38,691 nt of DNA from Acidobacteriota bacterium. Its GTDB lineage: Bacteria; Acidobacteriota; Terriglobia; Bryobacterales; Bryobacteraceae. The notes under the pieces were generated by a model. That model was not told the DNA's origin. It saw nothing but the letters and a program-made list of their open reading frames with translations, and made no database searches. The position numbers and the translations under genes were made by a program. The DNA lies in NCBI GenBank assembly GCA_016870915.1, contig VFZY01000038.1:1-38691 (forward strand), in the 5' to 3' direction. Positions 1 to 38,691 of this stretch are shown here, one piece after another (the first letter of the stretch is position 1; every line of letters starts with the position of its first letter).

Positions 1-391
1 GGGAGAGGTGTCGAAAGAACTGCTGGAAACAGGCATGTTGTCAGTTTTCGTTTTTGTGCGATGGTCGAAAGAAGCCATCCGCAGGCACTGGCCCGCCCTC
101 GGAAAGGGGATTCTGATCAAATCCGGCACGGGAGTGAGGCGTTGGTGTATACTGTCGGGGTCCGGGAGACCCAAAATGGAAATCCCGGATTGTATACCAA
201 GGGTTGTCATGCAAGCCCGCTTGCCAGGCTCCTCACAATAGCCGGCGGGCCCCGTTTGGAGATTCAGGCCACGACTATTCGGGTCCGCAGGCACCTGAAC
301 CGCAATCCGTCCTGCTGACCGGTGCGGCTTGGCTGGCACTTGCGGGTGTGAGGCGATTGGCCGGGCTCAAAGGGAAGCGGCCGCCGGGCCT
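1..391. other. Intergenic or pre-gene stretch, no supported gene
   Basis: I see no convincing coding sequence here. Short open frames exist on the plus strand but show no recognisable motif and end in low-complexity basic or proline-rich residues. Two TATAC-containing hexamers (a TATACT at about 148-153, a TGTATAC at about 190-196) resemble -10 elements, but neither has a good -35 at 16-18 bases, so no promoter is called. Confidence 0.4.
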
Positions 392-1522
392 CTATAGCCG
401 CGAAGGATAGCTGCCATCCACGCAGATTGTATACGTGAGGCCGTTGGGAGCCGCGTTGCGGAGGTCGGGCAGGGCGAAAGTTGAGAAACCATCGCCGCCG
501 TAGTATGTTCCCAGCAGTGAGAACAGGGCGGCGTGCGCAGCGATGCTGAGCAATTGACCGTTCGCGGGCAAGCCAGCGGCTGTGATTCCAGCGGTGAGGA
601 AGACCTGGCCGAGAACGCAGCCCGCACCGCGCCCGGCCACGGCGAGCGAAGTGTCCGTGCCAAAAAGAAGCGTGGTTCCGGCCGGGCCTTGGGCTCCGAG
701 GGCGCCTTGAACTCCCTGAAGTCCTTGCGGTCCCTGAAGACCCTGGGGGCCTTGCATTCCCTGCGGCCCTTGATCCCCCTGGGGACCCTGGGGGCCTTGT
801 GGACCTTGCGCGCCTTGAAGACCCTGAGGCCCGGGATCGCCCCGGGGGCCTTGGGATCCGGTTGCTCCCTGGGGTCCCGCGGGGCCCACGGGTCCGGGCG
901 GCCCGGGTTCACCGCGAAGGCCTTGGGGGCCTGCCGGGCCGGGGGCGAGAACCGTCATCTCGGGCACCGCCGGGCGGCTGGTGGAGACGCTCTCCTTGGC
1001 ATCGATGAGAACCGAGGTAAGGGGGCTGGCCAGAGCGGCCGTCACTTGAATGCCGTGGTTCGGCAGGGTTCCGGCCACCCAGTTCTTCACCAGGTTGGTG
1101 ACGTCCACGGTGACGAACTGGCCGGCCGCGGCGGCGGGAACGTTCATGGCGAACGGCGGGAAGGTACCGGGGCGGGAGTTGAAGGCCACGCCGGTCTCGC
1201 TCCAGGGCGTGCTGACTTCCGCGAAATCGAGGGCACCGGGCGTGGCTACGCGGTTCAGGTAGACGGTGAGTGTGGCTTTGGCGATGTGCGATGCCAGGGT
1301 TCCGGTGGGCAGCCCGGTGAGGGCGAACTGGAGGAGAGCGGTGTCACCCGGGGCGCTGGAGGGTGCGAGCGGCCCCACCTGCATGGCGCCGAGAGCTCCG
1401 TAGTTGAGCGACACGTTAGCCGCTGCCACGTAGGTATCGGCGGAAAGGGTACCCGAAGCACTCCAGGCCGCGTTGGCCACCAGCGCGAGCAGAACCCTTT
1501 CCAGTGCGATTGCGATTCTCAA
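392..1522 (-). CDS. Secreted collagen-like protein with DNRLRE-type and tail-collagen-type domains
   Basis: A 376-residue protein with three visible parts. After a short hydrophobic N-terminus ending near NAAWSA (a probable signal peptide), residues about 25-190 resemble the DNRLRE/CBM96 beta-sandwich: a TLSADTYV start, a SALL-like LLQF strand, a [12 protein letters not shown] motif and [13 protein letters not shown]. Residues about 193-282 are near-perfect Gly-X-Y repeats rich in GPQ and GLQ, a collagen-like triple helix. The C-terminal ~60 residues ([10 protein letters not shown], then [20 protein letters not shown]) match the phage tail collagen domain found in microcystin-dependent-protein homologues. 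The start is TTG, chosen because an AGGAGGAG ribosome site lies about 5 bases upstream. It is probably a trimeric surface fibre or adhesin; the ligand is unknown. It faces away from the upstream region and ends before the gene-free first 391 bases. Confidence 0.82.
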
Positions 1523-1583
1523 GACACTCCTCCTCTATTGTTCATTAACGATTTTGGGCAAGATTCACTCTCAACCGGCGGGT

Positions 1584-2756
1584 TCAGCGCAATGGCAGTT
1601 CGGTTCCGCCCATGAACACCCGCTGAACTTCGAGCTTACGATTGAGCACAAGGATGTCCGCCTGTTTGCCGGGTGCAAGGCTTCCGGTCCGTTTTGCGAT
1701 GCCCACCCGCTCGGCGGGCGTGAGCGTGGCCATGCGGATGACATCCTGAAGGGGCGCCTGAGTGGCCTGCTTCATGACCCGCACCATGTGATCCATGCCC
1801 ACGATGGAACTTGCGAGACCCGAGCCGGGGACAAAGCCGACACGGCCATCGCTTTCAAACCAGCTTCCGGTGTCCTGGTTGCCGAAGCGGTAGCGTCCTG
1901 GGGGGAGATCGACGGCGCGATTGGCGTCGGTAACCAGGCATAGACGGTGCGGGCCCTTGAATCGCCAGGCGAACTCGAGCAGTTCCGGGGCGAGGTGGCA
2001 TCCGTCGGCGATGACTTCCGTGCTCATTTCGGCTTGCGCCAGGACGAACTGTTCCATGCTGCCCTGCATCGGGGTGCCGAAGCGGACCCGGATGGAGGGG
2101 ACCGAACTCATGGCGCACCAGAAGTGATCGACGTGGCGCATGCCGGCGCGGAAGGCCTTCTCCATTTCGGTCCAGGTGGCATTGGAGTGGCCGCAGGTGA
2201 CCAGACAGCGGCGGCGGCGCGCGGCGCGATAGAAGGCTTCGGCGCCGGGCAGTTCGGCGGCGCAGGTGGCGATGCGAATCAGGCCGGTGTCGAGAAAGCG
2301 GCGGTACTCTTCGGCTCGCGGGTCGCGCCGGCCTTCCACAGGGTGGCAGCCGACCTTATCGGCGGCGAAGTAGGGGCCGTAGTAGTGAACGCCACCGATG
2401 CGTGCGCCGTCGGCGATGGTCCAATGGCGGCGCACCTGGGCGCAGGCATCGATCATGGCTGCGAGCTCTTCCGTGGATCCGGTGGTGGTGGTGGGGAAGA
2501 TGGTGGTGGTGCCGTGGCGGGCGTGGGCCAGATTGGCTCGACGGACAGCCTCTGGGGTTCCGTCCATGTAGTCGAACCCGGCGGCGCCGTGGACGTGGAG
2601 ATCGATGTAGCCGGGCACGATGTAGGCGCCGCGGACCGTGCGGTCCGCACGGCGCGGGCGTCCTACGCTGGTGATGACTCCGTTTTCGCAGACGACAGCC
2701 GCATTTGTGGCAACGCGGCTGGGAAGGACAACCGAGCCTTCGAAGCAGATCTTCAT
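1584..2756 (-). CDS. nagA: N-acetylglucosamine-6-phosphate deacetylase
   Basis: A 390-residue amidohydrolase-superfamily enzyme, normal length for NagA. It removes acetate from GlcNAc-6-phosphate to give glucosamine-6-phosphate in amino-sugar and cell-wall recycling in the cytoplasm. Visible family motifs are PGYIDLHVHGAAGFDYMDG near residue 50 (metal site and start of the barrel), TTIFPTTTTGS, GHSNATW (metal/substrate His), HVDHFWCAMS, and VTDANRAV, whose Asp corresponds to the catalytic Asp. A C-terminal GSLAPGKQADILVL strand is typical of amidohydrolases. The frame is open upstream to 2882, but the ATG at 2756 gives the natural N-terminus MKICFEGSVV and overlaps the upstream stop in an ATGA, so the gene is translationally coupled to the membrane protein upstream. 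Confidence 0.9.
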   Translation of the reverse strand: MKICFEGSVVLPSRVATNAAVVCENGVITSVGRPRRADRTVRGAYIVPGYIDLHVHGAAGFDYMDGTPEAVRRANLAHARHGTTTIFPTTTTGSTEELAAMIDACAQVRRHWTIADGARIGGVHYYGPYFAADKVGCHPVEGRRDPRAEEYRRFLDTGLIRIATCAAELPGAEAFYRAARRRRCLVTCGHSNATWTEMEKAFRAGMRHVDHFWCAMSSVPSIRVRFGTPMQGSMEQFVLAQAEMSTEVIADGCHLAPELLEFAWRFKGPHRLCLVTDANRAVDLPPGRYRFGNQDTGSWFESDGRVGFVPGSGLASSIVGMDHMVRVMKQATQAPLQDVIRMATLTPAERVGIAKRTGSLAPGKQADILVLNRKLEVQRVFMGGTELPLR

Positions 2757-3325
2757 GCCGCCGTCGCGCGCGCCACCGCCTTGGCCTGCCCGGTGAAGGC
2801 GGCGGCGACCGCGGAGCCCACGAGCGTACCGCTCACCGTATAGGCCAACTGCCAGAGTTTCCACCCCACCGCCGTGCGCCACCAGACCATGTCGCCTACA
2901 TCCACCATGACGGCCGCGGCGACGCCAATCGCCAAGCCGAGCTTCAGCCGGCTACCGAAGCTTGGGCCACCAAAAGCGCCGAGGATGGCGATGAGAATGG
3001 CTCCCATGACCAGGTACTGGACGAATCCCTTGGCCATCATGATGGGATCCATGACCGGCGCGCCGTCGCGTGCGGTGAGATGGAGAATGGCGACGGGGCC
3101 CGATTCATGAAGCTTTGTCATGGCCGCCTGATCCGTGTTCAGCGGCGATGGCAGGATGTAGGTACCGCTTGCCGGGAAGTGTTCCCTGATCGCCCGGCCG
3201 GCCGCTTCATCGCTGGGGGCGGCGCTCAGCGCCTTATACGGCAGAGGGTTGGAGCCCCAATAGGCAAAGCCCCACATGAACATGGCCAGTCCGGCCAGAA
3301 AGGTTCCTGTTAATCGTCGCTTCAT
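2753..3325 (-). CDS. Four-helix membrane protein of unknown function, coupled to nagA
   Basis: A 190-residue protein I cannot assign by name. An N-terminal hydrophobic segment (GTFLAGLAMFMWGFAYWG) is followed by an extracytoplasmic-looking loop of ~85 residues with ASGTYILPSP and AILHLTARDG. Three more hydrophobic stretches lie in the second half (GFVQYLVMGAILIAILGAF, LGLAIGVAAAVMVDVGDMV and YTVSGTLVGSAVAAAFTG). Its TGA stop overlaps the nagA start as ATGA, implying co-translation. The pairing could suggest a role linked to amino sugars or the envelope, but that is only context. The start ATG is followed by KRRLTG, the positive charge expected before a first membrane helix. Confidence 0.75.
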   Translation of the reverse strand: MKRRLTGTFLAGLAMFMWGFAYWGSNPLPYKALSAAPSDEAAGRAIREHFPASGTYILPSPLNTDQAAMTKLHESGPVAILHLTARDGAPVMDPIMMAKGFVQYLVMGAILIAILGAFGGPSFGSRLKLGLAIGVAAAVMVDVGDMVWWRTAVGWKLWQLAYTVSGTLVGSAVAAAFTGQAKAVARATAA

Positions 3326-3388
3326 GGGAACTCATCATAACGCCGGGGGCGGCGGCGGGCAAGGCGGTCTTTCGAGCGCGCGCGCACG

Positions 3389-3820
3389 TCATGCCTGCCG
3401 TTCGCGCGCCAGTTCCCGCAGAACGCGGATGAGGGCCTTCATGGGGTTCTGGTGATAGCGGCGCCCCGGGCGGATGAAGCCGACGCGGCGCATGGCCTTC
3501 TGGTTGATGGGCACCGGGTGGCAGCCGATGGCGAGCGGGCGCGTCATTTCAAGCACGATGCTGACGCCGAAGCCGCCCCGGACGAGTTCAACGATGCCGG
3601 CGAAGTGATCGGCCTCGAACCGCCCGGCGAATCTGGCGCGGCACGGCCGGTGAGGTGAACTATCAGCCCGAGCGGATCGGGCGATGACCGGGCGTTCCGC
3701 GACGATGAAGCGTTCAAGCAGTCTACACGGGCTCTGCACGGCGCGACGGTGCAGCGGGCGATCGCGAAGAAGGATAACCGAAGAACAGGTTCGGTCGCGC
3801 GGCGCCAGTCCGGAGACCGC
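3389..3820 (-). pseudogene. LysR-type regulator remnant (effector-domain part only)
   Basis: The minus-strand frame ending at 3389 reads as the second half of a LysR substrate-binding domain. It contains a segment like ILLRDRPLHRR (compare the family's LxxxHPL), then ADHFAGIVELVRGGFGVSIVLEM, which matches the AxxxVLxLVxxGxGVSxLPE signature, and an amphipathic C-terminal helix. No helix-turn-helix half is present upstream: the TonB-receptor promoter lies there instead, and the frame begins without a good start. I read it as a truncated, decaying regulator. The 5' limit is uncertain. The alternative is a short unrelated ORF, which the signature makes less likely. Confidence 0.45.
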
Positions 3821-3948
3821 CCAGAGTTTCCCGGACGGTATTTTCCGGCCGGGGCGTACACAACCCGTCGCCGTATCCGGCGTTGGAATGCGCCTGCCCT
3901 GACGGACATTCGTGGTGTATAAACAAGAGGTCCGTCAAGGGAGGTCTT

Positions 3949-6900
3949 GTGCGCACTTGGATTGTTCCGGTTCTGGTTGTTCTATTGCCGGCCGCGTTTC
4001 CCGCGGCTGTTGAAGCCCAGGATACGCGCGGCAGTATCAACGGCACGGTGACCGATTCGACGGCAGCGGTGGTGGCCGGAGCACAGGTGACGGTGACCAA
4101 CACGGGCACTGGCGCGGCGGCGCGTCTGACCACGAACGCGAGCGGGTATTACGAAGCACCGCTGCTGTTGCCTGGCAGCTACAGTGTGACGGTGGAGGCA
4201 TCGGGATTCAAGCGGCTGGTGCGCAGCGGGCTGACTTTGGGCCTGGCCGAACAGTTGCAGATCAATGCGCAGCTTGAGGTGGGGGCGGCGGCCGAATCGG
4301 TGACGATCACGGCGGAGGCTCCGATGCTGGATACGAGTTCGGTGACGACGGGCCGGGTGATGACACACCGCGAGATTCTGGATCTGCCGGTGCTTGGCAA
4401 CAACGTGATGATGCTGAGCCGTCTGGCGCCGGGTGTGCAGGTGCCGGGGACGACGCAGTTCCTGGTGCAGGGGCAGGTGGGCGGAGGCTCGCAGTACAGC
4501 ATGCCGGGTGGAGTGGGAGGCAATGAGTGGTCGATTGACGGAGCTTCCACCAATGGCACGGACCGGCGTGTTTCGTTCATGCCGAGCGCGGATGTGATTG
4601 ATGAGTTCCGCATCGAGACGTCGAACTTCGATGCTTCCTTCGGGCATTCCACGGGGTTGAACATCTCGATGTCGACCAAGAGCGGCGGCAACGCGCTGCA
4701 TGGGACGGGGACGTATCAATACTTCAACCAGCGCTGGAACGCGGCGTCGTTTTTCGTGAAGCAGAGCCGGTACGCGCAGATTGCGGCGGCCCGGGCGGCG
4801 GGCAACATCGCCCTGGCCGACGATCTGGCGGGGCGTCCGCTGCTGCAGCCCGGCCACACCAACAACGCGCATGGGGCAATCAGCGGACCGGTGGTGATTC
4901 CGGGGCTGGTGAACGGGCGGAACCGGTTGTTCTTTTTCCTGGGCCTGTCGGGTTTGAAGAATCAGCAATCGGCGCGGCCCAGCGAGTTGAACTATACCGT
5001 GCCGACAGTGGCGATGCGGAGCGGAGATTATTCGCGGCTGCTGGGGGTGGACGCGGTGCGTTATACGGTGTACGATCCACTGACGACGCGGGTGGACCCG
5101 GCGCGCCCGGGGCATTGGGTGCGCACGCCGTTCGCGGGGAACATCCTGCCGCGGGCCCGGATCAGCAACCCGATGGCGGAGTTCTACTCGAAGCGGATGC
5201 CGATGCCAAACAACGACCCCACGGATCCGCGCCGGGAACCGGTGAATAATTACCTGGCGACCGGGATGCCGAACAACGTCACATACAAGTCGATCAACAA
5301 CCGGTTTGACTATCAGGCTTCCGACCGGCACCGGTTCTTCTTCCGCTGGTTGTCGAGCGGGTTCATCGAAGACGCGCAGGACTACACGTATGAGATCGAG
5401 CCGGGTCTGATGGCGTGGAATGAGAAACGGCCGACGATCAGCGGGGCGCTGGATTGGACGTTCACCAAGAGCGCCTCCACAGTGATGAACGTGAGCGTGG
5501 ACGGCAACCGGTTCCTGGTTCAGAACCAGAGATTGGGAACGCGCAAGTACAAGCCGACGGATGTGGGCCTGCCGTCGTACATGGATCAGAAGTGCGGCGG
5601 AAGTTGTGTGCTGCCCCGGGTGGTCTGGCCGGGAATGACGGCCTGGAGCGGCGACATGGTGCTTTCAACGCCGGTGGACGCGGGGCCGCAGGGGCGCCAG
5701 CAGAGCTTGAAGTACAACCTGTCGCATGTGCGGAACGCTCACACCTTCCGTGTGGGAACGGACCTGCGGCAGCACTACCGTACGTTGATTCAGACCGGCG
5801 GGCTGACATCGGGGAACTTCACGTTCGCCAATAACTTCGTTCGCAAGGACGAGGACGGGTTTACACCAGCGGGAACGGTGGGTCTGGTGTGGGCGACGTT
5901 CCAGTTGGGGATTCCGACGGGGATGGGTGTTGACACCAACGACACGTTCGCGCTGATGAGCCCTTACTATGCCTGGTATGCGCAGGACACCTGGCGGGTG
6001 AGCCGGAGCCTGACCGTGACGCTTGGACTGCGAGCCGAGTATGAGCGCGGGGCGACGGAGCGCTACAACCGCGCCATTTCGTACTTCGACCCGAACGTCA
6101 CACTGCCCATTTCAGCGGCGGCTCAGGCGGCTTATGCGCGCAATCCGCTGCCGGAGCTGCCGGCGAGCCAGTTCGTGGTGAAGGGCGGATCCGTTTATGC
6201 CGGGCGGAACGGCGTGCCGCGCGAGTTGTGGCAGAGCGAGCTGATGTGGTTGCCGCGGCTGTCGGCGGCGTGGCAGGTGAACGGGAAAACGGTGGTTCGC
6301 GGCGGCTACGGCGTGTATTTCGACACGCTCAACGTGATGAATCAGGGAGCGGACCAATCGGGATTCGCGCGGCCGACGAACACGATTCTGACGAACGATT
6401 TTGGGGTGAACTGGCTGGCTGGCGATCCGCAGCGCGGAGTGTCGCCGTTGAGCGATCCGTTCCCGGTGCGAAGGGATGGCACGCGGTTTGACGCACCGCT
6501 GCGGGACGCGCTGGGGCCAATGGCGCGAGTGGGCCAGGGGTTCACGTTCACCGGTTTCAACCGGCGCCATCCCCGGGTGCAGCGCTGGCGGTTTGGCGTT
6601 CAGCGTGAGTTGTCGCAGGACATGCTGGTGGGGGTGTCGTACTGGGGCCAGAGGGCGGACCGGATCAGCCTGACGCAACGGCTCGACGCCCTGCCGGAGC
6701 AGTATTGGGCGAAGGGGAACCGCCGGAATGACGCGGTGGCCACGGACATGAACCGGCAGGTGCCGAATCCCTTCCTGCTTGGGAACTTCGACGCGATCCG
6801 GACATCGGACCCGGTTCTGTACCAGCAGTTGACCACGTTGGGGCAGTTCACGTCACCGACGATCGCCAAGAACCGGCTGCTGCGTCCGTTCCCACACATG

Positions 6901-7632
6901 AATGGACTGAACGATTCCGCGATTCCGGCGGGGGAGGCTCGGACACATGCGCTGGAGGTGAACTTTCAGCGCCGGTTCGCGCGTGGGTTCAGCGTGAATG
7001 GGTCCTATACGCGAATGCTTCAGGAGAACAAGACGATTTTCGAGAATGAGTTCGAGACCGCTCCGCGCGTGTGGTGGCCGAGCGATACGGCGCGGCCGCA
7101 TCGTTTGACAGCGACGGGGATCTTTGAACTCCCGTTCGGGCGCGGACGGCAGTGGTTCCAGGGCGGGGTGTTGAACCATGTGCTGGGCGGCTGGCAGATT
7201 GCGGCCACGTACGAGTTTCAGCCGGGGCCGATGCTGGTGTGGGGCAACCTGTTCTACAACGGCGACGTGAACAACTTCGAAGCGGATGCGCGGGGAGGCG
7301 GGAAGTCGCTGGATGCGTGGTTCAATCGCGGACTGCCGTTCGAGAGGATACCCGCGAATCAGCCGGCGGCATTCCATACGCGAGTATTCCCGCGGTTCTT
7401 CAATGGACTGCGGGCGGATGGGCTGAATCAGTGGAACGCGAATCTATTGCGCGATTTCCGGCTGTTTGAGGGTTTGCGCCTGCAGGTTCGCGCCGACGCG
7501 ATCAACCTGCAGAACCGGTCCCAGATGGCTCCCCCGGATCTGTCACCGGTGTCGACGAATTTCGCCCGGATTCTGAGCCAGACGTCGTCGTTAAACCGGT
7601 TCTACCAGGTGCAGTTGCGGTTGCAGTTCTAG
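3949..7632 (+). CDS. TonB-dependent receptor, Oar-like, with carboxypeptidase-regulatory-like N-terminus
   Basis: A 1227-residue outer-membrane receptor of the type expanded in Acidobacteriota. The signal peptide is VRTWIVPVLVVLLPAAF with cleavage near VEAQ. Residues about 28-105 form a CarboxypepD_reg-like beta-sandwich (GSINGTVTDSTAAVVAGA, then SGYYEAPLLLPGSYSVTVEA). The plug follows (VTITAEAPMLDTSSVTTGR, then YSMPGGVGGNEWSIDGAS and DEFRIETSNFDASFG), and then a long beta-barrel of aromatic strands, ending in an aromatic-rich strand with terminal Phe (YQVQLRLQF). I chose the GTG at 3949 because GGGAGGT lies 5 bases before it and because it opens the signal peptide; the upstream ATG at 3883 would add 22 polar residues. 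The substrate cannot be read from the sequence. A TATAAA at 3918-3923 is a possible -10. Confidence 0.93.
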   Translation: MRTWIVPVLVVLLPAAFPAAVEAQDTRGSINGTVTDSTAAVVAGAQVTVTNTGTGAAARLTTNASGYYEAPLLLPGSYSVTVEASGFKRLVRSGLTLGLAEQLQINAQLEVGAAAESVTITAEAPMLDTSSVTTGRVMTHREILDLPVLGNNVMMLSRLAPGVQVPGTTQFLVQGQVGGGSQYSMPGGVGGNEWSIDGASTNGTDRRVSFMPSADVIDEFRIETSNFDASFGHSTGLNISMSTKSGGNALHGTGTYQYFNQRWNAASFFVKQSRYAQIAAARAAGNIALADDLAGRPLLQPGHTNNAHGAISGPVVIPGLVNGRNRLFFFLGLSGLKNQQSARPSELNYTVPTVAMRSGDYSRLLGVDAVRYTVYDPLTTRVDPARPGHWVRTPFAGNILPRARISNPMAEFYSKRMPMPNNDPTDPRREPVNNYLATGMPNNVTYKSINNRFDYQASDRHRFFFRWLSSGFIEDAQDYTYEIEPGLMAWNEKRPTISGALDWTFTKSASTVMNVSVDGNRFLVQNQRLGTRKYKPTDVGLPSYMDQKCGGSCVLPRVVWPGMTAWSGDMVLSTPVDAGPQGRQQSLKYNLSHVRNAHTFRVGTDLRQHYRTLIQTGGLTSGNFTFANNFVRKDEDGFTPAGTVGLVWATFQLGIPTGMGVDTNDTFALMSPYYAWYAQDTWRVSRSLTVTLGLRAEYERGATERYNRAISYFDPNVTLPISAAAQAAYARNPLPELPASQFVVKGGSVYAGRNGVPRELWQSELMWLPRLSAAWQVNGKTVVRGGYGVYFDTLNVMNQGADQSGFARPTNTILTNDFGVNWLAGDPQRGVSPLSDPFPVRRDGTRFDAPLRDALGPMARVGQGFTFTGFNRRHPRVQRWRFGVQRELSQDMLVGVSYWGQRADRISLTQRLDALPEQYWAKGNRRNDAVATDMNRQVPNPFLLGNFDAIRTSDPVLYQQLTTLGQFTSPTIAKNRLLRPFPHMNGLNDSAIPAGEARTHALEVNFQRRFARGFSVNGSYTRMLQENKTIFENEFETAPRVWWPSDTARPHRLTATGIFELPFGRGRQWFQGGVLNHVLGGWQIAATYEFQPGPMLVWGNLFYNGDVNNFEADARGGGKSLDAWFNRGLPFERIPANQPAAFHTRVFPRFFNGLRADGLNQWNANLLRDFRLFEGLRLQVRADAINLQNRSQMAPPDLSPVSTNFARILSQTSSLNRFYQVQLRLQF

Positions 7633-7647
7633 GGCTGGAGACCGGGA

Positions 7648-8058
7648 TTACTGAGCGGCCGGCATGCGGGTGGTGTGGCGCTCCGCCATCTGCCAGTCCT
7701 TGCCGTTCTTCACCCAGACCTGGAGCATGGTGAGGTGGATGTCGCCCGCGGGGTTGTGGGCGGTGAGTTTGGCGCGGATGGTGGCTGCTTTTCCATAGAC
7801 CTTGATGGTCTGCTGGTGGATTTCGAAATTGCCCTTGGACTTGACGAGGGCGGCAATGGCTTCCTGTTTGTCTTCAACCTTGCCGTTTGAGTGGCTGTAC
7901 TGAAGACCATCGGCGAATACTTTGCCGAGCGCGGCGCCGTCGCCGGCCTTGGAGGCTTTGAGGAACGCATCATGAGCGGCCCGGACGGCGGCTTCGTCGG
8001 CCGTTTCGGCATACGCGGAGCCGAGGGCGAATACGGTGAGAACGAGGAGAGACTTCAT
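7648..8058 (-). CDS. Secreted SnoaL/DUF4440-like (NTF2-fold) protein
   Basis: A 136-residue protein with a signal peptide (MKSLLVLTVFALGSAYAE). The body has the NTF2-like cone-fold pattern of DUF4440/SnoaL proteins: an N-terminal helix VRAAHDAFLKASKAGDGAALGKVFADGLQYSHSNG, then a middle strand region and TMLQVWVKNGKDWQMAERHTTR, the usual last two strands. Many homologues carry the same YSHSNG and W..aaRHTT elements. Such proteins are often annotated as nuclear transport factor 2 family proteins, and the function is not known. It is convergent with the TonB receptor (15 bases between the stops). Confidence 0.82.
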   Translation of the reverse strand: MKSLLVLTVFALGSAYAETADEAAVRAAHDAFLKASKAGDGAALGKVFADGLQYSHSNGKVEDKQEAIAALVKSKGNFEIHQQTIKVYGKAATIRAKLTAHNPAGDIHLTMLQVWVKNGKDWQMAERHTTRMPAAQ

Positions 8059-8103
8059 AGCCTTACGATCATACGAGATTCAGGGGCGGCAGGTGCGGCG
8101 CGC

Positions 8104-8220
8104 TCAGATGGCAGGCCTTCCGAGGGACTCGGCGGGCATCCAGATGAGCCTGGCTTTGAGCCTCGCGGAGATTAGCAACCGCGGGTGCGGGTGTTCCAAT
8201 CCGCCGCAATCAACGATCAT
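8104..8220 (-). other. Short ORF overlapping the antitoxin stop; possible remnant of a partner toxin gene
   Basis: The antitoxin's last codons read GGA TGA. The embedded ATGA opens a new frame beginning MIVD, which is exactly how VapC-type PIN toxins usually begin and how vapBC pairs are usually coupled. The frame stops after 38 codons and the rest does not resemble a PIN domain, which needs ~130 residues. I record it as a possible toxin stub, not as a gene. Confidence 0.25.
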
Positions 8221-8417
8221 CCTTTAGTTAGTTCTTCAGCCGACCGGCTGAACTGAACTTTGCCTCTCATTTCTTGGGCTTCGCGGTAGGCGTACGATGC
8301 GGCGATCAGTTGCAAACCCGCACGCACGGTCTCAGTGATGCCATGCCCGCTGGCTTTGCAGGCCCGGTCAAGCAACTCAGCGGGGACCTTCACCGTGATT
8401 TTTCGAGCTTGTCCCAT
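8217..8417 (-). CDS. Ribbon-helix-helix antitoxin-like protein (VapB-type), orphan
   Basis: A 66-residue protein starting MGQARKITVKVPAELLDRA. The N-terminal basic beta-strand (KITVKVP) followed by two helices (AELLDRACKAS, then GITETVRAGLQLIAASYAYREA) is the ribbon-helix-helix DNA-binding fold of VapB-like antitoxins. A short C-terminal tail (VQFSRSAEELTKG) is the usual toxin-neutralising part. The frame is open upstream, but the ATG at 8417 has GGGGA about 5 bases before it and starts the strand, so the shorter form was chosen. No full toxin follows; only a 38-codon frame overlaps its stop. It sits 41 bases downstream of csrA on the same strand. Confidence 0.7.
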   Translation of the reverse strand: MGQARKITVKVPAELLDRACKASGHGITETVRAGLQLIAASYAYREAQEMRGKVQFSRSAEELTKG

Positions 8418-8457
8418 GGCCGTCCCCAACGTACCATAGCCAAGCCAGTTGAGGGAG

Positions 8458-8685
8458 TTACCTTCTGAACTGGCCGATGACGGCGTCGAGGCGGTGGCGG
8501 GGGACGAGGCGGGCGGCGGCGAGGTTGGCCTGTTGGGTGGCGCGGACTTCGTCGCGGAGGATGGTGACGGCACGGGGGGCTTCGATGCCGAGTTTGACCT
8601 GGGAGCCTTCAACGGAGAGGACTTCGACGCGTACTTCGGCGCCGACGTAGAGCGATTCTCCGGGGCGGCGGCGGATTACGAGCAT
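8458..8685 (-). CDS. csrA: Carbon storage regulator CsrA
   Basis: A 75-residue CsrA/RsmA. It is a homodimeric RNA-binding protein that recognises GGA in hairpin loops and usually blocks ribosome access. The first strand MLVIRRRPGESLYVG and the segment VKLGIEAPRAVTILRDEV match the family. The Arg of the ILRDEV strand is at the position of the RNA-contacting Arg44 of E. coli CsrA. The C-terminus is ~14 residues longer than the compact 61-residue form, as in many flagellin-regulating CsrA proteins. Its start overlaps the end of fliW by 10 bases, the conserved fliW-csrA arrangement, so it is expected to be titrated by FliW and to act on flagellin mRNA (see 22137-22156). Confidence 0.95.
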   Translation of the reverse strand: MLVIRRRPGESLYVGAEVRVEVLSVEGSQVKLGIEAPRAVTILRDEVRATQQANLAAARLVPRHRLDAVIGQFRR

Positions 8686-9128
8686 TCCGGCGCCTCCGGC
8701 GAAGCGAGTGGGGCGCGGGCGGAGTACTTCAGGTCCTCACGGATGGCCTGGACGCCGCGGCGGGAGTGGCGGTGGATGACCAGGGGCCCCAGAAGGTTGG
8801 CCGTGGCGGGACCCTGATCCTGGATGCAGATCATGGCCAGGCAGAGTAGAGACGGGGTATCGATAGGGCCGCCGAGTGTCTCGGCGTCGCCAGGGCCGAG
8901 CCAAAGGTCATAGCCCGGGAGGATGGTATCGACGGGCAGGGCGATGAAGCAGGGGTGGGTGGACTGGGTGCTTTGGAGGAAGATCAGCGGGGCGCACTCG
9001 TCGGGGGCGATGAGGGCGAAACGATGGTGATCCTCGAAACCGGGAAGGCCGTGGGGGAACTCGACCAGCGCGGTCTCGTCAATCTCAAGGCGTCCGAAGT
9101 CGCGTGTGTCGAAAAAAGGCACGTACAA
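8676..9128 (-). CDS. fliW: Flagellar assembly factor FliW
   Basis: A 150-residue FliW, normal length. The N-terminus DFGRLEIDETALVEFPHGLPGFEDHHRFALI matches the family signature (FG.i......FP.GlpGFe....f.li), followed by PLIFLQST and PCFIALP. FliW binds either flagellin or CsrA. When flagellin is exported, free FliW inhibits CsrA allosterically and relieves flagellin mRNA. The frame begins with a TTG at 9128; a GTG at 9122 is an equally plausible start, and neither has a strong ribosome site. It lies 32 bases downstream of the membrane phosphatase-like gene on the same strand. Confidence 0.93.
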   Translation of the reverse strand: MYVPFFDTRDFGRLEIDETALVEFPHGLPGFEDHHRFALIAPDECAPLIFLQSTQSTHPCFIALPVDTILPGYDLWLGPGDAETLGGPIDTPSLLCLAMICIQDQGPATANLLGPLVIHRHSRRGVQAIREDLKYSARAPLASPEAPECS

Positions 9129-9160
9129 AGTATGTGGGCGCAGGGACTGAAAAATCTCAC

Positions 9161-10753
9161 CTACATGTGCTGGTTGTAGGGGCTGTCGGCGAGTTGACGG
9201 CGGGATGCGAGCCAGCGTGTGACGTCTTCGGCGGACTTGATCTCCCCCTTGAGGAGAGCCTGGACGAGTTCGTAACTGACCAGTGTGTTGAAGGGGGTGG
9301 CATCATCCTGGGGCTGTGGGGGGCCGGGAAGCTTGAGGAGGAACGGGACCCGGTGGTCGATTTTGCCGTCGAGACCGCGGGCATCGCGGTTGGCGTGATC
9401 GGAGCTGAGGAGGAGGGTGGTGCGATCCCAAAGACCGGCTTGTTCGAGGGTCTGGCGGATTTCGCCGAAGGTCCGGTCGGCCAGGGCGAGGCTGTGCCAG
9501 TAGCCGTCGAAGGCGCCATGACGGAGGGTGAAGGCGCCGGTGCGGCGGTCATAGGCGTGGGGCAGGTGCGGGGCGGGCAGGTGGAGGAAGACGAAATCGA
9601 GGTCCGGATTGGCGGCCATGCGGAGGGCGGCGGCGCGAAGCACGTGGTACGTCTCGACGTGACGTTCGGCGGGCAGGGTGCGGCCGAAGGGAGAAAACGA
9701 GTTGGTCTCAAGCAGGCTGCGCGCCTGATTGGGCGTGGCTTGGGCGAAGGCCTGGCCCATGCTGTTGTGCTGGCGGGCGAGGGGCATCCAGACGCAATCG
9801 GTGAGGGACTCGTTGTGGAGCCGGCAATAGGGGTGGTACCAGCCGGCCACTGCGGCATTCAGGCCCATGGCGCGGGCCTGGCGGAAGATGGTGGGTTCAG
9901 TGCTCCAGTTGATCCAGCGATTGGTTTGGTGGGGGAGGATATCCAACTGGTTGGTGTCGGCCTTGCGCTCGGAGGCGATGAGGCGGCCCGTGGTGAGAGC
10001 GGGGATGGAGATGGAGGTTTCCGGCCCCGGGGAGAAAGCCTGGCGGGCGAAGTAGGATTCGGCGCGAAGGCGGTCAAAGTTGGGCAGCGCGAGGTCCTTG
10101 GCGCGGTCTTCGAATGAGAGGCGGTAATCCCACTCATCGAAGATGATCCAGATGAGCCGAGGCCGGACCGGACGGGCGGGCTGAACCGCGGCGAGAGCCC
10201 CGTCGACGAGCTGGGGATGAGGGTTGGCGATGCGCATGGCGGCCTGGCCAAAGGTGACCAGAACAGCGGGGACCAGGAAGGTGAGAATGGCAAAGAATCC
10301 CATCAGAATCCGGCGGCGGAAAAGGATGGCGGCAGCGGCGGCAAGGAGGGCGGCGACGCCCATGCCGGCCTTGGCGGCAAGGCTGGCCTTGGTGAACAAA
10401 GCCGTGGTGAAGAGGTCGGCGTTGACGCCGGCGAGCAGAGGGCGGATGCCGTTGAGCGGAATCAGGAAGAGGGCGACGAGCAGAAGAGCAGGCAGGTTGA
10501 CGGAGAGATGGAGGCGGGTCCGGGCTGCCCTGACAACGGGCCAGAGCAGGAGGCCGGCGAGGAGAACGTTGGCCATGACGCCCCAATACTGGCCTGGCGC
10601 GGGCATCTCGTTCATGAGATAGGCATCCCAGGGCTTGACGCCCAGCAGTTCCTGCCAGACACGGATGTAGCAGATGTTGGCGAACGAGAGGGCGACCGCC
10701 AGATCCTTATAGAGGGGTTGGGAGCTTACTTCTTGCGCAGCAGGTACAGCCAA
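9161..10753 (-). CDS. Membrane-anchored alkaline-phosphatase-superfamily (sulfatase/phosphoethanolamine-transferase-like) protein
   Basis: A 530-residue protein with about five hydrophobic segments in residues 15-170, then a C-terminal catalytic domain of the alkaline phosphatase superfamily. The metal-site Asp is in IWIIFDEWDYR near residue 206. The nucleophile region is SPGPETSISIPALTTGR (Thr246/Ser247 region, then the TSGR-like TTGR). FLHLPAPHLPHAYD and LLLSSDHANRD supply the downstream metal ligands. The overall plan is like LTA-synthase/EptA-type enzymes that modify surface polymers, but the periplasmic domain is short and the substrate is not readable. The TTG start lies inside the preceding methyltransferase gene (28-base overlap); GGAGGGG eight bases upstream supports it, and no ATG/GTG occurs nearby. 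Confidence 0.78.
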   Translation of the reverse strand: MAVPAAQEVSSQPLYKDLAVALSFANICYIRVWQELLGVKPWDAYLMNEMPAPGQYWGVMANVLLAGLLLWPVVRAARTRLHLSVNLPALLLVALFLIPLNGIRPLLAGVNADLFTTALFTKASLAAKAGMGVAALLAAAAAILFRRRILMGFFAILTFLVPAVLVTFGQAAMRIANPHPQLVDGALAAVQPARPVRPRLIWIIFDEWDYRLSFEDRAKDLALPNFDRLRAESYFARQAFSPGPETSISIPALTTGRLIASERKADTNQLDILPHQTNRWINWSTEPTIFRQARAMGLNAAVAGWYHPYCRLHNESLTDCVWMPLARQHNSMGQAFAQATPNQARSLLETNSFSPFGRTLPAERHVETYHVLRAAALRMAANPDLDFVFLHLPAPHLPHAYDRRTGAFTLRHGAFDGYWHSLALADRTFGEIRQTLEQAGLWDRTTLLLSSDHANRDARGLDGKIDHRVPFLLKLPGPPQPQDDATPFNTLVSYELVQALLKGEIKSAEDVTRWLASRRQLADSPYNQHM

Positions 10754-12210
10754 CGGCTTGTCCCCTCCAGATGTTGCGAGCGGACGACGTCGAAGTGGCG
10801 CCGTGCGGAGGCTTCAAAGACGGAGGCGTTGAGGCCGGCATGGAGATGGTCGCGGCCGCGGGTGAGGCGGCGGAACATGGAGTCATCCGGGGCGACGAAC
10901 TCGATGATGACGGCGTCGCGGGTGAGCTCGGCGGCCTGGTCGACGATTTCGTCCAGGGGCACGCGTTCGGAGACCAGCATGTGGTGGATGACGGCGAGCA
11001 TGAGCAGGCAGTCGAAGGCGCCGCGGCCACGGTCGATGAAGGAGCCGCATTCGCGGTTGCGCCAGCCGGTTCCGGGGGTGGGCCGGGTGAGGTTGATGAC
11101 CATGGGCTGAATGTTCAGTTTTTCAGCCCGGGCTTTGCGCCAGACTTCGCCGGCGACAACAGGATCATAGTCAGCAGCGACCACGCCGGCTCCGTTGCGG
11201 GCGGCGATGGCACTGAAATGGTCGGTATTGCAGCCGATGTCGAGCACACGGCGGGGTTTGAGTTCGCGGGTCACCTCGTCGACGAACTTCTGCTTGGCGG
11301 CAAAGTGATCCTGGGAGTAGTTGTTGTTGGCTCCCATGTAGTCGGACCAGGTGGAGTTCTGGCCGGAGACGGGTTTGAGCGAATCGAGCGTGCCGCGGAG
11401 GCCGTTGAGCAGGCTTTCGAGGATGTAGCGCGACTTTTCCGGGTTGCCGGTGCCCTTTTTCTCATAGATGGTCTGGTCGTCGGCATTGTGTTTGGCGGCG
11501 AGCCAGGTGGGCATGGAAACCAGGGACAGGAAGGGCGGCAACAGGCGCTGGAGGGGGCCGGTCATCTTATAGACGTCTTCCGGCTCAAGGCCATCGCGGC
11601 GGGCGAGGAAGATCTGATCGAGCGGAACGCCGAACTTCTTGTGGGCGAGGAGAGGGAGGACGAAGGTGCGGACGAACTGGGCGTAGGGTAGCCAGGTGGG
11701 GTCATCGGCTTCACGTCGCTCAAAAGAAAGGACGTCGATGAAGACCGGGTCCGGGCCGCGGAAGAGGACATTGTACGGGGTGCCGTCCTTCAGACCGAGG
11801 CCGTCCTCGACGAGTTCGGCGGCGAGGTTGAGGGTGAGAACACCGGCGGCGTGGAGCATTTCGGCCGGCCATTCATACGGATATGTCTGGAATTCGACGC
11901 GTTCGTGCTGGAGGATTTTCTGGCCACCGAAGGCGTTGAAGAGGTGACGGACGCGGGCGTCCCGGCAGAGGGTGTCACGCTGGGCGGGGTCGAGTTCGCG
12001 GGTTCCGACGATCTTCCCTGAATTCATCAACTTATGGCCGGCTTTTGAGGCCATGAAGGCGTCCAGATCGGCCACGCCCACCGGGTTGACGACGCGGTAG
12101 ATGCTGCCGTCCAGGGAAAACAGGCAGCCGGCGGGGTCGCGGAACGAGTTCGCCAGACGGTCTTCGGAACGGATGTCCGTGTTGTGTTCTTCGGTGCTCA
12201 AAGTGCTCAT
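10726..12210 (-). CDS. SAM-dependent class I methyltransferase with long N-terminal extension
   Basis: A 494-residue protein. Residues about 318-494 are a Rossmann methyltransferase: motif I VLDIGCNTDHFS at 322-333, the acidic strand-2 end VVAADYD near 348, and FDCLLMLAVIHHMLVSERVP as motif IV/V. The first ~310 residues are unlike a standard methyltransferase and include NVLFRGPDPVFIDVLSFE, which resembles the kinase-like or NoeA-type N-terminal region of methyltransferases of nodulation and surface-polysaccharide loci. It is first in a leftward run and overlaps the phosphatase-like gene by 28 bases. AGGA sits 4-5 bases before the ATG. The substrate is unknown; glycan or flagellin modification is possible by context. 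Confidence 0.8.
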   Translation of the reverse strand: MSTLSTEEHNTDIRSEDRLANSFRDPAGCLFSLDGSIYRVVNPVGVADLDAFMASKAGHKLMNSGKIVGTRELDPAQRDTLCRDARVRHLFNAFGGQKILQHERVEFQTYPYEWPAEMLHAAGVLTLNLAAELVEDGLGLKDGTPYNVLFRGPDPVFIDVLSFERREADDPTWLPYAQFVRTFVLPLLAHKKFGVPLDQIFLARRDGLEPEDVYKMTGPLQRLLPPFLSLVSMPTWLAAKHNADDQTIYEKKGTGNPEKSRYILESLLNGLRGTLDSLKPVSGQNSTWSDYMGANNNYSQDHFAAKQKFVDEVTRELKPRRVLDIGCNTDHFSAIAARNGAGVVAADYDPVVAGEVWRKARAEKLNIQPMVINLTRPTPGTGWRNRECGSFIDRGRGAFDCLLMLAVIHHMLVSERVPLDEIVDQAAELTRDAVIIEFVAPDDSMFRRLTRGRDHLHAGLNASVFEASARRHFDVVRSQHLEGTSRWLYLLRKK

Positions 12211-12334
12211 TTAATCCTAACAGTTTCGCGTGAAACGAACTCCCATTGACTCATCGGCTTGGAAGGAATTTTGGGGAGCCGGATCACACCGGACGGGTGG
12301 AGGTAAGATGGTTGTCATCGTTAGGAGGAAACGA

Positions 12335-13045
12335 ATGCATTATTCCGTGGCGGCGGCCGCCGTTCTGGCCGGTATGGCCGGTGTGGCGCTGGGAGCGCCG
12401 GTGGTGGAGGCGTATGCGGGAGCAGTGGCGGGGCAGACGAATTTCGGGCCGAAGTGCACCACATACGGTGTGCAGGAACCGATTCCGAAAGCGTTTTTCG
12501 GCGGCGTGAGCACACCGCTGGGCGGCCTTGCGGCGTGCGGGTATGGGGGCGGAATCAGCGACGTGACGGCGGGGGGCGGCATGGTTTCGACGTCGCAGAG
12601 CGTGACGCGGAACTGGGACCTGTCGGGATTTTCGGGGGATGGGGCGTCGAGCGCACAGTCTGGGATGCTGGCGAGTTCGGCATCGGGCCGGATGACGGGA
12701 CCGACAAGCTCAACGTACCTCCACAATGCGGGGGGCTTTTCGCGGTTTCTGGAGCCGGCAAAGTTCACGACAGCGGGGATTGCCGACGGGATGTCCGGGT
12801 TTTTGGAACTGCTGTTCACAGTGGAGGGGAGGTCCGAACATGGGTTCAACCCTCCCTACACGTCCGAGATCATATCGAGCCTGTTTCTACGGATTCGGCC
12901 AGGGGACCAGCCTCGGGCGGTGTTCTACCTGAAGCTGAGCAACGGGTCGTCCAGTTTGACGACGGAGCCGGTGGTGGACAACATCACCCGGAGCGCGGGG
13001 AAGGCATCTTATATGTACTCGCCTGGAAGGATGCAAGGTGGCTAA
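12335..13045 (+). CDS. Secreted protein of unknown function
   Basis: A 236-residue protein I do not recognise. A TAGGAGG ribosome site about 6 bases upstream of ATG 12335 fixes the start; the open frame to 12230 would add 35 polar residues. A clear signal peptide follows (YSVAAAAVLAGMAGVALGAP). The mature part is rich in Gly, Ser and Thr with two cysteines early (FGPKCTTYGV, LAACGYGGG), resembling the secreted 'PEP-CTERM'-associated proteins of Acidobacteriota, but no PEP-CTERM sorting tail is present: the protein ends YMYSPGRMQGG. The C-terminus may be truncated or frameshifted. The tannase gene begins about 60 bases further on. Confidence 0.65.
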   Translation: MHYSVAAAAVLAGMAGVALGAPVVEAYAGAVAGQTNFGPKCTTYGVQEPIPKAFFGGVSTPLGGLAACGYGGGISDVTAGGGMVSTSQSVTRNWDLSGFSGDGASSAQSGMLASSASGRMTGPTSSTYLHNAGGFSRFLEPAKFTTAGIADGMSGFLELLFTVEGRSEHGFNPPYTSEIISSLFLRIRPGDQPRAVFYLKLSNGSSSLTTEPVVDNITRSAGKASYMYSPGRMQGG

Positions 13046-13107
13046 AAACAATCATGCGGGGCAATGTTCCGGCGGCCGCCTTTGCGCGGCGGCCGATTCC
13101 AGCTACG

Positions 13108-14688
13108 ATGGACAGCATGCCGTACAACACGAGAATGGCCGGTGCCGCGGCCGCGTTGATTCTGGGCAGCACGGCGATGGCTGCCGACTGCGCCGGGCTG
13201 GCGAAGCTTCAACTGCCGCAGACCGAGATTACCGCGGCGGAGGCGGTTGAGGGATCCTTTACGACGTCCCAGAAGCAGAAGCTGGACAAGCTGCCGGCGT
13301 TCTGCCGGGTGGCGGGTGTGCTGCGGCCTTCCCCGGATTCGCACATTGAGTTCGAGGTGTGGCTGCCGCAATCGGGCTGGAATGGGAAGTTCCAGGGCAT
13401 TGGCAATGGGGGCTTCGCGGGCTCGATCAGCTACGCGGGCCTGGCGGATGCGGTGCGAGCAGGGTATGCTTCGGCCTCGACGGACACGGGGCACCGGGCC
13501 GGCGGCCAGGATGCGCGCTGGGCATTGGACCATCCGGAAAAGGTGGTGGATTTCGGACACCGGGCGATTCACGAGATGACGGTGAAGGGGAAGGCGATCA
13601 CGGAGGCGTTTTATGGCGGGGCGCCGAAGAGGTCCTATTTCAGTTCGTGCTCGAATGGGGGCCGGCAGGCGCTGATGGAAGCGCAGCGGTATCCGGCTGA
13701 CTACGATGGCATCGTTGCCGGGGCGCCGGCCAATTACTGGACCACGCTGATGATCAACGCCGCGTACATGAGCAAGGAGACGATGTACACACCTGGGGCG
13801 TACGTTCCGGCGTCCAAGCTGCCGGCGATCAGCCAGGCCGCGCTTGCGGCCTGCGACGCGCAGGACGGGGTGAAGGATGGCGTGATCGGGAATCCGCCGG
13901 CGTGCCGGTTTGACCCGGCGGTGCTGCTGTGCAAGGGCGAAGAGAATGATCAGTGCCTGACCGCGGCTCAGTTGAAGTCGTTGAAGACGATTTATGAAGG
14001 CACGACGGATAGCAAGGGGAAGAAGCTTGCCTCCGGGTATGCGCCGGGCGGCGAGCAGGAGCAGGGCGGCTGGGGGCCGTGGATCACGGGGACGGCGCCG
14101 GAGAAGAGCTCGATGTATGCTTTCTCGACGAACTTTTTCAAGTTCATTGTGCACAGCAAGAGCGATTGGGACCTGCGGACCTTCGATTTGGATCGCGACG
14201 CGAAGCTGGCGATTGAGCGCGGAGCGAAAGCCTTGAATGCCGACAGCGCCGATCTGGCGGCGTTTCGCGCCCGGGGCGGAAAGCTGCTGCTGTATCACGG
14301 CTGGAGCGACGCGGCGATTCCGGGCCAGCACGTGATCAACTACTACCAGAGCGTGATCAAGAAGATGGGCGCCGCGAACGTGGAGAGTTTTTCACGGTTG
14401 TACATGGCCCCGGGTGTGCAGCATTGCGGCGCCGGATCGGGTCCGAATGTCTTCGGTCAGTTCGGCGTGGCGAAGGAGACGCCGGAGACGAATATTGCGG
14501 CGGCTCTTGAGCAGTGGGTGGAGAAGGGTACGGCCCCGGGCTCGATTGTGGCGACGAAGTTCAAGATGAACGGCCAGCCGACAAGCGGCGTGGAGCGCAC
14601 GCGTCCGTTATGCCCATATCCGATGGTGGCGAAGTACAAGGGGTCCGGGAGCACGGACGAGGCGGCGAACTTCACCTGCGCGAAATAG
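13108..14688 (+). CDS. Tannase/feruloyl esterase family alpha/beta-hydrolase
   Basis: A 526-residue secreted esterase of the tannase family. It has a signal peptide (MAGAAAALILGSTAMAADCAG) and the family's CS-D-HC arrangement: nucleophile Ser in FSSCSNGGRQ with its preceding Cys, Asp in LYHGWSDAAIP, and His in GVQHCGAG with the following Cys. In known members the two cysteines form a disulfide that joins Ser and His. Also visible are IGNGGFAG and GHRAGGQDARWALDHPEKVVDFGHRA, both standard. It probably hydrolyses ester bonds of plant phenolics (feruloyl or galloyl esters), fitting a soil lifestyle. The start could be ATG 13108 or ATG 13117; neither has a strong ribosome site. The open frame continues upstream through unrelated sequence. 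Confidence 0.9.
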   Translation: MDSMPYNTRMAGAAAALILGSTAMAADCAGLAKLQLPQTEITAAEAVEGSFTTSQKQKLDKLPAFCRVAGVLRPSPDSHIEFEVWLPQSGWNGKFQGIGNGGFAGSISYAGLADAVRAGYASASTDTGHRAGGQDARWALDHPEKVVDFGHRAIHEMTVKGKAITEAFYGGAPKRSYFSSCSNGGRQALMEAQRYPADYDGIVAGAPANYWTTLMINAAYMSKETMYTPGAYVPASKLPAISQAALAACDAQDGVKDGVIGNPPACRFDPAVLLCKGEENDQCLTAAQLKSLKTIYEGTTDSKGKKLASGYAPGGEQEQGGWGPWITGTAPEKSSMYAFSTNFFKFIVHSKSDWDLRTFDLDRDAKLAIERGAKALNADSADLAAFRARGGKLLLYHGWSDAAIPGQHVINYYQSVIKKMGAANVESFSRLYMAPGVQHCGAGSGPNVFGQFGVAKETPETNIAAALEQWVEKGTAPGSIVATKFKMNGQPTSGVERTRPLCPYPMVAKYKGSGSTDEAANFTCAK

Positions 14689-14747
14689 TGCTGGGTCGCG
14701 TTTCCTCTGGCTTGAGACTGCCGCGCTTAGGCGCCGATAAGGTAATG

Positions 14748-16565
14748 ATGGAGAGTATGAGCCGGCGTGTGTCACAAGTCTTCCTGGCGGCCTGCGCGGC
14801 GGGGTGCGCCTTGGGCGACTGGCTCACTGTGCCGCGGCGCATTCCGGCGGCGGGCGGGTTGATGGAGGCCGTCGAGGCAGCCGATGGCGCGGCGTCGAAT
14901 GGCTATCCGTTCCACATTGCGCAGCCGCTGCGGTATCAGCAGGTCTTCGCGGCCACCGAGTTTGAGACGCTGCCTTCGCCCGCGCGCATTGACCAGATCC
15001 TCTTCCGCGCCGACATGGCCCAAAGCACGCAACGGCCGTTCAGTTCGACGCTGGCAAACGTGCGGATTGAGCTTTCGACGACGCCGGCCAAGCCGGATGG
15101 GCTGGACAAACGGTTTGACCGCAACTTTGGCACGGCGCGCCAGGTGGTGTACAGCGGGCCGCTGACACTTTCAAGCCGGATGACGTTGATCAGCGCCGAG
15201 GAGGGTCCCATGGCGCCGGACATCATGGTGCCGCTGCAGAAGCCGTTTCTCTATGACCCGAAGGCCGGCAATCTGCTGATGGAGGTGCGCATCTATGCGG
15301 GTGCGCCCACTGTCGAGATGGACGCATTGAACGATGAGGGTGATGGCGTTTCACGGCTGGTGGCTGTGGGTCCCGATGCGGTGGAAGGCCACCCGGACAC
15401 GCTGGGGCTGGTGACACGGTTCCACTTCACGGTAACGATGCCGGGGCCGGCGGTATCGCGGGTGACCGGTCCGGCGGCGCACCCGGACCGGCAGGTGGGG
15501 TTTCCCATTGCGGGATTGAACCAGAAGGATACGTTCCTGTTCCGCTATGGCCGGACCAACTTCACCGAGGAAGAACAGATCGACACGGGCCTGGGGCCAC
15601 AGTACAACGGCAGGTCGTGCGCGCAGTGCCACAACGTGCCTCAGTTGGGCGGGTTCGGGCGAGTGAAGGTGATGCACGCGGCGCGCCCGGGTCAGAAGGC
15701 CGATACGCTGGTGCCGCTGTTTTCAATTCCGCTGCATCTTTGTGAAGCGCCGGTGGACCGGCAGGCGCACACAACGTCGTACCGGATCTCGATTCCGCTG
15801 TTCGGCGATGGCTTGATCGATGCGATTCCGGACGCCGCGATCGCGGCGGGGGCGGACCCCGAGGATAAGGACAAAGACGGCATTCGAGGGCGCGCGGCGC
15901 GGGTGCGCGATCTGGAGACTGGCGCGATGCGCGTGGGCCGGTTTGGCTGGAAGGCGCAGCATGCATCGTTGGTTGCGTTCGTGGGCGATGCCTACCGCAA
16001 TGAGATGGGCATCACGAACCGGCTCTTTCCCGATGAGTTGAACGTAGGCGTGGCGGACGACAAATTCAAGGCGTGTGACACGATGCCCGACCCGGAGGAT
16101 CGCAAGAACCCGGAGAACGGTCTTTTTGGGCTTGAGAACCTGACCAACTTTTTGAAGTTCCTGGGACCGGTGCCCCGGCTTGGGGTTACGGAGGATGCTC
16201 GTGCGGGCGAGAAGCTGTTTACCGCGATTGGCTGCGCGCGGTGCCACACCCCGGTTCTGGGAACGGCTGCCGGCGGTCACCCCGCGTTGAGCGGCAAGCC
16301 TGTGGCCCTGTACTCAAACCTGCTGCTGCACGATGTGGGAACCGGGGACGGGATCGCGCAGGGCGACGCACACGGCCAGGAGTTTCGTACAGCGCCGCTG
16401 TGGGGACTGCGCCTGCGGCGTCCACTGATGCACGATGGCCGTTCCGGCACGGTGGAACATGCGATTGGTCAGCACGGTGGCGAGGCGGCGGGCGTGACCA
16501 AGAGGTATCGGGCTCTTCCGGCTGAAGAACGGCGCCAGTTGCTGGCGTTTCTCGACACGCTCTAA
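14748..16565 (+). CDS. Di-heme oxidoreductase (DHOR/DUF1111) with an extra N-terminal domain
   Basis: A 605-residue secreted c-type cytochrome of the DUF1111/thiol-oxidoreductase-like family. The two heme sites CAQCH (GPQYNGRSCAQCHNVP) and CARCH (FTAIGCARCHTPV) are in the C-terminal two-thirds, with DKDGIRGRAARV, FGWKAQHASLV and RTAPLWGLRLRRPLMHDGR as typical family segments. The first ~240 residues form a separate beta-rich region (ANVRIELSTTPAK, GNLLMEVRIYAG) not normally part of DHOR. The N-terminus has a hydrophobic leader with LAAC, a possible lipobox. ATG 14748 was chosen because AAGG precedes it by 5 bases; ATGs at 14745 and 14757 are alternatives. It follows the tannase by 59 bases on the same strand. 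Confidence 0.88.
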   Translation: MESMSRRVSQVFLAACAAGCALGDWLTVPRRIPAAGGLMEAVEAADGAASNGYPFHIAQPLRYQQVFAATEFETLPSPARIDQILFRADMAQSTQRPFSSTLANVRIELSTTPAKPDGLDKRFDRNFGTARQVVYSGPLTLSSRMTLISAEEGPMAPDIMVPLQKPFLYDPKAGNLLMEVRIYAGAPTVEMDALNDEGDGVSRLVAVGPDAVEGHPDTLGLVTRFHFTVTMPGPAVSRVTGPAAHPDRQVGFPIAGLNQKDTFLFRYGRTNFTEEEQIDTGLGPQYNGRSCAQCHNVPQLGGFGRVKVMHAARPGQKADTLVPLFSIPLHLCEAPVDRQAHTTSYRISIPLFGDGLIDAIPDAAIAAGADPEDKDKDGIRGRAARVRDLETGAMRVGRFGWKAQHASLVAFVGDAYRNEMGITNRLFPDELNVGVADDKFKACDTMPDPEDRKNPENGLFGLENLTNFLKFLGPVPRLGVTEDARAGEKLFTAIGCARCHTPVLGTAAGGHPALSGKPVALYSNLLLHDVGTGDGIAQGDAHGQEFRTAPLWGLRLRRPLMHDGRSGTVEHAIGQHGGEAAGVTKRYRALPAEERRQLLAFLDTL

Positions 16566-16569
16566 CGAA

Positions 16570-17733
16570 CTATAGTTGCGGCACTGCAACCTCGGCGCCT
16601 TTACGGTCCGCCGAGACGTAGCCGGCATAGATGGCGAGCGTGATATCGATGGCCAAGGCGAGGTCGCACTCCGGATTGCGGCCCTCGCGCATGGAGTTCA
16701 CGAAGTCGTGCATTTCGTAGAACTGGCCGTTGCTCCAGCCGAACTCGGGGTAGGCGGGGATCCAGCCTTCGTTCGAACTGATCTTCTCCATCAGGTCCAT
16801 GCCGGCGAACTCGCGCTTGTCGGGGCTGTAGAGGTCGACGACGCCAACCGGCTGGATACGGCAGCGGGTGCGGTGGTTGTTGGCAAAGACCTCGATGAAA
16901 TCGTAGACGCCGCCCAGAACCAGTTCGCTGGTTGTGATGTCGGCCACCATGCCGTCGTCGAAGATGACGTGCAGGAACGCGTAGTCCTCGGTGTCCTTAT
17001 AGGTGGTGCGGAGGTAGCCGCGATCTTCAAAGGCAGGCAGCTTGGTGATGGCGTGGGTTCGGCAACTGACGGCCACCGGGCGGATGGGGGATCCGCGGCG
17101 GGCGAGGCCTTCCTTGCGTTTCAGGTAGAGCACGCCACCGAGCGGGTGGCAGCCTTTGCCAATCAGCGATCCCCCGCCCTGCTCGCTCCAGATGCCGTAG
17201 ACCGGTGAGTGCGACCCGGAGTGGGACTCCTCGGCGGTCATGCGCAGGATCTGGGCGCGGGTGGCTTCCAGAATTTGGCGCTCGCGCTGCACCGAGGGTG
17301 CGTAGATGTAGTTTTCGGCATATCCCAGCAGGATGCCGGCGGCGGCCACCGTGTCGCGAAGATCGCTCAACTCCTCGGTGACGCGGGCCAGCATCTCCTC
17401 CTTGGGGTGCGTTTCGGGCGATCCGAAGAAGCCGTGGAAGGGCTTTTCGACGATGACATGCCTGCCAGCCCGCGCCGCGGTGCGGATGTAGGCCGCGTGA
17501 GAGGATGGCGGCGTGCAGATGTCGAGGACGTCGATGTGGGGCAGCATCTCTTCGACGGACTCAAAGGCAGGAACGCCGAGTTCCTGGGTGAAGGCGGCCC
17601 GTGACTCGGGGCGTACGCTGGTGACACCAGCCGCGCTGGCGGCGAGGCCGCGGAGATTCCTGACGTGGAACTTGGAGGCGAATCCGGCGCCGGCAAAGCC
17701 GATGCGGAGTGGGGAAGAAGAAACGGCGGTCAT
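16570..17733 (-). CDS. Gfo/Idh/MocA family oxidoreductase
   Basis: A 387-residue NAD(P)-dependent oxidoreductase. The N-terminal Rossmann fold shows RIGFAGAGFASKFHVRNLRG (GxGxxxxxH pattern), then VEEMLPHIDVLDICTPPSSHAAYI and the family signature VIVEKPFHGF, whose EKP Lys is the conserved catalytic Lys. The second half is the alpha/beta domain with KGCHPLGGVLYL, carrying the usual His. The frame is open to 18021, but ATG 17733 starts the Rossmann strand. The substrate, probably a sugar or inositol derivative, cannot be read. It is convergent with the cytochrome gene, the stops being 4 bases apart. Confidence 0.88.
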   Translation of the reverse strand: MTAVSSSPLRIGFAGAGFASKFHVRNLRGLAASAAGVTSVRPESRAAFTQELGVPAFESVEEMLPHIDVLDICTPPSSHAAYIRTAARAGRHVIVEKPFHGFFGSPETHPKEEMLARVTEELSDLRDTVAAAGILLGYAENYIYAPSVQRERQILEATRAQILRMTAEESHSGSHSPVYGIWSEQGGGSLIGKGCHPLGGVLYLKRKEGLARRGSPIRPVAVSCRTHAITKLPAFEDRGYLRTTYKDTEDYAFLHVIFDDGMVADITTSELVLGGVYDFIEVFANNHRTRCRIQPVGVVDLYSPDKREFAGMDLMEKISSNEGWIPAYPEFGWSNGQFYEMHDFVNSMREGRNPECDLALAIDITLAIYAGYVSADRKGAEVAVPQL

Positions 17734-17846
17734 CGAACTTGGATTATACCGATGACCGCTGTGGACCCCTACTTGCCGCGGGGGCTCCGGCGCCATAGCC
17801 CGGCCGCCGCTGATCTCGACTGAACCAGGCGGCGGAAGGCCGGTGG

Positions 17847-19607
17847 TTACGCGCTTCGGTGTTGACCGGCCAGGACGGCCAGTTCCGTGCGTACGCGGTC
17901 GATCACCGGTTTCCACTGCTTGCGCTCGGCCTGGCGGAAGAGCCTGGCGGTGGGATACCAGGGGCTGTCGTCGCGATCGAGCATCCAGCGCCAGTCCGGC
18001 ACGTGTGGCAGTAGAATCCAAACCGGCTTACCGAGCGCGCCGGCCAGGTGCGCGACGGCGGTATCGACGGCGATGACCAGATCGAGGTTGGCAATGGCGG
18101 CGGCGGTTTCGTTGAAGTCCGTGAGAGCGGGGGCGAGATCGGTCATCGGGAAAGCCGGCGGAATGGGCCCGGCGGAATCCTTTTGCAGACTGAAGAAGCG
18201 TACGCCATCCAGGTCCGCCAGCGGAAGAAACAGGTCCAGGGCCATGGAGCGGTTGTGGTTGTTCTTATGCCGGGAGTTGCCGGCCCAGACCAGCCCTGTC
18301 TTGAGGGCGCTCCCATCGGATTCAAAGATCTTGCGCCAGCGGTGCAGGGCATCGGCGGACGGCGCGACATAGGGCACCTGGGCGGGCACGGAAGCGGTGG
18401 TGGTGCGGAACAGGCGCGGCAGGCTCATCAGGGGAACATGGGCGTCGAACTCGGGGAGTTCATGGCCGCGCAAGGCGACTTCGTCAATGCCGGCGACGGT
18501 GCGGGCCAGAGTTTCAAGCGGCGGCTGCACCTCGACAATGACGGAGTGGCACCGGGACTTCACAAGGCTTGCGTAGCGAATGAACTGGAGGGTATCGCCG
18601 AGACCCTGTTCGGCATGGAGAAGGATGCGCGCACCGGGAAGTGTCTCTCCGGTCCATTCCGGCTGCTCGAAGATGCGCGGCCGGCTTTCAGCCTGACGGA
18701 AACGCCATTCGTGGCCTTCCCAGCCTGCTTCGTAATCGCCCAGCAGAAGATTGACGACGCCCAGGTTCCACCGGGCCTCGGAGTGGGATGGGTTGCATTG
18801 GAGCGCCTGCTCATAGGCGATGCGGGCGCCTCGGGCATGCCCCATGGCCTGGAGCGTGACGCCAAGATTGTTCAGGGCTTCGGGATGACGGGGGTTGTGA
18901 TTGAGCAGGAGTTGATAGGCGCTGGCGGCTTCCTCAAAGCGTTCCTGGTCCTGGCGGGTGAGGCCGAGATTGTAATAGGGGTCGAGGTAAGAAGCGCGGG
19001 CTTCGATGGCGCTCTGATAGCAGCCGGCGGCTTCGTCCACCCGGCCGAAGGCCTGAAGGAGGATCCCGAGATTGTTGTGAGCCTCGGCGTAGCACGGATC
19101 ATGTGCTAAGGCCTGGCGGTAGGCGGCGATGGCTTCTTCGAGCCTTTGTTCGAGGGTACGTGTGACACCGAGGTTGAACCACGCCATGGGCTGACCGGGT
19201 GCGATGCGAACCGTCTGTTCGTAGTGACCGGCGGCTTCGGCATACCGGCCGTTGCCATGCAGCAGGTTAGCCAGTTCAAAGTGGGCACGCCCATCGCGTG
19301 GATTGCCCTTGATGGCCTGGCGGAAGCAGGCCATCGCCTGCTCTGTCTGTCCCTGTTTGCGCAGGACCACACCAAGGCTGGCGCAGAAGACGGGTTCGGG
19401 ACCTTGCAGCTTGATGGCGCGGGCGATGAGGCTGGCGGCCAGGTCGTCGTGACCGTTCTCGCTTGAAACCAGGCCCAGCAGATGCATAGCCTCGGCGTGA
19501 TCGGGCTCCTTGGCGAGAATCCGGCGGTACAGCGTTCCGGCTTCATCCAGGCGGCCGGCTTTGTGGTGATGGACGGCGGTGGATAGTTGATGGGCAATCG
19601 CTGGCAT
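17847..19607 (-). CDS. TPR-repeat glycosyltransferase (GT9-like catalytic domain)
   Basis: A 586-residue protein. Residues about 1-300 are eight or nine tetratricopeptide repeats (for example AEAMHLLGLVSSENGHDDLA and PCYAEAHNNLGILLQAFGR). Residues about 325-586 form a GT-B half like the heptosyltransferase/GT9 fold: RILLHAEQGLGDTLQFIRY, KTGLVWAGNSRHKNNHNRS and LDLVIAVDTAVAHLAGALG, the family's nucleotide-sugar signature, then VPDWRWMLDRDDSPWY. Such TPR-GT fusions commonly modify proteins, and several lie near flagellin genes. Here it is 129 bases downstream of the flagellin stop on the same strand, so flagellin is the likeliest acceptor (inference). ATG with AAGGA 5 bases before it. Confidence 0.88.
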   Translation of the reverse strand: MPAIAHQLSTAVHHHKAGRLDEAGTLYRRILAKEPDHAEAMHLLGLVSSENGHDDLAASLIARAIKLQGPEPVFCASLGVVLRKQGQTEQAMACFRQAIKGNPRDGRAHFELANLLHGNGRYAEAAGHYEQTVRIAPGQPMAWFNLGVTRTLEQRLEEAIAAYRQALAHDPCYAEAHNNLGILLQAFGRVDEAAGCYQSAIEARASYLDPYYNLGLTRQDQERFEEAASAYQLLLNHNPRHPEALNNLGVTLQAMGHARGARIAYEQALQCNPSHSEARWNLGVVNLLLGDYEAGWEGHEWRFRQAESRPRIFEQPEWTGETLPGARILLHAEQGLGDTLQFIRYASLVKSRCHSVIVEVQPPLETLARTVAGIDEVALRGHELPEFDAHVPLMSLPRLFRTTTASVPAQVPYVAPSADALHRWRKIFESDGSALKTGLVWAGNSRHKNNHNRSMALDLFLPLADLDGVRFFSLQKDSAGPIPPAFPMTDLAPALTDFNETAAAIANLDLVIAVDTAVAHLAGALGKPVWILLPHVPDWRWMLDRDDSPWYPTARLFRQAERKQWKPVIDRVRTELAVLAGQHRSA

Positions 19608-19690
19608 GGCGTCCTTTTCGTGACCGTACGCAGCCGGCTGGGGCTACGAGCCAGTCGATTTCAATGGATCGAAAGACAGTCAGCCTGAGG

Positions 19691-19718
19691 GAGGCCCGGT
19701 CAGATTGGCCGGGCCCCC
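19691..19718 (-). terminator. Strong GC hairpin after flagellin gene
   Basis: In the transcript from the minus strand, GGCCCGG pairs with CCGGGCC around a loop of about 9 bases, extended by a GGG/CCC stem past a one-base bulge. It lies about 20-45 bases past the flagellin stop. No U-run follows, so it may stabilise the 3' end or act as an attenuator before the TPR-glycosyltransferase gene rather than being a classical intrinsic terminator. Confidence 0.45.
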
Positions 19719-19736
19719 GTCAGCGATCTAGAGCGA

Positions 19737-22112
19737 TTACCCTCTGAGGAGCGCCAGGACGGCCTGAGGAGCCGAGTTGGCCTGGGCCAGGGCGGCAATG
19801 CCGGCCTGGAGGACAATCTGGGCCTTGGTGAGGTTGGCGGCTTCCTGCGCCAGATCGGCGTCGCGGATACGGCTTTCAGCGGCCGCGGTGTTGGTCAACT
19901 GCGAGGAAGCCAGGTTGACGGCAAAGCTGAAGTTGTTCTGGCCTTTACCGACGGCGGCCTGGGAGTCGCCAAGGAGCGAGACGGCGGTTGCCAGGGCGCT
20001 TACCGCGGTCTGGGCATTGTCGCGCGTCGAGATGTCGGACGTGCTGCCGCCATTCGATACGCTACCGGAGACCACGCTGCCCTGGCTGGTGGTGACGCCC
20101 GCGGCGCCGGTGGCGTTGTTGCCCACCGATACCTTGAAGTTCGAGAGACCGCTCAGGAACCGGATCTTCTCGGTTCCCGCGTCGTTCTCCTTCACGGCAA
20201 AGATCCGCTGCAAAGTGGTGTCGTTCGATTCCTGGAGCGCGGCATTGATCTCGGCGATCGCTTCATCGATCGACCGGGCGTTGCGGTCCGTGCCGTCGTT
20301 GCGGAGAGTCAAGGCTTTGGTGTGGTTGACGCCGCTGGCATCCACCGCGCTGATCGTGATCGCCTGGTCGTCATCGCCATACCGGATGGCGCCGAAGGCC
20401 AGCAGGCCGGAGTCCGTGGAGCCACCCGCGTTGAACGTGTCGGAGTTGGAATCGAGCGAGCTCGAAGCCGCGCCCAAGGTCGCCGTACCGGCTGCACCGA
20501 AGCCGAAGCGGTCATTGGCGCCCTGGGCGTTGATCCGGAAGGCCGTGCCCGAGATGCTGCTCTGAATGACCACGTTGCTGCCGCTTACCGAGGCATACAA
20601 GCCGGCGTCGCGAGCGCTGGAACTGGCCTGGAAGGCAAGGTTCAGGGCGTCGGCCGAGGTGGCCGCCGCGGTGGTGGCCGTGGCGCTGATTGAGAAGCTG
20701 GTGCCCCCGGCGATCGAGAACTCCAGTGTCTGCGCGCCCGCGGTGGTGGTACCGCTGTTGGTGACACTGGTGTGATCAAACGACGTGGACGTCAGGGTCT
20801 GCAACCGGTAGGTACCGAAACCAAGCAGATTTTCCCCATCACCCGCCACCTGCACTTCGAACTTCTCGCCGCGCTTGCTGGTGAAGGAAAGGGTGTTGCC
20901 GCCCGAGAATGTCGCGCTGTCGGGCGTGATGCCGGCCGCCTGCAGAGCCGAATTCGCCGTCACCTGGGAACTCAGGTCCGCGATGGCGTTGGCCACCGTG
21001 GTGGTGCCGCCCGTGATTGCCAGACGGATATCCACGGCAGCATTCAGGCTGGCGCCCTGGAAACGAACGATCACATTGCTGTTGTTGGTAAAGGTGGTGA
21101 CGGCCGAAGATGCCGCGGCGGCGCCGGAAACCTGCTGCGTCAGATCGCGGCCCGTCGAGCCCGATGAGAAGTTGCCGAGGAGAGCGTTCGCCGTCCGGTC
21201 GCCCGCGGAAACCTGGAAGGCCGTGTTCGAAGAGGAGAAGGCCAACTGCTTACGGCCGCTCGAATCGGTATAGACACTGGCTTTGACACCGGCGTTTTTG
21301 AAGGCCGTCGCCGCCGCCGTACCGCCGTTTCCAGCGGTTTCAATGGCCGCGTTAATCGCCGTCACCAGGTTGTCCGCCGTGGTGACCAGGGCCGTGTTGA
21401 CACGCACTTTCACGCGGTCATTGCCACCGAACCCGGGCCCGCGGAAGTAGAACTCCGTGAAGGAGGCATCGGTCTGGGATCCGGTATTGGTGGTATTGGC
21501 CAGAATGGTCTGCACGGACGTCGTCGCGGAGCCGGTGCCAATGTCGGTGGCCGCCACGCCGATGGCCTGCACGCCCTTCAGGCCCAGGCTCTTTGAGTCC
21601 ACGGTTGAGCTGCTCAGATCCAATGACACGGTGCCGTTGGTGGTCTTGGAGGCTTCGGTTGCGCCAGCGCCGCCGCCCACGAATACGCGCAGGTTCTGCG
21701 CGAAGCCGCCGCCCGAGTTCAGGCCGATGGCCTGCGCCTGGCGGTCGATTTCGGCCACCACATTCTGGAACTCGTCGTTCAGCTTGGTGCGGCTGCCGTT
21801 GAAGGTTCCCGAAGCCGATTGCGTGGCCAGCGTACGGGCGCGATCAAGGAGCTTCGAAATATTGTTCAGGCCGCCGTCGATGATCTGCAACTGGCTCAAG
21901 CCGTCGTTGGCGTTGCGGATACCCTGCGTCAGCACGGCCTGATCGCTCCGGTAGGAGTTCGCGATGGCCAAGCCCGCCGCGTCGTCGCCCGATTGGGTGA
22001 TGCGAAGACCCGTGGTGACCCGGCCAATGGTCCTGTTCTGAAAATCGCCGTTGATGCGCAGGGCTTCCTGGGCGCTGAGCGAGGCGATGTTGGTGTTAAT
22101 CGTGAATGCCAC
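19737..22112 (-). CDS. Flagellin, very large, with hypervariable central region
   Basis: A 791-residue flagellin. The N-terminal D0/D1 domain (AFTINTNIASLSAQEALRI, SGDDAAGLAIANSYRSD, ANDGLSQLQIIDGGLNNISKLLDRARTLATQSAS) and the C-terminal domain (QAAVGKGQNNFSFAVNLAS, SRIRDADLAQEAANLTKAQIVLQAG, QANSAPQAVLALLRG) are conserved. Between about residue 165 and 690 is a long Ser/Thr/Ala/Gly-rich insert containing several flagellin-IN-like repeats (for example RKQLAFSSSNTAFQVSAGD and the related segment near SFTSKRGEKFEVQVAGDG). Typical flagellins are 270-500 residues. The start is GTG 22112 (mature AFTINTN), with AAGGAG 7 bases upstream; the open frame to 22298 is leader. It has its own sigma-28-like promoter and CsrA-type leader hairpin. 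The insert's many Ser/Thr are possible glycosylation sites. Confidence 0.96.
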   Translation of the reverse strand: MAFTINTNIASLSAQEALRINGDFQNRTIGRVTTGLRITQSGDDAAGLAIANSYRSDQAVLTQGIRNANDGLSQLQIIDGGLNNISKLLDRARTLATQSASGTFNGSRTKLNDEFQNVVAEIDRQAQAIGLNSGGGFAQNLRVFVGGGAGATEASKTTNGTVSLDLSSSTVDSKSLGLKGVQAIGVAATDIGTGSATTSVQTILANTTNTGSQTDASFTEFYFRGPGFGGNDRVKVRVNTALVTTADNLVTAINAAIETAGNGGTAAATAFKNAGVKASVYTDSSGRKQLAFSSSNTAFQVSAGDRTANALLGNFSSGSTGRDLTQQVSGAAAASSAVTTFTNNSNVIVRFQGASLNAAVDIRLAITGGTTTVANAIADLSSQVTANSALQAAGITPDSATFSGGNTLSFTSKRGEKFEVQVAGDGENLLGFGTYRLQTLTSTSFDHTSVTNSGTTTAGAQTLEFSIAGGTSFSISATATTAAATSADALNLAFQASSSARDAGLYASVSGSNVVIQSSISGTAFRINAQGANDRFGFGAAGTATLGAASSSLDSNSDTFNAGGSTDSGLLAFGAIRYGDDDQAITISAVDASGVNHTKALTLRNDGTDRNARSIDEAIAEINAALQESNDTTLQRIFAVKENDAGTEKIRFLSGLSNFKVSVGNNATGAAGVTTSQGSVVSGSVSNGGSTSDISTRDNAQTAVSALATAVSLLGDSQAAVGKGQNNFSFAVNLASSQLTNTAAAESRIRDADLAQEAANLTKAQIVLQAGIAALAQANSAPQAVLALLRG

Positions 22113-22118
22113 TTGTTC

Positions 22119-22126
22119 TCTCCTTG
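22119..22126 (-). promoter_or_regulatory. Flagellin Shine-Dalgarno overlapping a CsrA-type GGA site
   Basis: The transcript reads CAAGGAGA about 7 bases before the GTG start. CAAGGA matches the core of the CsrA consensus (ACARGGA), so CsrA bound here would directly cover the ribosome site. The next GGA lies about 24 bases upstream in a hairpin loop, a spacing compatible with one CsrA dimer bridging both. Confidence 0.55.
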
Positions 22127-22136
22127 AAAATACCCG

Positions 22137-22156
22137 GCCGGGATTCCTTTCCCAGC
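22137..22156 (-). promoter_or_regulatory. Flagellin leader hairpin with GGA in the loop (CsrA-type site)
   Basis: In the transcript a 7-bp stem, GCUGGGA with UCCCGGC (one U-G pair), closes a six-base loop AAGGAA. GGA exposed in a short hairpin loop is the classical high-affinity CsrA binding element. It lies 24-44 bases before the flagellin start, downstream of the proposed promoter, and so inside the mRNA leader. Confidence 0.65.
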
Positions 22157-22173
22157 GCTCGTTCTCAGTGGGC

Positions 22174-22200
22174 TTATCGGTGCGGGCCGCCGCGCTTTGA
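22174..22200 (-). promoter_or_regulatory. Sigma-28 (FliA)-type promoter of flagellin
   Basis: On the minus strand the -10 element is ACCGATAA (22174-22181), matching 7 of 8 bases of the sigma-28 consensus GCCGATAA. It is preceded by CAAAG (TCAAAG at 22195-22200) about 14 bases upstream, close to the consensus TAAA box and its spacing. It would start transcription about 50-55 bases before the GTG, giving a leader that contains both CsrA-type GGA sites. Confidence 0.65.
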
Positions 22201-22290
22201 GAAAAAGGACGTTCCCCGCATGGAGTTTTTTGGGCTTCGGACCGGGGTGCGCATTGTACGATAAGAAAGTAAAGAAATTCCCCTGTTTCC

Positions 22291-23283
22291 ATGGACATTC
22301 AAGGAAAACGTGTACTTGTCACCGGCGCCGATGGCTTCATCGGCTCCCATCTGACCGAAACCCTGGCGGCGCGCGGCGCGCGCGTCCGCGCCCTGAGCCA
22401 ATACAATTCGTTCAATTTCTGGGGCTGGCTGGAGGATATCCCGTGCCTCAACGACATTGAGGTGGTGACCGGCGACATCCGGGACGCCCATTTCTGCCAC
22501 GAACTATGCCGCGATATGGAGGTGGTTTTCCACCTCGCGGCTCTGATTCCCATTCCTTATTCCTATAAGGCGCCCGATTCCTACGTCGACACGAACGTCA
22601 AGGGTACGCTTTACATGGTTCAGGCGGCCCGGCAGCATGGCGTACGCAAGTTCATCCAGACTTCAACCAGCGAGGTCTACGGATCCGCCCGCTACGTGCC
22701 CATCGATGAAAATCATCCGGTGACGCCGCAATCGCCCTACAGCGCCTCCAAGATCGCCTCGGACGCCATGGCGATGAGCTTCTACTATGCGTTCAACACA
22801 CCGGTGACCATCGCCCGGCCGTTCAACACCTACGGCCCGCGCCAGAGCGCCCGCGCCGTCATTCCCACCATCATTTCGCAGGTGGCGAGCGGCCAGACGG
22901 AGATTCAACTGGGCGACCTGACCACCACACGCGACTTCACCTTCGCGCTCGACACCGCCCAGGGCTTTATCGCCATCGCGGAGATGGAGGGCGGGGAAGG
23001 CGAGACCTACCAGATCGGCACCAACAACGAGATCCCGGTGGGCGGCCTGGTGGAGTTGATCGGCCGGCTGATGGACCGCCCGGTGCGCGCCGTGCTGGAC
23101 CCGCAGCGCATCCGCCCCGAGAAGAGCGAAGTTCTGCGCCTGAACTGCAACAACGCAAAACTCAAGACCGCCACGGGCTTCGCCCCGGCTACATCCATCG
23201 AAGAGGGCCTAACGCGCACCATTGAATGGTTCCAGAATCCGGTGAACCTGAAGAAGTACAAGAGCCACCTCTACAATGTCTAA
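22291..23283 (+). CDS. legB: NAD-dependent sugar 4,6-dehydratase, LegB-like
   Basis: A 330-residue extended SDR enzyme. The Rossmann motif is VLVTGADGFIGSHLTE at residues 8-23. The segment SQYNSFNFWGWLEDIP is characteristic of the LegB group (NDP-GlcNAc 4,6-dehydratase of the legionaminic-acid pathway). The active site shows STSEVYG and YSASK (catalytic Tyr and Lys), then RPFNTYGPRQSARAVIPTII and TTTRDFTF, all as in LegB. It is the first gene of a packed rightward cluster, diverging from flagellin across 178 bases, and its end overlaps the next gene by 8 bases. The downstream leg genes (NeuB-like synthase, CMP-transferase) are not in the window, so the end product is uncertain. There is no strong ribosome site before ATG 22291. 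Confidence 0.87.
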   Translation: MDIQGKRVLVTGADGFIGSHLTETLAARGARVRALSQYNSFNFWGWLEDIPCLNDIEVVTGDIRDAHFCHELCRDMEVVFHLAALIPIPYSYKAPDSYVDTNVKGTLYMVQAARQHGVRKFIQTSTSEVYGSARYVPIDENHPVTPQSPYSASKIASDAMAMSFYYAFNTPVTIARPFNTYGPRQSARAVIPTIISQVASGQTEIQLGDLTTTRDFTFALDTAQGFIAIAEMEGGEGETYQIGTNNEIPVGGLVELIGRLMDRPVRAVLDPQRIRPEKSEVLRLNCNNAKLKTATGFAPATSIEEGLTRTIEWFQNPVNLKKYKSHLYNV

Positions 23284-23998
23284 GCGCTCGGTGATTCTGG
23301 TGGGCGGCAAGGGCATGCGGCTCAGGCCGTACACCACGGTGCTGCCCAAGCCGTTGATGCCGATTGGCGATTATCCCATCCTTGAAGTGGTTGTCCGGCA
23401 GCTTGCCTATCATGGCTTTGACCACATTTCGCTCGCGGTGAATCATCAGGCCAACATCATCCGGGCGTTTTTCGGAGATGGCTCGCGATGGAACATCCGG
23501 ATCGATCATTCGCTGGAAGAGGTTCCGCTTTCCACCGTGGGCCCGCTGCGACTGTTCAACGACCTGCCGGAGAACTTCCTGCTGATGAACGGCGACGTGC
23601 TGACAGACCTCGATTTCGGCCGTCTTCTTGACGAGCACGCGCAGCGGGGCGGCATCTACACCATCGCCGCCGCGCGGCGCGAGCATCTGGTGGATTACGG
23701 CGTGCTGCACGCCGATGGTTCCGGCGCTCTGACCGGTTTTGAGGAGAAGCCGAAGCTCAACTATCTGGTGAGCATGGGCGTCTACGCGGTGAACCGCCGC
23801 GTGCTGGAACTGATTCCGCCCGGCCGCAAGTACGGCTTCGACAATCTGATGATCGATCTGCTGGCGCGGGACGAGCGGGTGCATGTGGAGCCACACACAG
23901 GCTACTGGATGGACATTGGCCGCGCCGACGACTACGCTCAGGCGATTGAGGACTTCGACCGCATGAAGAGCCGTCTGATTCCGAACCTGGGCGAGTAG
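23276..23998 (+). CDS. NDP-sugar pyrophosphorylase (nucleotidyltransferase)
   Basis: A 240-residue nucleotidyltransferase of the GT-A-like pyrophosphorylase fold. The signature VILVGGKGMRLRPYT is at residues 6-20, with LPKPLMPIGDYPIL after it, MNGDVLTDLDF (metal-binding Asp), GFEEKPKLNYLVSMGVY and GYWMDIGRADDY. It would activate a sugar-1-phosphate, perhaps supplying the GDP- or UDP-amino sugar that the LegB-like enzyme uses; the PtmE enzyme of Campylobacter plays that role but carries CBS domains that are absent here. It overlaps the legB-like gene by 8 bases. Confidence 0.87.
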   Translation: MSKRSVILVGGKGMRLRPYTTVLPKPLMPIGDYPILEVVVRQLAYHGFDHISLAVNHQANIIRAFFGDGSRWNIRIDHSLEEVPLSTVGPLRLFNDLPENFLLMNGDVLTDLDFGRLLDEHAQRGGIYTIAAARREHLVDYGVLHADGSGALTGFEEKPKLNYLVSMGVYAVNRRVLELIPPGRKYGFDNLMIDLLARDERVHVEPHTGYWMDIGRADDYAQAIEDFDRMKSRLIPNLGE

Positions 23999-24012
23999 CC
24001 GTCCTTCAAGCC

Positions 24013-24885
24013 ATGCCGCATCGAATTCTGGTTACGGGCGCCACCGGATTCCTGGGCCGGGCACTCACGCCGGCTCTGCGGGAGGCGGGGCATGAGGTGA
24101 TCGCCATGGGCAGCCGGGACGGCAGCATCGTCGATCATCCGCTTCCCTTCCCCGGCGTGGCACACATCTTCCATCTGGCCGCGCTCACCTTCGTGCCGGA
24201 TAGCTGGGCCAACCCGCGGGCCTTTTACGATGTGAACGTCACGGGCACGGTGAACGTACTGGAGTTCGCGCGGCGCTCAGCCGCGTCGCTCACGCTGCTT
24301 TCCACCTACGTGTACGGCACGCCGCGATGGATGCCGATCGATGAAGATCATCCTCTGGAGGCGTTCAACCCCTACGGACAGACGAAGATCTGCGCCGAGG
24401 AGGCGGCTCGGTTCTATCAGCGCGTGCATGGGTTGCCGGTGACGATCGTGCGGCCTTTCAACATCTACGGACCGGGGCAGGGCGGCCGCTGGGTGGTGCC
24501 GTCGCTGGTGGGGCGTATCCTGTCAAATGACGAACCGGTGGTTCGCATGGCCGATCTGCGGCCCAAGCGCGACTTCATCTATGCGACCGACGTGGTGGAC
24601 CTGCTGGTGCGAACCGTGGGCCACCCGGGCGGTGTTTATAACGTGGCGTCGGGCCAGGGCACCAGTGTTGAACAGCTTGCCCGCCTGGCGCTTGATCTCG
24701 CCGGCTCCTCGAAAGGGCTGGAATCCAAGTTCGAACACCGCCAGAATGAAGTGCTCGACATCGCGGGCGACGTCAGCCGCGCCGCGGCCGTGTTCGGCTG
24801 GCGCCCCACCACCAGTCTGGCCGAGGGTCTCACCCGGGTGATCGAGGCCGCCCGCATTCAGCCGCGCGGGCCGGAGATCGAGTGA
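24013..24885 (+). CDS. NAD-dependent epimerase/dehydratase (extended SDR)
   Basis: A 290-residue sugar-nucleotide SDR. The N-terminus RILVTGATGFLGRALTPAL carries the GxxGxxG NAD site. The catalytic region has LLSTYVYGTPR and YGQTK (Tyr-X3-Lys), then RPFNIYGPGQGG and KRDFIYATDVVD. It is somewhat shorter than GalE/RmlB (310-340). It is likely a 4-reductase or epimerase acting after the 4,6-dehydratase; the exact sugar is not readable. It starts 14 bases after the pyrophosphorylase gene and its TGA overlaps the GTG of the glycosyltransferase. Confidence 0.87.
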   Translation: MPHRILVTGATGFLGRALTPALREAGHEVIAMGSRDGSIVDHPLPFPGVAHIFHLAALTFVPDSWANPRAFYDVNVTGTVNVLEFARRSAASLTLLSTYVYGTPRWMPIDEDHPLEAFNPYGQTKICAEEAARFYQRVHGLPVTIVRPFNIYGPGQGGRWVVPSLVGRILSNDEPVVRMADLRPKRDFIYATDVVDLLVRTVGHPGGVYNVASGQGTSVEQLARLALDLAGSSKGLESKFEHRQNEVLDIAGDVSRAAAVFGWRPTTSLAEGLTRVIEAARIQPRGPEIE

Positions 24886-26081
24886 AGGCGGCGTACCTCA
24901 TCGGGCAGTACCCGGCGATCAACCATGGCTACCTGCTGACGGAGATCGCCGAACTGCGCAAGGCGGGCTGGGAGATTCTGACGGCGTCGATTGAGCGCCC
25001 TGATCGCCCGGCTTCCGAGCTTTCCCCGCGCGAGCGCGCCGAATACGAGCGGACCTACTACATCAAGCAGGCCGGCGCGGCCGCGGCGCTCAGGACCCTG
25101 GGTGCGTTGCTGATCGGCCGGCCTCTGTGCTTGCTGGGCGCGCTTGGGGAGGCCCTGGCCATGGGCCGCGGCTGGCGCGGCGTTCTATACCAGATCTTCT
25201 ACCTTGCCGAAGCCGCCCTGTGCGGCCGGTGGATGCAGCAGGGCGGCGCCACCCATTGTCACGTTAGTTTTTCCCTGAATGCCGGGCTGCTGCTGACACG
25301 GCTTTACCCGGAGTTCAGCATGTCGTTCGCCGTCTACGGCTTTGGCGAGCTACACAATCCGGAGGCGAGCTATCTGGCACGGAAAATCGAAGCCGCGCGT
25401 TGGGTACGCGCCATCAGCTATCACACACGCAGCCTGCTGATGCTCGCTTGTCGGCCCGAGGCATGGACAAAGCTGGAGTGCGTGCCACTGGGCATTGAGC
25501 CGGCCGGGTTCCCTCCGCGGCCGTTCCGCCCGAGCCCCTCCCCGTTCCGGTTGATCACCGTGGGCAGGCTGTCACCCGAAAAGGGGACGCGGCTGCTGGC
25601 CGGGGTGATGCGCCGATTGCGCGAACGCGGCCATCCGGTGATCCTGCACCTGGTGGGAGGGGGTCCCGACCGCGAGATGCTGGAGACCGCCTTTGGATCG
25701 CTGGGTCTGAAGGATGCTGTGGTCTTTGAAGGGCGGGCGCCCCAACAGCGCCTGATGGATCTGTACCGCGAGAGCGATATCTTTGTCCTGCCGAGCCTCT
25801 ATGAAGGCGTGCCGACCGTCTGCATCGAGGCGATGTCCATGGAGATTCCCTGCGTCGCGCCCGCCATCACCGGGATTCCGGAATTGATGCAGGATGGAGT
25901 GGAAGGCGTTCTGTACCCGCCCGGCGATGAAGAAGCGATGGCCGGGGCCATTGAGCGTCTGATCATGGACCCGGATTTGCGCCGCCGGATCGGTGAAGCG
26001 GGCCGCCGGAAGGCACTGGCCCGTTATGACCTGGCGATGAACACCATCGAGATGTCGCGCCTGCTGGCCCGCTATCGGTAA
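24882..26081 (+). CDS. Glycosyltransferase family 4 (GT-B)
   Basis: A 399-residue GT4 enzyme. The C-terminal half has LITVGRLSPEKGTRLLAGVM, LHLVGGGPDREMLE, VVFEGRAPQQRLMDLY, then the E-X7-E nucleotide-sugar motif in SLYEGVPTVCIEAMSMEIPCVA. The N-terminal acceptor domain is less conserved (AAYLIGQYPAINHGYLLTEI). The GTG start shares its TG with the previous stop (GTGA), so it is translationally coupled and ends the four-gene sugar cluster. Given the divergent flagellin and the TPR-glycosyltransferase nearby, it probably adds the cluster's sugar to flagellin or a surface glycan (inference). Confidence 0.9.
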   Translation: MKAAYLIGQYPAINHGYLLTEIAELRKAGWEILTASIERPDRPASELSPRERAEYERTYYIKQAGAAAALRTLGALLIGRPLCLLGALGEALAMGRGWRGVLYQIFYLAEAALCGRWMQQGGATHCHVSFSLNAGLLLTRLYPEFSMSFAVYGFGELHNPEASYLARKIEAARWVRAISYHTRSLLMLACRPEAWTKLECVPLGIEPAGFPPRPFRPSPSPFRLITVGRLSPEKGTRLLAGVMRRLRERGHPVILHLVGGGPDREMLETAFGSLGLKDAVVFEGRAPQQRLMDLYRESDIFVLPSLYEGVPTVCIEAMSMEIPCVAPAITGIPELMQDGVEGVLYPPGDEEAMAGAIERLIMDPDLRRRIGEAGRRKALARYDLAMNTIEMSRLLARYR

Positions 26082-26084
26082 CGC

Positions 26085-26112
26085 GAATTCATTGACTCGA
26101 ATTCAATGACTC
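26085..26112. repeat. Tandem 14-bp direct repeat
   Basis: Two adjacent copies, GAATTCATTGACTC at 26085-26098 and GAATTCAATGACTC at 26099-26112, identical at 13 of 14 bases. The junction also holds an ATTGA/TCAAT dyad. They lie directly after the glycosyltransferase stop and about 20 bases before a TACAAT (-10-like, 26133-26138), so they may be an operator for the next gene. Confidence 0.7.
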
Positions 26113-26143
26113 GGGCCCGCGAAAGAAGTGGGTACAATACCCC

Positions 26144-28216
26144 TTGTGTTTTCAGACCGCCGGATTCCTGTCGCTCGTGATTGCCGCCCGTGCTGCGCAG
26201 GCTGATGAGTTCGTTTACCGCTACGCGGAGCCAGGTGAGCCGAAGCCGTCGGTGATCCGCTTCTTCACCACCGGTGAACACACCGTGGATGGGATCACGT
26301 GGCGCGTGCTTCGAGCCACGAAAGCCAACGGGGCCAGCTTCACGGTGTGGACAGGCACAGCCGGCAGCCGCCTGGCGCACTACGTTCTGAGCGAAGCCGG
26401 CAAGCCGGTTCGAGAGTACCGCCATGCCCTGACGGGGGATCCTGTGCTGCCCGCGCACGGCCTCTGGCCTGAGCTGATGCCGGCCGCCACCGGCCCGGAG
26501 ATGATGTTTCTGGGCCATCTCTACACCCGCCAATCTGGCGGGTCCCAAACCAGCATCGGCGCTCCACCCGGCACGCGGCAGCAGGTCGAGCTACGCCCCG
26601 ATCTCCTGATCGGGCCCGCTTCCAACACTCGCCAGAAAGACGAAACACGCCGGTATGACGGAAGCGACTACGAGCTCATCCCTCTCACCCGCGCCGACTA
26701 CGAGCGGCTTCGCGAGGCTGGTGTCTCCTGCGTGGCCGCGCAGGGCGAGCAATCGGAGTGGGCCGACGATCTTGGCCTCTACTACTGGCGGGGCGCCAGT
26801 TCCCTGCCCTACCCGGAGATGCTTTACCGCAGCCAGTATCTTGGTGAAGCGCTGTTTCTGGACGAGCCCGCCGTGGTGACTCGCGATCATGTGCTGCGTC
26901 CGCGCCTGGCCCGGGAACCCGCCTTTCGCCGGTCGATTTCGCCGCAGTTGGCGTTCGAGGCGTTCCGCGAGCACTTCGAGAAGGCCCGGCCGGAGTCGCC
27001 GCAGCGCATGGAGAGGGCCCTGGCCGCGCGGCCCGATGTGAGTGTGGGGTCGATGCGGGTACGGCAGCAGAACCTGTACACCTGGGAGACCATGGCGGAT
27101 ACGGCGGGCTGGCAGCTTTCCCGCGATTCGAACGCACCGGACGCCTTCGTTTTTGAGCCCCCCGGAAGGGTGGGCGCCCGTCGCACGCTGCCGGAGATGG
27201 ATATGACCTATGGTGTCCAGATCCCGCCCGCGGCGCCGGGTAATCTCACCGGCATTCTCTACAGCTTTCTGCGCGGCGCTTCCCGAGCCACCGGAAAGCA
27301 GTGGGGCGTCAGCATCTACGGCGCCGTGGACCGCGCGGACGCCCCCTATTGGCTCACCCGTGCGTATGATCTGGGAGCCACCCGCTTCTTCTTCTGGGAC
27401 AACTACCAGCTTGCGGCGGTACCCTTCCCCGAGGTGCTGGCCCTGGCCCGGCATCTCTCCGGACATGCCCGACAGCATCCGCGGCCGGGGCTTGAGAAGC
27501 TCCGTTCGGCCGCCGAAGTGCTACTGCTGCTTCCTCGGGGTTACGGCCTGGGCCATGTCCAGATGGGAAAGGGAAGCCTGTGGGGAATCCCTGAGTTAAA
27601 CCTCGAACGGACCAATGCCCAGGGCGTGACTTATCGCGTGGTGATGGCGAATCTGTTCACGGAGATTGAGCGTTGCCTGCGGATGGGCGTGGAGTTTGAT
27701 ACGCGTTGGGATCTTCCAGGCCTGCCACTATCCGGCTATCGCGAGGTGGTGCGGGTGCGCGAAGACGGGCGCGTGGAAGTGAATGGCGCCGTGCTGGATC
27801 CGCCACGGACGCCGGAGCGGCCGGCAGGCGGCGGGCCGGAGCTCCGCGTGACCGTGACCGCCCAGGACGGTAAGGCGTTGCCGGTGAAGGCGGTGGCCTA
27901 CGTCCGAGAGAGCACGGCCCCGGTCTATTACACCCTGGGGGCCGACGGCGCCGGTGTGTATCACAACGCCCGCGTGGCCTGGGAGCTGTTTGGCCCGGAG
28001 CCGGAAGACTATCAGTATCTGGCGCCGCCCGGTCTCAAGCCCGTGGTTCGGGTGAGTGGCCGGCAGGCCGAGTCAGAGATGGTTTTCACGCTCGAAAAAC
28101 CGGGCGCCTACCGTCTGCGCGCCTCAACGGTGGATGAGGCTGGCCGCGCCACAACCGTGTGGACGCGGCTTACAGTGGAAGCAGCGCCCGGCGGCTTGCG
28201 TTTTCGCCTGAACTAA
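26144..28216 (+). CDS. Large secreted protein of unknown function, possible glycoside-hydrolase-like fold
   Basis: A 690-residue protein I cannot name. It begins with a short leader (FLSLVIAARAAQADEF) that reads as a weak signal peptide. The start TTG 26144 sits only about 6 bases after a TACAAT box, so the message could be leaderless; a GTG at 26177 is an alternative but removes the leader. The middle (residues about 355-450: GILYSFLRGASRATGKQWGV, then YWLTRAYDLGATRFFFWDNY and VLALARHLSG) resembles TIM-barrel glycosidase strands, but I see no certain catalytic pair. Residues about 560-690 read as Ig-like beta-sandwich (LRVTVTAQDGKALPVKAVA, then GAYRLRASTVDEAGRATTVW). Its stop overlaps by 4 bases the end of the convergent PEP-CTERM-like gene. 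Confidence 0.7.
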   Translation: MCFQTAGFLSLVIAARAAQADEFVYRYAEPGEPKPSVIRFFTTGEHTVDGITWRVLRATKANGASFTVWTGTAGSRLAHYVLSEAGKPVREYRHALTGDPVLPAHGLWPELMPAATGPEMMFLGHLYTRQSGGSQTSIGAPPGTRQQVELRPDLLIGPASNTRQKDETRRYDGSDYELIPLTRADYERLREAGVSCVAAQGEQSEWADDLGLYYWRGASSLPYPEMLYRSQYLGEALFLDEPAVVTRDHVLRPRLAREPAFRRSISPQLAFEAFREHFEKARPESPQRMERALAARPDVSVGSMRVRQQNLYTWETMADTAGWQLSRDSNAPDAFVFEPPGRVGARRTLPEMDMTYGVQIPPAAPGNLTGILYSFLRGASRATGKQWGVSIYGAVDRADAPYWLTRAYDLGATRFFFWDNYQLAAVPFPEVLALARHLSGHARQHPRPGLEKLRSAAEVLLLLPRGYGLGHVQMGKGSLWGIPELNLERTNAQGVTYRVVMANLFTEIERCLRMGVEFDTRWDLPGLPLSGYREVVRVREDGRVEVNGAVLDPPRTPERPAGGGPELRVTVTAQDGKALPVKAVAYVRESTAPVYYTLGADGAGVYHNARVAWELFGPEPEDYQYLAPPGLKPVVRVSGRQAESEMVFTLEKPGAYRLRASTVDEAGRATTVWTRLTVEAAPGGLRFRLN

Positions 28217-28830
28217 GAACGCCGGCGGAGCGCGAAAGCGGCCGCCGCGGCCAAGGCAGCCGAGGCCAGCGTGCCAGGCTTCGGCACCGGGTTCGTGACC
28301 GGGTCAAAGGTGATGTCGATCGCCCATTCGGGCGTCTGTGTCTCGCCGGTTGCCGTGCTGAAGTAGTTGCCCAGGCCGATGAACCCGTCGCCCAGATTCC
28401 CCATGCCGAGATTCTCGGCCAAAGAGAAATTCGAGAAAACACTCAGCACCAGGGTGTAGTTGCCCGGACCTAACAGTATGTCGAGCGTGGAATCGCCGCA
28501 CGTGGGGGCCGCAAAGCCGGGAGGGCAGAGGCCGTCGTCGTTCGATGCCAGGAAGGTCGCCGTGGCGCCGTGCCCGGTGAAAAGCGAGAGGTAGGTGTCG
28601 AATCCCCCCACCGGGATCATCTGACCGGCAAAGTTGGTACCGCCTGGAGCATTCGCACTGCCGCCAAAACCATAGCTCTGAGCGTTAAACATGCCGCCCG
28701 CCGTCGTGAACTCCCACACAAACAGCGCGTTTGCGTCCATCGGGTCAAAAGAGCCGCCGTATGAGGTTGTGCCGGCTGAAAGGGAGAGGGCCGCGACCGC
28801 CGCGAGTAGAGTGAGCCTGATTTGTTTCAT
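28213..28830 (-). CDS. PEP-CTERM-like secreted protein, DVUA0089-type domain
   Basis: A 205-residue exported protein. It has a signal peptide (IRLTLLAAVAALSLSAGTTS). The body fits the DVUA0089-family pattern: FVWEFTTAGGMFNAQSYGFGG, then MIPVGGFDTYLSLFTGHGATATFLASNDDG, and LDILLGPGNYTLVLSVFSNF. The C-terminus VPKPGTLASAALAAAAAFALRRR has the sorting layout (Pro-rich turn, hydrophobic helix, Arg cluster), with PKPGT in place of the usual PEPGT. It would be processed by an exosortase and probably anchored or released at the cell surface. Convergent with the 690-residue protein. Confidence 0.85.
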   Translation of the reverse strand: MKQIRLTLLAAVAALSLSAGTTSYGGSFDPMDANALFVWEFTTAGGMFNAQSYGFGGSANAPGGTNFAGQMIPVGGFDTYLSLFTGHGATATFLASNDDGLCPPGFAAPTCGDSTLDILLGPGNYTLVLSVFSNFSLAENLGMGNLGDGFIGLGNYFSTATGETQTPEWAIDITFDPVTNPVPKPGTLASAALAAAAAFALRRRS

Positions 28831-28973
28831 TTCCGATCCACCAATTTCCTTCGTTTGTTGAAAGAGACCGGCCTGCCAAGGGGAGGGCCCACTTGGCCGG
28901 ACCTCTAACGGGCGCTCCGAACGCCTCTATCGTTTATACAGGACTTGTCGGACGATTGCACTACAGTTGAGTA

Positions 28974-29009
28974 CTGGTGCCTTCGCGAGTGCACCAGACT
29001 TAAGTTTTT
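28974..29009 (+). terminator. Hairpin followed by T-run in intergenic DNA
   Basis: CTGGTGC (28974-28980) and GCACCAG (28991-28997) form a 7-bp stem with a 10-base loop. On the plus strand a T5 run follows at 29005-29009 in an AT-richer stretch. It lies between the PEP-CTERM-like gene and the leftward rhodanese operon. It could stop plus-strand read-through or mark the 3' end of the rhodanese operon from the other side; the orientation fits plus better. Confidence 0.4.
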
Positions 29010-29050
29010 GTTTGCTGCACAGAATGACTTCAGAACACTTCTTAACTAAA

Positions 29051-29971
29051 TCATTCCACGGGATTTCCAGAGCGGCGGTGGTGCCAACCCGGGGTGATTC
29101 CGGCTTCCTCCGGCGCCCGCTCGTGGATGGTGCTCCAACCAGTCCAGCCATCGGAGTAATTCCTCGCTCGACTCCAACCCAACTGCCGGGCATAGAGGTA
29201 GGTCAGGCTTGAACGCCAGCCGGACCCGCAGAAGAAAACAGTCTCCCGATCTCCACGAATGCCCTGCCCTGCCCACAACTCCGCGATGGTCTGGGGATCC
29301 TTGAGTGTCCCATCCGGGTTCTGGTAGGGCCCGGCGCGATCCCCGGCGTTGCCCGCATGTTTCGCTCCCGGAATGCGCCCCTTGAACTCCAGGTACCGGT
29401 AGCCACTCACGGCACCCGACCATTCCGGGCCTGAACGTACATCCACCAACTGGACGCCGCGCCTGTGGAGCTTCGCTCGTACCTCCTCCGTTGTGGCCAG
29501 AGCCCGATGGCGAACCCGGGCCTGGAATCGCTCCGGCCGCGGAGCAACGTCTCCGGTCTCAATCGGGAATCCCGCGCGCTGCCAGGCCGCGAGGCCGCCG
29601 TTCAGATAGTAAACCTCGCGCACGCCCGCATAGTGGAGCACCCACCACACGCGCGACGGTGCCACCGCATCGCGGCCGTAGACAAGCACGGCCGAGGCTG
29701 CTCCAATCCCAAGCGACCCGATGACCGCATGCAACTCCGGCACCGGGCGCAGGAGCCATCGCGGATATCCGTTTTCAAGACGGTCCGTATCCAGCAGGCG
29801 GGCGCCCGGAATGTGCCCGCTCCGGTACTCTTCCGGCGCCTTGCCGTCGAGCCATGCCGCCTCAATGACCACCAGCCGTGCCCGGTTCTGCGCCGCCCAC
29901 GAGGCGTCAACAATGGGTCCGGCGGCGGATGCCAGCACCGGGGCGAAAAGAAGCAGAGCGGGGCGCATCAC
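29051..29971 (-). CDS. Exported two-domain rhodanese-like sulfurtransferase
   Basis: A 306-residue protein with an N-terminal signal (PALLLFAPVLASAAGP) and two rhodanese domains. In the first, the loop VLVYGRDAVAPSRVWW has no Cys and is presumably structural. In the second, FFCGSGWRSSLTYLYARQLG carries the active Cys in a CGSGWRSS loop. The segments SGHIPGARLLDTDR and FKGRIPGAKHAGNAGD are the usual rhodanese 'GHIPGA' elements. It transfers sulfur from thiosulfate or mercaptopyruvate to an acceptor outside the cytoplasm. It is last in a three-gene operon; the start is GTG 29971 or ATG 29968, overlapping the previous TGA. Confidence 0.87.
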   Translation of the reverse strand: MMRPALLLFAPVLASAAGPIVDASWAAQNRARLVVIEAAWLDGKAPEEYRSGHIPGARLLDTDRLENGYPRWLLRPVPELHAVIGSLGIGAASAVLVYGRDAVAPSRVWWVLHYAGVREVYYLNGGLAAWQRAGFPIETGDVAPRPERFQARVRHRALATTEEVRAKLHRRGVQLVDVRSGPEWSGAVSGYRYLEFKGRIPGAKHAGNAGDRAGPYQNPDGTLKDPQTIAELWAGQGIRGDRETVFFCGSGWRSSLTYLYARQLGWSRARNYSDGWTGWSTIHERAPEEAGITPGWHHRRSGNPVE

Positions 29972-30912
29972 CAGCGATGGTGGCGCAGAACGGAACCATC
30001 AATGCCGGCCAGGTTCCGCCGCCCGCACATAGCCATGGTGCGCGCAAGGTCCGACTGCATGAGTTCGAGAACGGTCTGAACCCCCTGTGCCCCGTGGGCG
30101 GCCAAGCCCCAGACCACCGGGCGGGCCAGCAACACAGCGCGCGCCCCCAGAGCGAGGGCCTTCATGACATCGGTTCCCCGCCGGAAGCCGCCGTCAATCA
30201 GCACCGGCACGCGGCCACCCACAGCCTGCACCACGGCGGGCAGCGCTTCGATGGGCGCCGCCATGCCGGGAATCTCCGGCTCCCGGTAGCTCGAAACCAC
30301 GATTCCCGCGGCACCCTGATCCAGGGCCGCCCGGGCGTCGCGGGCATTCATGATCCCTTTCACCACCACCGGCACGGCCGCCGCCTTGCGCACGGCCGCG
30401 AGTCCATCCCAGCCGGAGGCGCCGCCAAGGGTCAAGAAAACGGCCTTGGCGCCCAATTCCACAGCTTTCGCCACTTGGCCGCTGGGCGTATCCGGAAACG
30501 CCTGAAAGAAGAAGCCGCCGGTTGCCGCCGGGACCACTCGATCCAGCGGAACGGTGGACCGGGCGGAGAGGATCACCGCTGCTTTGGCTGCCGCGGCCCC
30601 GCGCGCGACGGCCAGTTCAGCTTCGGGATGGTAGCGCCCCAGTTCCGCCAATGGACCGGCCAGGATGGGCGCGAACTGCGGCACTCCGAACAGGTTGAGC
30701 GACAGATCGAGTTCCATGGTGTTGACCATCATGCGCGGGCGGAAGATCATGCGTTCGAAGGCGGAACGGTCGCCACCGGCAACGCGCGCAAAGGTCATCG
30801 AATCGAGCTTCCGGCGGGCGATCTGTTCCATTTCAAGCAGGTTGACGATCTCAGCGGCGGGGGCCACGGACGTAGTCTGGGCGGCAAGAAACGCCCGGCG
30901 GGCGATCTTCAT
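29968..30912 (-). CDS. FMN-dependent alpha-hydroxy-acid oxidase homologue lacking catalytic residues
   Basis: A 314-residue protein of the FMN-dependent alpha-hydroxy-acid dehydrogenase fold. Retained features are the FMN-site Lys in VVVKGIMNARDARAALDQGA and the phosphate-binding segment VLIDGGFRRGTDVMKALALGA. The catalytic set is degenerate: the SNHGGRQLD His/Arg motif is replaced by SSYREPEIPG, the FQLY Tyr by FQAF, and the T-x-D motif by LTLGG. The N-terminus MKIARRAFLAAQTTSVAPAAE looks like a Tat-type or other export signal. It overlaps the intact paralogue upstream (ATGA) and the rhodanese downstream, so all three are co-translated. Flavin binding is likely, but oxidation of hydroxy acids by the usual mechanism is not. 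Confidence 0.85.
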   Translation of the reverse strand: MKIARRAFLAAQTTSVAPAAEIVNLLEMEQIARRKLDSMTFARVAGGDRSAFERMIFRPRMMVNTMELDLSLNLFGVPQFAPILAGPLAELGRYHPEAELAVARGAAAAKAAVILSARSTVPLDRVVPAATGGFFFQAFPDTPSGQVAKAVELGAKAVFLTLGGASGWDGLAAVRKAAAVPVVVKGIMNARDARAALDQGAAGIVVSSYREPEIPGMAAPIEALPAVVQAVGGRVPVLIDGGFRRGTDVMKALALGARAVLLARPVVWGLAAHGAQGVQTVLELMQSDLARTMAMCGRRNLAGIDGSVLRHHRW

Positions 30913-32096
30913 GGCAGGTCCACCTTGGCGAGCGACGCATCGATGGAGGCAAGCGACGCGCAGCCCGCGTTTCGCATGGCGTGAACGAACTCCTGCTGGA
31001 CGATCTCGAGGATTTTCTTCACCCCGGGTGTGCCATAGGCTCCCAGGCCCCAGCGCGACACGCGCCCCAAACCAACGGCTGAGGCCCCCAGGGCCATCGC
31101 CTTGAGTGCATCGGCGCCCCGGCGCACACCGCTATCGAACAGCACGGGGACCCGCCCGCCCACCGCCTGCACGATCTCAGGGAGGACCTCAAGAGTCGAC
31201 GGGCCGTAATCGAGCGACCGGCCCCCGTGGTTTGAAACGTAGATCGCGTCCACGCCATGGTCCAGGCATAGCCGGGCATCCTCGGCGGTCAGAATGCCTT
31301 TGGCCGCCATCGGTACCTTGATCATCTTCCGAAGCTCGTCAAAGAGCTTCCACTCATACCAGAGCCGCCCTTCGTTCACGCGGTACTTGTTGGCGGACTG
31401 AACACCTCCCCGCCCTCGCGGCGCTCTGGGTGGGCTGGCGGCCAAGTTACGGCCATGCAGCGCGCGTTCGTAGACCGATGCCTGCTGATCGATGGTGACC
31501 ACCACGGCCCGGGCGCCGGCGGCCTGAACCCGCTCGAGCAGCTCGGCGTTTGCCTCCATCTCCGGCCGGGGATAGAGCTGGAACCAGAGCGGGCTCTTCG
31601 CGGCGGTGGCGATCTTCTCGAATGGAAGGCTTGAGACGTTGCTGACGATCATGGTGGCGCCAGCCTCCTCGGCGCCCCGGTAGGTGGCCATTTCGGCCTC
31701 CGGGTGCAGTTGGCCATGGCCCGCCGTGGGGGCGATCAGGAAGGGAAACGCCATCGGCGTGCCCAAGATGGTGGTGGAGGTGGAGGGTGTCGCGGCCCCG
31801 GCCGCGCCCGGCAGCAGGCGCACCCAGTCAAAGGCCTGCCGGTTGCGGCGCAGCGTGAACTCGCTGTCGACACCATACATCGTGTAGTCGTAAATGGAAC
31901 GGGGAACCTGTGCATGGAAGACCGGCTCGAAGTCGAAGGCCGTCGCGAGTTCGTCGAGCTTCGGTATACGGGGGTGGCCCCGGAATGGGTCCTGCTGCGC
32001 GCGCGCGAACGGAGAGGCCGCGAAGAATCCGGCCAGTGCCTGTAACGACCGCCGCCGGAGATAGCCGCGGCTCCAAAGGATTTCGGAAATGATCAT
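30909..32096 (-). CDS. FMN-dependent alpha-hydroxy-acid dehydrogenase, exported
   Basis: A 395-residue enzyme of the lactate/glycolate oxidase family. The canonical set is present: FQLYPRPE (Tyr), VVVTIDQQ (Asp), AAKGILTAEDARLCLDHG (Lys), VSNHGGRSLDYGPSTLEVL (catalytic His and Arg) and LFDSGVRRGADALKAMALGA (FMN phosphate). It oxidises an alpha-hydroxy acid to the keto acid with FMN; the physiological substrate is unknown. The N-terminus YLRRRSLQALAGFFAASPFARA is a twin-arginine-like signal, consistent with export of a folded flavoprotein. ATG 32096 was chosen over the open frame to 32150. Its TGA overlaps the start of the degenerate paralogue. It is first in the operon, divergent from the YdcF-like gene across a repeat-rich spacer. 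Confidence 0.9.
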   Translation of the reverse strand: MIISEILWSRGYLRRRSLQALAGFFAASPFARAQQDPFRGHPRIPKLDELATAFDFEPVFHAQVPRSIYDYTMYGVDSEFTLRRNRQAFDWVRLLPGAAGAATPSTSTTILGTPMAFPFLIAPTAGHGQLHPEAEMATYRGAEEAGATMIVSNVSSLPFEKIATAAKSPLWFQLYPRPEMEANAELLERVQAAGARAVVVTIDQQASVYERALHGRNLAASPPRAPRGRGGVQSANKYRVNEGRLWYEWKLFDELRKMIKVPMAAKGILTAEDARLCLDHGVDAIYVSNHGGRSLDYGPSTLEVLPEIVQAVGGRVPVLFDSGVRRGADALKAMALGASAVGLGRVSRWGLGAYGTPGVKKILEIVQQEFVHAMRNAGCASLASIDASLAKVDLP

Positions 32097-32149
32097 CGCC
32101 CCGCCCGATACTCTACTACAGCCGGGACCGGGAGCGGCGTGGAGCCACA

Positions 32150-32209
32150 AGTGTTGATATCACTTCATAACTGATATCAACACTACCGTTCAGTTATGAA
32201 GTGTTGATA
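32150..32209. repeat. Interleaved inverted repeats with ACTTCATA core
   Basis: AGTGTTGATATC (32150-32161) pairs with GATATCAACACT (32173-32184), while CACTTCATAACTGA (32161-32174) pairs with TCAGTTATGAAGTG (32190-32203). A third GTGTTGATA follows at 32201-32209. The two stems cannot form together. The ACTTCATA half-site recurs in perfect palindromes at 34130-34164 and 34294-34314. It lies in the divergent promoter region between the FMN operon and the YdcF-like gene, so it is probably a protein-binding operator or partition site. Confidence 0.8.
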
Positions 32210-32219
32210 AGATGGCTTT

Positions 32220-32852
32220 TTGAGCCCCTCATTATACCGATCAGGCCGGCTTGTCTGGCATCTGCTGGCTGGGATAGGCCTTCTGGTTGCGCTTACGACG
32301 CTCACGCCGCTGGTCACCTGGTGGGCCGGAGTGCTTGCGGTGGATTGGCGGGAGGCGCGCGGTGAAGTGCTGATTGTGCCGGGAGGGTCGCTGGTGGGCG
32401 GCCAGGTGCTGGGCGAAAGCTCCTACTGGCGGGCCGTGGGGGCGCTGCGCGTCTGGCGGGAGGGCACGGTGCGGACGGTTCTTCTGTCCGGCGGCCGGGA
32501 AACGCCCGAGGGCGTGGCGGTGGCCGTGGCCATGCGCGACTTCCTGGTGGCGGCCGGGGTTCCGCCCGAAGCGATTCTGCTGGAGACGGCCTCCACCAGC
32601 ACACGCGAGAACGCGCTGGAAAGTGCCCGGATCCTGCAAGGGGTGCCGGGAAGAATCGTGCTGTTGACCAGCGATTACCACATGTTCCGGGCGCTGCGGG
32701 TGTTCCGAAAGGCAGGCATCCGGGCGGAGCCCAGGCCGGTGCCGGATGCCCGGAAGCGCGCCGCGCGCCTGATTCTGCGCTGGGAGGCGTTTCTGGCCGT
32801 CCTGGCTGAGACAGCCAAAATCGGCGGCTACTGGTGGCAGGGCTGGCTCTAG
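32220..32852 (+). CDS. YdcF/DUF218 family membrane protein (SanA/ElyC-like)
   Basis: A 210-residue protein. One N-terminal membrane helix (LLAGIGLLVALTTLTPLV) is followed by the DUF218 domain: GEVLIVPGGSLVGGQVLGES, VRTVLLSGGRETPEG, then ETASTSTRENALESARIL (the conserved S.nT.eNa pattern) and RIVLLTSDYHMFRALRVFRK (the conserved tsdyHm.RA). E. coli relatives SanA and ElyC affect envelope integrity and lipid-carrier metabolism; the reaction is not established. The TTG start at 32220 has no strong ribosome site and is 10 bases after the interleaved inverted repeats, so the repeats may regulate it. The alternative is a slightly later unknown start. Confidence 0.82.
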   Translation: MSPSLYRSGRLVWHLLAGIGLLVALTTLTPLVTWWAGVLAVDWREARGEVLIVPGGSLVGGQVLGESSYWRAVGALRVWREGTVRTVLLSGGRETPEGVAVAVAMRDFLVAAGVPPEAILLETASTSTRENALESARILQGVPGRIVLLTSDYHMFRALRVFRKAGIRAEPRPVPDARKRAARLILRWEAFLAVLAETAKIGGYWWQGWL

Positions 32853-32874
32853 GGACGGACGGGAACCCTGTCAA

Positions 32875-32887
32875 CAGTTCTCAACTG
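32875..32887. promoter_or_regulatory. Small palindrome in the parA promoter
   Basis: CAGTT-CTC-AACTG (32875-32887) sits 22-34 bases before the parA ATG. The overlapping AACAGTTCT (32873-32881) is the reverse complement of AGAACTGTT, the core of the long palindrome at 34091-34115. A related AGTGTTATTAA follows at about 32894-32904. I read this as an autoregulatory operator. No Shine-Dalgarno is visible before parA. Confidence 0.5.
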
Positions 32888-32908
32888 GTGTAAAGTGTTA
32901 TTAACCTA

Positions 32909-33670
32909 ATGGGAATTCAGACCATTTCGATCGCCACCCACAAAGGCGGCACGGGCAAGACGGTCACCTCCATGGCGCTGAGCGCGGCCCTGGCCCGGCG
33001 CGGCAAGCGCGTCCTGCTGGCCGATCTCGACCCGCAAGGCCACTCGACCATCGGGCTGGGTGTGGAAGCCAACGACGGCCTGCCGACAGTCCGGGACGTC
33101 TTCACCGAACCCCCGGTCCCGGTGCACCGCATCCTCCGTCACAGCGGGGTCCCGGGCCTTGAGATTCTGCCGTCGAACATACGCCTGGAGCGGGCTGCGC
33201 AGTTCATCTACATGCGGCCGCGCCGGGAGGAACTACTGCGGCGCGCCCTGGCTCCCATCCGGCCCAACTTCGACTACATCATCATCGACTGCCCGCCTTC
33301 GCTGGGCGCCCTGACGGAAACCGGCATCGCCGCGGCGGATTTTGTCCTGGTTCCCTGCCAGATGGAGGCCCGCGCCGCCGACGGATTGGTGGATCTGCTG
33401 GAACTGGTGACCGTGCTCAAGGGCGACGGCTTCCAGGACTGGCGGATCCTGCTGACCAAGGTGGACCATCGCAAGACCATCACCAACCAGGCCGTGCAGG
33501 CCGCGTTAAGCCCCTGGGAGAGCCGCATGTTCAAAACCGCCATCCCACAGTCGGAACCCCTGAACCAGGCCCAGATCGAACGCACCGATATATTCACCTT
33601 CGACGCGAAATCCAAGGGCGCCGTGGCCTATGACGCCCTCACCGAGGAGATCCTGAGCTATGGCCGATAA
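32909..33670 (+). CDS. parA: ParA-family partition ATPase
   Basis: A 253-residue ParA/Soj-type ATPase. The deviant Walker A is ATHKGGTGKTVTS (signature Lys12, P-loop Lys17), the A'/switch region VLLADLDPQGHSTIGLG, and Walker B IIIDCPPSLGALTETG. The length and lack of an N-terminal DNA-binding domain are like type Ib plasmid or Soj-like ParAs. It overlaps the next gene by 11 bases. The partner is a small ribbon-helix-helix protein instead of a ParB, the layout of plasmid type Ib systems (ParF/ParG-like). Palindromes before and after it are possible centromere/operator sites. No replication initiator is seen, so the module is probably chromosomal or a relic of an integrated plasmid. Confidence 0.93.
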   Translation: MGIQTISIATHKGGTGKTVTSMALSAALARRGKRVLLADLDPQGHSTIGLGVEANDGLPTVRDVFTEPPVPVHRILRHSGVPGLEILPSNIRLERAAQFIYMRPRREELLRRALAPIRPNFDYIIIDCPPSLGALTETGIAAADFVLVPCQMEARAADGLVDLLELVTVLKGDGFQDWRILLTKVDHRKTITNQAVQAALSPWESRMFKTAIPQSEPLNQAQIERTDIFTFDAKSKGAVAYDALTEEILSYGR

Positions 33671-33977
33671 ACGCAGCCGCCTGGTGGCCCGGGCCCGCGA
33701 GACCGTCCGCGCCCCGCAGGCTCAAGCTCTGGCCGACGACCGCGGCGACCCCAAAGGATACCGCGTGGTGGCCGTCAGCCTCTACCTGCCCGAGGCCACC
33801 TGGATTGACCATGCCACGCGGTCGCTGCAGGTGGCTGGGAACCCCAAGGCGAACCGGTCCCTGGTCGTGCGAGAGGCGATCCTGCGGCTCCAGGAATCGC
33901 TTGAGGGGAAGTCGCCGGCTGAGATCCTGGCGGATTTCACGGCCCGCCAAGCCCGGCGCCAGCAGGGCTATTTTTGA
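33660..33977 (+). CDS. Small ribbon-helix-helix-like partner of ParA
   Basis: A 105-residue protein beginning in the parA 3' end (11-base overlap). A basic, flexible N-terminus of ~35 residues (KRSRLVARARETVRAPQAQA) precedes RVVAVSLYLPEATWIDHATRSL and KANRSLVVREAILRLQESLEG, which together read as the strand-helix-helix of the RHH (MetJ/Arc) fold. A basic tail ends in ARRQQGYF. This is the plan of ParG-type centromere-binding proteins: a flexible N-terminus that stimulates the ParA ATPase and an RHH body that binds repeated operator DNA. Assignment rests on the pattern and on the context; it may instead be a repressor of the parA operon only. Confidence 0.72.
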   Translation: MADKRSRLVARARETVRAPQAQALADDRGDPKGYRVVAVSLYLPEATWIDHATRSLQVAGNPKANRSLVVREAILRLQESLEGKSPAEILADFTARQARRQQGYF

Positions 33978-34090
33978 GGAACGCGCAAGACGGACTCGCT
34001 CCGGCTTTCTCTTCAGTCGCGTATTCCTGGAAGTTTGGGGACGCGCCGGAGCGGCCTTGCGCTTCTGGCCAGCAACTCACATTTTTCCAG

Positions 34091-34115
34091 CCGCTTAAGA
34101 ACTGTTCTTAAGCGG
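34091..34115. repeat. Perfect 25-bp palindrome, CTTAAGAAC-T-GTTCTTAAG core
   Basis: Twelve-base arms (CCGCTTAAGAAC and GTTCTTAAGCGG) around a single T. Degenerate copies follow at 34227-34247 (one mismatched pair) and 34253-34267 (half-site GGAACTGTTCTTGAG). The AGAACTGTT core also occurs inverted in the parA promoter at 32873-32881. Confidence 0.85.
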
Positions 34116-34129
34116 GTCGCGGTGCAGAC

Positions 34130-34164
34130 AGACTGAACTTCATAGCACTTATGAAGTTCAGTCT
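34130..34164. repeat. Perfect 35-bp inverted repeat with ACTTCATA core
   Basis: Fifteen-base arms, AGACTGAACTTCATA and TATGAAGTTCAGTCT, flank a GCACT spacer. The arms are too perfect for chance. A transcript could form a strong stem, but with no T-run it is not an obvious terminator. The inner 8 bases and spacer are identical to the copy at 34294-34314. Confidence 0.88.
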
Positions 34165-34226
34165 CCACGATCTCTCCCCAGCCTCACAGGCGGCGGAAGC
34201 ACAAGTGGTGTGGCGGCGGGGAAGTG

Positions 34227-34267
34227 GCTTAACAACTGTTCTTAAGCTTTTCGGAACTGTTCTTGAG
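34227..34267. repeat. Two degenerate copies of the CTTAAG-AACTGTT palindrome
   Basis: Copy one, 34227-34247, reads GCTTAACAAC-T-GTTCTTAAGC with one broken pair. Copy two, 34253-34267, keeps only AACTGTTCTTGAG on one side. The centres of the two copies are 21 bases apart (34237 and 34258), i.e. two helical turns, as expected for cooperative binding of dimers on one face. Confidence 0.75.
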
Positions 34268-34293
34268 TCCCTTGCGGAACTAAGCCCGGCGAC

Positions 34294-34314
34294 ACTTCAT
34301 AGCACTTATGAAGT
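34294..34314. repeat. Second copy of the ACTTCATA-GCACT-TATGAAGT palindrome
   Basis: Eight-base arms ACTTCATA and TATGAAGT around the same GCACT spacer as at 34130-34164. It ends 4 bases before the stop of the HTH-like gene. Confidence 0.85.
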
Positions 34315-34318
34315 CCAT

Positions 34319-34807
34319 TCAGCGCCCAGGGGACTCCACCACCTCACGAAATCGCTCGAAGTCCCTGGATACCGCCTGCGCCAGTTCGAACAACCGGGCA
34401 AGCAGTTCTTCCGCCGTGTCGAACCGGATCTCGAGCCGTCCCGGCTCAAGCACCACTCCCGGGCCCACCTTCAGCCCGGGCTGGACAGGCAGCACCACCG
34501 CCTTCGCCGCCTGCACACGATACAGCTCATCCAGGGCCTCCGCCACCCGTGCCTTCCGCCGCCGCTCCTGCCGGAACTCCTGGTCTTCCACCCGGCTGCG
34601 CAATGCGGCCAATACCTTCGATCTTTCAAGCACAAACGTCCGCCCGATCTGATATCCTCCAAACAGGCCCATCAACTGAATGGCCCGCCGCCGGCCGACA
34701 CCGAACAGGCGCTCGATGGCGGCGCGGTCGAGAACGGGGGAGGGAAGTGCCTCCAACTGCCGGAGAATCTCCGGAAGTTGCAGCAACCATTGGGCTTTGG
34801 CAGACAT
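34319..34807 (-). CDS. Putative DNA-binding protein with helix-turn-helix-like N-terminal half
   Basis: A 162-residue protein without a family name that I recognise. Residues about 27-70 (LDRAAIERLFGVGRRRAIQLMGLFGGYQIGRTFVLERSKVLAALRS) read as a winged or MerR-like helix-turn-helix: a first helix with a 'FGVGRRRAIQLM' recognition segment and a short beta turn. Residues about 80-110 are strongly charged (EFRQERRRKARVAEALDEL), possibly coiled, and the C-terminus (TAEELLARLFELAQAVSRDFERF) is amphipathic. ATG 34807 has GAGGTG about 10 bases upstream. The gene starts inside an inverted repeat (34805-34834) and converges on parA/RHH, so it may belong to the same module as regulator or partition factor. 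Confidence 0.65.
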   Translation of the reverse strand: MSAKAQWLLQLPEILRQLEALPSPVLDRAAIERLFGVGRRRAIQLMGLFGGYQIGRTFVLERSKVLAALRSRVEDQEFRQERRRKARVAEALDELYRVQAAKAVVLPVQPGLKVGPGVVLEPGRLEIRFDTAEELLARLFELAQAVSRDFERFREVVESPGR

Positions 34808-34834
34808 GGTGAGGGATCACCTCATTTCACCATG
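34805..34834. promoter_or_regulatory. Inverted repeat over the start of the HTH-like gene
   Basis: CATGGTGA (34805-34812) and TCACCATG (34827-34834) form an 8-bp dyad with a 14-base spacer that also contains a GATCACC half. It covers the start codon and ribosome site, suggesting autorepression by the encoded protein. Confidence 0.5.
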
Positions 34835-34857
34835 TTAGTGCACAGATGTGCAATATC

Positions 34858-35480
34858 CTACCCTAGGGTGAACCGCACGGCGATCGTCGTCAACACCTCA
34901 ACCGGCTTGCCAATTCAGCAGTGTAGGCGCATACCGCCACTGCCGCACCGCCGATTCCACCAGCAGCCGCTTGCCCGCCCGGCCACCCTGCGGCGTCGAT
35001 TCGGGCGCTGAGCACCACCACGCCCTTGAACCGGACCTCACGAGCGAGAGGGGGGTGAGGAGGCCGGGGCGCGGCCATCAGTTTTGCCGCTTGAACCTCC
35101 CGCCGGCCGGACTCGGTGTTCCGAACAGAGCGGAGCCGGCCGGAACACCAGCGTCACCACCAGCCTCGGCCGGGGCAGGGAAGGGGCATTCTCGAAACCG
35201 GGTGTCACGGCCGGTATCCTCGAAGGGGCCGTGAAGGGCCGCACCATGCGAAGGAACAGCCTGGGTGTCTCCGCCGAAACCCCGTTCGCGCCGAACCCAC
35301 CACCGGCACCGCCTTCCGCACCCGGGGAGCCAGCAGCGGAGGCAGCGTCCGTGAAGGAACGGGCAGCGGCTCAACCCACAGCAGCGGCACCAGAAGAGCC
35401 GCGAACACACCTGCCCTCTGCACCACCGCCGAACACGCCACGAGACCAGCACGGCACGCACGAACAAGGCGACGGCCCGA
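34858..35480 (-). pseudogene. Energy-transducer TonB remnant, several frameshifts
   Basis: Reading leftward in three frames gives pieces of one TonB protein. A hydrophobic N-terminal stretch (VFAALLVPLLWVEPLPVPS) is in one frame. Then EVQAAKLMAAPRPPHPPLA with REVRFKGVVVLSARIDAAG, the entry of the TonB_C domain, is in a second. KRLLVESAVRQWRYAPTLLNW (the conserved AVrqWrYxPtlLNG) is in a third, and after another shift PVEVLTTIAVRFTLG ends at the TAG 34858-34860. At least two frameshifts break the C-terminal domain, and part of its middle is missing. It can make no functional transducer. Its 5' end fuses into the truncated URO-D-like gene. Confidence 0.7.
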
Positions 35481-35484
35481 ACGC

Positions 35485-36154
35485 CCAGGGCGCTTGCCTC
35501 CTTCATCGCCACCAGATCGAATGGCTTCACGTATCGCGAGAAAACCGCCGGATCGGCAAACTGCTTCGTCTCCGAACCCTGGGTCGACATGTAGAACCCG
35601 TCCACGCCCTCGCGAATACACTCCCGCACGAACAGCATCTGGCTCTCGGTGAGGATCTCAAGCCCCTTCTTCACGGCCTCGGGATTCTCCTTGAGATGCT
35701 CCCGCAACACCGGCAGCGTGGAGCAATGGCCGGCGCACATGAACGGCGAATAGAGCGTCATCAGGATCAGCGCTTCCTTCTTCGCCTGGCGCACCAGCTC
35801 CCGCACTGTCACCAGCAGCGGCTCGTAGAAGTCCAGTTTGCGCAGCTCCAGCTTCGCCCAGTCCGCCGGCTTGCGCAGAAACGTCTGCCGCTCGTAGGTC
35901 TGTTCGAACTGAATCTTCACGAAGTCCATGTCCGTGTGCCGGAAGAACTCCATGTGCTTGCGCGCCGCCGGCACGCCGTTCTTGAACTCGGGAGAAAAAT
36001 GCAGGAAGAATGCCGCCGGGGTGTACCCCGCCTCCGGCTTTCCGGAAAGCCAGGCCAGCATCCGTTCCCGCTTGCCAGGCCCCGTGGCCGCACGCACCGC
36101 GGAGAATGGCCCCGCCGCCAGCAGTCCTGTAAATCCACGCCTTGTCAAATGCAC
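35485..36154 (-). pseudogene. Uroporphyrinogen-decarboxylase-like protein, 3' truncated
   Basis: Residues 1-220 read as an intact N-terminal two-thirds of a URO-D-superfamily protein with an export signal: a Tat-like HLTRRGFTGLLAAGPFSAVRA, then FFLHFSPEFKNGVPAARKHMEFFRHTDMDFVKIQFEQ and EGVDGFYMSTQGSETKQF, with VKPFDLVAMKEA last. The normal C-terminal part (~120 residues with the ICDY and barrel-closing strands) is absent. After about 35490 the frame runs on through unrelated out-of-frame tonB DNA to 35078. A deletion has joined the two genes. The GTG start at 36154 looks natural. Enzymes of this exported group have no settled function. Confidence 0.65.
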
Positions 36155-36167
36155 GAAGACGCCTCCT

Positions 36168-36644
36168 CTAATCGCTCAGCAGCCTGTAGCCGCTGCCGTA
36201 ATAAAGCAACGGGACCCCGGCCTGGATGGCGGCCGCGGTCACTTCACCCAGCAGAATCCGGTGATCCCCGGCGTCCACGCTCCGCCGGATCACGCATTCC
36301 ATCGTCGCCAGGGATCCTGGCAGCAGCGGCATCCCCGATGTTCCCTGTTCAAAGCTTACGCCCTCAAACCGGTCAAGCCCCTGCCGCGCGAACCGGTTGG
36401 AAAGCTCTTTTTGGCTCTCCGCCAGAACGTTGACCGCAAATCGCCCCGCCTGCTCAAAACACTCGAGCATTCTGCCGGCCCGCAGATCCACGCAGACCAG
36501 CACTATCGGCGGCTCAAGCGACACCGACGTGAAGGAGTTCGCCGTCATCCCCTGCGGAGACCCATCGCCGGCCACGGTCGTGACAATCGTGATGCCCGTG
36601 GCAAACTGCCCGCACACCTGCCGGAACTCGGCTGCGCTCACCAT
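36168..36644 (-). CDS. Flavin reductase family protein
   Basis: A 158-residue flavin-reductase-like (FMN-binding split barrel) protein. FRQVCGQFATGITIVTT and DGSPQGMTANSFTSVSLEPPIVLVCVD are the family signature, where the T-x-N-S-F-x-S-V-S-L-x-P-P segment binds flavin, then FAVNVLAESQKELSNRFA and ECVIRRSVDAGDHRILLGEV with the DH motif. It reduces FMN/FAD with NAD(P)H, usually to supply a monooxygenase that is not visible nearby. ATG 36644 lies 7 bases after the TGA that ends the GT2 reading frame as sequenced and 12 after the restored stop. Confidence 0.9.
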   Translation of the reverse strand: MVSAAEFRQVCGQFATGITIVTTVAGDGSPQGMTANSFTSVSLEPPIVLVCVDLRAGRMLECFEQAGRFAVNVLAESQKELSNRFARQGLDRFEGVSFEQGTSGMPLLPGSLATMECVIRRSVDAGDHRILLGEVTAAAIQAGVPLLYYGSGYRLLSD

Positions 36645-36651
36645 GAATCGC

Positions 36652-37848
36652 TCATCCTAACACGCGTTCCCACCCCCGGCCTTTTCCAGCCCGGTTTTTT
36701 CCATTTTGTTCGTGGGCTGCCACAGGCTGGTGGCCGGCCGCACAAAGATCACCGTCGCGCAGGCTGCCGCCGCCAGCATCACTACAAAGGACCGCACCGG
36801 CGCGGTCAGCCGCTTGAGCGGGCTCGCCTTGGGCAGCCACACATCGAGCATCGCCGCGCCATAAAACGCCGCCTGCCCCCACAAAAACACCGCACCCAGC
36901 CACCCCCCCCGCACCCAGACTCCCGGCCAGCACACCGAGCATCCCCAGCGGCATCATCAGCCGGCCCACCTTCTGCGACAGGAAATGGATCCACATCCGG
37001 TTCCGCCAAGTCAGCAGCTCCGGCATCAGGCCCATCAACTGGTAGACGCCGGCCTGCGTCCGCACCTTGCGCCGGAACTCGGTGTCGAGCGCAGTGGGCA
37101 GATCGTACGCCCGCGCCTCCCGGTCCAGGATCACCCGTTTGCCGGCAAAGAACGCCTTGAGCGGCAGATACATGTCGTCGACCAGCGTTCCGTCCGGCAA
37201 CGGGGCGGTTAAAGCCCGCCGGATCATGTAGATGGCCCCGGTGGCCCCCATCACGGAGTCGATCGCGCTCAGCCGCTCCCGCATCCACTTCTCATACCGC
37301 CAGTAGAGGCCGATCGACGCCTCTTCCCGCGTCACCCCGTCGAGAATGATCAGTTCTCCGCTCGCCGCACCCACCGACGGATCCCCCAGACAGGCCGCCA
37401 GGCTCGACAGCGCATTCGCCGACAGATCCTGCCGAACATCGGTCATGAACAGAAGCTCCCCGGTGGCCTCCCGCAGCCCCAGATTGAGTGCCGCCGCCTT
37501 GCCCGCCGGGGCCTGCCGCAGCAGCCGTAGCCGGGGCGCTTCGCCCCGCCCTGCCCAAGCTTCCACCAGGGCTTCCGTAGTGTCGGTACTGCCATCGGAA
37601 ATGACAAGAATATCAATGAGATGCAGCGGGTAGTCCTGCTCCGCCAGCGTGCGGAGCTTGCCCTCGATCCAGCGCTCCCCGTTACGCACCGGAAGCAGGA
37701 CCGTCACCGTGGGCTGGTAGGAGGCATCCTTCACCACCGGCCGCCGCTTCCGGCCGGCCATCCACCCCAGCAGCAGCGGATACCCCGCCAACACGTACAC
37801 CAGAAAACCCGTGGAGAGCAGCAGAATGGCCGTCCACATGGTCAACAT
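36652..37848 (-). CDS. Glycosyltransferase family 2, membrane-bound, frameshifted near its C-terminus
   Basis: A GT2 enzyme read as 398 residues. It has an N-terminal membrane helix (AILLLSTGFLVYVLAGYPLLLG), then the GT-A domain: TVTVLLPVRNGERWIEGKL, LVISDGSTDTTEALV (DG.S.D), ELLFMTDVRQDLSANAL (D-x-D-like) and TLVDDMYLPLKAFFAGKRV (ED-like DD), and a Q..R.. region RRKVRTQAGVYQL. At residue ~315 a run of eight G (C at 36903-36910) shifts the frame. Removing one G restores a tail with GWLGAVFLWGQAAFYGAAML and FVVMLAAAACATVIFVRP, two natural membrane helices, ending at 36657 for 396 residues. As sequenced, the C-terminus is Gly/Ala/Arg-rich nonsense. GAGAGG precedes ATG 37848 by 5 bases. Confidence 0.85.
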   Translation of the reverse strand: MLTMWTAILLLSTGFLVYVLAGYPLLLGWMAGRKRRPVVKDASYQPTVTVLLPVRNGERWIEGKLRTLAEQDYPLHLIDILVISDGSTDTTEALVEAWAGRGEAPRLRLLRQAPAGKAAALNLGLREATGELLFMTDVRQDLSANALSSLAACLGDPSVGAASGELIILDGVTREEASIGLYWRYEKWMRERLSAIDSVMGATGAIYMIRRALTAPLPDGTLVDDMYLPLKAFFAGKRVILDREARAYDLPTALDTEFRRKVRTQAGVYQLMGLMPELLTWRNRMWIHFLSQKVGRLMMPLGMLGVLAGSLGAGGVAGCGVFVGAGGVLWRGDARCVAAQGEPAQAADRAGAVLCSDAGGGSLRDGDLCAAGHQPVAAHEQNGKNRAGKGRGWERVLG

Positions 37849-38005
37849 ATCGCCTCTCGAAACACTCCCGAAGAGCCGGGATTCAGCCGATTAATAGATA
37901 CACCTCCGCCTTTTGAAAACCGGCGTCGGACAATGCGGTCATGGTATGCTGAGATTCCTTCGGAAGGACACCTTCCAGACTCCTTGCCCCGGCTCTAACT
38001 GATTC

Positions 38006-38527
38006 ATGATTCGGCTCTTCCAGATATTGATCCCGGTAGCTCACCTGGTTCTCATCTTTCTGGATTTCATCATTCTGGGCGGGCTTTTCGTTCTCGCCAG
38101 CATTCTCACCATGGATGTTCCCGATCTGGGAATATACCTTTTCTATGAAAATGGCCTCACTCGGATCGCGCCCGTCCTCATCATCATGATGTTTGGCTGG
38201 TATTTCGAGGACCTTTACAGCCGCATCTACATCTATTCTCGCATCTACCTCGCCCAGCAGGTCCTGGTGGTTGTAGGAGCTACACTCCTCGCCCAGTCGC
38301 TCATCTACTACGTCGCCCCGGCCAGTGCTCTGGAGCCCTCAACCGCTTTCCTTGCCATGGGAATGATCGTTGTGGTCTTCCCGCTCTGGCGTCTCTTCTA
38401 CAGCTCCTTTCTGCTGGAACGCACCGCCGAATCGATCCTTGTGGTCGGCCACAGCCCGGTTGTCCATGAGATGGTTGAGCACCTGCAGAAGCAGCCCGAA
38501 CTGAATCTTCGCATCTTGGGTTATTAA
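38006..38527 (+). pseudogene. Polyprenyl glycosylphosphotransferase N-terminal part, cut by an insertion sequence
   Basis: The 173 residues show four membrane helices (LFQILIPVAHLVLIFLDFII, then IAPVLIIMMFGWYF, VLVVVGATLLAQSLIYYV and FLAMGMIVVVFPLWRLFY) and the beginning of the CoA-binding-like domain: ILVVGHSPVVHEMVEHLQKQ with ELNLRILGY. In this family the chain continues 'GfvDD' and ends with a bacterial sugar transferase domain, about 460 residues in all. Here TAA follows at once, and the DNA beyond belongs to a transposase on the other strand. The enzyme that loads the first sugar on undecaprenyl phosphate for an exopolysaccharide is thus probably inactive. Confidence 0.75.
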
Positions 38528-38691
38528 TCAGACCGTTGGTTAGTAGACATTGAGTTCAACCTGTGGCGTACACGGTGTCCTTGGTCAGGAAGAACATTTT
38601 GATAGTCCAGGGCAGGCGTTGCAGGGATCGTAGGCGCGCCAGGACGGCGCACTTGAGGTCGTCCGCTTGGCGCAGCAACATCCGCCCGATT
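38525..38691 (-). mobile_element. Insertion sequence end, running off the window
   Basis: From about 38525 the sequence stops matching the host gene. A non-coding ~30-base end is followed by the last 44 codons of a transposase-like frame on the minus strand. The outer boundary is estimated from the point at which the host protein breaks; the terminal inverted repeat partner lies outside the window, so the family is not determined. Confidence 0.6.
38556..38691 (-). CDS. Transposase C-terminus (partial)
   Basis: The frame is open from the window edge and ends at TGA 38556-38558. The 44 residues read IGRMLLRQADDLKCAVLARL then RSLQRLPWTIKMFFLTKDTV. A basic, hydrophobic helical end of this kind is typical of DDE transposases (IS1380- or IS4-like groups), but I cannot name the family from so little. 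The start lies beyond the window. Confidence 0.5.
   Translation of the reverse strand, partial: IGRMLLRQADDLKCAVLARLRSLQRLPWTIKMFFLTKDTVYATG

Follow-up and report, generated by a model that had tools for sequence, protein, structure and literature searches.

The stretch of DNA analyzed here (the window, a contig of 38,691 nucleotides from the genome of a soil bacterium of the Bryobacterales, Acidobacteriota) carries a module of three genes: a parA gene, a gene for a small RHH-like protein on the same strand and, across a gap of 341 bp, a convergent gene for a winged-HTH protein, together with a set of palindromes (Table 1). Recomputation of the open reading frames and their frames upheld the layout given in a preliminary description of this sequence: the first two genes overlap by 11 bases (33660-33670), and about 340 gene-free bases with long palindromes separate them from the convergent HTH-like gene. 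As annotated, the contig otherwise encodes flagellin, FliW and other cellular genes; glycosyltransferase genes adjoin the module, and a neighboring URO-D gene, which yields only a partial family match, appears broken. An Rfam search gave no match. A scan for promoters and terminators was likewise empty, and on that basis the palindromes are unlike terminators.

Table 1. Genes and repeat features of the module, by position in the window.
Feature	Position	Strand	Description
A-type half-site AACAGTTCTCAA	32873..32884	+	24 bp before parA start codon
ParA-type Walker ATPase	32909..33670	+	253 aa, without N-terminal HTH extension, Soj-like sequence
Small RHH-like protein, candidate centromere-binding protein	33660..33977	+	105 aa, basic N-terminal tail
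Palindrome A	34091..34115		CCGCTTAAGAAC-T-GTTCTTAAGCGG, 12-bp perfect arms, 1-bp center
Palindrome B	34130..34164		15-bp perfect arms, 5-bp spacer
Palindrome A'	34227..34247		95% of A
Palindrome A''	34248..34268		Degenerate, 71% of A, abuts A' directly; half-site pattern matches
Palindrome B'	34294..34314		21-bp core as in B; ends 4 bp from HTH stop codon
Winged-HTH protein, unnamed Terriglobia plasmid-associated family	34319..34807	-	162 aa
Weak inverted repeat over HTH start codon	34805..34834		8-bp arms, 14-bp spacer

Palindromes A and B, which had been noted previously, are both perfect, and we found the further copies A', A'' and B' in the same gap. Because A and A'' are 155 bp apart and B and B' are 157 bp apart, the A-B pair is present twice. 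The gap with a 12-bp extension holds three perfect palindromes (arms of at least 8 bp, spacer of at most 6 bp), against a mean of 0.048 and a maximum of 1 in 500 dinucleotide shuffles; the whole window holds 11 such palindromes, and the only two with arms of at least 10 bp both lie in the gap. When the genome was searched with at most 2 mismatches allowed, the B core was confined to the module, and the A core had one further copy outside it (contig C95, 2 mismatches). The half-site pattern AACWGTTCTYRA has 5 matches in the window, all inside the module, where 0.01 would be expected; the 6.6-Mb genome holds 9 matches, these 5 included, and 2 matches to a reversed-pattern control. The A half-site upstream of parA is likely an operator. 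In a 7-mer test the window scored p 0.02 for a 7-mer that belongs to neither A nor B. The HTH start does lie inside an inverted repeat (CATGGTGA at 34805-34812 and TCACCATG at 34827-34834, read directly from the sequence), as first described; the repeat is real but weak.

The small protein is less easily assigned by similarity. It matched no Pfam or NCBIfam family and had no credible match in the PDB, where an RHH profile likewise drew weak matches to unrelated proteins only, and its single-sequence structure model is poor (pLDDT 45). The 256 other genomes of the order held one weak relative, next to which no ParA ORF was apparent, and plasmids and phages held none; a single IMG/VR match fell inside an unrelated 729-aa ORF and was dropped. 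Its position and size fit a small centromere-binding protein encoded directly downstream of parA. In three relatives the protein encoded in the same position exceeds the cut-off of an RHH or ParG family: ParG (PF09274) at locus L104, RHH_1 at L211 and Antitox_RHH at L216. Of 32 small genes listed after parA in relatives, some are probably spurious ORFs. Of the original RHH-like call, the gene and its position stand, and the RHH character rests on the sequence as read by eye and on these three relatives, with no family match to the protein itself. We treat it as a candidate centromere-binding protein.

The HTH gene, by comparison, is real and has homologs across the class Terriglobia, in 58 of 257 genomes of the order and 33 of 399 genomes of the class. 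The N-terminus has a predicted winged-helix fold, and the model superimposes on the Rex winged-helix domain (Z 7.5, rmsd 2.8 over 71 residues, N-terminus only) with no match in sequence. KITE and ScpB folds were absent among the 50 matches listed in that structural comparison, which barely cover the C-terminus. A Foldseek search with the model gave no match at E <=0.001, and scans of IMG/VR with the family found no relative.

To place the HTH family in its genomic setting, we examined 56 of the 75 non-window HTH rows from the order search, leaving out 19 weaker or fragmentary rows, and compared them with 37 arbitrary contig regions from genomes of the same order (460 kb in total, versus 775 kb for the test loci). 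Because the profiles were built from order and named loci, 20 loci from the rest of the class serve as an independent set. A ParA gene lies within 6 kb of the HTH gene in 38/56 loci from the order and in 17/20 from the class set, Rep within 7 kb at 22/56 and 15/20, and a divergent Xer within 400 bp at 29/56 and 9/20; ParA or Rep was found in 0/37 control regions and Xer in 1/37. Among the 18 order loci with no ParA within 6 kb, some loci end at contig ends. Three closed plasmids carry the family: Acidisarcina pACPOL4 and, in Granulicella tundricola, pACIX901 (HTH, ParA, a 126-aa protein and replication initiator A in succession) and pACIX905 (a recombinase divergent from an HTH gene split over two frames, then ParA, a 103-aa protein and RepA). 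Loci L202, L203 and L215 have the gene order of the window with Rep and Xer added, namely Rep, ParA, a small RHH-like protein overlapping it by 10 bp, the convergent HTH gene and then Xer, though the gap that separates the convergent genes in the window is missing from loci of this L202 type. For contig G212:C2 (55 kb), whose plasmid nature is unproved, we found no terminal overlap indicative of circularity, and no module gene matched at E 1e-6 over 40 kb of its remainder. An HTH-like third component, which had been thought unusual, is thus not so within the Terriglobia, where this companion recurs. The refuting check proposed in the preliminary description gives a divided result: relatives keep the HTH gene with parA, but neither palindrome A nor palindrome B turned up in them. 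Some relatives have repeats of other kinds, which for the most part precede parA.

A dif/lox-like site often sits between the HTH gene and the divergent Xer-like recombinase gene, and a palindrome of the form ATAA-N5-8-TTAT lies upstream of 26 of 63 HTH genes (0.43 expected). This retention of sites near recombinase genes, and the similar inverted-arm form of B, could suggest that an Xer-like enzyme, since lost, recombined DNA at the B palindromes and that the duplicated A-B unit is a scar of integration. We consider that improbable. B misfits the consensus of the relatives (it has a 5-bp spacer, and TTAT in one half only), so we have not adopted it as a loxP/dif-like site; it lies at the 3' end of the HTH gene, and nothing dif-like was found upstream of that gene in the window.

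The ParA matches Pfam AAA_31 (2.1e-45, residues 4-171) and, in the PDB, is closest to partition proteins (8ray, ParA family, 3.2e-40; Soj, 1wcv, 1e-29), with weaker matches to the type Ib lineage (ParF, 4dzz, 1.1e-9; delta', 2oze, 1.2e-7). It shares 37-41% identity (151-167 bits) with the Soj-type ParAs of the order, whose loci include a ParB match in 18/19 cases and gidA in 15/19. The best ParAs from HTH modules are those of L023 (39%, 135 bits), the nearest of them, and L219 (31%, 120 bits), whereas L202-type ParAs reach 29 bits only. In a FastTree tree the window ParA groups with Soj-type ParAs, and its sister (support 0.95) comes from locus L121, 3.7 kb long, where ParA is paired with ParB. 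Given the greater nearness to Soj-type ParAs and this position in the tree, the window ParA may descend from Soj and the module may be a mosaic. The comparison with ParF/ParG made at the outset is accordingly a weaker likeness than it first appears, the ParA sequence being nearer to Soj than to ParF. One could go further and propose that a Soj-type ParA was duplicated from, or is shared with, a chromosomal ParAB system and was re-paired with an RHH protein beside an unrelated stray HTH gene, none of it ever having been plasmid backbone; similarity and tree position would agree, as would the L121 sister, which is partnered by ParB and whose locus lacks an HTH-family gene. We regard this as unlikely, because the HTH gene is linked to ParA throughout the class and because L023, with Xer divergent from an HTH gene that converges on a small gene and ParA, unites all of these with a fairly similar ParA. 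The ParAs of such modules are diverse, so exchange of ParA within them is to be expected.

A native gidA-parA-parB locus is present on a separate contig (C48), which holds the sole ParB match of the genome; no Spo0J-type ParB lies beside the window parA. The window contig is apparently of chromosomal character, although the source is a 38.7-kb draft contig and could therefore belong to a large secondary replicon. The absence of a replication gene, remarked on earlier, was borne out by searches that found no remnant of Rep, Xer or ScpA near the module. Contig C10 of the same genome does carry an RPA-like gene, unlinked to the module, which scores 26.2 bits where the cut-off is 27.

Taking these results together, we think it probable that the locus is a plasmid-type ParA/RHH partition module that works like type Ib systems, accompanied by an HTH protein typical of Terriglobia plasmids and now located on a chromosome-like contig. 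Its genes are intact and its centromere-like array is confined to the locus, but it has no replication initiator, Xer-like recombinase or dif-like site. We infer that this copy is of plasmid ancestry; its proteins would bind DNA, and the module may still have a function. Several findings weigh against this reading: the ParA is nearer to Soj-type proteins than to most module ParAs, the RHH-like protein matches no family, repeats in relatives are mostly upstream of parA, loci of the L202 type lack the gap, neither an integration scar nor an empty site was found, and the HTH gene has no ParA within 6 kb at 18 of the 56 order loci and, in one case on a 6.18-Mb contig, no module gene nearby at all. 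Of the possibilities raised in the preliminary description, a partition-type system with two DNA-binding proteins, perhaps from a relic plasmid, is thus the best supported, and a role for the chromosome is disfavored by the separate native gidA-parA-parB locus and by palindromes that are local to the module.

A harsher version of the same ancestry, possible but clearly the less probable, is that the module is what remains of an integrated plasmid, has no function, is decaying and is kept by no selection. The absence of Rep, Xer and a dif-like site and the broken appearance of the URO-D gene would fit such decay, as would the HTH genes of some relatives (4 of the 42 loci whose flanks are complete) that have no ParA, Xer or Rep close by. 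Against it, all three reading frames are intact, and the 12- and 15-bp arms of the palindromes are perfect with their copies preserved.

We also weighed an McdA-like ParA system that positions protein cargo such as flagellar or exopolysaccharide machinery. McdA structures are among the PDB matches of the ParA, and the adjoining glycosyltransferase genes are suggestive. Exopolysaccharide probes, which were taken from the test loci themselves and some of which match the same gene, gave raw counts of 19/56 HTH loci versus 5/37 controls for any probe and 15/56 versus 1/37 for two or more; without the 7 donor loci, the enrichment is slight for any probe (12/49 versus 5/37, Fisher 0.28) and somewhat clearer for two or more (9/49 versus 1/37, Fisher 0.038). 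However, the McdA matches are weaker than those to partition ParAs (8e-19 versus 3e-40), the BcsQ model scores 60.6 bits, far under its curated cut-off of 157.85, and the relatives carry Rep and Xer; positioning of this kind seems very doubtful.

For the plasmid-type partition module that we favor, we propose a division of labor in which dimers of the RHH-like protein would occupy both the A sites of the gap and the A half-site upstream of parA. They would thereby form a partition complex and repress parA, and their basic tail would stimulate the ParA ATPase as in ParF/ParG. A dimer of the winged-HTH protein would bind the B sites, its own promoter or both, and would regulate or co-organize the partition complex, if the module still acts. 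The HTH gene overlaps a gene for an ScpA-like kleisin at 15 of 56 order loci, and a bolder, unlikely proposal is that the family supplies Terriglobia plasmids with a third component dedicated to partition: where the two genes overlap, the HTH/kleisin pair would load host SMC condensin on the centromere of the element, coupling ParA to condensin. The window copy, which has a Soj-type ParA, an RHH partner and two families of palindromes, would then be a reduced and domesticated form of this device, organizing a local chromosomal region.

Among the papers listed by our literature searches, none had a title on such a ParA/RHH/HTH module. The present results place an unnamed HTH family in a context, that of plasmid maintenance regions in Acidobacteriota and the likely chromosomal derivatives of such regions. 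A three-gene module with defined sites is open to experiment, as are the recurrent pairing of Xer with a dif-like site and the possible plasmid-borne kleisin; if the window copy is active, it would be a plasmid segregation device retained without its plasmid.

Among known systems, type Ib partition modules (ParF/ParG of TP228, delta/omega of pSM19035) resemble the module in having a ParA without an N-terminal HTH, a small RHH-like partner with a basic tail, repeated sites near the genes, and a site shared between the array and the par promoter. A published account places the type Ib centromere, of direct or inverted repeats, upstream of the operon (PMC5016525). In the window the main array instead lies downstream, between convergent genes, with only a half-site upstream; the ParA resembles Soj and not ParF in sequence, there is an additional winged-HTH gene, and the module sits on a chromosome-like contig. 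Because this ParA falls outside the ParF/delta lineage, we describe the module as working like type Ib and do not class it as a member. Canonical chromosomal ParABS (gidA-parA-parB) shares the Soj type of ParA, but the window has no ParB, its sites are local, and the genome encodes that system separately. The Granulicella tundricola plasmids differ in gene orientation, in their added replication initiator and, for pACIX905, in an added Xer and a split HTH gene; as in the window, a member of the HTH family adjoins ParA and a small downstream protein. The HTH plasmid backbone of the Terriglobia at large differs in having a nearby replication initiator, a divergent Xer and a dif-like site, and shares with the window its HTH protein with ParA within 6 kb.

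We think it probable that this locus is a plasmid-type ParA/RHH partition module with a lineage-typical HTH companion, now residing on a chromosome-like contig. The layout in the preliminary description is confirmed, with the overlap of parA and the RHH-like gene (33660-33670), a gene-free stretch of about 340 bases and a convergent HTH-like gene, as are the long palindromes reported in the gap (A and B in the table). Three perfect palindromes with arms of at least 8 lie in the gap plus 12 bp, against a mean of 0.048 in dinucleotide shuffles, and the gap has a GC content of 0.55, compared with 0.64 window-wide. Because the distances from A to A'' (155 bp) and from B to B' (157 bp) are nearly equal, the A-B pair is present twice. 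When the whole 6.6-Mb genome was searched with up to two mismatches, the B core was found only in the module, and the A core in the module and at one place on contig C95. The half-site of A, AACWGTTCTYRA, has five matches in the window, all inside the module and one of them 24 bp before parA; genome-wide there are nine matches, against two for the reversed pattern used as a control. Such sharing of an A site between the par promoter and an array close by would be expected of an autoregulated partition complex; binding itself is inferred. That the frames are intact and the palindrome arms perfect speaks against free decay, though it falls short of proving function.

Coordinates of the module features in the window and of example kleisin genes in relatives
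Feature	Sequence	Position	Strand	Remark
parA	window	32909-33670	+	ORF reading
RHH-like gene	window	33660-33977	+	11-base overlap with parA
Gene-free gap	window			341 bp, between RHH-like gene and HTH gene
Palindrome A	window	34091-34115		in gap
Palindrome B	window	34130-34164		in gap
A' and A''	window	34227-34268		copies of A, in gap
B'	window	34294-34314		copy of B, in gap
HTH-like protein gene	window	34319-34807	minus	162 aa; convergent to parA/RHH-like pair
ScpA-like kleisin gene	L021	9833-10567
ScpA-like kleisin gene	L030	7471-8175		examples; others at further loci

The HTH protein has nothing over the cut-off in Pfam. Its predicted structure, built from six sequences with pLDDT 72.9, has an N-terminal winged helix whose nearest folds are Rex repressors (Z 7.5, rmsd 2.8, 71 residues); Foldseek alone gave no match to the model at E <=0.001, and the predicted likeness to Rex is one of fold only. 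By profile search the family is patchy, being present in 58 of 257 Bryobacterales genomes and in 33 of 399 genomes drawn from the class Terriglobia. Among the open-access papers listed, we saw no description of the family or the module. A second copy, 30% identical, lies on contig C330 of the same genome (locus L033, 135-791), adjoining a 982-aa ORF that by eye is Tn3-type transposase-like.

To characterize the setting of the family, we retrieved 56 of the order's 75 matches outside the window, 20 stretches covering all places beyond the order, and three named loci (two Acidisarcina plasmids and jumbo phage Tunturi_5); neighbour profiles were built from the order and named loci, independently of the 20 class loci. 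The linkage of the HTH gene with parA, for which the preliminary description proposed a search, was found in Bryobacterales: ParA lies within 6 kb at 38/56 order loci, as against 0/37 arbitrary regions of the same genomes, and also at 17/20 class and 2/3 named loci. Where 6 kb of flank is available on each side, the counts are 21/27 in the order and 14/15 in the class. A divergent Xer-like recombinase lies within 400 bp at 29/56 order, 9/20 class and 2/3 named loci, and a replication initiator within 7 kb at 22/56, 15/20 and 1/3; the arbitrary regions held no HTH gene, no initiator and one recombinase. With family names resting on one or two members each, the recombinase is Phage_integrase, one initiator type is RPA and the kleisin-like gene is SMC_ScpA. 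The other initiator type matches nothing in Pfam but is annotated as RepA on plasmid pACIX905 and as a replication helicase in Tunturi_5. At 15/56 order loci, the longest ORF of the ScpA-like kleisin and the end of the HTH gene overlap. Candidate roles of the HTH protein are regulation of the module, binding to the B sites or, where ScpA follows, recruitment of condensin. In the 309-kb phage Tunturi_5 (L036, 8001-9749), HTH, ParA and a small protein are consecutive. Glycosyltransferase or exopolysaccharide-type genes lie near several HTH loci (window 36652-38527; L026, L031, L032, L076 and L077). At least two exopolysaccharide probes matched at 9/49 HTH loci and 1/37 arbitrary regions, and any probe at 12/49 and 5/37, so that enrichment is uncertain.

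The RHH-like protein has a weak relative in one of 256 other order genomes, with no ParA ORF seen beside it in a 3.2-kb locus, no match in Pfam or NCBIfam, and none credible in the PDB. The gene following ParA is small (70-180 aa) in 32/57 cases, encodes a larger protein in 20/57 (the single member compared with Pfam is HTH_36) and is absent in 5/57. Among ten small proteins scanned, including one ParA-less relative (L115), those over the cut-off were ParG (L104), RHH_1 (L211) and Antitox_RHH (L216); the remaining seven gave nothing above it. The features of type Ib partition systems are taken from PMC5016525.

Two closed Granulicella tundricola plasmids carry the family: pACIX901, in the order HTH, ParA, 126-aa protein and replication initiator A, all in one direction, and pACIX905, with a divergent recombinase, HTH (split over two frames), ParA, 103-aa protein and RepA. 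This genome comprises one chromosome and five plasmids, according to PMC4148992. In three class genomes of 2 to 4 contigs the family is on contigs of 115, 129 and 137 kb, and in a 2-contig order genome it is on a 55 kb contig; in a 4-contig order genome it is on a 6.18 Mb contig without module genes nearby.

The lineage of ParA counts against a simple plasmid-module account. The window ParA matches AAA_31 (2.1e-45), and its best matches among solved structures are ParA 8ray (3.2e-40) and Soj-type ParAs, with ParF distant (1.1e-9). Its own genome carries gidA-parA-parB on contig C48 (gidA by eye), and hence the window ParA is not the housekeeping copy. Nineteen of the best order ParA matches share 37-41% identity with it (151-167 bits) and are predicted to be mostly chromosomal Soj proteins, a ParB match being found at 18 of these loci and gidA at 15. 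Of the module ParAs, those of L023 (39%, 135 bits) and L219 (31%, 120 bits) come closest, and L202-type ParAs reach 29 bits. A FastTree tree of 79 ParAs places the window ParA as sister, with support 0.95, to that of L121, which has a ParB neighbour and, in a 3.7-kb locus, no HTH-family gene that we found. At L121 (620-2403), ParA and the ParB-like gene lack a gidA match and are perhaps an accessory Soj/Spo0J pair. ParA in the HTH-family modules is thus, judged from sequence, diverse and that of the window is of Soj type, and what ties the module to plasmid backbones is therefore the HTH family together with the layout, as at L023 (recombinase divergent from HTH, which converges on a small gene and ParA).

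The absence of a replication gene noted in the preliminary description stands: neither there nor for the recombinase or ScpA did we find remnants near the module, at the protein and profile level. Given its genes for FliW, flagellin, FMN-dependent dehydrogenase and glycosyltransferases, the contig looks chromosomal, though a single draft contig is no proof. GC3 of the module genes (0.76-0.85) is close to that of five genes compared (0.77-0.81), and thus gives no sign of recent acquisition. A URO-D-like ORF at 35078-36154, with a partial family match, looks truncated or frameshifted. Contig C10 of the same genome holds a replication-initiator-like gene (L225, 9016-10635; RPA score just under the cut-off) unlinked to the module; a RecA-like gene lies 7 kb away from it, and a glycosyltransferase-like ORF adjoins it (both by eye).

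Of 63 HTH genes (from 60 loci, window included, related loci not being independent), 26 have the motif ATAA-N5-8-TTAT in the 260 bp upstream, against 0.43 in shuffles, 1 downstream and 1 inside. Where a divergent recombinase is present, the motif is near its junction with the HTH gene; such palindromes are seen in L023, L087, L091, L099, L102, L106 and others, mostly facing the recombinase. They resemble dif/lox sites; a dif-like site is absent from the window. Loci L202, L203 and L215 have the gene order of the window, plus an initiator before ParA and a recombinase beyond HTH, but their convergent genes adjoin without a gap, whereas the window has 341 bp between them. Repeated 7-mers exceed simple shuffles (p <=0.01) upstream of ParA at 19/58 ParA genes; in the window the array lies downstream.
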